64,000 bases of DNA from Sipunculus nudus. Lineage: Eukaryota > Annelida > Sipuncula > Golfingiida > Sipunculidae. Position 1 is the first letter of the stretch; every line of letters begins with the position of its first letter. The stretch is taken from assembly GCA_026874595.1 (NCBI GenBank), contig CM049306.1:80688142-80752141 (forward strand), written 5' to 3'. Under the pieces are notes generated by a model. It made no database searches and was not told where the DNA came from. It saw only the letters and a list, made by a program, of their open reading frames with translations. Shown one piece after another: positions 1 through 64,000 of the stretch. Made by a program: the position numbers and the translations under genes.

Positions 1-266
1 GAAAGTTTCCTTGTAGCTTTTTTATATAATCCTGATATATATGTTTATATGAATATTTGTATTGGTAAAACTAACATGTTTAGGTCAATACATTTTACTT
101 TTTTGGAGCAGTAAGTATGTGACTGTACTCATATTCGAATGATCGTATTTTGTCTCTATATGTTATCCTGCAAACAATGAAGCTTTGATATAATGGATTT
201 TTATACGTTTACTACGCTTATAATCTGCAGTAATACGTTATTCTGTATAATTCATAAAATTCTTAC

Positions 267-356
267 CGGAGGCGAACTCACAGCCTATTACAGTGGCTTC
301 GTTGTCAGATGAGCGCCATGTTACTGAGTTCTCTTTAACGTAGATGACTCCAGGGC
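267..356 (-). CDS. Possible isolated exon, unknown protein
   Basis: A 90-base stretch on the minus strand is open in one frame and bounded by ACAG before it and GTAAGA after it. Both borders are phase 1, as in many extracellular-domain exons. The reading contains VIYVKENSVTW and ends near VIGCEFAS, with one cysteine. The upstream polypyrimidine tract is poor and no neighbouring exon is visible, so this may be chance. I do not recognise the family. Confidence 0.2.
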
Positions 357-3300
357 CTGTTTGGCCATTAACCTAATAAATGAAACATCGACAAAAAGCA
401 TCCTGAGACGAAGAATAGTATCGGGCATTAATATATTTAGTATAACAGTGATTGTGAAGTTTCCTCGAGTAAACAGTACATTTATAAAGGTCATATTAGC
501 GATCGAAATTTTCTGGGCATTAAAATATAATTATACAAATTCCTGTCCTCAGTCATGTAACTGACAGGAAGCTCCATGTACTGTTAGATGACAGATTAGC
601 ACCGACGCAGCTGATGTGATAATGGTCAGTGTAATAAACATGAAGCCTGACACAAGCCAGTTAAGTAATTAATGCGGTGTACCTCTATACAGCAGATGGT
701 TGGAGGTGTAAAGTCAACCATGACTGGGTTGGCATTGATCACTCTCGTCAGTCCCGCGTGATTCACTCAATGCCTTTACGGTCACGTGGACTCGAGAGCC
801 ATGTGACAGGATCAGGGGAGGTGTGCGTGCGTGTCTGTCAGTACCGCATGACGTGAAACGTTGTAGCTGTACACCACTTGTAGGTGAAGAGAGTGTACTA
901 TTTACATTATTATATAGATGATCGAATCCCGATTTTAAAATTATCTTGTTTATATAATATATATGTTATAATCCAAATAACGTTTGAGGAATTGAACAGA
1001 TATATGTAGCTGTCAGAGAGCGAATCATGTTCTAAAGAGTAGACGTTTTGCAATGATTTCCGGGCGGGAACCATCTGTTCTAGAAACATATGTGTACAGA
1101 AAGGAAAATCGTGCTGATAGAAATATTCTACCACCTTCCACTGTTCCCAGGGCCCACAGATATCCTCGTATGCTGCTCTCTGGGTCTATAATTTACCATG
1201 ATGACGTCACATAACCTTCATCTTCAGCAGAATAGATGAAATTATGGTAAGTGTCAAAAGTAATCAACCATCCATAGTTGCATTATTTAACTAGAAACAG
1301 ACAGTTTCACATAAAAAAATAGATAAATAGAAAAAAAAATAACTTTCATACCTTGTCATTAAACATTTATAAACAGTGAACAAGCAGTAAACGCTGAAGT
1401 CCACTTTATGCTATAAGTGGTGCTGGGTAATTTACTTCAGGATCGATTAAGTATGGCAAAAGTATATATTCTTTTAACTTTTTAATTTCCAGCTCATTGC
1501 TTAGGACGATAGTGGTGGTCTTTCCGAGGTTATTACCATACAGGTGTACGTTCTGGCTGGAAAATGTCTCAATAGCGAAACCTGCCAGGGACAAATCAAT
1601 GACCCAGACTGCTTGGGCACTAAGAGGATTAACGGTAAGGCATAACCCAGCAGATACATAAACCTTAAGTGCATTTAAGATGTTTATGTGTACGAAAGAA
1701 GAAATTTCCATTATACATGTCGGTATGTCTTGTTTCCCTATGTTTGAGATATTGAAAAAAATGTACCAAAAGCTTCAATCCTTCTTATATCCAAAACCCA
1801 GAACCATATGTCATTTGTTGCACTCTGGCCTTAGCAACGGCAGCTATCATGATCCTTTCATGTAGAATGTTCAAGACGATAATAAAAATATTTATCGACC
1901 TAACTAGGAGCAATAAGTGTGATGTAGGTATTTCATATCTGTCCGTATTCCAATATATAAACGTGGCATAAGCCAGTATGCCTGTGTGACATATTTGGCT
2001 GGCTGTCTTTAAATGCTCGTACAGACACACACCACGACCAAGCGTACAATGTCGAAAAAAAAGGATTTAAGACAAACGAATATTTAATACGTTTACAGTA
2101 ATTACAAGTGTCCTAATCGAAACCAAAATTTCGAAATTACGAGATAAAATAGGAGGTATCTTGAGCTCCCACAAGATCTCTTGCACTTAGTTTCCCCAAG
2201 GTGTTTTTGTGTAAAATCGTTCGGCCTCAGCCCTCGGTGATCTTTTTAGCTCAGATGACTTTCAGTTTCCTTCAATTCAGCTGAGAGTCATGGCCCATGG
2301 GCCGCTATTTTTCATAGCAATACCAATCGCTGGCCTCAGAGTCTTCCTAGTCGAACCTCACCCGCCGGCCACACGCAAGTTCCCACTCTAGGCCCCGTAG
2401 TTTGAGCCGATCCTTGTGTCGACCATGCGGTTCAGTGGTGCTTGGCTTACCTCATACAGTCAACTTACACCATATCCCGAAATGTCTGCTGTTCTAAACT
2501 CTGTGAACTCTGCTTGACAAACTGGGGGCGGGCAGACTGTTAGAAAAAAGCAACAATAACACACTCTTAAGATCTCTACGGCCACAGAGTGGACCATAGC
2601 ACGTATTCTGTTGTCTACTGCCCAAAAATATCTCTACTTTCGAGTGCTACGGCATATTTCTTTCCTAATGTACAGGTTGTATTTTTAAGATTTATTACTT
2701 TAATTCGCGCTTTACAGTGCCAAACAAACCATCCACACTGCTGGTGATGTTTTAACGGTGGCATGATTCAACTTATACAATGCGTACAGGCACTGTACCT
2801 TCATTGGACCCCATTTACCTAAAGACAATAACCAAAAATGTATACAGATAACGTGACTGACGATCAAACAACCATTTAATTTGCTCTAAATTACATCATC
2901 GTGGAAAATATCCTCTCGATTCTCTACACACTAGTGTGCACTTGTAGTTACATGTTATCTACATAAAAATCAAAATATTACTAGATAACAAACGGACTCC
3001 TTTACAAGTCCATACTCGTTCAGAAAGTAAAAACTATACTATAAGTGGTGGAAAGAAAGATCAACATACCGGTCTCCTAACCCCTTACTTCTTCACACTT
3101 AAATTCAGATCTAATACCGTTGGTGACCAGTTGTTGCTGGAACTTGGAGACAAGTGTGTCAGACTCAAGTTTTGTTCGGATATTTATCCTCAGCCATGCT
3201 AATAGGTACTAAATATTTATAGGAGTGCACGAATAAATTAAGTTTTGACAATATGGAAACCTCGCCGCAAGATGCTGGTAGTTGCTTTATATTGATATTA

Positions 3301-3528
3301 GTGCACGAATAATAATACCGAAATGACCCGGTAGTTATGACTCTTCATTAACCTCCGAAGCATCTGTCCTGCACACGCTCCGTACCCCGTGCACTAATCA
3401 ACTAATCCAATGTAAATTTTTGTGGTGGTTGCTTTTTACATTTCACAGCGGACTCCCTCTAAACCCTTTTGTTACTTTTAGTAGACGTACCATTTACTGT
3501 ATAGCGCCATATCCATTCTTTTTTACAG
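357..3528. other. Stretch with no supported gene
   Basis: Short open frames occur on both strands but none shows a recognisable domain or paired splice borders. Around 2245-2420 there is a GCTCAG...GAGTCATGGCC stretch resembling the ends of the inverted-repeat element at 13.9-15.4 kb, probably a decayed fragment. Earlier exons of the membrane-protein gene beginning at 3529 may lie here or further upstream, but I could not pick them out. Confidence 0.5.
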
Positions 3529-3804
3529 GATTTTCAGGGTATCAGTGTACGTGTTCGGCAGGATCAAGGGGTTGTACTGCCAGGTTTATTTGGATGAGTG
3601 TTCCTCCTCACCTTTCCCCGATAACTATACCTGCATTGATCGGGTAGCCTTCTTTACGTGTCACTGTGAACTGGGCTGGCCCTGCAGCTACAAACTTCCA
3701 ATATCATCCCAGACACTCTGGATGCTTGTGCCGTCTAGTGCCGTTCTCATCGGTCTCCTAGTGTTCCTCTTCATCAAATTTCGTCGACCAACCCAGACCG
3801 AATC
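3529..3804 (+). CDS. EGF domain and transmembrane exon of a membrane protein (partial gene)
   Basis: This exon follows TTTTTTACAG (phase 1, typical of EGF modules) and ends at the donor GTAAGT (phase 2). It opens in one frame with GFSGYQCTCSAGS, the Cys-x-Cys-xx-Gly end of an EGF repeat. It then continues in the next frame with GLYCQVYLDECSSS, a second EGF-like segment with a DEC start and six-cysteine style spacing. A hydrophobic helix of about 20 residues (about 3716-3780, LWMLVPSSAVLIGLLVFLF) is followed by KFRR, a stop-transfer sequence, so the product is a type I membrane protein. The switch of frame falls at a run of four G near 3577-3581. One more G would restore the EGF spacing, so it is either a 1-base deletion or a sequencing error. 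Identity beyond an EGF-containing receptor-like protein is not clear; earlier exons are not found. Confidence 0.68.
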
Positions 3805-4691
3805 GTAAGTCCTCAACAATTGATTTTTTTCAGATAGATTTTGAAAGTTTTGTTGACAATATAAAAAGGGAACTTGGTAAATGCATAAGCTATCAGTTCT
3901 TGATCTCTATTCAAGTCACCCAATAATATTACCCGGCTTGCCTCTCCAATACGTTAACAAACAGAGAAAACTTAACGTACAAACAGACATCAAGTTCTAG
4001 ATTTGTAACGCTGAAATTATATTTTGATTTTATTATTCCTCGCCCAGAATCTTAATTGCCTACAAGCACGTGTTGGCGAAGGTAGCTGTGAACATCAAGC
4101 CTGGGTCAGTAGAGTAATAACATGCAACGAAACAAAAAACCCTGTTTCGAATTAATTTAATTCTAAAGTCAGCCATCTGCTTATGCTTAAAGTATACCTT
4201 TCTTACGGCATTTCAAGTACCGTTTGCGTGTAAGGCTGTAAAAATGTAAATTGAATACCTGTGGGATTTGTGTATTTCCATTGTCATCTGCAGCAAACTG
4301 TTTAAGCAATTCCAATCTTGGTTCTACTTACTGGGAATAAAATTATATCTAAAGCTCTTGTTTTAGCAGTCAGCTGAATCTCGCATTACCCTTTGTCATT
4401 TAAATCACAGTTAACAGCCAGTAGGGTTAAGGAAGGTTTGTGTTTAAAATAAAATCAACGACCGATGGGCAAATCACTGTTACTCCTGCTATTTTATGGA
4501 TGATAACATATTATTTTTGAATGATGGTTCATTGGAATTCCAGACGCTATTTTACATTTTAAGATGTAGATACTTTACTCAACAATCTCTTGTTTGTTCT
4601 CACACTTAGTAGAGTTGAAACATTTTTAATATTAACTTTAAAGTAATGTCTACTTCAATAACACTAAACCCAAAACATATTTTTTTACAAG

Positions 4692-4875
4692 GTCTTCGAA
4701 ACAAACCAACAAGGCTAACAAGGGCAAGTTTCGTCGAAGATCGGATGTGGCTTGCAACAATTTGATTGGCCATGATTCTACGTTCCAAAACCCGTTGTAC
4801 ATTGAAAGTTCTGTATCCAATTTCCCAAGACTCTGGTTCAGGATAAACGACATGTCCTCAGCTGAAAACGAACAG
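4692..4875 (+). CDS. Cytoplasmic-tail exon with FxNPxY motif, same gene
   Basis: Acceptor TTTTTTACAAG and donor CAG|GTGAGC frame this exon. Its first base completes the split serine codon left by the exon ending at 3804, and the remaining 183 bases are open (61 codons). The start is basic (SSKQTNKANKGKFRRRS), as expected just inside the membrane. Further on comes FQNPLY, a match to the FxNPxY signal read by PTB-domain and clathrin adaptors in LDL-receptor-type proteins, followed by a short tail ending SSAENEQ. The joining phase and motif together make this a real exon rather than a shadow frame. Confidence 0.68.
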
Positions 4876-5094
4876 GTGAGCAGTAGTTTATATATACACA
4901 TAACGTATTGGCAACTCTGGAATAAGATCATTACACCAAATATTATCAGACTTTGACACAAATTTATCGCTCAATCTCTTCGAATTGAAGCATAAAATGG
5001 TCAATTCATATATGGATTTTCTAATTTCCAAATCACTTAGAACCAGAACTGTGTTCTGGAGAGCTTATAAGGCGTCGGCGTCCGCCTCGTCCGT

Positions 5095-6450
5095 AGATAC
5101 CCCAGGTTAATGTTTTTTGTTAACTCCGTAAACACTGACCCAAAAGCTTTCGTATTACATATAGGTATTGTGGTTATTAATCCCCCTATGAGCATGGGAA
5201 AAAAGGTCAAAGGTCAAGATCACAGGCCCCCATTGTTCATGAACAAATCAAATCAGGTTAAAGTTTTTTGGTTACCCTATTGCTAATGAAGATATTTAAA
5301 TTAAATTAAGTAAAATGTTGAACAGTGACAATACCCAGCACTGCTATTATATTTTTTTCTCATATTTTTATTTCTTGGCGAGTAATTGGCACTTAACGAA
5401 CAAAGTTTGTACAGATCCCAAACCAGCGCAGGTTAAAGTTTTACTTAACTCTTTATAACTCGGCAGCCCCTCACAATATTAATTTTATATTTCACATATG
5501 TATTGTATAAGGGATTAGATATGAACCCCATGTTTTAGGTATCAAAATGTTTAAGCCAAAGGTCACAGGTCCACGTTGTTCATGAACAAGTCAGGTTTAA
5601 TTTATAGGCTCATTTTATCTATATCTAATGAAGACATTTTAAGTTACTTAATACTCCGATGTTCAGTGACAATACCTAGCAAGGCTATTTAATTTTTTTA
5701 CCATATTTTAATTTTTGGGCAAGTAATTAGCACTTAACGAACAGTCTTTGTACAGATCCAAACAAAATAACAGGTTAAACTGTAGGGATAACTCTTTTTA
5801 ATTCAACAACCACTCACCATGTAGCTCTCATATTTCATATATGTATGGTATTGATGGTTATGAATTCCCGTTATGATTTGGCGATCAAAGGTCAAGATCA
5901 CCCCGTTGTTCACGAACGAGTCGGGTTAATTTTTTTAGTGAGGCCCTTTGCGTCATGGCTAATGAAAATATTTCAATTAAACTAAGTACACTGATGAACA
6001 GTTACAATATACCTATCAGAGCTCGTGAATGTTCCCCATATTTAATTTTTGGACCAGTAATTAGCACTTAACGAACAAATTTTGTAAAGATCCCAACCTA
6101 GCACACGTTAAAATTTTGGGATAACTCTTAAAAACTGAACAACCACTCAGCGATATGTTTTCACATTTCATATAAGTGATATAATTGGGGGGGGGGGGGG
6201 GGTAAAGAATCTCACATATATTTGTGGCGTTGAAAGTCAAAGGTCACCTGTGTTCATGAAAACATCAGGTTAAATTTTGTATTTGGCTTGTCGCTGCATT
6301 GTTAATAAAAATATTTCTGTTAAAAACTTATACTGATGTTCTGGGACATTACCAAAAGTTTAACTAGGTGAAGTTTTATTATACACAAAATCCACACATA
6401 TTAAATGTGATCAGAGGTCACCAAGCTTCTTTATGTTTTCGATTCAATAA
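5095..6450 (+). repeat. Tandem repeat of about 339 bp, four degenerate copies
   Basis: The landmark GTTCATGAACAA (or a close variant) recurs at about 5234, 5574, 5913 and 6251, a spacing of 338-340 bases. Between landmarks the order of segments is conserved: AGGTCAAGATCAC, GGTTAAAGTTTT, CTAATGAAGATATTT, then GCACTTAACGAACAAA. Copies are diverged with small indels. The array lies within the last intron of the membrane-protein gene. A run of about 15 G (6187-6201) interrupts the last copy. Confidence 0.75.
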
Positions 6451-7419
6451 CCTAGCAGGATAGTGATTTTTTTAATGAAACTTATCAGAAATTTTGCCAA
6501 TATAAAGGCTCGCCTAAATTTGATTCCTGGCGAAATCCGCAAATTCAATGAGGTGAGAGGTTACCAGCCTACTTTAGTGAGTCAATTTGTTATGTTAAAT
6601 ACATAAATATATCGCGTACCTTATATTTATCAATTTAATACACTTGGGTACTATGGGCATACTAATGCTACAGTAGCACTCCATTATGACTTTTTATTAT
6701 TGTTATTATTACTAATTCACTTGATATACATGTGCCTTGTTTAATCTTGATGACCAGGTTCAGATTGATGAATTTATATAAAAGATCCAACAATCCTTTT
6801 TCCTTATGGTATTACATCAAGCTTTTTATTCTCACACAGTCACTGTCTTGTAACGTTCTTTGTCAGCATAACCTACAAATATGTTGGTATCACTTATCAG
6901 GGGTAAAATGTTTTGAAGGCTTGATTGAAGCATAAACTTTTTAAAAATCTAATTGATTAGGAGGGGCTGGGTAATGGCCTATACTGCCTCCCAGATAACC
7001 AACATTTTCTTGACACATTTATATCAATTACACAAATTTATGTATGTGTGCGTGTCATAGAATGTGAATGAATGAATGAATGGATAGAAGTTTATTCTGA
7101 AATAAAAGGCCTCAGGCCCATGGTTCTACAAAGAGCATATGGTTTACGTGTTGGAGGTTATATTAGAGAATCAAACATTGGTATAATTTTGAAGAAATCA
7201 ATGCCGTTCAGATTTAAATACTTGTATTCTAATCGTAATGATTAACATTGTCGTCTCATATGATAGTGAGACATGATTTTCTGGATTTGATATCCTATCA
7301 TAGGATATATAGAAATCAATATTTTACACTTTACCGGTAGGATTTTAAATTAAAGCGGCTGTTTATCTATTTCTAAACACAACTGTTTTTTCTTAACAAT
7401 ATGTTTTTTTTCTTCCCAG

Positions 7420-7458
7420 GGGTATGACGGTGAACAGGAACTGGATAACGACACCTAG
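7420..7458 (+). CDS. Last coding exon of the EGF/transmembrane gene
   Basis: After a strong acceptor (TTTTTTTTCTTCCCAG) the sequence reads GYDGEQELDNDT and then TAG. The phase (0) matches the donor at 4875, so the tail ends with a short acidic peptide. The only support is splice-site quality and phase, but both are good. Confidence 0.58.
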   Translation, partial: GYDGEQELDNDT

Positions 7459-8245
7459 AGTCTCCAGATCGAGCTGAAGACCTCATCAGGTTTCGGCCAG
7501 TCTCCCAGGTACTCACAACATGGTCACCACAGGAAAAAGGAATCCATAGACCTAGACAGAACATCCTTGGGGGAAATGTCAGTTTAAATGCACAAACAAT
7601 AGGTTGTACGTGCCTATTATTCAAGATGTTTTATATTTTAAGTGGATTTTAGTATGGATTTGCTCTATTTTACCCGAAGTACCTTTCATTAACCAACTAA
7701 TACGTTATATGGTTTTTTTTAGAAAGTCAATCCCATGATTAATTTTGAAGGTGGCATTGGAGAAGACAGACTTCATATAAACCATGACTGGCAGTGAATT
7801 GTTATGTTAGGTAACCTATGGTCAGTTGTTAATTTATAATATTACAAACACAATTCATGTAGAAAATATTTCATCATCCAACGACCCATAGAAGCGTTAA
7901 TATTTTCCATTATATCTTTTTATGCAACCAAGATAATCACTTTTTTTTCAATTTAAAGATTTTAATTAAGATTTATCGTTCTATTGGGTCGATTTAATGT
8001 AAACACTGCGAGTCATGTATTATTGGAACTGCACATGTAACATATATGAGGTTTATGGAATGTTATAACAAACACTTTCTAAAATGTGATAATCTGGAAG
8101 GCGTTGCTAAACATCAGGTGGAATGACAATGATCCTATGTTATACATATTGTTGCTGAATTTCAGAAGGGCGGACAATGATCCTTTGTCTTACATATTTT
8201 TAAGTGAAAGGGTCAGTTAGATGATAAACATGAACTTTTTTTATC

Positions 8246-8266
8246 AATAAATACAGAACAAATAAA
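8246..8266 (+). terminator. Candidate polyadenylation signals for the membrane-protein gene
   Basis: Two AATAAA hexamers lie at 8246-8251 and 8261-8266, about 0.8 kb after the stop codon at 7458. This is a plausible 3'UTR length. AATAAA is common in AT-rich DNA, so the assignment is tentative. Confidence 0.35.
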
Positions 8267-9762
8267 AAATATAATATTTCCGATTATATTTTTCCCACAG
8301 GAAGCTATATTTTTAGAACTTATCATATCCATGATTGTGTATTGTTGTATTGGTAGTGATGTAGTTTAAAGTTGTACATTGATTATAGTCGCTCTATTTG
8401 TATGCTGTGCGGTACGTTTTGTATCCGGTATAAGTAAATAAGCTTAACATTTTTTGTGCATGGTAAATTAGCCACCAGTCATGGAAATTATTTTAAATTA
8501 CATTAATGTTTTCCAACGGTCGTTTGCACTTTACCCTTTTCTTCCTGCTCATTATGTAATTTCTTTTGAACTTACAATGATCATGATGATGTAACTTTAA
8601 TCTTTAATAAGCTTTAATGCAATTAAACTTTTCACGTTAAATAATCGCGTGCAATCTTGCGTAGCATTTAAGAGGAGGAGAAATAACTTAAAGTAAACTT
8701 ACACAAGTGCTCTTGTTGCAGATCAACATAATTCGTAGTTGGTTACCCAGCACAATAGTAATAATAACAGTATAAAAACGACTTTGTTGCCACATCGCCT
8801 TCACCCATCAAAGGAAACGTAGCTTTAACAAATACCTATTGAAGTAATATCCTGTCAACTCTACTGGTTTGCATATCAGCTGCTTACTATATTTCAAAAC
8901 CCCGCACACTTACGCAGGTTCAGCTTGCTGAAAGCCATTGTGTGTAGGTGTTTAGCCTCACCCATTCACTTGCACTGGTCCACTATGTTTTCCGTAATTA
9001 TTTCCTGAATGGAATTTAGAGTTATTATGAACGTCACTGAAAGCGGCTTTTTTTTGCACAAACGTTCTGAGATATAAGTGGTATCTGTGAAACGTGATGA
9101 TTCTCCAAAATATTTTATACTGTTACAGTAAGATGCAAGTCAAAGTTATCTGTTTGTCCCAACCGTATTACATGTAGTCAATTTTAGATTACGTATGGGA
9201 AATCACTCATTCCTTCATAAGCAAACACTCCTCAGTTAGAAGTGCCATAATTGGTAAATTAACAACAAACAAAGACAATCAAAATCGTTCAAATACATCT
9301 TAAAGTTAGATTATAAATTAAGAAAACTTGGAAAAAAATATCCGAAGGAGCCAGTACCGTAATAAATACGATATAGAGTTGCAATATAAAGTTAAGAATT
9401 ATTAAATGTCCAATGCCCGAAAATTTAACCCAAATTTACAATAAATGTAATATGTAACTTAATATTTGACCCTTGTATGTAGCCCTCGCCGTCCTTTCCT
9501 CGAGTAAACATACTATAGGTAGTAGAGGAAAACTAGTTGATTGTATAATTTCCATAAAATTCCAGTAATTTCCAAAAGCTCACCATATCAGTTAAACCTT
9601 TCAAATTTGTTCATCGCAACCAGCAATTAGAAGGTAATAGGTTCGATACAGGGAACCGACTTTTCTGCGAATGCATGGCTCATTTCTATATACAATGAAC
9701 AAGCTTAGCTATTCATACATCTCTCTCTCTCTCTCTCTCACACTCTCTCTCTCCATATACAA

Positions 9763-9796
<34 letters not shown>
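8267..9796. other. No gene seen; microsatellites at the end
   Basis: AT-rich intergenic-looking DNA without a recognisable coding domain. A CT run begins near 9720 and a TA run at about 9767-9799 borders the inverted-repeat element that follows. Confidence 0.5.
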
Positions 9797-9803
<7 letters not shown>

Positions 9804-10636
9804 CCTCAGCATTACGAACACCCGTAGAGCCGAGATAAAATGGTCGTGTTTCCGAGTTGGTCGCCTAAGTGAGTTTTGACTTTCGAGGGTCTTACATAGG
9901 TCGTCTGTAAATAAGTAGCTACAGTAGCTATTAATGACAATTTTGAATTACTAATTTACTTTCCTCCTAAATCTGCATAATATAATACGGAAAATTAAAA
10001 AAAACCCTGTCGTACAGGTTTATTTATTAATACTGAAAAAAATGAGAAATGTTAAACAAATAAAGATTCATATCCAAACACTTTTCAAAGTAAACACAAC
10101 TTCTTTTATTAACACCGATCAATGTATAAAATGAATGCGGGCACAATTTTATACTTAAGATATCATAAACATTAGCCTGAGGCCAAACAGACTCATTTTT
10201 GGGCCTATGACAAAGCCTATTTCCTGAGAAATTGGTCATGATTTAGTCTGACGGCATTTCGATACACGATAAAGAGTCTCTGCCTAGCTGTGAAATGTGC
10301 AAATTCTTATAGCCGTCATCAGCCGTACCATTTTACATCGCTGATAAACCTAAGAGTATTCAGTCTCTTTCCTATTTCAAAACACTTAGTCAAATGGTGA
10401 GTTAAATAATGACCAATCATAAATCTATATTGACCAATGAGTTAATAAAAGCCAGGGACCTATGTATCACGCATATAATTATTGACAGTCTTCATAAAAA
10501 GTTAGGAAACCGTGGCCCCGCTATTCCGAGGTTTAGATATATGATATAAAGAGCAAAAGAAATAGGGTCCATGAAACGTTGTCGTGAATTCGAGGTGGTT
10601 GCTATACTGAGGTGGTCGTAAGCCGAGGTTTTACTG
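9797..10636. mobile_element. Pogo/Tigger-like MITE
   Basis: The left end reads AAAACCTCAGCATTACGAAC and the right end, reverse-complemented, reads CAGTAAAACCTCGGCTTACG, so the two ends are terminal inverted repeats. CAGTAAAACCTCG-type ends with TA flanks are known from pogo/Tigger members of the Tc1/mariner superfamily. The 840-bp interior has no transposase frame, so it is non-autonomous. The flanking TA microsatellite on the left makes the exact border uncertain. Confidence 0.65.
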
Positions 10637-11715
10637 TATATAGTCGTTTACTTTGTGTGTTAACATTCTTACAAGAACCCGCATGTTCACTTTAACCCCT
10701 ATTTTCCATGTTGCTACGCCGTTATATATGTGCAAGTGTTAAATGATTGCGTGTCACTCAGTATTGATCCACTCAAAGCATGTGTGTAAATGTTCGTTCA
10801 AGACTCTGCAAGATATATTTCAAAATATCATATTCAGCAATCCAATATGCATTACTTTTACATTATGAAACATCTGACATACAGGCATCCCCTTCATATG
10901 AAAGATGCACTCAATATTGATTGAAGGTCACACCACCTTGTCACACTAGATGACATCCTACAGTCAGTTTATGGAAATTCCAGCTATTCATAATACTTTA
11001 AAGCCAAGCAATCTACACCTTTATATATGGGGAACTCTTTTATATATGTATTTATTGCTGAAACACGTCTCCCTGAATATATGGCCAGTCAGGTATAAAG
11101 TTTATGTGTTTATCTTTTTTACAACTACATCTCGGTTTTACATTTTTACAACTACACTTGATCTTCGGTCTTAAGAGTCTTCTAATTTATCGACAACAAG
11201 GAGGATGTCAAACTCATGTCACACTGAATGAACTTTGAGTGACACAATTCTGTTGCTTAGCTATAATAACTGAAGATTGATTCGGTGGAGCTTACAGTAT
11301 ATGTGGAGTGTAAGAGGAAACATACAGTTATTTTCATAACAAGTCTTAATTCCTTATCCACTACTTTCCATACCCTTGTTAAATAATACTAAGAAACATA
11401 TTAAGTGTAACTGGAATAGATGAATGCCACCCAATCGATAAAACAAAAAGCAACAGAAAGTTGAGAGCAGTTTTATGGGTTTTGGTTTGATCCATGCCAT
11501 AGCTTTATGCCATCGAGATAAAATTGTGAGCACATATCTTTCCAAATGTTTTATTGCACGCCATAAAACTTGGTTTTGTTACTTATGGCATCAATTCCTG
11601 AAATCAAACACGTTTATTTGAAAATATTTTAATCCTATAGGCCTAATCTGCGCGCAGTTAATCTTCTTTAAAAATTACCAAAACAACTAATGCAAAAATT
11701 CTTACCTGTCTTTTT
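10637..11715. other. No gene seen
   Basis: AT-rich sequence with only short frames lacking known motifs or splice partners. I see nothing functional that I can support. Confidence 0.5.
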
Positions 11716-12015
11716 TTTTATTATGTTTGTTGGCTGACCTTTACTTGTGTAGCTCCATAAAAAATCTAGCAAAGCAAATCAGCCAATATCATCAATCATA
11801 ACATACATCTCCAGATAAAAAATATTCCCGTTTCTTTTATTTACCATACACGTCTCGTTTACGTCTTTTATTATGTTTGTCGGCTGTCCTTTACTTGTGT
11901 AGCTCCATAAAAAATCTAGCAAAGCAAATCAGCCAATATCATCAATCATAACATACATCTCCAGAGAACAAATATTCCCGTTTCTTTTATTTACCATACA
12001 CGTCTCGTTTACGTC
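11716..12015 (+). repeat. Two-copy tandem duplication of about 150 bp
   Basis: The segment from TTATGTTTGTTGGCTG to CACGTCTCGTTTACGTCT repeats once with a spacing of 150 bases (landmark TTATGTTTGT at 11721 and 11871). The copies differ at only a few positions, so the duplication is recent. Confidence 0.9.
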
Positions 12016-13044
12016 TCGTTTTGATCATAAAACTGGCCTTTGATAAAATTCAGTATAGTCTAAAGTAAAAGTATAAGAGGTCTGCAACGATTCTCCGGGA
12101 CACAGATACATCACTAGAGGAATTATTCAGATATCCCTGCACCGATACGTTACCAATTTATGCCAATCCAAAGAAAAGCAGAACTCGACGTGATTGTTAT
12201 GAAACCATTTGCACAAAATCTAATTTGCTAATCATCTGGGATTAATTATATTTTTGTTTGGAAACAACTGTTATGAAAAGAAACCTATTTACTTGGTTTT
12301 TTTTTTTAAAAAAAGGTCATCCGGCTTTGAATCAAATCATAATAAACCATACATGTATCGTACCGTGTATCATTTACCGCGAGCAAGGTATCGCGATACC
12401 CATCGTTAAAACCCTATATTAAAGAGCAAGCATATAGCGGTCCGACAAAGATTTATGGTAATTTACCAAATAGGTAATCCATTCTATAAAGAAATAGGCG
12501 TCGTGACTGCATACAAGTCTGGATATTTAATTCTATTCGTCAGCAAGTTAGTTTTTTTATCTTATGACCCGTAAATTCATAATAGAGTGTGATTTTGACC
12601 TTGTGCATGTATCCCGTGGATGACTCACTCGCTCTAGATGATTACACAGAACGGGGATATATTTGAAATAATAGGTCGAAGCATTTATTTTTTGTTGTTC
12701 TTATTTCTGCATAAACTGTTCACGACGGTAGATGAGTCAGTTTTACGGGCCTGCACAGGAACATATTGCATTTATGTGATCATCACGACATGAGGTACTG
12801 AGAGCGTGACACTGAGATCTCAGTTGTTCATGCATGCAGTTACAATCATATTACAGACAAATTGCAGGTAGGTGTAACGTACCTTTCCAGATTTTGTTTT
12901 AAGAAGGGAGAGGAAAATATTTAATCTTTTAATATTTCATTCATTTGCACACACGTATATGCACATATATAGAAATATATATTACAGTCAATCTGTGTAA
13001 CAGTCATTTTAGATAATGCCTATTTATTTCAGTCATTTCGCGTA

Positions 13045-13470
13045 ATGTCTGTGACCAATCGAGGGTTCTTACTGGTTCGGTGGCATATCATATATAAATC
13101 AAGTTTGACACCAAGATGTCAATCCAAACCTGATTTATCATCTGGAATCAAATACGCGGACATACGGCTCTTGGGAACTTAACCCTCGACCTTGTGACCC
13201 CGAAACAATCCGTTTCTTCCCCTCTAGGCTGGTGAGATATGTGCAAAATAGAAGGTGTGAGATGTAAAGATTTGCTTAAATGTATCCACAGTCTCCCTAA
13301 ATATGTGGATCCTGTGACCTTGACCTTTTACTCATGACCCAAAAACCAATAGAGTTCTTGCGTTTGAGGTGGGCCACATATAAACAAGTCTGAAATTCAT
13401 ATGTCAATCCAAACTGGAGTCATCATAAATAACGTATTTGACGAATATACAGAAAGAGGAAAAGACGGAC
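13045..13470 (+). repeat. Diverged pair of dispersed repeat units
   Basis: Two stretches share the order GACCAAT-GAGTTCTT, GGT(G)GGCCACATAT, AAGTCTGA, ATGTCAATCCAAAC, then ATTTGACGAATA or a similar end. They are about 260 bases apart. It looks like a high-copy invertebrate dispersed repeat; no coding capacity is seen. Confidence 0.5.
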
Positions 13471-13913
13471 AGGATGATTCAGATACGGTAACCCCTTATT
13501 CAAGCAGAGCCCCAATTATACAACACAAGGTTCCAGTACACAGATGAAACCACAGATGCGAATTCGATAGTATCATTATAAAATGACAGTCTCAAAATAA
13601 AAGGAAAAAAGAGTACCAAAATTAGAAAAAATACAGGTAGCGCCACCTTGCAGTCTTTAGAAACTGATAAAACAAATTATTATCAATTAACACATAGGGT
13701 TTGCGACACTGGGTGAATTCACAGCTATGAAACAGACATAATTGCTGTCATATGACGGTCTCAACAAGATAAAAAAAAATCGTAAAAAAAAACATACAGG
13801 GGGCACCATCAGGTTTCAGGAACTGACTGAGCCAGCCATTGTCAATATTCAAGTCAAGGTTCATGGCAATCCCTGCATTAATTATCAATATGCTGGAGAT
13901 TTCTTATTTATTT

Positions 13914-15379
13914 AAGCTCAGCTGACTGTAAGTCATCTGAGCAATAGCGATCACCCTTTGTTCATCGTCCGTCCGGTTGTCGTGCAATCCGACCGTGCGG
14001 CCGTTAACAGGGCTCTAATCGTAATCGTTAGACCTGAAATAAGTTCAGGATGACCTATATTTTGTGACCTACGGGCCGAAAATATGATTGTGGGCACTCA
14101 GACAGACGGGGCAAAAATTGTATCCATTGAGCCTAAAATCCGCCAACGTGACATTAAGGGAAATCTAAGGCAATTATTTTTGGACACCTGAAATTAGGTC
14201 ACTGTGACCTATATTCTGCTACCAATAGGGAAAAGTTGTCATATAAATCCTGATATAAGTTCATGGTGTCCATATATTCTGTGACCAATGGGCCGAAAAA
14301 AATTGTTTTGGGTACACATACAGTCAGACGGGGCATACATTGTATCCTTTTGGCCTAGAATAACCTTCTATCATGACGTCCAGGCTGGTCGTATGCAAAT
14401 GTTTTAGAACTTGAAATTAGATCATGGTGACCTATATTATGCAACCTATAGATAAAAAAGATCTTATATGAGCACCTTGAATGTCAAAAGGACACAAAAT
14501 TTATGCATTAGTCCTAAAATCTTCTAAAGCAATACCCCGGGAGGTTATAGGCATATCTCTTTGGAAACCAGAAATTATGTCATGGTGCACGGGCTATAAT
14601 CTATGTGCTATGAGCAAAAAAAAAATGGCATGAATTACAGGAAACCTGCACGTGACAGGCCAAAAACATGATTTGAGTACCTTTAATGTCAGATGGATAC
14701 AAAATGTATGCATAAGGGCAATTTTACTTTAAAATTATGGTCGTGCTGACCTATATTCTGCAAACTACTGGCTCGAAGCATGATTTTGTGCAGTCAGACA
14801 GGGCACAAATTGTATCCATTTGCCCTAGACTCTTCTAAGATGAAATTCAGGTAAGTCCTTGGCATGCTTAGCCATTTCCCTTGGAACCATGAAATTAAGT
14901 CATTGTGACTTTTTTTCTGGGAGCTATTGATCAAATTCATGATTTTGAGCACCCAGACGGACAGGGTACAAATTGTATCCATTTTTCTTGGAACCCTTTA
15001 TTGTTGGTCCGGGGCTGGTCTCTTTTGAATCCTGATTTTTTTTAAAATTATTTGTCCATTTTTTCAACATAGCAACAAAAGATATGGGCTATTCTTACAG
15101 ACAATACAGAACATTAATGGAAGAAATGAGAACCCGGTCACATTAAGTCATGGCCAATGGGCCACTACTTTAATTATTGTTGTGGTACTTAAGCCCAATA
15201 GCTCGGAGGCTAAATGTCAAACTGATCTCATTACACATTTCAAGGGAGATCTTTGTAGAAGATGATTCTAGGTCCAGCGGTAACGATTTGTGCCCTTATA
15301 ACAGACAGACGGACGGCCGGATAAACGACGGACAAAGCGCCATACCTATACCTCAGTTGACTCTGAGTCAGCTCAGGTT
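13914..15379. mobile_element. 1.47-kb terminal-inverted-repeat element with internal tandem repeats
   Basis: The left end (AGCTCAGCTGACTG...GCAATAGCGATCACCCTTTG) pairs with the reverse complement of the right end (ACCTGAGCTGACTCAGAGTC...GCGCTTTGTCCGTCG). Both then continue into GTTAACAGGG- or TTATAAGGGC-type and GTTAGACC/CTGGACC-type sequence, so the inverted repeats are over 100 bp long. The interior is about seven decayed units of roughly 150 bp, each built around GAAATTAGGTCATGGTGACC, ATATTCTG(T/C)GA, CCGAAAACATGATTTT and CACAAATTGTATCC. No transposase is encoded. The same family recurs at 30.5-32.1 kb. Confidence 0.72.
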
Positions 15380-16695
15380 AAAATGAACACAACATAAGTT
15401 GATACAATGGTTTCTTTGTCAACAAATGTTCACCAGACTGTTCTGTTTATGCAAATGCTCAGTTATAATCTATTTATTTAAATCGTGTTTTACACTTATA
15501 CTTCTATTTGAATTCGCAACTATCAGATTCGCATGGATTCAATTGCATTGCGGTAGATTCTCTGACCTTTTTTTTATTTCAGCATATGATTTTGGTTTTG
15601 AAACACCTCCATCTGTTAGATTCCTACCTGCATTCCCAGAATAATTGCATCATATAAATTCATGACTCCCAACAATTGATTCTTGGCTGTTTTTCATGAT
15701 CACATATCTGATGGGTATCAGTATTTCAACTATTTTAATGTCATTTGCATGAAAATACCCAATTTGAATGCATGAAACCTTGTAAATTAACGAAACTGGA
15801 AGAAAGGTAGAAAAGCTGAGATATGATGATAGATGTTTTCTTTAATTTTCATATCGTAAATTCAAATCGAGATATAAATCCATTTAATTTTGAAATAAGA
15901 AAAAAAATATTTATCAAAACAAATTGAATATTCGGATGAGCTAAAAATAAAATTCTATGAACAAAAATAAGGAAAAAACCTAATAGATGGCAATTTAAGG
16001 ATTATAACAAAAAATGTATTTAAAAAGCTGAAAGTCTGCTGTGTAAAAATTCCTAAATTCGTAAAGTCTGAAAAATGATATTAATTTATCATTGAAATAA
16101 TATGATTTACCTTGTTTATTAGCCTGTCACCTGCTTTATACATCATATAATAATATTACTACATTAATAATAATAAGCCATCCCTTTTAACCTTTTATCA
16201 TCGGAATAATTGTTATTATTAACTTGATTGTTACCTGTAACATGGCATTAATATTTATCTTAACATGAAAGCAAGGGCTTACCAAAACCAATAAGGCTAT
16301 TGACTCGTGAGGGGATCAAAGATGTATGATATCCTAGGTCCTGCAATACATTTGTGTGCTGTATCTTTGTAGCTATACCAGGATTAACCACCCGTCAGAG
16401 ATGGTATCTCAGTCCGCCTAAGAGACCAATGATGTGTGGTATATGCTAGTTTCATGTTTAACTAACACAAAGACGGAGATTTTTCACGCTGCTTCTAACA
16501 GCCTAAAGCTACCTGAGGGCCATAGTTGTACGAAATATCTTAAAAACCCTAACCTCACTTGTGAAATAATTGACGAATTGCATAAAAACTTCCTGACATA
16601 ATATCGGCTCCTATCCCAATGTTAACCTATCACACAGATTGCCTGACTTGCAGTGTGGCAATCCGTGTAATTATATCCATTCAATTTTATTCATT

Positions 16696-16751
<56 letters not shown>

Positions 16752-17885
16752 TGTTGTAATGAGCACCCCAGGTGATCTCAAAATTGGGTTTGGATAAATA
16801 TATTTGTGCCCAAAAAAGCGCCTAACACCCCCACACCCCCCCCCCCCCCCCCCACACACCCCCGACACCCGCCCACCTGCGCTCTATTAAGTTCCAGTGT
16901 CACGTGTATAACGATCCGCATGTATTGACACTTTTGTTTGACATCGCAGGTCTTTCGCTTCCATGAAAGCCAAAGAGCCCGGATGATCTATTGCATTGAA
17001 TGAATGGAGGATTCGCTCAAGTACTTGATACAGTGCTTACCTTCATGCGGTAGAAGACTCGAGCTTTGTTTAAATTTACAGGGAATGAAATTATTATGAA
17101 ATTTCATTATAATGAAATTATATAATTACCCGTCGGTATCGGATTAACAGTTGTTAGTAATCATATGGAAAAAAATGTCTGTTAAAGATGAAATGAATAA
17201 TAAAATATAAACCTACGCAAATCAAATGAATATGATGGAAAAGAAGTTACTGAGACAAAAGAAGAAGGAGAAATAGAGCGAGGGGTTTCCCACCTTGAGC
17301 AGGAAATAATGGACTATTAAGAATTAAAATGACCTGTCTCCAGAAAGGGATTTTTTAAAGTAATGACCTTATTTATAACTAAAAAAATAGAATATGAAAA
17401 TAAACAAGCAAAACCTTTGTTGAGAATTTATTTGATAAGCGACCAAAACTGGTTCCAATACGAATGATAGAAATAGGCTCTTGGTGTGGTTAACTGATAG
17501 AAGATCAGAGCGCCCAGTACTTGTCAAGCTGAAATATTAGCAAGTAATATTTAAAACAACAGAGACTGCTAGTAAATTCCTGAAAGGTTGGAACACGAAT
17601 GGCTGGCCAACATACCCTGCAAGGACAGTTCCTCGGGAAATAAAATGTAGAAAGGAACAAATGGTCCCTTGAGAAGTTATTCATCAAAGATTGAAAGTGA
17701 TTGAAAATGACTGAATAAAAATATAACTGAAGAATATACCTCTTCCTGACAAAATATATAACCTTTGAGTGGAGTGTTTTTTTTTAGTGTAGAGCTACAC
17801 TTGATTCATAGCAAATGCAACATTGCCAAGACCTAAATATTTTTGAATCTGTTGATGTTTATCATGAATATTATATTTGTCATCC

Positions 17886-17941
<56 letters not shown>

Positions 17942-18059
17942 TATATGCTATAAATTTAACATCCGATGGAAAGGTAGACATATTCTGTGATACAACGTAT
18001 ACTGAAAGAAAGGTGGAGAAACAGATGCAGGGAATAAAAGTTTGGAAATTGTGTTATAT
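15380..18059. other. AT-rich stretch with microsatellites, no gene seen
   Basis: This stretch contains a TA run (about 16698-16745), a C run with CACCCC around 16830-16870, and another TA run (about 17887-17936). No coding domain was recognised. Confidence 0.5.
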
Positions 18060-20820
18060 TGCATTACTCAAGTAGTAAAGTTTGCAAATTTTAACAAATC
18101 AGTTTTTATGTATCAGGACAGTATTTTTAAATTTAAATGCTTAGCCCACAATGTTAGAGGTTTGCATTCAATAATTAGAGACGTATGGTGTATAATTGGC
18201 TTGCCAAAGATGAAGGTTAAAATGGTGTTTGCTTTTTACAAGAGGTACACATTGATAGAGATAAAGAGAACGAAAGAAATATCAATGGAATGGTCGTTCT
18301 TTTTCTTCCTCATTATAAGGACAACAAGAAGATTTCAAGTTTATCAAAGCTATTGCTGATAATGCGAGTGTCACTGTGTTTCTCTATCGTGCCATTCAAG
18401 GGTATGCATTTTTTTTCTTGCGAACAGAATACACCTAACACCGACGTGCAACAGCTAGAGTATGTGAGATATATTCAAAATGAAATATGAAAATACATAA
18501 GTATTGGGAGCGTTTCAGGAATAATATGGGCCGAAGATTTCATTGTGGCTTATTCAAAATAAGATACAGAAGGAGGCAGCTTAAAAAAAAAGAAGCGATC
18601 AATTCAAATTTTTAAAACATTCTGAAACAAAACAATCTATGGGAACTCAACAATCATGACTTAAACATGGAGGTCTACAAATTCCTTTTTTACAAAAAAG
18701 ACTAGATGACTTCATAATTTCTGGTGATCTATAAAAGTTCGAAACAGAAACTGATATCGTACCCAGAGCCTCATCACTCTGTTTTATCCCTACATTAAGT
18801 ATATTTCCAACCGAAACACAGGCCAAGGCACTGGTGCTTTAATACATCTTTACTTCAAGAAAATTATTATATTACCAAACAAATAAAATTAAACTAAATT
18901 GGGAAAACGAATATGAAAACAAAGGTCGAATAGATATTTGGGAATAACTTGAGTACAAAATAAGACATTTTACAAGAAATTAAGTAAATTATTGTATAAG
19001 AGAGAGCACTGGAATATGCGATTAACGAATTTGATGAATCATTTAATTCAAATTCATAAGAAGAAGTTAAAAAATATGCTAGTAAAAAACAAGAACCTGA
19101 AGATATTAAGCAGCACATAACAGATCTAGATGTCAGTGCTATGAAGACGGAAAAAAATAGCAAATGCAAAGATAAATTTACAATACAGGTAACAGTTACA
19201 CAAGCAGACTGTAACGCATATAACTGTAACGGAAATGTAGACCATAAATACCAGAGAGTGAACAAAAGCTTCTAGAGTGGGATATAAAACTGATTGAAGT
19301 ATATAAGGTAATTCTGTCAATGCCAAGGCTGATAAGACCTATATAAAATCATTCAATATAGGTACCTAAACGGAAGGCTCTCAACAAGCCACAATCGAGC
19401 GGTTATATAATCGATTGAAAAATTGGAGAAGTATATTTAAAGGGTATGCGGCCCATAAGTTCACTGAATGTCAGCGTAAAAGCATTGGAATGTATTATCT
19501 TCTCGTTTAAAACAGCGTCTACATTCTATAATCAATCAAGGTCAGTCGGTATTTGTCGATGGTCATTATATTTGGGAACCTTTAAGAATAATTTCGCATG
19601 TGATGGAATATTTCAAAACAGAAAATATAAAGGGTATACTGTTTGCATTTGACACAATAAATGGGTTTCCTTTAAATATAGTACAGTGGGTAAAATTGTT
19701 AAAAAATAATGCTGAAAAATGTGCAATAACGGGTACCTGGCTGGTTATTTCAAATTGCGCCGTGGAATCATTAATTTTTAGTAGTTGAAGTATTCAGTAG
19801 CGATAAGAGCAAAAACACATATTAAAGGGATATTCAGATGACAGAAATAAAATAATATTTCTTCGCAGACGGCCTAATATTTTTCTTGATGTATCTTCAG
19901 TCACATATTTCGTAACAAACGAATTAATAAATTTACTTAAATGTTATCTTTAAACTTAAACTTGACGAAATCGAAAGAATCATAGACTGGATTAAAATGG
20001 AAAAGTCTGAACAGTTAATCTATCAAACTAGTAGGTGTATATTTCCCATACAATAACACTTTGCATGAGATTTTGAACTTCGGCAACATTGAAGATAACT
20101 TGAAAACAATTTTAAATATATTGAAACAACAAACAACTACCATATATGGAAGAGAGAATTTTGTCAACACAGCTGCTGTCAAAAAAGCATTAGTAATGTG
20201 ACAAATATACCAGAAAACAATTTTACCCAAATTTAATTGGTTATTGACAGATTTTTTATGGAGTTTGAGGCCGCCTAAGACAAAATATTCAGTTCTTATA
20301 TCAAAATATGAAGAAGGTCAAAAATGTTATTGATAAAATACAATTTGAACAAGACAGTTGGGTAAAACACATGATCCAAAATCGGAATATCAATAGGGGG
20401 ACCAAATTTAATAAGACTAACAATTTACAAAGAAACCCTAAAGATTTAGACAGACTACGTTCATGTTAGTCCCTTTGAAGGAAACCACGAGTCAGAACAA
20501 CCATAATGGCACAACCAATTCATTACTGTAAGAGGTCAGGCAAATTACAATAGAGAACTGTCAGAATTGGGGTTTAGATTGGTCGAGAATTGAGTTACGA
20601 GTAAAGGAAAATTAAAAAACTCTGTGAAGTGGTTCAAAGACGAAAAGTGTATGAAGACAACATTTAGATTGGCAGAGCCTTTTGAAATCAATCCAAAAGA
20701 AATAGAATTTGTTGGAGAGTCAAGGGATAGACCGTGACACAGATAACTAGAAAAAGTCTTTACAATTTTAAAAAAACGTAACATATTCAAGTTATGTGAA
20801 CATTATACTAGCTTTGTAAA
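18060..20820 (+). pseudogene. Decayed LINE (non-LTR retrotransposon) with endonuclease and RT remnants
   Basis: Near 18120-18200 the reading KFKCLAHNVRGLHS followed by RDVWCIIG resembles the start of an apurinic-type LINE endonuclease. Near 19530-19680, across frames, come Gln-Ser-x-Phe-Val-Asp-Gly and IWEPLRIISHVMEYFKTENI followed by KGILFAFD, the pattern of RT blocks in L1/Tx1-type elements. At about 19860-19960 a reading with LADGLIFFLDVSS stands where the (F/Y)ADD block would be. Many stops and frameshifts break the frame, so it is dead. The clade is not certain. Confidence 0.6.
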
Positions 20821-23129
20821 TGATTTAAAAATTACTCTTACTTACACAATGTAAATTAGAAAATAAGCATAAAGAGCTGAGAATTTCCAGTTCCCCGGCC
20901 TAACACAAGTTGCACTGGTGTTAAGAAGTCATGGATGTGTTAACCTGCTGAATCATATACCAGGTGATGGTGCGCAATGCTGTTACTTGTCATTCATGGT
21001 CAAAACCTGGTTGGTGCATGAACTTATTTAGGGGAGTCCTGCGAAAGTATTTGTTCTGGTTCTAGAGCCTTTGTTTAAAGGGACGTCAGGACCTCGCATG
21101 TATGTTTAACTTTACCATTGCTGTGCATGTCGGCTTGGTACACAGTTGATAATGCTAGGTATTCACCATTTAGAGGGCTATCAGAGTTGGAGCGCTGAGC
21201 TTTTCGAGATAGCTGCAAAACTCGATATCGGCGACAGGATCTCCCCCATGTGCAAAGGGCAGATATTTTTTCTCATTCGAGCACCATTACTATAATGGGC
21301 CAGCTAAAGTTATTTTTTTTCACTTTTAAGGGCATTGCTTGTTAATTGCAGGCATCCATGTAAGATCAATCAGCCATAAAATAGAAGTGTGGGTAGATGC
21401 CACTTGTAATTTTGAATTTCAAGGTCACTTTCAAGGTCAAATAAAAAAAATGGGCAAGCTACTGTTGATTTTTCGTTGTAGCGGACACTGCTCGTTTATA
21501 TCAGGCACCAGGATAAATAAACCAACCAAACAGTGATAGAATATGTATAAGTTAATCGATGGGTGCCCTCCTACATGTTAACCTTTAAAGTCATTTTAAA
21601 GGTCATTTTCAAGTTCAAACCGAATAAAAGTGAACCTGAACGGGTAGAGTCTTTCTCCATCAATAAAACCAATGTATATTCGGAAAGCGTAGGCTTTAGA
21701 GAAAATTATTATTGTGTCAAACGCAACTTACAAAAAGACACGTAATAATAATGTGCATTATTTCTTACACTTATATGAATGAAGAGCACAACTTAAAGGT
21801 GTATTTTTGTTTACAGAGTAGTGTTAGCAGAGTGGAGGGATTTTTAGGTGTTCCCAGAGTGCCTTTAACACACTTTAAAAGAGGCAGAATTAAAAAATGC
21901 CGCATTTTGTAAAATGCAGGAAAAAAGGTCCATAAATAACGGATATTTGATAATTTTTTGTTGTTTTTAGAGTGTGTTTTGGGTATTAGAATAGGGCGGA
22001 TCCAGGTTCAGGAAAATGTGGGGTCCAGCGCAGGATGACTAATGATAAAATCCTAAAACAAAAGGTTCCCAAGTCTGGAAAAGGGTTGCGGTTGCTGTAA
22101 GGGGTGGGGTGAAACCCGGCGGAACCCTCCACTGGATCCGCCTTTGCAGAAGACTATTCAGCACAAGCTCTTCAGGCACACACATGAATATGGTAACTGA
22201 TCCATGGAGCAGTTCATGCTTTACCTAAGATCATTTGTCGATTAAATGGAGGTATAGTATATGCCACAATGGCAGCATCCAGAACGACTTTAATAGATGC
22301 TTTTTAAAGGTTATAATTTTAATTTTCCTATTATTCATTTGCTGAAAGGTGTTTAAATAACTATAGGTATAAATGATCTATAACCCTTGGATGGTGTATC
22401 AGACACAGCTACTGTTGTTTATTTTGGTCCTAGCTTTCTTTATATTGCTATTATATAAATGCGTTAAAGACGTTTTTGGAACGTTGAGAGGTGATCCTAT
22501 AAATTTAGTGTGGAGTTCATAGAACCTCCTAACCTACCTGTCTTATATGTATTATACCTTTATCAACTGTTTAACCCTTTTTTAAAGGAATTCGTGGTAG
22601 ATGGAACTATCTCTGTTTGAACAATGCAACTTTTGTATCCTTAGCAGCGCATATCATTTGCAGGCAACTTGGAGGGTGTGCCTGTCAGATCTGCAGATTG
22701 CTCACGATATAGAGATAAATAAAGCAGGGCGTCATGTTGGAAGTGTTGGTAAAAAAAATAAACAACAGCAGCTGTTAATAGGAACATAGGAAATTCAAGA
22801 GCCAAAACATAGGAAAAAAAAGGAATTTCTTTGGTAAAATAGGAAAAAAAATTGGTAAAAAAATAGGAATTATGTTGAAGACGAAGAGGGTTCTAATACA
22901 TGTAATTAGTAAAAAATTGTTATTTTAACACTTATATTTGCATGTTTTTGCACATATTATAGTATTCAAATGATGTTATGTCAAAAACAAATTCATGTTA
23001 GTACGGCAAAAAAATAATAATAATAACTTATTACAGAAAATGATCGCCTAATTAACAAAGGTTGCCATTGAAACCAGCTCATTTTTTCACATTACCATGA
23101 TAATTTAATAAATTAATTTTCTTAATTTC
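20821..23129. other. No gene seen; dispersed-repeat fragments
   Basis: AT-rich sequence. AAGGTCA(C/T)TTTCAAGGTCAA motifs at about 21420 and 21595 suggest a simple dispersed repeat. Near 22000-22150 a GGCGGATCCAG...CTGGATCCGCC pair is an inverted repeat about 130 bp apart, the mark of a short GGCGGATCCAG-type element. It is also seen singly at 60895. Confidence 0.45.
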
Positions 23130-23404
23130 ATGAATACTTGCTGACAATTATGTGCGCATCTACCAGGTTCCCTGAGAGGCAATACCATTGCGCAAAATTA
23201 ATAATAAAAGTGTTTTCAAACCTCTGACCAAGTTTTTAACAACTTTTGGATTACCAAAATCTGTCCAGTCTGACCAAGGGTCTAATCTTCTGCTGGCTTA
23301 TTCCAACTAGTTATGCTTGAGCTAGGTATAATTCAGTACAGCTTTTCGCCATACCATCCTGAAAGTCGGGGCGCACTCGAGCGTTTTCACCAGACATTAA
23401 AAAC

Positions 23405-24520
23405 ATGATCAGAACGTATTGCTATGGCACACAGAAAGACTGGGAGGAAGGAATCCACCTATTGCTGTTTGCTGTCAGAGAATCTTTTCAAGAGTCCTTG
23501 GGTTTCAGTCCCCTGGAACCAGTTTTTGGACACACCGTTCGAGGTCCATCGAAGCTGCTTAAAGAAAAACTTTTGTGTGAAAATCCTGATTTTCTTAGTT
23601 TACTGCAGTATGTCTCAGACTTTCGCACTAAACTACACAATGCTTGTGAGATTGCAAAGTCAAATCTAAAATCTGCACAAAGTAACATGAAAACAAAGTA
23701 TGACAAGCACAATGTAAGTAGGACGTTTGAGCCTGGTGAAAAGGTCCTTGCCTTACTTCCCACCCCTAGCAGACCTCTGCAAGCTAGGTATTTTGGTCCT
23801 TACATTGTTGACAAGAAAGTCAGTGATTTAAATTACATACTGTTGACACCAGATAGACGTACATGTAAGAAGAAACAACTGTGCCATGTAAACATGTTGA
23901 AACCATATTATGACAGAAATAGCACATTAGATGTTGTACACAATGTTACTGCTGTTAATTGTGTAAACACTGACCCTGACCCAGTTAAAGTAGATACTGA
24001 TTGTAAGTGTGATGTTGACATTCAGTGTGGTACAGTACCATTAAAAAACGCAGACGTGCTTAAAAACCTGGGTGCCAAACTGTCACCCCTAACCTCACAA
24101 GATCAACAAGACCTCAAAAACCTGCTGCGGAATTATGAACATTTGTTTAGTGACATTCCAACGCGAACTAACATGTTGTGCCATGACGTCGATGTCGACG
24201 AGGCAAGCGCAGTTAAGTTACATCCATATAGACTGAATCCAAAAAAGCAAAAGGATCTACAGGATGAGTTTCAATATTTGCTGGACAATGATTTTATTAA
24301 ACATAGTAACAGTAACTGGAGTTCACCATGTATTCTTGTGCCAAAACCTGATGGAAGTTACCGTATGTACACAGATTATCGAAAACTGAACTCTGTCACC
24401 ATGACTGACACGTTCCCGATTCCGAGGATCGATGATTGTATTGATAGAGTCGGTAGCTCCAGATATGTCTCCAAGTTTGACTTGCTAAAAGGATTCTGGC
24501 AAGTTCCGCTGACAGAATGA
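23405..24520 (+). pseudogene. Integrase C-terminus fused to RT N-terminus (371-codon open frame)
   Basis: One uninterrupted frame holds, in order, the end of an integrase core, a GPY/F-type module (RYFGPYIVDKKVSDLNYILL, about residues 127-146) ending HVNMLKPYYD, a linker, and the first RT blocks. The latter include SSPCILVPKPDGSYRMYTDY and VSKFDLLKGFWQVPL (about residues 308-370). This shows directly that integrase precedes RT in one polyprotein. A TGA codon ends the frame just after the FDLLKGFWQ block. The true protein began upstream, where IN-core sequence (FGLPKSVQSDQGSN) is visible around 23240-23285. Confidence 0.85.
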
Positions 24521-25446
24521 GCGAAAGAATTGTCCGCATTTGTGACGCCGCAAGGACTGTACCAGTAAAAAGCTATGCCGTTTGGCATGAAGAACTTGTC
24601 AGCCACGTTCCAGCGCCTCATCCATATGATTGTCAAGGACATTCAGGGCTGCGACGCATATATTGATGACGTTATCGTGTACAGCGACACCTTGGGGAAA
24701 CTCCGATCTCTTCGAAAGACTCAGTGAAGCACGTCTGACCATCAACTTAGTAAAATCTGAGTTTTTTCCTGCACAATTTTTGGGTCATATTGTAGGGCAG
24801 GGTCAGGTAAAACCTGTTTATGCTAAGATAAGTGCTATTTCTGCATTTCCTAGACCAGAAAACAAAAAACAAATAATGCGTTTTCTTGACATGGTTGGAT
24901 ACTACAGGAAGTTTTGTCCAAATTTTGCTGCTGTAGCTGAACCTTTGACTAATTTGTTAAAGAAGAAAACAAAAGTTTGTATGGAATGTTCAGTGTGAAA
25001 ATGCATTCCAGAATTTGAAAGCAATTCTGCAAAGTTCACCAATTTTAGCAGCTACAGACTTCTGTACCTTTTAAGTAAGCTGTGGATTCTAGTGATACTG
25101 CTGCTGGTGCTGTGTTGTTAAAGGAAGGCAATGATGGCATAGATCATCCAATGTGTTATTCCTCAAGAAAGTTTAATGCAAACCAGAAGAAAACTACTCC
25201 ACTATTGAAAATTAATGTTTGGCTTTGCTTTTGGCGTTGCAACATTTTGAAGTTTATGTCACTTCATCAGTCAGGACTATCATTGTCTTCAGTTATCACA
25301 ATCCCCTCACGTTCATGAACAAGTTGAAGTGTAAAAATCAAAGATTGTTGAGATGGAGTTTGTTCTTACAGGATTACAATCTTGATATCATACACATTAA
25401 AGGGAAAGACAATGTACTTGCTGATTGCTTATCGAGATGTTTATGA
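24521..25446 (+). pseudogene. RT catalytic and RNase H remnant
   Basis: After the in-frame TGA the same protein continues in pieces. TAA follows GLYQ near 24566. YIDDV, the RT active-site motif, lies at 24659-24673. After a frameshift, LGHIVGQGQVKP and MRFLDMVGYYRKFCPNFA mark the RT thumb. From 25082 the RNase H begins (DSSDTAAGAVLLKEG); it changes frame near 25220 and ends with HIKGKDNVLADCLSR before TGA at 25444-25446. Stops and frameshifts show the copy is inactive. Confidence 0.82.
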
Positions 25447-25567
25447 AATGTTGTGAACAAGATGTTTATATTATGTTGTAAACAATATGATTTTAAGATT
25501 TTGTAAAAATTTAGTGATTGTGATCGCAAAAAGAAAGTTTTCCGAGAAAACTTTCTTTTTTCTTACA

Positions 25568-25577
25568 GGAGGGGGAG
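25568..25577 (+). other. Polypurine tract
   Basis: GGAGGGGGAG stands directly before the TGTTACAG start of the LTR, the place and composition expected for the plus-strand primer. The minus-strand copy has AGGAAGGGGAG at the same place. Confidence 0.8.
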
Positions 25578-26392
25578 TGTTACAGGTGCTCCTTTTATTA
25601 TGTGACACGGGCGTAACTCCTGTTGTGGCACTCGTGTCTGGCCGCGTATTACATTCTATGTTTAATCCGTAAAGGTTGAACTCTCGTTGTCATGTTTAGC
25701 CTTGGGTTTTCACGCCTGGTCGTGGGTCACGTGAGGAGCCTAGTTTGTAGAGATACACAGCGCTGCTTTTCCAGAGAATTCCTTAAACGCGTGCATACTG
25801 TGTTTTGCAAGATCTTATAGACTGTTCGGGAAGTGGAAAATTCTCGGCTTGGGGTGTGAAGGTATATAAAGGGACTGTGTTTTAGAACGAAAGGGCAGAG
25901 AGAACAGCAGAGCAGATTCCAGCGGACGCAGAAGCGTGTGCAAGGACCTTAACCGACGGATGCGGCAATTATAGATTTTCAAAGACTTTCTCCTGGATTT
26001 TATGCATTTAGACTTCAGTTTACTTTCTGGATTATTGCAAGAGCTTTACACTCTCATTCTCCGAGAGTTCACATTTAAAGGACTTATCGTTGTGATGGTG
26101 TTGGTATCAGGGTACTGTGCACATTATTTTTCTATGTGATTGTATTGACTTGTTGTTATACCGCTGTTTTACTGTATAATTGTATTGATTTAGTGTATTG
26201 CAATGTTAGGGTTGTTTTAGGGATAAATTATAGTTATTTGTTAACAACAACAAAAAAAACACTGACTTATTTATTCATTCCCCTAGACATTTCACGCTGC
26301 CCAGTGTTACAGAATCTGATTTTTTTTTATCTCCATTTCAGAATTAGTGTTCATCACGCATACGTGATCTGTTTACATTAGGTTCCGTAACA
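25578..26392 (+). repeat. 3' LTR of the truncated gypsy element
   Basis: It begins TGTTACAGGTGC and ends TTCCGTAACA (TG...CA). It aligns over its length with the solo LTR at 29331-30115 and, in reverse, with the LTR at 44653-45529. A TATATAAAG box near 25862-25871 fits the U3 promoter. The homology runs past the internal GTGTTACAGAATCTG repeat to AGGTTCCGTAACA, which fixes the end. Confidence 0.85.
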
Positions 26393-29326
26393 ACATAATA
26401 TATGTTTAGATTAATGTTGTAATTCTATGTAAATACATAATCTTCACCAAAATTGAACGAGACAAAAGCAATACGATTTAGGTGAAATCGATGAATAATG
26501 TAACAATATAATGATGTAACATGCTTTTTTAATACAATAAGTGCAAGGCACATAAAAAGTGAAAAGCAGAAAATTCAAAAACGATAAACATATATTTACA
26601 TATATTTACACTTGATGGAAAGTTTAATTATTTTATCATGTAAAACGTTTTGTGTCTATTATAATCTTTAGAACTAAGCTGCTCACAGGGTTTCTTGACA
26701 AATCAGAGGGTATACCTATCATGTAGATAAGAAAATCTATTATTATTTTTTGTTACCTGTTTACTCCTTGAATCTATGGTAATATAAGGTTCTAATTCTA
26801 ACTTCTCACGATCAAATAAGATCTGATACCGCAAAACAGGTTGGATAACAAGTTTAAACATATTATCGAGGATCTGGCTTAAACACACACACTTTTCTAA
26901 CCATCCCGCAAAGCTTTCCATTGATGGCGCTGTCACACACACACAAACAAAATTCAAGCAAAAGGTTCCTTCTGAGGACTTGCAAGAAAAGTTCCCAGCA
27001 CAGTTTTATAATGCTTTAATAATGCTTTAACAGCTTTTCGTTTGCGAGGACCCATGTGTAAGTCCTCACAGGAAGGAGGTGCATGATATACATATTTTAC
27101 ACCGTCACAAGCTTCTGTATTCTCTGCAACGGGTCACTTTCTTCGAATCAAACCAACACTTTTATGATTTCTCAATTCGCATCCACCCGCTTTTATCAGT
27201 TTCCTATGACTCATAACTGACTTCAAATTGTGGATGGTCAAACATTCAGGATTCAATCAAGACGAGAATACAACATAAAATACATATATTCATACGTAGC
27301 TTCATACTTTATAACTATATGGCGTACGGATCGTAAAGCTTACCTTTAATATCATGGATTTTAGTCAAACTAAAGGAAACGAGACAGCATTATTTCAATG
27401 TTTAACCCTAATAAAACTTCCCTCGTTCAATTGTCCAGTTTACACATTATGTAAATAAACTGACTTATCGGTCTGTACCTATTCTATATGGTTGTACTCT
27501 GCCTTAAAAGAATCACTCGTGGAGGCCTTCCGACTTTCCTTTGTGTCATATTATGCAACTTATCTCCACCAGAGGTCACTACCGCTACGCTATATATCGC
27601 CTCTGTTAAAGGCTCGCCATTTTGGCAAGATTATTGCCCTAAAAGATAGAAGAGTTTTCTCAAAGGTAATTTAGACTTTAGGTCACAAATGTGATAAAAT
27701 TTTTTCAAAGTGATCGTATTATTCGAAGGATACATAATTAACTGATTATTTTGCTTAATTACTAAGAACTACATACCCTCAGGCTTTAATAGGGCACTGT
27801 AGCTATAACAAGGCAAATATTCATCCACCAAATTGTAAATAAAGACACATGAAATAGCACTTAAAATTACTCTTGTCGAGACCAACTTGTATCTTCATCA
27901 AGCAGGCATGCAGGACTTACATGTCGTATCAGAGACTGAAGCTGATACTTGTCTATAATGTTCAAAGGACTTACGAACAACACATCAGGTTTTGCGATGG
28001 CGAGTTTCCTTCCAAACAATTCTGGCAACAAATGGTAAATGATACCTTTATTCAACCGACCGGTTATTCGCAGTGAGATCATTCTTGGACTTAACGCTTG
28101 AATTGGCTGTCACTCGTCTACGCGACTTCTATTTTGCCAGCACGCGAGCAAAGAGTGACCCGAGGTCATGACCGGGTCAAAAGGAGACTGTCCGTAGCCT
28201 TTGACAGAGGTGATATTAACGTTGCGGTAGTGACCTCTGCCGCAGTTTGTTATGCAGAGTGCGCCAACGCAGTGGCGTACCTAAAAAAAGGGGGGGGGGG
28301 GGGGGGGGGGGGTCCGCCCCGGGGCGGTATTTCGGTGATTCAGTATATCGAAGTGGCATTAGAAGTTCCGCAAAGTACAAATTTTGCCTTTTTTTGGCGA
28401 GAAAATCTAAATGTTTGGCGTTTTTTTTTTTTTTTACTGTTTTTCAGTTCAAGAATTTCAGGAATTATAAACTGGGTAGTGGAATCAATCATTTGATTTG
28501 CAAACGGTCTTTAAAGAGGAAAGCTACGCAAGAAGCAATCCAAATTTTTTGTTATTTGTTGTTTGATCAGCGGTCCTGCAATGTCAGGACGCCATCGATT
28601 ATCTGACCAGTCATGCAAATGTGCATTTTAGGGCCGTCCACGTTTACAGAAAACTCTAAGGGGCACTAACCATGCAGGGAGAAACCTTGCCAGAATTAAG
28701 ATCTGTTGCTCCTAGTGGTAGGATGGGTGTCGGTCTTACACATTGTGTGGAAAATATTAAGAAGAATTCTGTTGCTCTTTCCTTTGAATGTATAAGGAAT
28801 TTCCACTCTTTAATTCTCCATAATTGTATGATATTTAAACAGCCTGATACAACCTGAAATGCCCTTTTGACATTATTCCCCATACTCTTACAAACGTGTG
28901 ACGTGAATGATAACAATCTTTCACCAAGACCTATGTAGGAATTATTTTATCTTTAAGATCGCATTTCTAATTTCGGATATAAATCTATTATTAAGTGTCC
29001 GGCGGGATGAATCGCCCTGACCGCTATTCAACACTTTCAGTATACGTATCAAGTATCAGTGTTACTTTTTTAGAGTTCAAAACAAAAAAAAATAAAGATA
29101 TATTTGCCTGTACTGTTATTTACCGTGTAATAATCAACTACCTACAGACAATGGCTGTATGTTATGAAAAATCATTTCAGTTTTATATTAAATATACATT
29201 TCAATGATGTAATTACTTGAAATTTATTCAAATACCTTACTTACTTAAAAATAATTATACGTTCATGAATAAAACCTCGCAAAGTGCTGAAGCATAATCA
29301 CTAATTCTAAAATGAGTTTGATGTAG
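26393..29326. other. No gene seen
   Basis: Low-complexity patches, including a run of 20 or more G followed by CCGCCCC at about 28291-28325. The preceding CGCAGTGGCGTACCTAAA looks like the edge of a short dispersed element. The long translations here run through the G and T tracts and have no domain signature. Confidence 0.5.
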
Positions 29327-29330
29327 CCTG

Positions 29331-30115
29331 TGTTACAGGTACCCTGTTGTAGCACTCTTGCCTGGCCGCGGTTGCACTCTCGGTTTGATCCGTATTGGTT
29401 GAACTCTCGTTGTCATGCTAGCTTGGGGCTTTCTCGCCTTGTCGAGCCAGGGCCAGCTCACGTGTGGACGCTGGTATGTAGAGACACAGCGATGTTCTTC
29501 TAGATGATTCCTGTAACGTGTGTTTACTGTGTATTATGTTAGATCCTTTAGACTCTTCGAGAAATGGAAAATTCTCGGCTTGGGGCAAGAAGTTATAAAT
29601 AGGGGGCTTTTAAATCAGGGAGAGGTGAGAGAATATTCCAGTGGACACAGACGTGTGGGACCTGTCCGATTATCCAGTAATTTCAGGGATTCTACTGTTA
29701 CTAACTCTATACAATTTAATGCTGCCTGCCTCAAGTTTCTGGATTGTTACAAGAGCTTTACATTGGACTGTTATTCTCCGAGAGGATTTATGTTGACTTT
29801 TCACCCGGCATATACATTTATCCAGGTATCCAGGTACTGTGCATTTTGTTTATTTTACTGTGTGATTGTATTGATTTGTTGTTGTACAGCTGTTATACTA
29901 TGTAATTGTATTGATTTAGTGTATTGTAATGTTAGGGTTGTTTTGAGAATAAATTATAGTTATTTGTTGACAAAAAAACACTGACTTCTTTATTCATTCC
30001 CCTAAACATTTCACGCTCCCTGGTGTTACAGACTCTGATTCTTTTTTATATATCTCCTTGACAAAATTCATGTCCATCACACTTACGTGATCTGTTGATA
30101 TTAGGTTCCGTTCCA
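29331..30115 (+). mobile_element. Solo LTR of the gypsy family with CCTG target-site duplication
   Basis: A 785-bp LTR starts TGTTACAGGTACC and ends GGTTCCGTTCCA, matching the LTR at 25578-26392 throughout. It is flanked directly by CCTG at 29327-29330 and 30116-30119. No internal element sequence adjoins it, so it is a solo LTR left by LTR-LTR recombination. A TTATAAATAGG box lies near 29592. Confidence 0.88.
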
Positions 30116-30498
30116 CCTGTAATTAAAGATAAGTTGAGGACACGTAATTAAACAAAAGTCAGAGTTAATCAACATATTGAATTTTCAATCTGAAAACATT
30201 AAACATGCCCACCCTACATATTACTCCTGAAATTACGCGTTTTGTGTAAAGTCTAAAGTATAAGTGCCTTGTTTGCTGCAGCACCATGCATATCACAACC
30301 CTCTATTTAGGTGTAGCCGCTGTCATATGCGATAACAAGAGGTGGAGTTATAGGAATGAAAATGCCTTTATATGCGATGCGTTGAGAATTGAACAACACT
30401 CACAAAATGAATTTTTTTTTTCACGTTGAACTAGAGCTTATCATAAATCGTGTTTACATGAAATATTAAGTTACCACATTATTCGTGTATCCTGCAGT

Positions 30499-32130
30499 GC
30501 AGTTTGTAGCTCAGCTGACTTTATCTGGTTATCTGATCTATAGCGATAACATTTTGTCCGTCGTCCGTCCGTCGTTGCGTCCGTCTGTCCGTTAACAGGG
30601 CCCAAATGGCAACCGCTGGACCTAGATACTTCTAACTGAAAACTATGGCGGTCAATAAAAATATCCATAGAAACCTGAAATAAGGTCACTGTGCCCTATA
30701 TCCTCCGAGCTATGTAGCTCGATAATACCTACCAGAATCATTAAAATTTGATATAAAAGCTCCATTACCTCAACCATAAATGCGTTGATTGCCATGATTC
30801 ATTCAACGGATATTGATCAAATAGTATTTTATCAATTCCTGAAGAATGGAAGCGCCACCTGTACTTTTTCTAATTTTAAGCATTATTCTCTTTTTTTGAG
30901 AGCCTTTAAATGTAGCAGTCCAGAAGATATCAGGGCACGGACCGTATAACCTTAAGACTAAGATACTGTCAATTGTACATCCAGGAAGGTCCTAGGCAAA
31001 TCTCCTCGGAAACATGAAATTAGGTCATGGTGACCTATAATCTGTGAGCTACTTGCTACCTGAGCACTCAGAGAGTCAGACAGGGCACAAATTGCATCTG
31101 TTAGATCAAGAAACTCCTAACTTTACATCCAGAAAAGTCCTAGGCAAATCTCCTCGGAAATCTGAAATTATGTCATACTACTGGCCGAAAACATGACTTT
31201 GAGCACCCAGAGAGTAGGACAGGGCACAAAATGTATCCGTTAGATATAGAAACTTCTAACTTTACATCCAGAAAAGTCCTAGGCAAATCTCCTCGGAAAC
31301 CTGAAATTAGGTCATGGTGGCCTATAATCTGTGAGCTACTGGCCGAAAACATGATTTTGAACACCCAGGGAGTCAGACAGGGCACAAATTGTATCCGTTA
31401 GATCTAGAAACTACTTACTGTACATCCGGGAAGGTCTTTAGCAATCCCTTCAGAAACCTGAAATTAGGTCATTGGGTTCTATATTTTGTGAGCTACTGGT
31501 CAAAAACATGATTTTGAACAACCAGACAAACAGGAAACAAATTGTAACTGTTAGGCCTAAAATTGTATTTCTCAACATCTAAGGAGGATCTGGCCAAATC
31601 TCGTTTGAAACCTTAAAGTAGGTCATGGTGATCTATAATCTGCAAGCATCTGGCAAAAAATTATTATGAGCACCAAGACAGTCAGACATATCACCGAACT
31701 ATACTCTTGGGACTATAACCTTCCAATATGACATCCAGGCAGCCTTTGGCAAGTCTCCTTTGAATCCTTAAAATAGGTCACTGTGGCCTATATTCTGAGC
31801 TATGAGCAGAAAACCAAATTTTGCACCCAGAAAGTCACACAGGTTATAAAATCTTAACTGTTGGCTCAAGAAATGTCTTTCTTAATATAAAAGGAGTTCA
31901 TGGTAAAGTCTCCTTTGATAACCAAAATAAAGTCATTGTGACGTATATTCTGTGAGCTGTGTGAAACAATATGATTTGAGTACCCTTTAAGTCAGATGGA
32001 CATAGCAGTTTGACTTAGAAACTTCTAACTTAGCATCTGGGGAGTTCCTAGTAAATGTTATTGCTGTTACCTATTTTCTAAGGATTATGGGTAAAATATC
32101 ATGATTTTGGGCACTCCGGAAGTCATTGTA
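30499..32130 (+). repeat. Second copy of the inverted-repeat/tandem-repeat family
   Basis: The left end AGCTCAGCTGACTTTATC...GATCTATAGCGATAAC, then repeated GTCCGTC and GTTAACAGGGCCC, matches the left end of the element at 13914. From about 30950 there are eight or so units of about 150 bp built on GAAATTAGGTCATGGTGACC, TATAATCTGTGAGCTACTGG, CCGAAAACATGATTTTGAGC and GGGCACAAATTGTATCCGTT. The first units are much alike and later ones decay. A matching right inverted repeat is not seen, so this copy looks incomplete. Around 30780-30900 there is sequence that is the reverse complement of about 13590-13690. Confidence 0.7.
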
Positions 32131-32804
32131 CCCATTGTTCAAATTTCCTTAACAAATATCTTTTACTGGATCATAACATCAAAACTTGATACATGCAACA
32201 CCTGTATACATGTCAAATTCAGTTGAGTTTCATGACCCATTTTTTACTTGTTCTAGTTACAAGTTATTCTTTCCTGTGCACTTCTTAATGAAATATACTT
32301 GTTCGAGGTAAGAGCGATCTTTTGATTTACATCAGCAAAGAGATCACTGCTCTGTAATGTGTGGCGAATGCACATGAATTTATCCATATAATCGCGTTGT
32401 TTTCAACTAAAAGGCTATAATAAGGAAATTTTACGTGATATGTTTCTATATATTGTCCACTTTTGTCATGTTTTGTAAGCGGTGCGGCAGTTTCTAAGAC
32501 CCCCCGGGCGGCAATGAGGCAAGGGACGCCGCTGCGCGTACGCGTCTTATTTTTTTATAACCTCCACGCAAAAGCGCATACTGGCAATACAATTTTTTTT
32601 AATTAAGATCCAAATATAGATGGGTCTATTACCTTTGACACTGTTGAATGATGTTTGATGTTGTATGAATAGTCCACTTAACGATTATTTGTACGTGTGT
32701 ACCTTCTCGCAAGTCAGGGATTTATTGATTTGTGGTCATATTTTAAGGGGTAAGTAGATTTATTTCATTATTAGAATACCAAAATTTAACTTTAATCATA
32801 CCGT

Positions 32805-32853
<49 letters not shown>

Positions 32854-33307
32854 CATTTGGTTTTAAAATGGCGATGCATACATTCAACGACGCTTATGAA
32901 ACGACTCCAATTAGTTTTAAATGCGGGAAACACAAGATCTATATAGATTAAGTATTACATGTACTTATATTCTTTTATATCAGAAGGATATCCTATAAAC
33001 TGATCAATAACTCACACGGAACTGCTGTTAAAACTTTCATATGTAGATTGGCCTTCAGCTCTGTCATTATCCCATATAAAGTCTTAATTAATATCATGCA
33101 CTAATTGCTTTAAGTAATTGAACGTGAAGTTGTTCAAATCAACAGTTAGGTTGCTGCATCTATAACTGCGTCGCCTGGATTCCTAGCAACTTTGTGCTGT
33201 ATCATTTTTAGATATTCAAAAACTCGTCATCTACGTATCTAGTCCTGGTGTCACAACGTAAACAACAGCTATGAGTACAATACAATTTTTGGTAACGAAT
33301 CAAGCGA

Positions 33308-33371
<64 letters not shown>

Positions 33372-33712
33372 CTGAGTACTATATATTTAGTACATTCATG
33401 CCACATTAGCTTGTGTAACCTCTATAATTGCATAATTTTCATGCATGACCGTCAGTTATCTGTAGTCCCGGACATCGAACTTCGTAATTGGGTTTCGATG
33501 GATGGTTGATGTCCCGAGTATGGCTTTTCTATTGCTACTAAGGGATAGAGGGCATCATTTTGAATCCCAAAAAAGGACACCTTAGCGAACGCCAAGAAGC
33601 CTTAAAAATTTAGTGGCACACGTCATTCAGATGAATCTTCAAATTGGGAAATTATAAAACCCTTATTTTTTTACGGTGGTAACAATCGACCTCTGTCCCA
33701 CAATCCCTCCGC
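32131..33712. other. No gene seen; two long TA runs
   Basis: TA microsatellites lie at about 32806-32850 and 33310-33368. No domain or exon was recognised. Confidence 0.5.
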
Positions 33713-33728
33713 TAGCATGTGATATCCC

Positions 33729-33780
<52 letters not shown>

Positions 33781-33833
33781 ATCACAGTGATATCACATAA
33801 TGATCACCGTGTGACCTCAGCATGTGATATCCC

Positions 33834-33892
<59 letters not shown>

Positions 33893-34060
33893 TCAGAGTG
33901 ATATCACATAATGATCACCGTACGTATGACCTCAGCATGTGAAATCCCTGTGTGTGTGTGTGAGGTGTGAGAGAGAGAGAGAGAGAGGGAGAGAGAGAGA
34001 GAGAGGGAGAGAGAGAGGTCACGGTGATATCATAGAAGTATCACTATGTGACTTCAGCAT
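33713..34060 (-). repeat. Satellite array, three units, with GT/GA microsatellite in each
   Basis: Each unit reads CAGCATGTGATATCCCTGTG, then (GT)n(GA)n, then GTGATATCACATAATGATCA and CCGT-GTGACCT. Spacing is 110-125 bases. It is the same repeat as the 36.1-36.9 kb array but in reverse orientation. Confidence 0.88.
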
Positions 34061-34302
34061 TTGACATTTGATTATCACCTGTGTGGGGTTAAACGCTTAT
34101 GTCACAGTGAATCTCACTATGAGGTCTGTATAAGCTCATCATTGTGATTTCCCTGTGATGTCAAATTCATTATTGAATGCATAGTTTACGTAGTTTCTGA
34201 TAGAGTGCACTACCACAGCCGCTTCGATGAAAATACTCAAACTATTGGAAATGATCCCCTTAGGACAGAATATGCATCGGTCCCGACAAAAAAAAAGGCA
34301 GA

Positions 34303-34400
34303 GGCTATTTTGCCGGTACAGGCAAAATAACCCAGGTGGCTATTTTGCCGGTACAGGTAAAATAGCCTAATACATACATATGTCTATTTTGCCGGCACAA
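34303..34400. repeat. Two perfect or near-perfect hairpins plus a half site
   Basis: GGCTATTTTGCC, loop GGTACA, then GGCAAAATAACC at 34303-34332. The same stem with GGTAAAATAGCC follows at 34338-34367, and CTATTTTGCCGG occurs once more at 34384-34395. The stems are 12 bp with the same 6-base loop. Function unknown; they could be ends of a small inverted-repeat transposon family. Confidence 0.8.
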
Positions 34401-34564
34401 TAAAGACACCCACTATAACTTTGAATTTGTCATAAATATAAAAGCTTACATGGAGCAACTCTTTAATTAGAAGAGTTGTATAAGTAATTATGAGTTTGTG
34501 TTTTATTATGGTTAAGTCATAAAAGGGTGTACTGACTTAATCAGGTTGGTTGTTTGTGTCAGGG

Positions 34565-34980
34565 AGCTATGTTGTATACTATGTATAAAAGCAAGAGGTA
34601 ATAAGTGTATAATCATTTTTTTGCATTTGAGAACACACAAAAATATATACATATAAACTATACATAACCACAGCTTTGTAGGCTCTATAGATTGTAATGT
34701 ACACCATAAACTATATTGTAGACTATGCATAAAGACACCAGAGGCAATAAGTGTTATCATTTTATTGCATTTGAGAATACATAAACATATATACAAAAAG
34801 ACTATACATAACCATAGCTTGGTAGGCTATATAGCTTGTAATTCACACCATAAACTATATTGTAGACTATGCATAAAAACACCAGAGGTAATAAGTGTGT
34901 AAACATTTTATTGAATTTGAGAATATACAAACATATATTCATATAGACCATATATAACCAAACTAAAATGCAGGTTCTAT
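34565..34980 (+). repeat. Tandem repeat of about 150 bp, three copies
   Basis: GAGGTAATAAGTGT or GAGGCAATAAGTG recurs at about 34586, 34741 and 34885, each followed by TTTATTGCATTTGAGAA and ACATATATAC. It ends next to the PHD reading frame and would lie in its 3' untranslated part if that were transcribed. Confidence 0.75.
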
Positions 34981-34983
34981 ACA

Positions 34984-35262
34984 TTATCTGCAGTTGTTGC
35001 AATACCAAAATCTTGTTATTGGTGCAGCTTTCTTACCAATGCAGTTAAGATGCTGCCACTCAAGGCAGGAGTCACACACAATGGAACCTGTTGCTGTTGT
35101 TGATGTTTCAGCATCCCCTTCACATACCTGGCAAATATACAGCGGAGACATCTGCTTCCTCTCCTGGCAGACATGTTGCACAGCATTCCAGCCATCATCA
35201 TCAAAGTATTTCTGAATCAGATTTAAACTGACGTTTTCATCCAGGCATGCAGAATGAATCAA
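34984..35262 (-). pseudogene. PHD-finger C-terminal fragment
   Basis: The reading, ending at a stop, contains ICQVCEGD, then IVCDSCLEWQHLNCIG and FWYCNNC. This is the C4-H-C3 cysteine/histidine order of a PHD zinc finger at the very C-terminus. It is preceded by LIQKYFDDDGWNAVQHV. This layout (basic AT-hook segment, short helix, terminal PHD) recalls the C-termini of SWIM/MULE-type transposase-derived proteins common in molluscs and cnidarians. That family link is from memory and uncertain. Frameshifts separate it from the upstream coding region. Confidence 0.6.
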
Positions 35263-35298
35263 ACGGGGATTTTGTTCAACACATTTTTTCAGTTAATA

Positions 35299-36013
35299 CT
35301 GATCCCTTCTTGTCATGTGGAATCTTGCTCTGTAAACCAGGCCAACATCTGGTGAGCACGTTCTTCTGTTGACTTCTTTATGAATGGGACCGGCTTGTTA
35401 AGACGGGACCTTTTTGCCTTAGGTAACCCTATGGCATTGGTCTGACTGCCCTTAGGGCGTCCACGTTTCCTACTTCGGGCTGGCAGAATAATATGTCATC
35501 TAGCGACGTCTGTGGTGATGAATCACTTGTTTGTGATAGTGTTGAAACCGATGAAACAGGATCTTCAGGTACAAGCTGGTTCATGAGATGTGGTAGGTTT
35601 CTGCGTTCTGAGGTGGACTGTTTCCTTGGGCTGGTATCTGATATACCGTTATCAGATGGACTACTTGTAGGGGAGATGCTTGTCTCTGTAGAGTTTGGTG
35701 GTTGACTGGGTTCCAAGATGGGTGCCTCATAGCTTTCTGTTGTAAGTGTATTGGCCGATGGGATACTTGAACTGACATCTGGTATTTCTGACTGGACGTT
35801 CAGTTCTCTGATGGTTGGTGGGGTGCTTGACTCTGAGATGGTATGAGCATCACTGGTGATTACCTCAATCACTATGGCATCTTTTCCTGCTTGCCAGAAA
35901 GATGCTAATTTCTGCAATAATCCCAGTATCTGGTTGAAGTCACGCATTCCTTCACTTGCAGCTAGTTGCGCTAGATTTTGTGTGACTGTTGACGCTTTGC
36001 GGAACTTCTCCAC
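35299..36013 (-). pseudogene. Ser/Thr/Pro-rich and AT-hook region, probably the same broken gene
   Basis: One frame from 36013 down to 35429 (194 codons, no ATG needed at its start) begins with a helical segment (NLAQLAASEGMRDFNQILGL) and becomes Ser/Thr/Pro-rich. A +1 step near 35475 opens a frame with RKRGRPKGSQTNAIGLPKAK, whose RGRP core is an AT-hook. That frame runs to about 35305. The PHD piece at 34984-35262 follows in another frame. I read this as one decayed coding region, on the minus strand, lying between two inverted satellite arrays. The N-terminal catalytic part is absent. Confidence 0.5.
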
Positions 36014-36129
36014 CTATGAGACCACACGTCGTGTAGGGGTCAGTTGAACTGATATTGCAGAAACCTGGCGTGAAGTAGGATAAGATGTACTTATGTACAA
36101 TCTATGTCCTTGCCTGTAACAAAACTGAC

Positions 36130-36192
36130 ATTTTCCCATACACAGGGATATCACCGCTAAGTCACACGGTGATCATTATGTGATATCACTCT

Positions 36193-36247
<55 letters not shown>

Positions 36248-36388
36248 GTCTCTCTCTCACACAGGGATTTCACAAGCTGAGGTCATACGGTGATCATTAT
36301 GTGATATCACTCTGATCGCTCTCTGTCTCTCACACAGGGATATCACATGCTGAGGTCACACGGTGATCATTATGTGATATCACTCTGA

Positions 36389-36419
<31 letters not shown>

Positions 36420-36497
36420 GTCTCTCTCTCACACAGGGATTTCACATGCTGAGGTCACACGGTGATCATTAAGTGATATCACTCTGATCTCTCTCTC

Positions 36498-36540
<43 letters not shown>

Positions 36541-36665
36541 GGGATTTCACATGTTGAGGTCATACGGTGATCATTATGTGATATCACTATGATCCGTCTC
36601 TCCCTCTCACACACAGGGATTTCACATGCTGAGGTCACACGGTGATCATTATGTGATATCACTCT

Positions 36666-36714
<49 letters not shown>

Positions 36715-36930
36715 GGGATTTCACATGCTGAGGTCACACGTTGATCATTATGTGATGTCATTGTGATCCCTCTCTCTCTCACACACAGGGAAATCACATG
36801 CTGAGGTCACACGGTGATCATTATTTGATATCACGCTGATTCCCCCCCCCGCTCACAGAGATATCACATATTGAGGTCACAGGTGATCATTATGTGATAT
36901 CACTGTGATCCCTCTCTCTCTCTCTCTCAC
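36130..36930 (+). repeat. Satellite array of about nine units with CT microsatellites
   Basis: The core CACAGGGATTTCACATGCTG, then AGGTCACACGGTGATCATTA and TGTGATATCACTCTGATC, is followed by (CT)n of varying length. Units are about 60-120 bp depending on the CT run. The core holds two palindromes, TGATCA and GTGATATCAC. The array is the reverse complement of the family at 33713-34060. Confidence 0.9.
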
Positions 36931-38910
36931 CGAATATACAAAAAATTAAAAACAGAAAAAATACATACAGAATTATAAATTTTGTGACACCAATATATTC
37001 TATATATGAATACTTCACGTTCACTTATTTGCTGCCTCAGTCTCGTATTAGCGTTGTCCATAATACCTCTTTTAGTCTGAACACTTCTGATAGGACAGAT
37101 GTTAGAAACATCCACCCTGCCTCTCTTAGCCGTTATTTGATTTTCTTTGATAAATGTTTTATCACAAGCTTAAACAAAATAGTCATTTTAAAGTATTGTG
37201 AAACCATTCACACAAAAGTGAATAAATACAGTGAAATGGCTTTCACCATCTGGATCTAGAATTTTGTTTGAGAAAATACTGCATTTCTAACAATGCCATA
37301 CAGGGTAATAAGCTGCCATAAATTTGTTGCCAATATATGTCGCCCAGTAACAGTATGCTATCATGTTTGGTGATTGTCCCGCTCTGTTTATAACACATTT
37401 CTTGTAATGCCATATGGCGGAGGTCTGCGCTCTCTGAGTACTTTTCCAGATTATTATCAAGTTTTTGTAAAATATGTTATAATAGCCTTCGTATAAAACG
37501 ACTTTACATGTTTTTCAAAGTGTATGCGTCCAGTACGGTGAATACTTAAATAGAAGGGAATCTTGTTCGTACACGACCAATAAAATCAATGACTACATGG
37601 TTCGCTGGAAATGAATAATTTCTTTTTCAGAGGATACACATTTCTTTTGGTCTCATTATAAACAACATTGCAGGTGCAAAGTCAAAAACGTCTCAGTTTT
37701 TGTCACGACTCGCTCATTACACGAAAAGCACTTAATCAGAAACTGTCACGAGTGATGCTGCGTATCCAGGTTAAGTGTGAAACTGCTGGAGCCTCTGGGC
37801 CAGTCAATCCATCTCCCTGTGTGCAGTCACCTTAAAATTTAGGTCAAAGCCTTGATGTGCAATCAGACCGTGACCTTACGCTGGGTTAAGTATTTACGCT
37901 TGGAAACTGAACTGTTACTTCGACAGGTCAGTGTTCCCGACAGATCTGGGTACGACGCAGGCGTGCTTTACATGGTCTTTACTATGATGTGGTTGGTTTT
38001 ATATTCGCGAATTAGCACTTCGCGAATTTTTATTAATGTATATTTCACGAGGGTTACGTTTTGCGATTCTTACCATAAAAGTAATAGATTGATACGTTGA
38101 TGAATTAATATTTTTGAGAGAGGGATAGTTATCATTGATTTCAATGTGCGGTCAAAATCTAAGGAAAATCCAAGGGAATATCAAACAAGAGCAAATTCTT
38201 TATCATAACTGTCTTACTATATCATATGCCTAAAACATCGGATGTATAATTATAATATTTGATTTAAAAGTAACTCAAAAGATCTAATATTATTACTAAT
38301 TAACATCTTAATCACGGATTATATATACAGGAGTTTTATAAGTACTGTCCATATGTGTTGATGCAGCGTCATTTTCATGAATGTTTAATTTTCATGGTAA
38401 TTTCCTTATTACAATAACCTTCGCCGGTACCGAACTGCCTTCTGCCACACAACAGAGACTTCTACCTGGGCGGGTTCGGCACCATGGAATTTTAAAGTTT
38501 TCATAAGCAATGGGACCGGTCTGATAGATTAACTATCTAATAAGACCACGTGTCCATTAAGTCCATCCTAGGGTGAACCGAACAAATTCACAGTTTATGG
38601 CAAAATTTGTTTTTTTTTATGGATTAACTTGGTTTATCTGTTTTTCAAGTTAAAAATATTGCAGTCATGAAACTGTACACATAGACCATATACAAAAATT
38701 TATTTCTTCAGATCAGTTTTGTGGGAAGTTTAATTGGACTTAAAGAAAGACCAAACTTAAACCTGGTGATCCTAATACGTTGTTCCAACTTGTTTGTGCA
38801 CCAATTTCTAACAAAAAGTATGTTTTACTATACCTAACTCATGAAACCTTGTTCGACTGAACAGAGTCACACCCATACGCCTGTGCCTTGTCGGACAAAG
38901 TTGAGATAAT
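36931..38910. other. No gene seen
   Basis: AT-rich stretch with short frames only. I found no domain, splice pair or clear repeat. Confidence 0.5.
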
Positions 38911-38914
38911 ACCT

Positions 38915-39000
38915 CGAGCACACGACTTATTAGCTCGTACGCACGAAATAATAATTCGTGCGCACGAGATAATAAGTTGTGCGCACGAGATAAATAGTTT
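38915..39000. repeat. Tandem palindromic GTGCGCAC repeat
   Basis: Three to four copies of about 24 bp based on CGTGCGCACGAGATAATAA, each centred on the palindrome GTGCGCAC. The first copy is more diverged (CTCGTACGCACGAAATAATA). Confidence 0.8.
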
Positions 39001-39021
39001 TTACCCATGTCCCTAAAGATC

Positions 39022-39673
39022 GACCCCTTTACACAGCACGGAGATCGTTGTGTGACCATTGGGCGATCAAAAATTGGCCCGATTCCTCAATGATCTCCTA
39101 AGCCTCGAAAAAGGCCGTTTCTCTGTTAATGTTTGGGATTTCCTTGTGCGTTTTTGTGTGATCAAAAATATTCAGTTTTCGGCAACTTTCATGGAAATCT
39201 ATAAAGAACGTTGAGCGCTCATTGAAACATCCTTGAGTGATCATTGATAGTTTGCTGAGCACTCGTTATTCGACCAAGAGAGATCACTGAGAGATCAGGT
39301 GAGATCACTTAGGGATCACTGAGAGTTCTTTGGGCAACCAAGGAGGTTACCTTCGTGATGGAAAAAATGGCGTTTATTGAAAGATTGCTGAGAGATCAAA
39401 GGGAGATCGATGAGATCGTTGAGGGCTCCTTGAGCGCGCCTTGAGCTTTCGTTGGAGAGATCGCATCCCTTGGCGATCGTTGATAGATTGTTTTAGACCG
39501 AGTCAATACTTTGAGGAGACCGTGGTGATCGTGGAGATCACTGGAACATTATTGAGAGATCATTGAGTGATCATAGCGATCGCCGGTCGCTCATTGAAAG
39601 ATCTTTGAGAGATCTGGCCATTTTTTCATTGCTCAACGATCTCTCAAAGATAGCCACCCCTGTGTAAAGGCCC
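39022..39673. mobile_element. GATC-rich inverted-repeat element (MITE-like)
   Basis: The left end CCCCTTTACACAGCACGGAG, ATCGTTG, GCGATCAAAAATTGGCC pairs with the reverse complement of the right end, which reads GGGGCCTTTACACAGGGG... GAGAGATCGTTGAGCAATG... AATGGCC. The interior is crowded with GATC and close variants of GAGAGATCACTGAG on both strands. No protein is encoded. Confidence 0.65.
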
Positions 39674-39967
39674 CTTCAAGCTATTGATCAGATGGACACT
39701 TAGCTAGAGTGACTGTAAAAAAAATCATTGGGACAGAAGTCAGAACAAATCTGAAATATTAAACAGGACCACATAAGAATCATTCCCGTGTGATATTAAA
39801 TATTTTGGCACAGGAGTTTTTTTTTTAGAGAAGAAGAGTGTTAAAACTGTAGCCTTCCGTATGACTATGAGTATGAATTGCGTTTTACACTAAGTTACAG
39901 ATGCAAGTTATTATAATATAACACAATCTAGCAAGAACTCGGTCAAATCTCCGAAATGGGACCATAA

Positions 39968-41183
39968 ATTTTGTAATGGAGAATAAAAAATCAGATTCTG
40001 TAACACTAGGAGGGTGAACTGTCTAAGGGAAAGAATGAAGAAGTCAGTAATATTTTGTTAACAAATAATTATAATTTTATCCATAAAACAACCCGAACAT
40101 TATAATACACTAAATCAATACAATTACACAGTATAAAAACAGTAAAACAGTAAATCAATTCAATAACACAGTATAATAAATAAAATGTACAGTACAAGAT
40201 CGAGTGTCCGATTCCTAGGCTTTAATTCTGATTACTAGCACTGTCACAGCTAAACAAGTCCTTTAAATCATATAATCCAGATGAACAGTTCCCGTAAATC
40301 TTCTCAGAAAATAATAGTCCAATGTAATCCCGAAGAAAATCTGTCATCCAAAAGTGAAGTTCTGGTAATGATCCCAAAGGCACACTGAAGATTATAAAAA
40401 ATCCGTTACAAATTTCGAAAAAGATCTATAACTGCTGCAATTATCGGAAAGGTCCACAAACTGACTCACACTCTTCCGAGTCCGCTGGAATATGTCTCTC
40501 TCTCTCCCCGGGGCTCTAAACACAGCCCCTAATTTATAGCTTTTCACCCCAAAGCCTAGAAACCTCTATTTCACGAACTATCTAAAGAACCCAACAATAC
40601 ATAATACACACGCCCCCAAAGAACAATACAAGACACGCGCTCATAGAGCGCGAACAACCCAGAAATTCCAGATGAGCGCTGTGTCTTTACATGCCAGGGT
40701 TCACCCAGTACGGATTACATCGAGCGCTGTGTCTCTACACGCCATAGCAATTGACTCCAAGGATTTGAGCCTAACACGAAATAGAATGTCAACAGCGCAC
40801 AATAAAAATCCCACCTCTAACAACAGTAAAAATCTATAGAATATCTATAAATTCTGCAATTATCGGAAAGATTCCAAAACTGACGAGAGAGTCACACTCT
40901 TCAGTGTCCGCTGGTATTTTTCTCTTTCTCCCGGCTCTAAACACAGCCCCATTTATAGCTTTTTCACCTGAAGCCCAGAACTTTCCATTCTAAAACATTT
41001 CAAAGAACATGACAGCGCCTGAACAGATCCGAATCATCTAGAACACAAGGAACGCTGTGTCTCCACGTTTCACACTTCACGCGCAAGCCAGAGCCTTACT
41101 CGCGCGTCTCCCATGGCAACGTACAGGGCTAGCGCCTAACACGAATCAGAAGGCCTGCGCATTAAAAACATATACATGTAACA
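39968..41183 (-). repeat. 3' LTR of the minus-strand gypsy element, composite
   Basis: On the minus strand it starts TGTTACATGTATATG right after a polypurine tract (41184-41194). It is about 1.2 kb, longer than the 877-bp partner, because part of the U3/R region occurs twice. The blocks GCTATAAA-T...GGGGCTGTGTTTAGAGCC and GCGGACAC(T)...GAGTGTG appear at both about 40440-40540 and 40860-40960. The last 60 or so bases of a normal LTR (to GTGCCGTGACA) are missing at the low-coordinate end. Confidence 0.75.
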
Positions 41184-41299
41184 CTCCCCTTCCTGTAAGA
41201 AAAGACAAAGTTTCCCTAAAAAAAATTTTTTTGCGACCTCAATCACTTAATTTTCACAACTTATTTACAACATTACATTAACATCTCGTTTACAACATT

Positions 41300-42405
41300 T
41301 TCTAAACATCTCGATAAGCAATCAACAAATACATTGTCTCTCCCTTTAATGTACCTGATTTCAAGATTTTAATCCATCTAAAAAATCTTTGGTTTTTACA
41401 CTTAACTTTTTCATGAGGGGTTTGTGATCACTGAAGACAATGATAGGTTTGACTGATGAAGAAACATAAACTTCAAAATGTCGCAGTGCCAAAATCAAAG
41501 AAAACTTTTTTTTTCAATAGTGGAGTAGTTTGTCTGGTTTGCATTAAACTTTCTTGAAAAACAACAAATTGGATGATCTATGTCATCACTGCATTCTTTT
41601 AACAACACAGCACCAGCAGCAGTATCACTTGCAAATACAGCTCACTGATAGGGTACAAAAAAGTCTGGAGCTGCTAAAACTGGAGAACTTTGCCGAATTG
41701 CTTTTAAATTTTGAAATGCATTTTCACACTGAACATTCAATACAGACTTTTGTTTCTTTTTTAACAAATTAGTCAAAGGTTCAGCTACAGCAGAAAAATT
41801 TGAACAAAACTTCCTGTGGTATCCAAACATACCAAGAAAACGCATTATTTGCTTATTGTTTTCTGGTCTAGTAAATGGAGAAATAGCACTTATTTTAGCA
41901 TCAACAGGTTTTACTTGACCCTGCCCTACAATATGACCCAACAATGTTACTTGTGCATGAAAAAGTCAGATTTGACTAAGTTGACGATCAGACATGAGTC
42001 TTTCGAAGGGGTCGCGAAAAATTAGCAGATGTTTCTCCCAGGTGTCGCTGTACATGATGAGGTCATCAATATATGCGTCGCGCCCTGAATGTCCTTGACA
42101 ACCATATGGATGAGGCGCTGGTACCTGGCTGGCGAGTTCTTTATGCCAAACGGCATAACTTGATACTGGTACAGTCCTTGCAGCGTCACGAATACGTACA
42201 CTTCTTTCGCTCGTTCTGTCAGCGGAACTTGCCAAAATTCTTTTAGCAAGTCAAACTTGGAGAACGGGAACGTGTCAGTCTTGGTGACAGAGTTCAGTTT
42301 TCGATAATCTGTGCACATACAGTAACTTCTATTAGGTTTAGGCACAATAATACATGGTGAACTCCAGTTACTGTTACCAGGTCCAATAAAATCATTGTCG
42401 AGCAA
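41300..42405 (-). pseudogene. RT and RNase H remnant
   Basis: From 42405 down to 42022: SSPCIIVPKPNRSYCMCTDY, FSKFDLLKEFWQVPLTERAK and LYQYQVMPFGIKNSPARYQR. A deletion has removed the stretch between the SVTKTDTFP and FSKFD blocks that the other copy retains. YIDDLIMYSDTWE occurs in the neighbouring frame near 42070. From 41944: LGHIVGQGQVKPVDAKISA and MRFLGMFGYHRKFCSNFSAV. RNase H residues (DTAAGAVLLKE, KGRDNV-DCLSR) continue to about 41300 across frame breaks. Confidence 0.78.
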
Positions 42406-42446
42406 ATACTGAACCTTATCTTGTAGATACTTTTGCTTTACTGGAT

Positions 42447-42785
42447 TCAGTCTATGGGGATGCTGTTTGACTGCGCTCGCCTTGCCAACATCGACGTCAT
42501 TGCATAATATATTAGTTTGCGTTGGAATGTCAACAAATGTCCATATTTCTGCAGCAGGTACTTGAGGTCTGGTTGTGGCAGTGCGGTGAGGTGTGACAGT
42601 TTGGCATCCAGGTTGTTAAGCACGATTGAGTTTTTTAGTGGTAGTGTTCCACACTGAATGTCTGCAGCACACTTACGATCAGTATCTACTTTTACTAGGC
42701 CAGGGTCAGTTTTTACACAATTAACAGGAGTATTATTATGTACAAGATCTGATGTGCTATTTCTGTCATGATATGGTTTCAACAT
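42447..42785 (-). pseudogene. Integrase-RT linker
   Basis: The reading starts MLKPYHDRNST and contains CVKTDPGLVKVDTDRKC and LPLKNSIVLNNL. It corresponds closely to the linker between the GPY/F module and RT in the 371-codon frame at 23405-24520. Its frame breaks before RT, in contrast to that copy. Confidence 0.75.
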
Positions 42786-43213
42786 GTGAACATGGCACAG
42801 TTGTTTTTTTCTTACGCCTATCTGGTGTTGACAGTATGTAATTTAAATCACTGACTTTCTTGTCAACAATGTAAGGACCAAATACCTAGCTTGCAGAGAT
42901 CTGCCAGGGATGGGTAGTAAGGCAAGGACCTTTTCACCAGGCTCAAACGATCTACCTACAGTGTGCTTGTCATACTTTGTTTTCATTTTACTTTGTGCAG
43001 ATTTAGATTAGAGTTTGCAATCTCACAAGTATTTTGTAGTTTAATGCAAAAGTATGAGACATACTGCAATAAACTAAAAGAGATCTGGATTTTCACACAA
43101 GAATGTTTCTTTAAGCAGTTTTAATGGACCTCCAACTGAGTGTCCAATAAACTAGTTCAAAGGGACTGAAACCCAAGTATTTAAAAGGATTCTCTGACAG
43201 CAAACAGCAATAG

Positions 43214-43928
43214 TTAGATTCCTTCATCCCAGTCTTTCTGTGTGTCATACCAATAGGTCCCAATCATGTTTTTTAATGTCTGATGAAAACGCTCGAGGGC
43301 GACCTGACTTTCAGGATGGTATGGCGAAGAGCTGTACTTTTTTATACCTAGCTCAAGTATAACTTGCTGGAATAAGCCAGACATAAAATTAGACCCTTCA
43401 GACTGGTACGGTTTTGGTAATCCAAACATTGTTAAAACTTAGTCAGAGCCTTAACAACATTACTGGCATTAATTTTGCGCAAGGGTATTGCCTCAGGAAA
43501 CCTCGTAGATGCGCACATAATTGTCAGCAAGTATTCATGTTCAGATTTTGTTTTGGAACTAAACGGTTCCTTGAAAACAGGAATAGGCCTAAGTGTGGCT
43601 TTCCTACCATTTGGCATGTGTGGCATGATTTACAATATTGTACAACATCAGTCCTGGGGTTAGGCCAATAGAAGTGTGTACTAACTTTCTGATAAGTTTT
43701 ATTTATACCTAAATGACCAGACAAAGGAGCCTCATGTGCCATGCTTAGAATTTCATTGCGATAGCTTTTGGGCACAACTATTTGATGTTTGATGGCCCAC
43801 TCATCATCAGCGCATACATCAGGTGGTCGCCATAAACGCATAAGCACTCCATTTTTAACATAGAAACAACATTTAAAGGGGGTTCTGTGACAGTTCGTCT
43901 TTAGAAAATGCTCCTGGGAAACAAACAT
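43214..43928 (-). pseudogene. Integrase zinc-finger and core remnant
   Basis: From 43928: the H2C2 zinc finger is visible as H-EAPLSGHLGINKTY...CKSCHTCQM. The core follows in other frames: MCASTRFPEAIPLRKINASN (43626-43432) and GLPKPYQSEGSNF with YSSSPYHPESQVALERFHQT (43429-43214). The expected Asp of the QSDxGSNF block reads Glu here (QSEGSNF), and frames are split, so the enzyme is not functional. Confidence 0.78.
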
Positions 43929-44099
43929 GAAAAATCAGGGTCCTAATGCTGTTCCGCGATAAGTTCTGACCTTGAAAATGCTGCATCATGTCCGGATGAG
44001 TAGTTAGACTAGTCACTAGTGACTCCCAGAGTGTTATTACCTGGACCATAATCCTCATGTGCGTTTTCTTGACCATAGATCTAGGTACAGCATATGAAG

Positions 44100-44518
44100 G
44101 ATACAAAGGAGGAATTTCCTGATTTCAGGATCAGCGTCCTGATAAAGCGACGGCTTTTCTGTCACTATTGGTACAGGCTGTACTTTATCACCTGCAACAT
44201 ATAATTGCCTAGTAGCAACTGAATTCCCTTAAAGGGTAAAGTAGTTCTCTTTCCAACATTTCTTGCATTTCTAACCTCTTTTATTCTTAATGCATAGCAA
44301 GGCTGTCATTTTTGTATGTTTCCAATTCACTCTCTTCAATTAAACCTTTCCTAACTAGATCTTGCATGGTTTTAGCAATGATATCAGGCTTTCTCAAAGC
44401 TTTTTTTTACACATAGCCCTAAGCGTTGTCCCAAACGCAACAACTGATCTTTTGTCAACTGTTCAAGTTGATCCGGGTCGGGATCTTCAACAAATGCCTC
44501 AGGTTTGAAATCCGCCAT
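44100..44518 (-). pseudogene. Gag N-terminal remnant
   Basis: An ATG at 44518 opens MADFKPEAFVEDPDPDQLEQ followed by LTKDQLLRLGQRLGL. A frameshift in the run of eight A (minus strand, about 44401-44408) precedes a frame with MQDLVRKGLIEESELETYKN. It lies about 110 bases after the primer-binding site, as expected for the first gag codons. The rest of gag is missing before integrase begins. Confidence 0.6.
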
Positions 44519-44629
44519 GTTAAGATGTTAAAACAATAACAAAGAAACCACAGAAATATATTTGTAAACAATGTATTGTAAACAATGTGTCTAGGTGAAT
44601 GCCTGTTAAAGTTTCAAAACTATTAAGCC

Positions 44630-44646
44630 TCCCGGACGAGCCCACA
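44630..44646 (-). other. Primer-binding site, tRNA-Pro-like
   Basis: The minus strand reads TGTGGGCTCGTCCGGGA seven bases after the LTR end. This is the 3'-end complement of tRNA-Pro except for one base, the same primer used by several vertebrate retroviruses. The position fits a minus-strand DNA primer site. Confidence 0.72.
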
Positions 44647-44652
44647 ATTTAA

Positions 44653-45529
44653 TGTCACGGCACCTAATATCAACAGATCACGTAGTCGTGACGAGCATAA
44701 CTTTTGTTACGGAGATAAATAAAAATCAGATTCTGTAACACTAGGCAGCGTGAAATGTCTAGGGGAATGAAAAAGCAGTCAGTAGTTTTTTTGTTAACAA
44801 ATAACTATAATTTATTCTTAAAACAACCCTAACATTACCATACACTAAATCAATACAATTACACTGTATAACAACAGTACAACAGCATATAAATACAATT
44901 ACACAGTATAATAAATAAAGTGTACAGTACCTGGATACCCCCACTGTCACAGAACAATAAGTCCTTTAAACCATATAATCCAGATGAACAGTTCACATAA
45001 ATCTTCTCAGAGAATAATAGTCCAATTCAATCGCAAAATCATTCTGTTGTAATCCAAAAGTGAAGTTCTTGTAATAATCCCGAAAGCAAACTGGAGTTAG
45101 GCCGCACTAGATCTGCATAAAGTTCGTAGAAGATCTATAACTGCTGCAATTATCGGATAGGTCCACAAACTGACTCACACTCTACTGTGTCCGCTGGATT
45201 ATTTCTCTCTCCTCCACTCTCGGCTCTAAAACACAGCCCCTTTTTATAACTTTTCATCCGAAAATTCTAGAAACTTCTATTTTACGAACAATCGAAAGAA
45301 CCCAACAATACATAATACACACGCCCCAAGAATATGACAATTAAGACACGCGCTCATAGAGGGCGACCAGCCTAGAAAGTTCAAGATTAGCATGAACGCT
45401 GTGTTTCTACACGTCAGACCCCACAGTTGGGCCGGGCCAGCTCGCGCGTCTCCCATGGCAACGGACAATGCTAGCGCTATACAGACACATGTAAGACTGC
45501 TGCACATAATAAAAGAGACATCTGTAACA
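44653..45529 (-). repeat. 5' LTR of the minus-strand gypsy element
   Basis: On the minus strand it begins TGTTACAGATG and ends GGTGCCGTGACA (TG...CA), 877 bp. A GTTATAAAAAGGGG box around 45234-45250 is the likely TATA box. It matches the LTRs at 25578-26392 and 29331-30115 and its own partner at 39968-41183. Confidence 0.85.
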
Positions 45530-45639
45530 ATATATTTGTGTTTACGAAATGTGACATATGAATAGATACGTACTATTATACGTTATGAGGAATATAAAAA
45601 TCTGAATATTTATCTGTATATGAAATATGTGAAAAATGA

Positions 45640-46260
45640 ATATATGTGTGTATTTGATATGTGAAAAATAAAGGTATATTAAAAAACAAAGTATAAAGTT
45701 GTTTAAGTTGAGGTATCTTTAGGTCTAAAAAGAAGACCAAGTTTAGATGCGATTTTATGACAGACATGTTGTATATGATTTTTCCATGTATGACCAGAGT
45801 CAATAAAGATGTCTAAAAGATTAGTATGATCTACTGGTGCCACGTCGATATTATGTATCAACATACTTTGATGATTATGTTCAGTTTTTTATTTAGGGCC
45901 AAATAACACAATTGTGGATTTTTGAGTCGATTGTCCCTAAACCAGTCAAGCGTTAAGTTTGTACCTTTAGTAATTCAATAGCGTTATTAACTTAATGTGC
46001 AGACGTATAAATAGTAATATCATCAGCATAAATGACACAATTATCAAAGAGGAACAGGAGAAGCTTAGGTCTCTTAGATAAATAAGGAACAAAATAGTGC
46101 CTTGAGGAGTGCCTATATCTAAGGTGCGCCGCTAGACTGAACTTTATTTGAGTGAACAACCTGTGTCCGATTAGATAAGTAATTATTAAACCAAAATGAC
46201 GCGATACCTTCCACACCATACTTTTTTACAAAACGTTATGATTAAGGACATCAAAACCTT
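45640..46260 (-). pseudogene. Non-LTR reverse transcriptase fragment (CR1/Jockey-like)
   Basis: Minus-strand readings contain VIYADDITIYTSA, the YADD active site of LINE reverse transcriptases. Before it comes a WF..YL..RTQ-like block. After it come HTWKNHIQHVCHKIASKL-type residues spread over two frames, typical of the region downstream of the active site in CR1/Jockey-type elements. Frame breaks and absent ends show a truncated dead copy. Confidence 0.7.
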
Positions 46261-46694
46261 TTTATATCCCTTTCACCTGTATTAACGCCCACCACAACAT
46301 GATTTGCACACATAAACTCTTTATATGTCATATCGATACGTTTTGATGACCATATGCCATGATTGTGTTATGGTGACACGAAGAACTTTGTTTCAGTGAC
46401 TCCAAATATCACTATATGATTTAACCGCTTTTTAGATATTCTTGAGACTTTGGAAAAATTAGGCCGTGTCGCACTCAACTTCTTTTTATTATGATACACA
46501 TCACACAATCCACCTATCTGGTCATAATCTTAGCCATAGCATAGTTTTTGGTCTATTAGACGCTGCAGTGATGCAATTAGTTGTAGAACTAATTCGGATC
46601 AGTCGGTGGTAATTTCGGATGTGAAGCTAATGTAATTTCCGTTTTATTATTTTTTTTTCTAGCAGATTTCACTCCCTGGAACAGCTGAAGAAAA

Positions 46695-46895
46695 ATGGAC
46701 GCAGAGGAATTCCGCAAACGAGGCAAAGAGATGGTGGATTATGTTGCTGACTACCTGGAGAACATCAGGGATCACCGAGTACTTCCGGCCGTTCAGCCGG
46801 GATACTTACCCAGAATGATCCCTGACCACGCCCCGGAAGTACCCGAGCGCTGGGAGGATCTGATGGCGGACTTTGAAAGGGTTATCATGCCGGGG
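46695..46895 (+). CDS. DDC: DDC exon 1 (first coding exon)
   Basis: ATG follows GAAGAAAA and opens MDAEEFRKRGKEMVDYVADY, the standard N-terminus of animal DDC. The exon ends at ...FERVIMPG before GTACGT, phase 0. A TTTTTTTTTCTAG acceptor at about 46662 shows that the exon starts with about 32 bases of 5'UTR and that transcription begins further upstream. The family's usual start fits this ATG, and no in-frame earlier one adds conserved sequence. Confidence 0.92.
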
Positions 46896-47432
46896 GTACG
46901 TCCAAGTCAACAATAATAAGATAAAGCATCATAAATTGCCAACGTACTTATTAATCCAAACTTATGACCAGTGTATTTATATTTTTTTAACTACAGGTCA
47001 CTTAAACCATCGTTTTATAAATAATTACATGACGTTTTATTCAAATTAACCCATCGTTCATCTCAAGAGTTTAGTCATTTGTTATCGGTATGGGTTCCAG
47101 CAATTATAAGATGACTCCTTTTAACCTTTTGAATCAAGGATAGCTTGGTTCATTACAAGTCATTATTATGAGGTTCATCCTTAATAAATCCATTACATAA
47201 TAGGTAAAATATTTTAGTGTTATATGTTGAAGGCTGGATATCTTTTGATGACTCTATAGTTAATCAGTTGTATCGTAATCAGTATTAAAATGCTCATTAA
47301 TGTATAAATTATATACAAATATATAATATTAATATATACTAGTGTATAAAGGCATTCAATTATAATGCATATTTATATGTATTTTGATCGTGTGTCCATG
47401 TTCGCACACCGTTTCTTCCCCCTCCTCTGAAG

Positions 47433-47545
47433 ATCACTCACTAAAAGCAGCCTCACTTTCACGCCCACTTTCTGGCACTACCGTCTTATCCCGCCATATG
47501 GCGGACCTGCTCTCCGAGTCTATCAGCTGTGTCGGCTTTACCTGG
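47433..47545 (+). pseudogene. Decayed duplicate of DDC exon 2
   Basis: After a good polypyrimidine acceptor (TTTCTTCCCCCTCCTCTGAAG) the reading follows exon 2 residue by residue: I-T-H, a stop in place of Trp, then FHAHF, SYPAI. A 1-base deletion after the ATA codon shifts the frame, after which ADLLSESISCVGFTW and a GT follow. Length is 113 against 114 for exon 2. The stop and the deletion make it unusable, while the splice borders still look intact. Confidence 0.85.
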
Positions 47546-47896
47546 GTATAAAGCACCTCTCATCACATCAGAATATTTATTATTAATATGACAAAATATG
47601 GTCATACTGCCAGTCTTTGGGAAAACGTTTCACAAATGATACGGAGAGTTGCTGCCTTCGCCTTAATTGATCCAAGTCCTTGTATTACGTTGGGAACAAA
47701 ACTACTAATTTAGTGACTTGCCTGAAATCCATGGGGTGGGGTCCACACTCTAGGCCCATTCTTTCTGGATACCCTTTACTGTTTTCGGATTCCCGTAACA
47801 CCTTCCGTTTTACCTCAACTCTATCCGGATAACCTCAACTCCTTCCGGATAACTGCATTCTGCATACATCACACATATTCATGTTTTTAATTCCAG

Positions 47897-48010
47897 GTGA
47901 CTCACTGGTTTAGCCCGCAGTTTCACGCCTACTTTCCGATAGCTAACTCGTATCCAGCCATCTGTGCCGACATACTGTCTGAAGCCATTGGTTGTATGGG
48001 GTTCTCATGG
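47897..48010 (+). CDS. DDC: DDC exon 2
   Basis: Acceptor TTTTTAATTCCAG, donor GTAAGA, phase 0 at both sides, 114 bases. The reading [20 protein letters not shown] followed by [18 protein letters not shown] is the conserved block after MPG in group II decarboxylases and includes the substrate-pocket region (HAYFP). Confidence 0.93.
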
Positions 48011-49019
48011 GTAAGATAAAGACCATAGGAACAATTACATCTTACATTGTTGATATCACCATCCTTGCCATGAGCTACATTTTCCTTAAAATATAAAAAA
48101 ATACGTCTAATATAAATTGCACTCCTTAGCTGTAGTTCAACAAATGAAAGCGGGATATAGAGATAATTTTTTTACGAAAATTTGCGACAACACTTGCCAT
48201 GGAAAACACTGGATCAACCGAGATACGTTTCACGATTAAACCGGATGAACTCTATCTCATGTATGATCTTTCATAAATTTGGGTAGATATTCGTGCGTCA
48301 GCTCTTACGTAATCCGTTTTACAGCAAGTCAAATCCGCCAAGTGTGATAACACCGGTCTCATGCTTAATCTTTAATTTAGCTGCGTAGACATTCATTGCC
48401 AGACATCCATTCGTTAGTTTTTACGTCCTTTCAACAGGAAAACATATCTGCAAACATAAACGAATGAAAACATAATCCCCTTAGCGAAGCAGTAAAAATC
48501 GAAATCTGAAAATCAATGAAATAAGAGTTTTATTCACCGTGGTCATTAATAGAGGGGCACATCGGACCTATTACCTCATACACACGCCTTTTATAACTAC
48601 ATCTGCTCTAGTTTATATTTTTATTCTTCATCTTACGACAAACTGCCTTCAATAAAACAATGTGAATAAATTGGAACATTTGGTGAAATCTATGATGAGG
48701 GCAATTAGCAGCTGTATAACATCTACTTAAATTTCTGAGTTAAATGGTCAAATTAAAAAAAACTTCGCACAAAGCCATATAACATAAAGTACCCAGGAAG
48801 AAGGCAGCCTAATCGATGAAAATATAGAAAAGAAAACGCATGCATATCGTCACGTAAGAGGACTATGACCGCAGTGACGTCATTCTCTCTCCCAAGGAAG
48901 ACGGCAAAATCTTGTTTTCTATTTTGTATGCAGATAAGTTTAGATTGGGCTCAATATTATTTATCAGGGCTGTGCGATATAATCGATATATCGTTATATA
49001 ATATATATCACGGTACGGC

Positions 49020-49323
49020 GATTCGCATATTGCGTATCGCGATACAGTTTTCAAAGATCGATATATCTTGATATTTAGTGAAACATGCCTTAAACTGAAT
49101 TTTTGTTAAACTAATGTTTCTGTCGTTTCTTGTGATGGGATACAAGGTTGTAATAGTACACTCAACCCATACCTCTAAACAATAGTCCAGAAGCCTATAA
49201 TTCCCGAGTTTTTTACACATGTAAGGCTTTAAAAAAATTGCTTTTAAAGATTTCATTGAGTACTGCCTATATATTACAGTAGTAAGTTATATTGGTATTT
49301 TTCGTGATTGAGATAAACGGATC

Positions 49324-49380
<57 letters not shown>

Positions 49381-49500
49381 CACACATGTTTTCCTATAAA
49401 TTTAGTACAATGAAAATATCGCATAACGTATCATGATACGCTACAACATATCGCAGTATATTGCAATACGAAATTTGCGGGCCATAACCAGCCCTGTTTT
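49020..49500. repeat. Short inverted repeat around a TA microsatellite in intron 2
   Basis: CGATATATCG/ATTGCGTATCGCGATAC on the left and GCATAACGTATCATGATACG with ATTGCAATACG on the right, around a TA run at about 49326-49379. This looks like a small inverted-repeat element, roughly from CAGGGCTGTGCGATATAATC (48967) to GCCATAACCAGCCCTG (49496), which are themselves inverted repeats (CAGGGCTG/CAGCCCTG). Confidence 0.6.
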
Positions 49501-50281
49501 TTAATTGTTGATATTTTTGCGTACTGGTTGATACATGTCTGTGCGTTTAATTATGTTGCTTTATGAAGTGAGGTCATACAGGTCAGTAAGACAAAGAAGG
49601 TGGAGTTAAACAGGCCAGTGAGACAAAGGAGGTGGAGTAATACAGATCAGTGAGACAAAGGAGGTGGAGTCATACAGGGCAGGATTAGACAAAGGAGGTG
49701 GGGTTAATCAGGTAGGTAAGATGAAGGCGGTGAGGTCATACAGGTCAGTTAGACAAAGGAGGCTGAGTTAAACAGGTCATCGAGAGAAAGGAGGTGGAGT
49801 CATACAGGTCAGTGAGACAAAGGAGGTGGAGTCATACAGGTCAGTGAGACAAAAGGAGGTGGAGTGCGACAAAGGATATGGAGTCATACAGGTCAGTGAG
49901 ACAAAGGAGGTGGAGTCATACAGGTCAGTAAGACAAAGGAGGTGGAGTCATACAGGTCAGTGACACTAAGGAGTTGGGGTCATTTGGTCACTGTGTCATA
50001 CGAGATGGAACCATACAGGTCAGTGAGACAAAGAAAGGGGAGCTATACAGGTCAATGTAACAAAGGAGGAGCCATAGAGGTCATTGAGACAAAGGTGGAG
50101 GAAGCATACAGGTCATTAAGGGAAAGGGGGTGGAGTCATACAGGTCAGTTAGATAATGGAGGTTCAGCCATACAGGTCAGTGAGACAAAGTTGGTTGAGT
50201 TATACAGGTCAGTAAGACAAATTATATCATGTGTAACATATACTCAGTCGATTGTGTTTAATGATATATCTCTAAACATAG

Positions 50282-50395
50282 ATGGCCAACCCGGCGTGTA
50301 CTGAACTCGAGGTTGTGATGAAAGACTGGCTCGGCAAGATGTTAAATCTACCGCACGACTTCTTGTCGGGAGGCAAAAGAGGTGTAGTCATACAG
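50282..50395 (+). CDS. DDC: DDC exon 3, copy A
   Basis: Acceptor ATCTCTAAACATAG, donor GTCAGTAAG, 114 bases, phase 0 both sides. It reads [20 protein letters not shown] and ends GGKRGVVIQ. Two changes from the family pattern stand out: Met-Met-Asp-Trp is Met-Lys-Asp-Trp, and the Gly-Gly-Gly-Val-Ile-Gln loop is Arg-Gly-Val-Val-Ile-Gln. This copy may be the least able to give an active enzyme. The internal Met is not a start; it replaces the usual Ala after Trp. Confidence 0.75.
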
Positions 50396-51367
50396 GTCAG
50401 TAAGCCAAAGGAGGTGGAGCCATACAGGTCAGTGAGACAAAGGGTGCGGAGTCATACAGGTCAGTGAGACAAAGGAGGTAGAATCATTCAGGTCAGTGAG
50501 ACAAAGGAAGCGGATTCAATTAGATCATTGAGACAAAGGAGGTGGATTCATACAGGTCAGTGAGACAAAGGAGGGGGAGCCATACAGTTTAGTATTAGAC
50601 AAAGGGGGTGGAGTTAAACAGGTTAGTAAGATGAAAGAGGTGGGGTCATACAGGTAAGCATTGGACAAAGGAGGTGGAGTTAAACAGGTAAGTAAGATAA
50701 AGGAGGTTAGGTCATACAGATCAGTATGACAAAGAAGGTGGAGTTATACAGGTCAGTGAGACAACGGAGGTGGAGTCAAACAGGTCAGTAAGACAAAGGA
50801 GGTGGAGTTAAACAGGCCAGGGAGACAAAGAAGGTGGAGTAATACAGATCAGTGAGACAAAGGAGGTGGAGTCATACAGGTCAGTATAAGACAAAGGGGG
50901 TGGGGTTAATCAGTTTGGTAAGATAAAGGAGGTGAGGTCATACAGGTCAGTTAGACAAAGGAGGTTGAGTTAAAAAGGTCATTGAGAGAAAGCAGGTGGA
51001 GTCATACAGGTCAGTGAGACAAAGGAGGTGGAGTCATACAGGTCAGTGAGACTAAGGAGTTGGGGTCATTTGGTCACTGTGTCATACGAGATGGAATCAT
51101 ACAGGTCAGTGAGACAAAGAAGGTGGAGCTATACAGGTCAATGTAACAAAGGAGGAGCCATAGAGGTCATTGAGACAAAGGTTGAGGAAGCATTCAGGTC
51201 ATTAAGGGAAAGGGGGTGGAGTCATACAGGTCAGTTAGATAATGGAGGTTCAGCCATACAGGTCAGTGAGACAAAGTTGGTTGAGTTATACAGGTCAGTG
51301 AGACAAATTATATCATGTGTAACATATACTCAGTCGCTTGTGTTTAATGATATATCTCTAAACGTAG

Positions 51368-51481
51368 ATGGCCAACCCGGCGTGTACTGAACTCGAGGTT
51401 GTGATGATGGACTGGCTCGGCAAGATGTTAAATCTACCGCACGACTTCTTGTCGGGAGGCAAAGGAGGTGGAGTCATACAG
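51368..51481 (+). CDS. DDC: DDC exon 3, copy B (best match to family)
   Basis: The same borders as copy A (acceptor ...AAACGTAG, donor GTCAGTAAG), open throughout. It reads [20 protein letters not shown] and ends GGKGGGVIQ, keeping [15 protein letters not shown] and the GGGVIQ loop, so it is the most likely exon used in the main transcript. Inclusion of any one copy keeps the frame. Inclusion of all three would also keep it but insert 76 extra residues. Confidence 0.85.
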
Positions 51482-52423
51482 GTCAGTAAGCCAAAGGAGG
51501 TGGAGCCATACAGGTCAGTGAGACAAAGGAGGTAGATTCATACAGATCAGTGAGACAAAGGAGGTAGAATCATTCAGGTCAGTGAGACAAAGGAAGCGGA
51601 TTCAATTAGATCATTGAGACAAAGGAGGTGGATTCATACAGATCAGTGAGACAAAGGAGTGGGAGTCATACAGTTCAGTATTAGACAAAGGGGGTGGAGT
51701 TAAACAGGTAAGTAAGATAAAGGAGGTGGAGTCATACAGGTAAGCATTGGACAAAGGAGGTGGAGTTAAACAGATAAGTAAGATATAAAGGAGGTTAGGT
51801 CATACAGGTCAGTAAGACAAAGAAGGTGGAGTTATACAGGTCAGTCAGACAACGGAGGTGGAGTCAAACAGGTCAGTAAGACAAAGGAGGTGGAGTTAAA
51901 CAGGCCAGTGAGACAAAGGAGGTGGAGTAATACAGATCAGTAAGACAAAGGAGGTGGAGTCATACAGGTCATTATTAGACAAAGGAGGTGGGGTTAATCA
52001 GGTAGGTAAGATAAAGGAGGTGAGTTCATACAGGTCAGTTAGACAAAGAAGGTTGAGTTAAACAGGTCATTGAGAGAAAGGAGGTGGAGTCATACAGGTC
52101 AGTGAGACTAAGGAGTTGGGGTCATTTGGTCACTGTGTCATACGACATGGAATCATACAGGTCAGTGAGACAAAGAAAGGGGAGCTATACAGTTCAATGT
52201 AACAAAGGAGGAGCCATAGAGGTCATTTAGACAAAGGTGGAGGAAGCATACAGGTCATTAAGGGAAAGGGGGTGGAGTCATACATGTCAGTTAGATAATG
52301 GAGGTTCAGCCATACAGGTCAGTGAGACAAAGTTGGTTGAGTTATACAGGTCAGTGAGACAAATTATATCATGTGTAACATATACTCAGTCGCTTGTGTT
52401 TAATGATATATCTCTAAACGTAG

Positions 52424-52537
52424 ATGGCCAATTCGGCGTGTACTGAACTCGAGGTTGTGATGATGGACTGGCTCGGCAAGATGTTAAATCTACCGCACGA
52501 CTTCTTGTCGGGAGGCAAAGGAGGTGGAGTCATACAG
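52424..52537 (+). CDS. DDC: DDC exon 3, copy C
   Basis: Open 114-base exon with the same acceptor and donor as copy B. The only coding change noted is Pro to Ser in PACTELE ([10 protein letters not shown]); the GGGVIQ loop is intact. It lies 1056 bases after copy B. Confidence 0.78.
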
Positions 52538-53529
52538 GTCAGTAAGCCAAAGGAGGTGGAGCCATACAGGTCAGTGAGACAAAGGGTGCGGAGTCATACA
52601 GGTCAGTGAGACAAAGGAGGTAGAATCATTCAGGTCAGTGAGACAAAGGAAGCCGATTCATACAGACCACTGTGTCATAGGAGAAGGAATCAAACAGGTC
52701 AGTGAGAGAAATTTGGTGGATGGAGTCGTACAGGTTAATGAGACAAATGAGGAGGAGTAGTACAGGTCAGTGAGACAAAGGAGATGGGGTCATACAGGTA
52801 AGTATTGGACAACGGAAGTGGAATTAAACAGGTAAGTAAGATAAAGGAGGTGGGTTCATACAGGTGAGTATTGGACAATTAAGGTGGAGTTAAACAGGTA
52901 AGTAAGATAAAGGCGGTTAGGTCGTACAGGTCAGTAAGACAAAGAAGGTGGGTTCATACAGGTAAGCATTGGAAAAAGGAGGTGGGGTTAAACAGGTTGG
53001 TATGATAAAGGAGGTGAAGTCATACAGGTCAGTTAGTCAAAGGAGGTGGAGTTAAACAGGTCATTGAGAGAAAGGAGGTAGAATCATTCAGGTCAGTGAG
53101 ACAAAGGAAGCGGATTCATACAGATCAATGTGTCATAGGAGGTGGAGTCATACAGATAAGTTAGATAAAGGAGGTGAGGTCATACAGGTCAGTAAGGCAA
53201 AGAAGGTGGAGTTAAACAGGTCAGTGAGACAAAGGAGGTAGAGTCATACAGATCATTGAGACAAAGGAGGTAGATTCATACAGGTCAGTGAGACAAAGGA
53301 GGGGGAGTCATACAGGTCAGTATTAGACAAAGGAGGTGCAGTTGAACAGGTAAGTAAGATAAAGGAGGTGGGGTCATACTGGTAAGCATTGGACAAAGGA
53401 GGTGAAGTTAAACAGGTAAGTAAGATAAAGAAAGTGAGGTCATACAGGTCAGTAAGAGAAAGAAGGTGGAGTTAAACAGGTCAGTGAGACAAAGGAGGTG
53501 GAGTAAAACAGATAAGTAAGAGAAAGGAG

Positions 53530-54090
53530 TTGGAGCTATACAGGTCAATGTAACAAAGGAGGAGTCATAGAGGTCATTGAGACAAAGTTGCAGGAAGCAT
53601 TCAGGTCACTAAGGGAAAGAGGGTGGAGTCATACAGGTCAGTAAGACAAAGGAGGTGGAGTCATACAGGTCAGTAAGAGAAAGGAGGTGGAGTCATTCAG
53701 GTCAGTGAGACAAAGAAGGTTGAGCTATACAGGTCAATGTAACAAAGGAGGAGTCAGAGAGATCATTGAGACAAAGTTGCAGGAAGCATACAGGTCACTA
53801 AGGGAAAGGGGGTGGAGTCATACAGGTCAGTAAGAGAAAAGAGATGGAGTCATACATGTCAGTGAGACAAAGAAGGTTGAGCTATATAGGTCAATGTAAC
53901 AAAGGGAAGTCATAGAGGTCATTGAGACAAAGTTGCAGGAAGTATACAGGTCACTAAGGGAAAGGGGGTGGAGTCATACAGGTCAATTAGATAATGGAGG
54001 TTCAGCCATACAGGTCAGTGAGACAAAGTTGGTGGAGTCATACAGGTCAGTGAGACAAATTACGTGGAGTCATACAGGTTGGAGAGACAA
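53530..54090 (+). repeat. Higher-order repeats of the minisatellite without exon 3
   Basis: GCTATACAGGTCAATGTAAC and the following GGTCATTGAGACAAAG-TGCAGGAAGC recur at about 53535, 53724 and 53881. They match the segment that precedes each exon 3 copy. The last one continues to GATAATGGAGGTTCAGCCAT and CAGACAAATTA-type sequence, but then goes straight into GTGGAGTCATACAG, where the other blocks have the intron end and exon 3. It looks like a fourth block that lost its exon. Confidence 0.7.
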
Positions 54091-54646
54091 AGGTTGTGGA
54101 ATTGGCCACGAGGGCTGTTGCGCGAAGCAGGCGCCAATTGGGAATAAATGTAAGCCGGGCCGTGTAGATTGGATGGGCGAATTAGGACCTTACAGACCAG
54201 AAGTGGGTGTGACAAAGTATTGCTTTACAGTCTAGATGGGCAAATTATGAACATACAGGTTATAGTGAGGCAAGTAATTTGTAAAATCTGGAATTTAAAC
54301 GGAATTTTAATGAGCATTGAAAGTAAACTTTGATCAAAATTCTCTGTGATTCTCTGTGATGTCTCAGATGAAGGGACAGGTACAAAATATATATTGAAAA
54401 TGTATATTGTTGCTGGTTGGTTATCATTATTATTGAGTAGGTGAATAAATAAGCAATAACCCTAGAAATCGCCTTCATCTATAAACGCTGTGATTTATGA
54501 CGGGGTTAAATGTTCTGTATTTTTTCTTCTAAATGACTTAAATATACTTAACTTTTAGAACTGCACATCCATGAAGGATCTTCAAGAAATAATTGTTTTC
54601 ATGAATGTTTTCCCAAACGATTCCTTACTGTACCAAACCTTCAAAG

Positions 54647-54781
54647 GGAACAGCTAGTGAAGTTATACTTGTAACCATGCTGGGCGCCAGAAACCGGGTG
54701 CTGCGCGAGAATCGGGAAGAACTCAGGACGAAAGAAGACTCAGAAATCATGGGGAAGCTGGTAGCCTACTGCTCTGACCAG
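54647..54781 (+). CDS. DDC: DDC exon 4
   Basis: Acceptor ACCTTCAAAG, donor GTACGT, 135 bases, phase 0. It reads GTASEVILVTMLGARNRVLR at the start and ends MGKLVAYCSDQ. The GTASE segment continues the loop from exon 3 (GGGVIQ-GTASE), a conserved substrate-binding stretch. Confidence 0.92.
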
Positions 54782-55039
54782 GTACGTATTACTGAAAACT
54801 TAATGATATGACCAGGTGCGATCGGTGGAACTTCCTGTTGAACAACTAACCGTGCTACTTATGTTCCGTATAATTATTCTAAAACTAGGTTATCTTACAG
54901 CTTGTGCTTAAATTTGACAAGGTAACCTCTCAGCTGATTTATTCCTCTGACCAGATAACATGTCCGTTGGTAATCAAAGTAATATGTAAACCGGTCCATT
55001 CTCTGTTACCTTACGGTTTGCCCGCTGTTGTGTCCGGGT

Positions 55040-55690
55040 TATGCTCTATATGCATAGCCTCACAGCTGACAGTCTAATGCTCTGACAACATTACCGCACA
55101 GTTGGCAGTCTAATGCTCAGACAACTTAACCGTACAGCTTGCGGTCTAATGCTCAGACAACATAACAGTACATCTGGTGGTCTAATGATCTAAGTACATA
55201 TCATTACAACTGGTTATCTTATGCTCTGACGACATAACCTTATATCTGGCGGTCTAATGATCTGACGACATAATCTTACAGCTGGCTGTGTAATGCTCTT
55301 ATGACATAACCGTACAGCTGGAGGTATATTGCTCAGACGACATAACCGTATATCTTGGGATCTAATGCTCTGACGTCAAAACCGTTCAGGAAGAGGTCTA
55401 ATGCTCTTATAGCCTTACATTTTGAGGGTTTATGCTCTGACGACATTATCTTACAGCTGGCGGTCTAACGCTCTTATGACATAATCTTACAGCTGGCGGT
55501 CTAATGCTCTTATGACATAACCGTGCAGCTGGAGGTATATTGCTCAGACGACATAACCGTACATCTTGACGTCTAATGCTCTGACGTCAAAACCGTTCAG
55601 GAAGGGGTCTAACGCTCTTATGGCATAACCGTTCAGCTGAGGTCTAATGCTTTGACGACATAACCTTAGAACAGATAGTCTAATGCTCCG
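55040..55690 (+). repeat. 36-bp minisatellite in intron 4
   Basis: TCTAATGCTCTGACGACATA, then ACCGTACAGCTGGCGG, repeats at 36-base spacing (55075, 55111, 55147, 55183, 55219 and on), about 18 diverged units. The core CTAATGCTCTGAC resembles CTACTGCTCTGACCAG at the end of exon 4. A short ATT/TTA run follows (about 55740-55770). Confidence 0.85.
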
Positions 55691-55791
55691 GCCACATGTT
55701 GTGATTTGATCAATAATACTACTACAACTACTACTACTGCTAATTATTATTATTATTATTATATTATTATTATTGGGTTAATTATCTGTAG

Positions 55792-55935
55792 GCACACTCG
55801 TCAGTAGAACGAGCTGGTCTATTGGCGGCGATGAAAATCCATAAAGTTGAGAGCGATGAGAAATGCTGTATGCGAGGGGATGCTCTGGCTGACGCCATTA
55901 ACCAGGACAAACAACGAGGACTTGTACCATTTTAT
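55792..55935 (+). CDS. DDC: DDC exon 5
   Basis: Acceptor GGTTAATTATCTGTAG, donor GTAGGA, 144 bases, phase 0. It reads AHSSVERAGLLAAMKIHKVE to QRGLVPFY. The His at position 2 (about residue 190) is the base-stacking active-site histidine. In insect aldehyde-synthase relatives it is Asn, so this favours a true decarboxylase. Confidence 0.93.
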
Positions 55936-56455
55936 GTAGGATTTTCGAATCTTATTCGTATATAGAAGTTAGTATATTGAAAAAATGTATTAAGTAATAG
56001 CTTCAATATTATATAATTTTTATTACATTAATCATTACAATAATTACAGCATCAAAATGTTGTACTGATTTCGTACACCAAATCGAAGTGGCAATTAGCG
56101 AACAATATTTTCATAAAGCATAATGACAAAGGCCTAGTAAGATTCCTTTTAGAAATAATATAAACTTTGATGGGGAATATTACTACGGGATTCTTCATAT
56201 CCCCATACCTTTTTTTAAAAATTCAAACGTAAATTTAGTACGTGTTATAGCCTATTTTATCAACAGTGTTAAGAAATATTTGGTTATAAAGACTTTTAAA
56301 TAGCAGTAGTAGTATAATTATGATATTCTATAATTGTATACCCTGTACACGCTTCTCCTTTGACATTAAGAACATTGATGGAATTTGAATAGTCAGGCAT
56401 ATGCCCATAACGGTACGTGAAGTTTATGATTTATATTTGGATTTCTGTTCTGCAG

Positions 56456-56522
56456 GCGGTTGCCACATTAGGTACCACGCCGTCCTGTGCCTTTGACAAG
56501 CTTAAAGAGATAGGACCTGTGT
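56456..56522 (+). CDS. DDC: DDC exon 6
   Basis: Acceptor TTTCTGTTCTGCAG, donor GTAAGT, 67 bases, phase 0 in and phase 1 out. It reads AVATLGTTPSCAFDKLKEIG then PV; the remaining T joins GT of the next exon to make Cys. ATLGTT contains the threonine that contacts PLP in the family. Confidence 0.92.
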
Positions 56523-56679
56523 GTAAGTAAATACCGATACTGACTGGTTTAAATGACTGAATAATCTATAGGCTTACAACTCAGATTTTTTGGCTGAAAT
56601 GTTATACTTTCCAAGCATTAGGTATGTATTAATTGTAATTCTCTCATATTAAACGACCTCATCCCTTCGTGAACTCAAC

Positions 56680-56683
<4 letters not shown>

Positions 56684-56750
<67 letters not shown>
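56684..56750. repeat. TA microsatellite in intron 6
   Basis: About 66 bases of alternating T and A. Similar TA runs lie in other introns of this gene (49326-49379, 60837-60891) and at 63235-63266. Confidence 0.95.
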
Positions 56751-56754
<4 letters not shown>

Positions 56755-57246
56755 AAGGAACAGCACTCTGTTTATATCGATCGGACCAACCTAAGGCCAC
56801 AACAATAATAAAAATTGTTCTGTGGAGTACGACTCTTCATAAATTAGATGTTGTGTTATTGAGCACCAAAGCCTCTGTACTCTTGGCACATATGATTGGT
56901 GCTGTGCCTCTTTCCTACAGTTTTATAATATCAAACAGTTCATGGTAAAATGAAATATTTGAAATAGTATTATATAATAATTTATGACCCAAAATAAGTA
57001 GAACAAAACATGTTTGTTTGGCCTCATAATGGATTTTTATTTTTCATGTTTATAATGCCATTGGATAGAAGTTTCAAGTCGCAACACCCTAGTTGCTACC
57101 AGATATTTCCCCTCAATATTAAAACGTAAGCAATTAATCCGGAGTGAATAAATAAATATTCAGAAAACAAGAAACCATGGCCCACGGATATGTTGGAGTC
57201 GGTTATCTCACTGCAGGTCAATATTTTCTTGATATTTTTCTTTCAG

Positions 57247-57341
57247 GTAATAGAGAAAATGTATGGCTTCATATAGACGCCGCCTATGCCGGGTCTGCCT
57301 TCATATGTCCCGAGTTTAGACCGCTGCTTGATGGTGTGGAG
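57247..57341 (+). CDS. DDC: DDC exon 7
   Basis: Acceptor TTTTTCTTTCAG, donor GTATTC (weaker), 95 bases, phase 1 in and 0 out. After the split Cys it reads [20 protein letters not shown] and [11 protein letters not shown]. The Asp of DAAYAG pairs with the PLP ring nitrogen. Confidence 0.94.
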
Positions 57342-57807
57342 GTATTCAAATTCCACATATCCCTACTATGACTGTGATGATACATTCTGATATTAAGTCA
57401 GTACATGTATAACCTTTTTCCGATGGAAAGACACGTTTGACGTTTACAAATAGTATCCCACCGACATATAGGGAATGTTATGTGCAACGTCAAAGTCGTT
57501 TTGTAAAGTCTAAAACTTATTTGTTTTCCAGATTCATCAGTCAGACCGATAACAGATTTTTAATTTCAATATATGAATTTGTGAATAGAAGGAGGTAGCT
57601 CCTAAAACTAAAATCTGTTTTTATGTTCTTATCTGAAGGGAGTCCTACAATGTGTTGAAGGCAAACATATATATTTTAATTTAAATGATTAATTGTCGTT
57701 TTAATAGGTGAATGTCCCTTTTAATCCATTTTTCATCTTCACCTAACTAGTTTGATCTCAGTACACTTTTTCTTTTTGTGTTATTTGATGAAGACTTTTG
57801 CTTACAG

Positions 57808-57875
57808 CTTGCAGATTCTTTCAACTTTAACGCTCACAAATGGATGCTGGTAAACTTTGATTGCTCGGCCATGTG
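57808..57875 (+). CDS. DDC: DDC exon 8 with PLP lysine
   Basis: Acceptor TTTTGCTTACAG, donor GTAAGT, 68 bases, phase 0 in and 2 out. It reads [20 protein letters not shown] and AM; TG then joins G of exon 9 to make Trp. Lys of HKW (about residue 301) forms the Schiff base with PLP. The usual Pro before His (NPHKW) is Ala here, a mild change. Confidence 0.93.
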
Positions 57876-57894
57876 GTAAGTATGCTTTTAGATC

Positions 57895-58200
57895 GGCTTC
57901 TGTGACTCAGGAGTAAAGCACAAGACTCAAAGCCGGAAGGTCGTGAGTTCAAATCTCAACCGAAAAGCGCAGAGATTTTACGCGGTCGGCCCACCGCTCT
58001 GCTGGCTTAATGGGAAGACTGTGCCACACGGCCATGTATCACTCACAATCGAGTGCGTCTTTGGGGGGGGGGGGGGGTCCTCGGTTTTATGACCAAATAA
58101 TGGGCTTTTGTTACACACCAAGGAATCGCAGGTGAGGTAGACACCGGGCCTGAGTGACGCAAGGATACAAAATTAAAGCAAGTACTACTGCACTGTCAAG
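57895..58200 (+). mobile_element. tRNA-derived SINE in intron 8
   Basis: The head resembles a tRNA: GTGACTCAGGAGTAAAGCAC could be an A box and GTCGTGAGTTCAAATCTCAA a B box (GGTTCAANNCC-like) about 45 bases further. A GC-richer tail with a run of G near 58062-58076 follows and ends near CAAAATTAAAG. No coding potential. Confidence 0.6.
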
Positions 58201-58478
58201 AAGTCCCAAGCAGAAATGGAAACTCTGCAAAAGAACATAGTAAGGGTTAGAACTAGATAAGTTAGTATTTATAAAATGGAGGTGGTGACCTCCACTAAAA
58301 GTCTTTAAAGCTATGTTTTCTGTATTTACATTTTTGCCTCCGCCAGGAGGGTATGCGTTTCTTCCCCGTCCGTGTGTGTGTTTGTGTGTGTTTTTTGTAT
58401 GTTTGTTCTAAACCTAACTGACGCAATCTTTAAAAATATCAGTTGTATAATATTAAAGTAACTGATAAACTTTCACAG

Positions 58479-58569
58479 GGTTAAAGACTCCTCTCAGATT
58501 GTGGATGCCTTCAATGTAGACCCGCTGTATTTAAAACATGATTACCAGGACCAAGCCCCAGACTTCAGG
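58479..58569 (+). CDS. DDC: DDC exon 9 with catalytic loop
   Basis: Acceptor AACTTTCACAG, donor GTAAGC, 91 bases, phase 2 in and 0 out. After the split Trp it reads VKDSSQIVDAFNVDPLYLKH and DYQDQAPDFR. Tyr of LYLKH (about residue 330) is the loop tyrosine needed for decarboxylation; Phe here would suggest an aldehyde synthase. Confidence 0.93.
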
Positions 58570-58686
58570 GTAAGCATGAAACGATAACACACACACAAAC
58601 ACGCACAACACAACCAGAAAAAATATGTGTATACAGTGAACCTCTAATTGTGGCCACTTCTATAAACGGTGCCCATATAATAGAGG

Positions 58687-58724
<38 letters not shown>

Positions 58725-60834
58725 CCAACGGCGGATCTGGAGGGGTGCATTGCTGTCTCGTATACGTTATATGGCCTTTCATCTAAATTTCACCATGGAT
58801 ATTACCTGAGATAATTTTTATCTCAAACTGATTCCCTTCCTAATTCTCCTACACTAACCTTATTATATTTTAAGAGAATCCCAGCAATACCAATGACTGA
58901 AAACGCCTTTTGGGCAATGAGTGGTCAGTCAAAAGGCTGCATAACGCCATACCTTTCTATGGGAATAATGCCTCCCCTATACTATCGACAACTATTACGT
59001 GTACATAAATATCTTCATATTTACAGTCAAGCAGCCCTAAGGCCAATTAAAAATGTAATAAGGCATAGGTTAAGATCTGATACTTGCATACACCATATAG
59101 TTTACATTGATCTTTAAATATTGCCATTCTAATTTTATTCAGTTTGGACAGTAACACATATATCGGCAAGTCAAACCTCCTACTTTAGAGAATATTGTTT
59201 CCGGCGAAATTCTTACCCATATTGTATGGATATTTCATGTATAAGTTGAATACATCAACAGGTGAATGTAGGTGTTGGAAGGTATAGTTGCATAAAAAAA
59301 GTCAAGTTTGCCGAGAAGAGTATTTGCAAAGTTTCACAATCGTCATAATACAAAATCTGTAGTAGTCGTGAATAGCGCAGCTCTCACAGATGTTGTAGTA
59401 TGAAGGGGAATTTCAGCATCTTTAACAGTGTGTTGGGTTTCCCACACGGTTCGTACAGATTTGGTGTAAGGAATTTTGATGAAACAGTTTTATAAAAAAA
59501 AGTTTAGGGTCTCCTTATTGTCCAATCTTTCTGTCTTTTATTTTATACAAAAGTAACTTTCAGTGCAGCTTTACTTTAAAATAAAGTAAGTTTTTAAATA
59601 TTTTTTCAATGAAGTTGTTATTTTATTTCAAATGTTTTAAAGATTCTTATTTTTTTTTTGCCGTTATCGTGCCAAAGGGGCGGGGGGGGGGCTAGTTATT
59701 TTATCTGCCACTAGAGGGCAGAGCGATTAAAGTTGTAAAATCTGCGGGTTTTTCTTTTTCCGTTGTTAATGATAGATGTTCTTTCCGTTGTTCATGATAG
59801 TTGTTCTTACGATTAATATAAAACGGGGGTAATTTCTCCCTGCTAAACCGTCAAATTGCTTTTACCATGGCATATATCTTAACCTAAAGAAGGCCTCAAT
59901 CATAAAACTAGATTAATAATTATTCAATAAGATTTTATTTTTAATTAATTTCTCCCTTTGATAATTCTATTACAAATCAAATGTATAAGTTTGAGTTTTA
60001 CAAGACGTTTTAAATTCTCTCTTTGATCATTCTATGCTGTTCAGCCTAATTTTTTTAAATGTTACCTGGTGCTGACGTATGTATTAGTAAATAGGTGAAA
60101 TATACAGATATAATGGAGGATATATAGACGGAGAGCAGATAGATGGAAATAATTTGTTCATGGGCCGTCACTTCAGGACACGTGGGAATACCCTTTCTGT
60201 GCTGCATATATTCGGAGGTCAGGAATAAATAATAATGTATCGTTGTCTGTAGAGTAGGTCCCTTCTCAAAGGGATAATAAATTCTACGGAGTTTTCCAGA
60301 GCCCATTGGCACATGTTCTGGGGGCTTTAATTTTAGCAGTAAGGCGTATATTGAGTGGATTTATTGAACATTCAGTAATAATATATTCACAGAATATTAA
60401 TATAATATATTTCTTATTCTGTGATACTATATTATTGAAGTTCAATTGATTTACGCCATGGCTTATCATAATGGAATAACTTTTACCGAACTGCAACAAA
60501 ATTGGACAAGCTGATTCGATGTGCTGTCGATAACATGGCATGCGGCTGGACTGGCGTGGTATCCCAGACGAGATAGCCATTTAGGGCCCGGGCGCCGGCC
60601 GTCACGTCAAAGTGCTCATGCCATGCGTCTTGTCCTTTTGTTTCTCGGTATTTTTATATTTAAGTCCCCCAGGAACCGACCAGGGATGTGCCACGTAGCT
60701 GTTCAACATGACAATCTGCGTCGCCGGTCTATCGGCAACCCTCGGATATCATCGGAATGGGGAGGATAAATGCTGCCCATATCCTAAAAATGTCAAAATA
60801 AAACGGATATCATCGTTATCGGAACATCCGACAT

Positions 60835-60894
<60 letters not shown>

Positions 60895-62766
60895 TGGCGG
60901 ATCCAGGATTTTGCTATAGATGGGGCAACATTTCCACAAGGGTATATTCTGTTTACATACTTCGTAAAGCATCTCCTTAAAAAAAAGTCTAATATTTCTT
61001 ACAAAAATAACAAGGCCATATGTCCAGTCCCCTTAGTGACCTAACATAGTGCCATTTGTACAGGGTAATCTGTGATAAATGGACTTTTAAGGAAGTGGCT
61101 AAAAAGTCTGCTGGGGAAATTGACCTTGCCAGCAGTCAAACCCACTGGATAAACTGCCGTCAAATGAATGGATGCTCGAATTTCAGTGTGATACTCAGTG
61201 ATATCCATTATTATTAATTCGACAATGAGCTGACAGGATAGTGCTGACGTACTTAATTAGATATTTTGATAGTCTATATATAAGAATTTTCATTTGGTGT
61301 AGATATTTCTTGCCTCATCTCACAACACAATAGGCTCAACAGCTTTAATTGGATGTGGTGTAATATTGTTTGACTACCTTTGATCAAGTAATTAGCTGAT
61401 CCTTGGACCATTTATTTGACATATCCTGAGTTGTTTGTTTTCCCACACTAATTATTTGTTTGCTCATAAGCACACTAGTATCTAAATCGTCCCCGCACAC
61501 AAATTCACATTTCTGGTATTTTTTTATAACAAAATGAATGTAAAGCTACCCTTTAAATATCACAAAATGTGCAATTTTAATACCTTATTAACATACTTAA
61601 TACATGTAGACAAGAAAAATATCTAATATGGTAAGTCAGCACAATATTGTCAGCTTATTGTCAAAATAATAATGGGAAGTAATAAAGCATAAATAAAGCA
61701 TGAAATAAAGCATGCATTCATTTGCAGGCAGTTTGACCTGTTCATAGTTACTTTTGAAACAGCAAAAGGACAGAGAGACAAAAAGGAGACTTTACAATGA
61801 AATGAAAGTGAAGCATTGTTAAAATTTCGTTTTTGACTTAATATATCATAAGTTCCTGTGTGATTTTTCCTTAAATCAAATGTGTACGAACCTTGTATGG
61901 TACCAACAAACTGCTAAACGATGATGAAATTCATCTTCATACTACGAAGTCAGTGTGAGCTGCGCTATTCACGACTACCACGGATTTGGTATTATGATGA
62001 TGGTTTTCCAAGCAAATATTCCTTCCAAAACCTACATTTACCTGTTCATGTGTTCAGCTTAATCATGAACTCTGCATACAATATCGGTAAGAATTTCGCA
62101 ACTGTCCAAGCTGCATAAAAATAAACTGGCAATGTTTAAAGATCAATTTATATGGTGTATGCAAGTAATCTGATCAACGTATGCCTTATTTAATTTTTGA
62201 TTGCCCTTAGGCGTGATTTACTGTAAATATGAAGACATTATACACGACTGGATTAATAACTATCTTTGAATGAAAAAATAAATAAAATTCAAACGTTTTC
62301 CGCGATTAAACGTAAGCATTACAAATTAACCAAGTCTGTACATGATGTATTTGGATAGTTTAGTTCAATTTATTAATCCTTGAAGCTCTGGCTGTTTCAC
62401 GCTCGTCACGCAGCTATTTTACCCACTTCTGCCGTTGTTTAAACCGCTGCTTTGGATAGCAAGTTTCTCTTGGTTCGACCACCAGGGTGATCACAGAACA
62501 AAAAAGTATAATCAGACCAGTGAGATCGTGGTATTGCATCCAGCTCCAAACTTTAAACATACAACACCCGCTCTTGTTTGTCTGATTGTACTTGTGCTTG
62601 CACGGGGCCATCCATATTCTTTGCTCTGCGCCCACCCTGGTGGTGTAAACCAGAGAACCTTGCCATAAAAAACAGCGGTTAAAACAAAAAGAGATCTGGG
62701 ACGACTGCAGTGTATATGGCTGTTGTATCCGCACCACATATTAATTTATCCGTCCATTTATTCCAG
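58570..62766. other. Intron 9, with repeats but no exon seen
   Basis: About 4.2 kb. It contains TA runs (about 58687-58722 and 60837-60891), a G run near 59680, a small GC-rich patch near 60590-60620, and an AGTGGCGGATCCAGGATTTT dispersed-element edge at 60893. No coding exon of DDC is needed here, since exon 9 joins exon 10 directly. Confidence 0.6.
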
Positions 62767-62865
62767 CACTGGCAGATACCGCTCGGGGGACGGTTCCGTT
62801 CACTTAAACTCTGGTTTGTTCTCCGTCTGTACGGAGTTCAGGGAATACAAATGCATATCAGAAAG
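62767..62865 (+). CDS. DDC: DDC exon 10
   Basis: Acceptor CCATTTATTCCAG, donor GTAATA, 99 bases, phase 0. It reads [20 protein letters not shown] and [13 protein letters not shown]. The family usually has LGRRF; here one Arg is Gly (LGGRF). RSLK-WFV is strongly conserved. Confidence 0.92.
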
Positions 62866-63229
62866 GTAATAAAGCAGGCCGCTAACGCTGGGGGCCTGTC
62901 AATGAGTATTATAGTTTCCTACATTGGGATATGCTACGTTTTAATACAATATTCTGTAACATTTGGGAGCATTTGCAGGTGATAAGGAACCCTCCCGCCC
63001 CCATAATCTAATTATGATCGAACTACCTTGGTTACAATAAGCTTTAAAATACATATTAAAACGTATTTTAGGAACAATGATATATACATATACTGTAATC
63101 TCCAGAACATCCTTTTTATTTCGGTTCGTATTAATCTGAATATTTTAAAATTTAATGCGATATCTTGTCTCTGACAAGTATGAATTCAACAATAACATTA
63201 TAATACAAACATCTCCTGGCTTTGCTATT

Positions 63230-63271
<42 letters not shown>

Positions 63272-63612
63272 CTCTCTAAAATTTCACTTAAAGAAACAAT
63301 TTGACCAATGATAATTTGATAGGAAAGGAGTATGCCTTCTATACAAAACAAAATATATATAAAAAACAAAGTATTTTTTTCTAAGGTATATGCAAAATTG
63401 GAAAGCTTTAGTCCTGTTTATTTATAGGAAATATCACCCTAAAGATGGCACGGTGGCGCATAGCTGCCTACTATGATATCGTAAGAAACGTAAGATTTGA
63501 TTAAATTAAACGATGCGTTTATTGTTATTCGGCTTCTTCTGCACAACAATGCTCTGTGGCCATTTAAGCTTAATGCATTTCTTTTCCACGCAGTGTGTTG
63601 TATTTCTTTTAG

Positions 63613-63714
63613 CAAATTGCGCTGGCGAAAAAATTTGAAGCCCTAGTAAAGGCAGACGACAAGTTTGAGGTCACAAATGACGTCATCATGGGATTAGTCT
63701 GCTTCAAATTAAAG
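63613..63714 (+). CDS. DDC: DDC exon 11
   Basis: Acceptor GTATTTCTTTTAG, donor GTTGGT, 102 bases, phase 0. It reads QIALAKKFEALVKADDKFEV and TNDVIMGLVCFKLK. GLVCF-LK is the conserved strand before the C-terminal GSN segment. Confidence 0.9.
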
Positions 63715-63934
63715 GTTGGTTGTCATATTTTAATAAATACACCAACACATATTGATAACTCGGAAAATAAAACGCATAACGTTTGCTCAAATCCTTTTCG
63801 TTATATTTATATATTTATATTTATATTAATACTTGACTTTTTGTGGGCTTATATACACACTTACATCTATGGATAAAAATTTGTACAAAAATACATTATT
63901 TGAAGAATCTATTTTGTTCCTTGGCTGTTTACAG

Positions 63935-64000
63935 GCCATCGGGAGCAATCAAAATGGGCAACCTTGAATTTCATGATATGTATCGATTCTTTCAGGAAGA
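63935..64000 (+). CDS. Possible start of DDC exon 12 (unclear)
   Basis: After TTGGCTGTTTACAG the phase-0 reading is AIGSNQNGQP then TGA. GSN matches the conserved GSN after the LK of exon 11, but the stop follows at once. Another acceptor (CGATTCTTTCAG) at about 63995 could instead start the real exon. So this is either a short alternative end, a pseudo-exon or a chance match; the window stops too soon to tell. Confidence 0.25.

Follow-up and report, generated by a model that had tools for sequence, protein, structure and literature searches.

Intron 3 of an aromatic-L-amino-acid decarboxylase (AADC) gene of Sipunculus nudus carries a minisatellite whose 32-bp unit joins the final 22 nt of exon 3 to the first 10 nt of the intron. 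The array, which lies in a window of 64,000 nt (the whole stretch of DNA analysed), is most likely a donor-junction minisatellite of the 'mirage' type that has spread to paralogous genes, that includes a tripled exon block in the window, and that has no dedicated function, with one exon 3 copy used by the gene.

The host gene was identified by a match of the joined exons to the Pfam profile PF00282 (Pyridoxal_deC; 515 bits, E 1.2e-154) that spans profile positions 1-375 of 375. The exons outside the array are as follows:

46695..46895, + strand: exon 1 (MDAEEF...VIMPG), donor GTACGT (tblastn; boundary check)
47433..47545, + strand: exon 2a, a dead extra copy of exon 2 with a TAA stop at codon 4 and a frameshift (tblastn)
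47897..48010, + strand: exon 2, 114 nt, phase 0 (tblastn)
54647..54781, + strand: exon 4 (GTASEV...YCSDQ), donor CAG/GTACGT, the slash marking the splice site (tblastn)
55792-55935, + strand: exon 5 (tblastn; ag/gt boundaries, as for all exons below)
56456-56522, + strand: exon 6
57247-57341, + strand: exon 7
57808-57875, + strand: exon 8
58479-58569, + strand: exon 9
62767-62865, + strand: exon 10
63613-63714, + strand: exon 11

No exon 12 was seen within the window, and the gene therefore continues past the window end. Neither Rfam at gathering scores nor ARAGORN gave a structured RNA or tRNA in the window.

Tandem Repeats Finder, a check proposed in an earlier note on this DNA, reports 132.6 copies of the 32-bp unit (49863-54100) and an overlapping row whose start is at 49573. 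A wrap-around decomposition places the array at 49565-54100 and divides it into 143 rows. In 128 of these, at least 20 of the 32 bases match the unit; subtraction of three real exon 3 ends and two chance rows in exon bodies gives the 123 array units counted here. The reading of the unit as the exon 3 end (codons for GGGVIQ) plus the intron donor, first made in that note, is borne out by alignment of the unit in register with the exon 3 junction (score 113 vs a maximum of 27 among 7716 control windows). The junction 24-mer (18 nt of exon and 6 nt of intron) was found 67 times when at most three mismatches were allowed, vs 0.00 expected from shuffles. The motif NAGGT[AC]AGT is found 65 times in the array region with its exon ends counted in, three times on the + strand in the rest of the window, and not at all on the − strand; the + strand of the array is 32% G and 12% C. 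A GT stands at the donor position in 100 of the 123 units, an intact CAG/GT in 87, CAG/GTCAGT in 55, and CAG/GTAAGT in 10. The earlier estimate of well over 100 donor-like sites was thus generous, and the perfect U1 match CAG/GTAAGT, ascribed to many units, is present but confined to those 10. The span first given for the array (49567..54275) reaches too far to the right, as clean units stop near 54100. The layout then envisaged, a single block behind a single exon, does not hold, since three full exon 3 copies split the array:

49565..50226, + strand: leftmost array block, in intron 2, ~20 units, without a preceding exon 3 copy (decomposition; comparison with paralog C1a)
50227..50281, + strand: ancestral end of intron 2 (55 nt) including the acceptor, before exon 3 copy 1 (homology to C1a resumes)
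50282..50395, + strand: exon 3 copy 1, 114 nt, ag/gt intact; M>K and GGG>RGV relative to copy 2
50396..51312, + strand: array block separating copies 1 and 2 (Tandem Repeats Finder; decomposition)
51313-51367, + strand: 55-nt intron 2 end before copy 2
51368..51481, + strand: exon 3 copy 2, 114 nt, ag/gt intact, canonical protein sequence
51482..52368, + strand: array block separating copies 2 and 3 (Tandem Repeats Finder; decomposition)
52369-52423, + strand: 55-nt intron 2 end before copy 3
52424..52537, + strand: exon 3 copy 3, 114 nt, ag/gt intact, P>S in PACTELE
52538..54100, + strand: array block in intron 3, 3' of the last exon 3 copy (Tandem Repeats Finder; decomposition)

The array was placed at four further loci of the same genome, all of them intron 3 of AADC paralogs (C1a, C5a, C5b, and C5c). 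The five loci were found via their array, and the five of five located arrays in AADC intron 3 are to be read beside 40 of 190 genome matches with up to two mismatches (19 forward, 21 reverse) that are unplaced and could be outside AADC genes. All 65 exact 24-mer matches among the matches listed, and 150 of 169 forward matches with up to two mismatches, fall in intron 3 of the five genes. At the four loci outside the window, the array starts within the terminal 25-31 nt of exon 3. Exon 3 is single in C1a; the paralog that lies 92 kb away shows the simpler arrangement of one exon 3.

Donor retention varies among these paralogs. GT is kept in 30 of 37 array units of C1a, 48 of 55 of C5a, 58 of 58 of C5b, and 46 of 70 of C5c, and CAG/GT in 20, 17, 56, and 24 of these units, respectively. 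The donor is poorly kept in C5c, C1a, and C5a, and C5b is young and says little; mean identity of units to their own consensus is 97.7% in C5b and 81.6% in C5c. In a comparison of 352 rows (exon-end rows included), the nearest unit came from the same locus at a frequency of 0.86 in the window (chance value 0.36), 0.23 in C1a (0.11), 0.69 in C5a (0.16), 0.89 in C5b (0.17), and 0.28 in C5c (0.20). Concerted evolution in the clusters is above chance at all five loci, being clear in three and weak in C1a and C5c.

With regard to splicing, 28 of the 100 GT-bearing window units equal or exceed the real exon 3 donor in U1 pairing. In 15 of them the pairing is stronger than at the real site (-9.6 kcal/mol), reaching -13.7 kcal/mol in the best unit, so that the silence of these decoys is not self-evident. 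It is conceivable, though unlikely, that use of the array donors is regulated, with extension of exon 3 by whole units or competition among donors tuning AADC output and off-frame decay acting as the control. Besides the U1 pairing, the presence of arrays in five paralogs would fit such a role, as would the human IFI6 gene, for which two downstream minisatellite units are stated as used donors (PMC4526556). Against it stand the poor retention of CAG/GT in C5c, C1a, and C5a, the lancelet reports, according to which mirages do not disturb splicing (PMC3087553, PMC3902484), and the reading frame. A 32-nt step shifts the frame, read-through into the intron meets a stop after 51-69 nt, and exon 4 has stop codons in both other frames. 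Because of this frame analysis, productive use of array donors appears unlikely, as does the lengthening of exon 3 in 32-bp steps that the earlier note had put forward. Action of the array as a U1 sink and altered exon 3 splicing are candidate effects likewise suggested in that note. A recursive (zero-length exon) splice site was also considered and rejected, as the unit has no pyrimidine tract before CAG/GT; the 15 preceding bases of the unit consensus are GGAGGTGGAGTCATA, in agreement with the tract's absence as first noted. Judged from sequence, the arrays are most likely neutral products of repeat turnover beside an exon-proximal donor that is still used.

The three complete exon 3 copies are carried by a higher-order repeat of ~1.06-1.09 kb, with offsets of 1086 and 1056 between copies and differing numbers of units between them. 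Intron 2 of C1a is homologous to that of the window up to 49561, and the homology restarts 55 nt ahead of every exon 3 copy; the window's left array block stands at the place of 303 bp of intron 2 in C1a. Differences between the copies number 4, 2, and 6 of 114 sites, a level close to that of the flanking array, and there is thus no sign of constraint on the extra copies. This pattern, which looks like relaxed drift, makes it distinctly unlikely that the three copies are working, mutually exclusive exons that yield AADC variants. All three do have intact ag/gt sites, 114 nt, and phase 0, and the family does duplicate exons, since exon 2 is present in C5b as two intact copies, one of them the intact counterpart of the dead exon 2a in the window; but the differences are few, some fall at conserved residues (GGG to RGV, PAC to SAC), and no second full exon 3 was found in the 20 kb examined at the other four paralogs. 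Misjoining of haplotypes or of repeat reads, which would make the tripled block an assembly error, is likewise judged improbable. The blocks diverge by ~2-5%, a value within the heterozygosity range of some animals, and tandem arrays are difficult to assemble; such an error would nonetheless have to account for three copies rather than two, for the unequal spacing between them, for a left block that occupies the place of 303 bp of C1a intron 2, and for the array in four further genes of this assembly.

A second array, whose origin the earlier note overlooked along with the three exon 3 copies, is present in the next intron:

55062..55665, + strand: intron 4 tandem array (unit 36 bp) of decayed exon 4 donor junctions (Tandem Repeats Finder; seeding test)

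Its unit consists of 26 nt of exon 4 and 10 nt of intron 4. Seeding was tested by wrap-around alignment, a single-best-match search (40 shuffles) being too blunt for decayed arrays, and the test covered 43 introns of the five genes, with window intron 2 taken up to 49560, C5a introns up to intron 5, and C1a introns up to intron 8. Repeats of the intron's own donor at more than 1.5 times the control were found only in intron 3 (five of five genes) and intron 4 (three of five). C5a has no intron 4 array by this test (28 vs a control of 26), and the own-donor test was negative for intron 7 at four loci and intron 10 at three. Acceptor-side scores above the control maximum were also recorded, for window intron 2 (66 vs 58), window intron 4 (74 vs 54), and C5c intron 4 (64 vs 32); the acceptor test of intron 6 used an exon 7 start that is one base off. 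Runs of TTA/TAA precede exon 5 in the window.

The direction from exon to array is well supported. The exon part of the unit encodes GGKGGGVIQ, a sequence also found in the solved AADC 3k40, the Drosophila enzyme, and its sharing with a distant AADC indicates that the coding sequence preceded the array. The intron 4 array likewise matches a donor junction, that of exon 4. Together with the placement of five of five located arrays, these observations support the splice-junction origin proposed at the outset; a satellite spread over the genome with no link to this gene, which would have pointed the other way, was not what the located arrays showed, the 40 unplaced matches of 190 apart. Insertion of a satellite beside exon 3, with the exon taking its sequence later, could draw on the shared sequence alone and on the room left by those unplaced matches, and is judged very unlikely given that the end of the exon encodes AADC protein sequence common to distant animals, that each placed array adjoins an AADC exon 3, and that the intron 4 array matches another junction.

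Under the favoured donor-junction reading, the 32-bp stretch across exon 3 and intron 3 (22 + 10 nt) would have been tandemly duplicated in an ancestral AADC gene, and the array would have grown by slippage or unequal exchange and been carried to at least five paralogs, with separate turnover in each. A larger event in the window gene would then have repeated a block made up of 55 nt from intron 2, the whole of exon 3, and ~28 units, leaving three exon 3 copies within the array. The spliceosome presumably takes the donor adjoining a real, acceptor-bearing exon 3, use of a decoy leading to frameshift and decay, and the enzyme would be made from a single copy of exon 3, probably the second.

A more tentative proposal is that the array writes back into the exon. 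The exon 3 end is the sole 8-codon stretch of exons 1-5 that is fully identical across the five paralogs, and exchange with the array may possibly keep these last eight codons identical, silent sites included, the whole exon of the window now being an in-frame cassette of variable copy number. On third positions alone, an 8-codon stretch of exon 1 that starts at codon 42 is invariant as well, so that the exon-end signal is not unique on this measure, and the loci compared all bear arrays. If the proposal is true, a minisatellite derived from a splice junction shapes the codons of its source gene, and donor junctions in the AADC family are recurrent seeds (introns 3 and 4) of exon-duplicating arrays.

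The family seems to show several array stages, namely decayed (intron 4), fresh (C5b), aged (C5c), and carrying an exon three times (window), and it suggests how junction-derived arrays may begin and spread. The window array also provides natural material on the choice by the spliceosome of one donor among ~100 alike, 15 of which have better U1 pairing than the real site. A model in the literature proposes that new introns and exons may arise by way of junction-seeded repeats (PMC3087553).

Junction-derived repeats are already known from lancelets and from human IFI6, contrary to the earlier view that no case had been described, and the Sipunculus nudus case is unusually large. The original lancelet Adh report is said to be that of Canestro et al. 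2002, and Turri, Cuin and Porter (1995) reportedly described the minisatellite of IFI6 (6-16) with its multiple splice donors. In the lancelet reports, 'mirage' minisatellites are described from Adh3 and the globins BflGb6/BflGb9, and splice-site tandem repeats also from PGBD5 and TnC (PMC3087553, PMC3902484). Like a mirage, the AADC repeat spans an exon-intron boundary of its host gene (intron 3 in five genes, and the exon 4 junction in three of them), many of its units keep splice signals, and its clusters evolve in concert, clearly at three loci and weakly in C1a and C5c. Length polymorphism, somatic instability, and normal splicing in spite of the repeats are further marks of the lancelet type. 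The AADC repeat departs from the lancelet cases in its 123 good units in the window, vs the 3-6 given for the globin case, in its arrays in two neighbouring introns, in being common to five paralogs, and in a higher-order repeat that carries a whole exon. As in IFI6, tandem units at an exon donor offer several potential splice donors; unlike the two used units there, the AADC donors are predicted, and their use would break the reading frame. In coding-exon VNTRs such as LPA kringle IV, the tandem unit contains an entire exon together with its splice sites. The AADC higher-order unit likewise includes a full exon with splice sites, but unlike that of LPA this exon sits inside a minisatellite derived from its own splice junction.

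The window (G000:C1:80688142-80752141, in an assembly of 1.43 Gb) carries a gene for aromatic-L-amino-acid decarboxylase (AADC), the joined exons 1-11 of which fully cover the Pyridoxal_deC profile (PF00282; positions 1-375 of 375, 515 bits). Among solved structures, exons 3 and 4 have their best relative in 3k40 (E 5.4e-20), the AADC of Drosophila. Exon 3 of this gene is embedded in a tandem array of a 32-bp unit, CAAAGGAGGTGGAGTCATACAG|GTCAGTGAGA. As the earlier note had proposed, the unit joins the end of exon 3 to its intron donor; 22 nt come from the exon and 10 nt from the intron.

47897-48010, + strand, exon 2
49565-54100, + strand, 32-bp tandem array between exons 2 and 4
50282-50395, + strand, exon 3 copy 1 (114 nt, phase 0, acceptor and donor intact; M>K, GGG>RGV)
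51368-51481, + strand, exon 3 copy 2 (114 nt, phase 0, acceptor and donor intact; canonical protein)
52424-52537, + strand, exon 3 copy 3 (114 nt, phase 0, acceptor and donor intact; P>S)
54647-54781, + strand, exon 4
55062-55665, second tandem array, of a 36-bp unit, in intron 4

The array was decomposed into 143 rows, 128 of which agree with the unit in at least 20 of its 32 bases; subtraction of three real exon ends and two rows within exon bodies gives 123 array units. The donor GT is present in 100 of these and CAG|GT in 87, with CAG|GTCAGT in 55 and CAG|GTAAGT in 10. The + strand of the array is 32% G and 12% C (GC skew up to 0.47), a strong bias that could favour R-loops and possibly aid instability, and two-tetrad G-quadruplex-like starts occur at 8.8/kb, versus 0.8/kb over the window's first 45 kb. 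Elsewhere in the window, motifs in open frames mark candidate pol fragments of Gypsy-type retrotransposons at 23363-24998 (+), 41642-42842 (-) and 43524-43934 (-).

A genome search with a 24-mer junction pattern (two or fewer mismatches; repeat counts are lower bounds) returned at least 169 forward and at least 21 reverse matches, and the same 24-mer read backwards, as a control, returned none. The 100 matches listed all fall in five places, the window and four other loci, each of the latter being an AADC gene with exons from exon 1 onward in order.

AADC paralogs with the array; array start and exon 3 end in locus coordinates, units counted besides the exon end, mean identity to local consensus with exon-end rows counted in
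C1a, C1:80.64 Mb: array start 9557, exon 3 end 9582, 37 units, 86.4%
C5a, C5:89.23 Mb: array start 8088, exon 3 end 8112, 55 units, 88.9%
C5b, C5:90.08 Mb: array start 10199, exon 3 end 10229, 58 units, 97.7%
C5c, C5:90.37 Mb: array start 8469, exon 3 end 8494, 70 units, 81.6%

The five loci contain all 65 exact matches among those listed, and 150 of the 169 forward matches. The link between array and gene, which the earlier note had staked on a genome-wide check, held at all five placed loci, with 19 forward and 21 reverse matches outside the placed set. Three additional 10-kb pieces covered the final exons of C1a and C5b and held no further paralog. Upstream of C1a (L009, a piece of that locus, 67-385) and at window 36195-36924 lies another type of tandem array; its ~71-75 bp unit includes a long CT run and then CACACAG|GG, splice acceptor-like in appearance.

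Inside the window array, the three complete copies of exon 3, overlooked in the earlier note, belong to a higher-order repeat whose offsets are 1086, 1056 and 2142 bp. Per 114 sites the copies differ at 4 (1 versus 2), 2 (2 versus 3) and 6 (1 versus 3); the array preceding them shows 6, 8 and 6 differences per 252 sites, the end of intron 2 shows 2, 0 and 2 per 64, and the array following them 7/170, 6/106 and 0/106, so that the exon copies show no better conservation than the sequence around them. Of the four paralogs, C1a is nearest to the window gene; it differs by 2.0 to 7.4% in exons 1-5 and has a single exon 3. Two blocks of homology, the second reaching window 49561, link its intron 2 to that of the window gene; the 303 bp of C1a at 9111-9413 then find no match in the window, and homology restarts 55 nt upstream of exon 3, at 50227, 51313 and 52369. 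Because it resumes at this distance before each copy, the repeated block consists of exon 3, the 55 nt of intron 2 ahead of it and ~28 units; the leftmost block either lost its exon or never had one. The end of exon 3 encodes GGKGGGVIQ, common to the window gene and 3k40, and for this reason the exon appears to have preceded the array, which supports the earlier proposal that the splice junction was the source of the minisatellite.

In each of the other four paralogs the array starts before exon 3 has ended, within its final 25-31 nt. Mean identity is 85.9% in the window; C5a has a 189-bp higher-order period of its own, C5b is almost uniform, and C1a and C5c have little or no higher-order structure. 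At each of the five loci the nearest unit came from the same locus more often than chance predicts, with a clear excess at three and a weak one at C1a and C5c. The arrays therefore most likely share an origin and have turned over separately. In C5b, a further 37-bp tandem array lies in intron 3 past the end of the 32-bp array (L014, 2217-2397).

When exon 3 is compared between the five paralogs, its first 90 sites include 32 that vary and its final 24 include none (hypergeometric P 1.2e-4); for third positions the counts are 18 of 30 before the end and 0 of 8 at the end (P 0.0026). The exon 3 end is the only wholly invariant 8-codon window among 229 in exons 1-5; when only third positions are counted, invariance also covers windows 134-137 and a window in exon 1 (42). 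This pattern would be expected if the exon end exchanged sequence with the array, and also if it were constrained as protein and as a splicing signal.

The second array resembles the exon 4 junction. A 36-nt unit that joins the final 26 nt of exon 4 to the initial 10 nt of its intron scored 216 against intron 4 by wrap-around alignment, versus maxima of 26 (12 shuffles) or 56 (20 shuffles) for shuffled units and 22 for six other exon junctions. Intron 4 scored 112 in C1a (control maxima 40 and 28) and 76 in C5c (44 and 32); in C5a and C5b this alignment found no exon 4 junction array. The same comparison took in 43 introns from the five genes (window intron 2 up to 49560, C5a up to intron 5, C1a up to intron 8). 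Own-donor units exceeded 1.5 times the control maximum in intron 3 (5/5) and intron 4 (3/5), whereas the 33 other introns gave no such excess; seven of these were retested, all negative. Two donor junctions of one gene thus very likely seeded arrays.

With regard to splicing, the real donors of exon 3 are predicted to pair with the 5′ end of U1 at -9.6 kcal/mol; 28 of the 100 GT-bearing window units equal or exceed this and 15 are better, the strongest being CAG|GTAAGTAA (-13.7 kcal/mol). Use of the next unit's donor (32 nt) shifts the frame, read-through from copies 1-3 meets a stop after 69, 51 and 69 nt, and exon 4 has stops in both other frames. The donor nearest the acceptor-bearing exon is presumably the one used, with decoy products degraded; splicing could join two or three copies of exon 3 without loss of frame, each contributing 38 residues. 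An extra exon 2 (2a) lies upstream of exon 2 in the window (47433-47545), C5b (L013 4888-5001) and C1a (L009 ~6715-6827). It is intact in C5b (114 nt, ag/gt sites), where it would suit an alternative exon pair with exon 2, and dead in the window and C1a, which have in common a TAA at codon 4. Just upstream of exon 2, three paralogs carry a 20-bp tandem repeat (CTCTTTCCGGATAACCTCA-like; window 47812-47853, L009 7042-7197, L015 7595-7825), possibly another exon-neighbouring minisatellite.

The earlier note knew of no described case, a claim that does not stand. Passages of PMC3087553 and PMC3902484 report tandem repeats at exon-intron boundaries in the lancelet Adh3, globin, TnC and PGBD5 genes, named 'mirages' in the first three, with concerted evolution within clusters in globin and, in those passages, no reported disturbance of splicing; an intron-gain model was built on them (PMC3087553), and human IFI6 is cited for a minisatellite that supplies multiple splice donors (PMC4526556). 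No paper in the literature searched brought together minisatellites, introns, duplicated exons, concerted evolution and gene conversion. Because the lancelet repeats and the IFI6 minisatellite have been reported, the kind is already known, and the present case is a variant marked by its large size, its presence in several paralogs and its capture of an exon; it shares with the lancelet mirages tandem repeats that span an exon-intron boundary.
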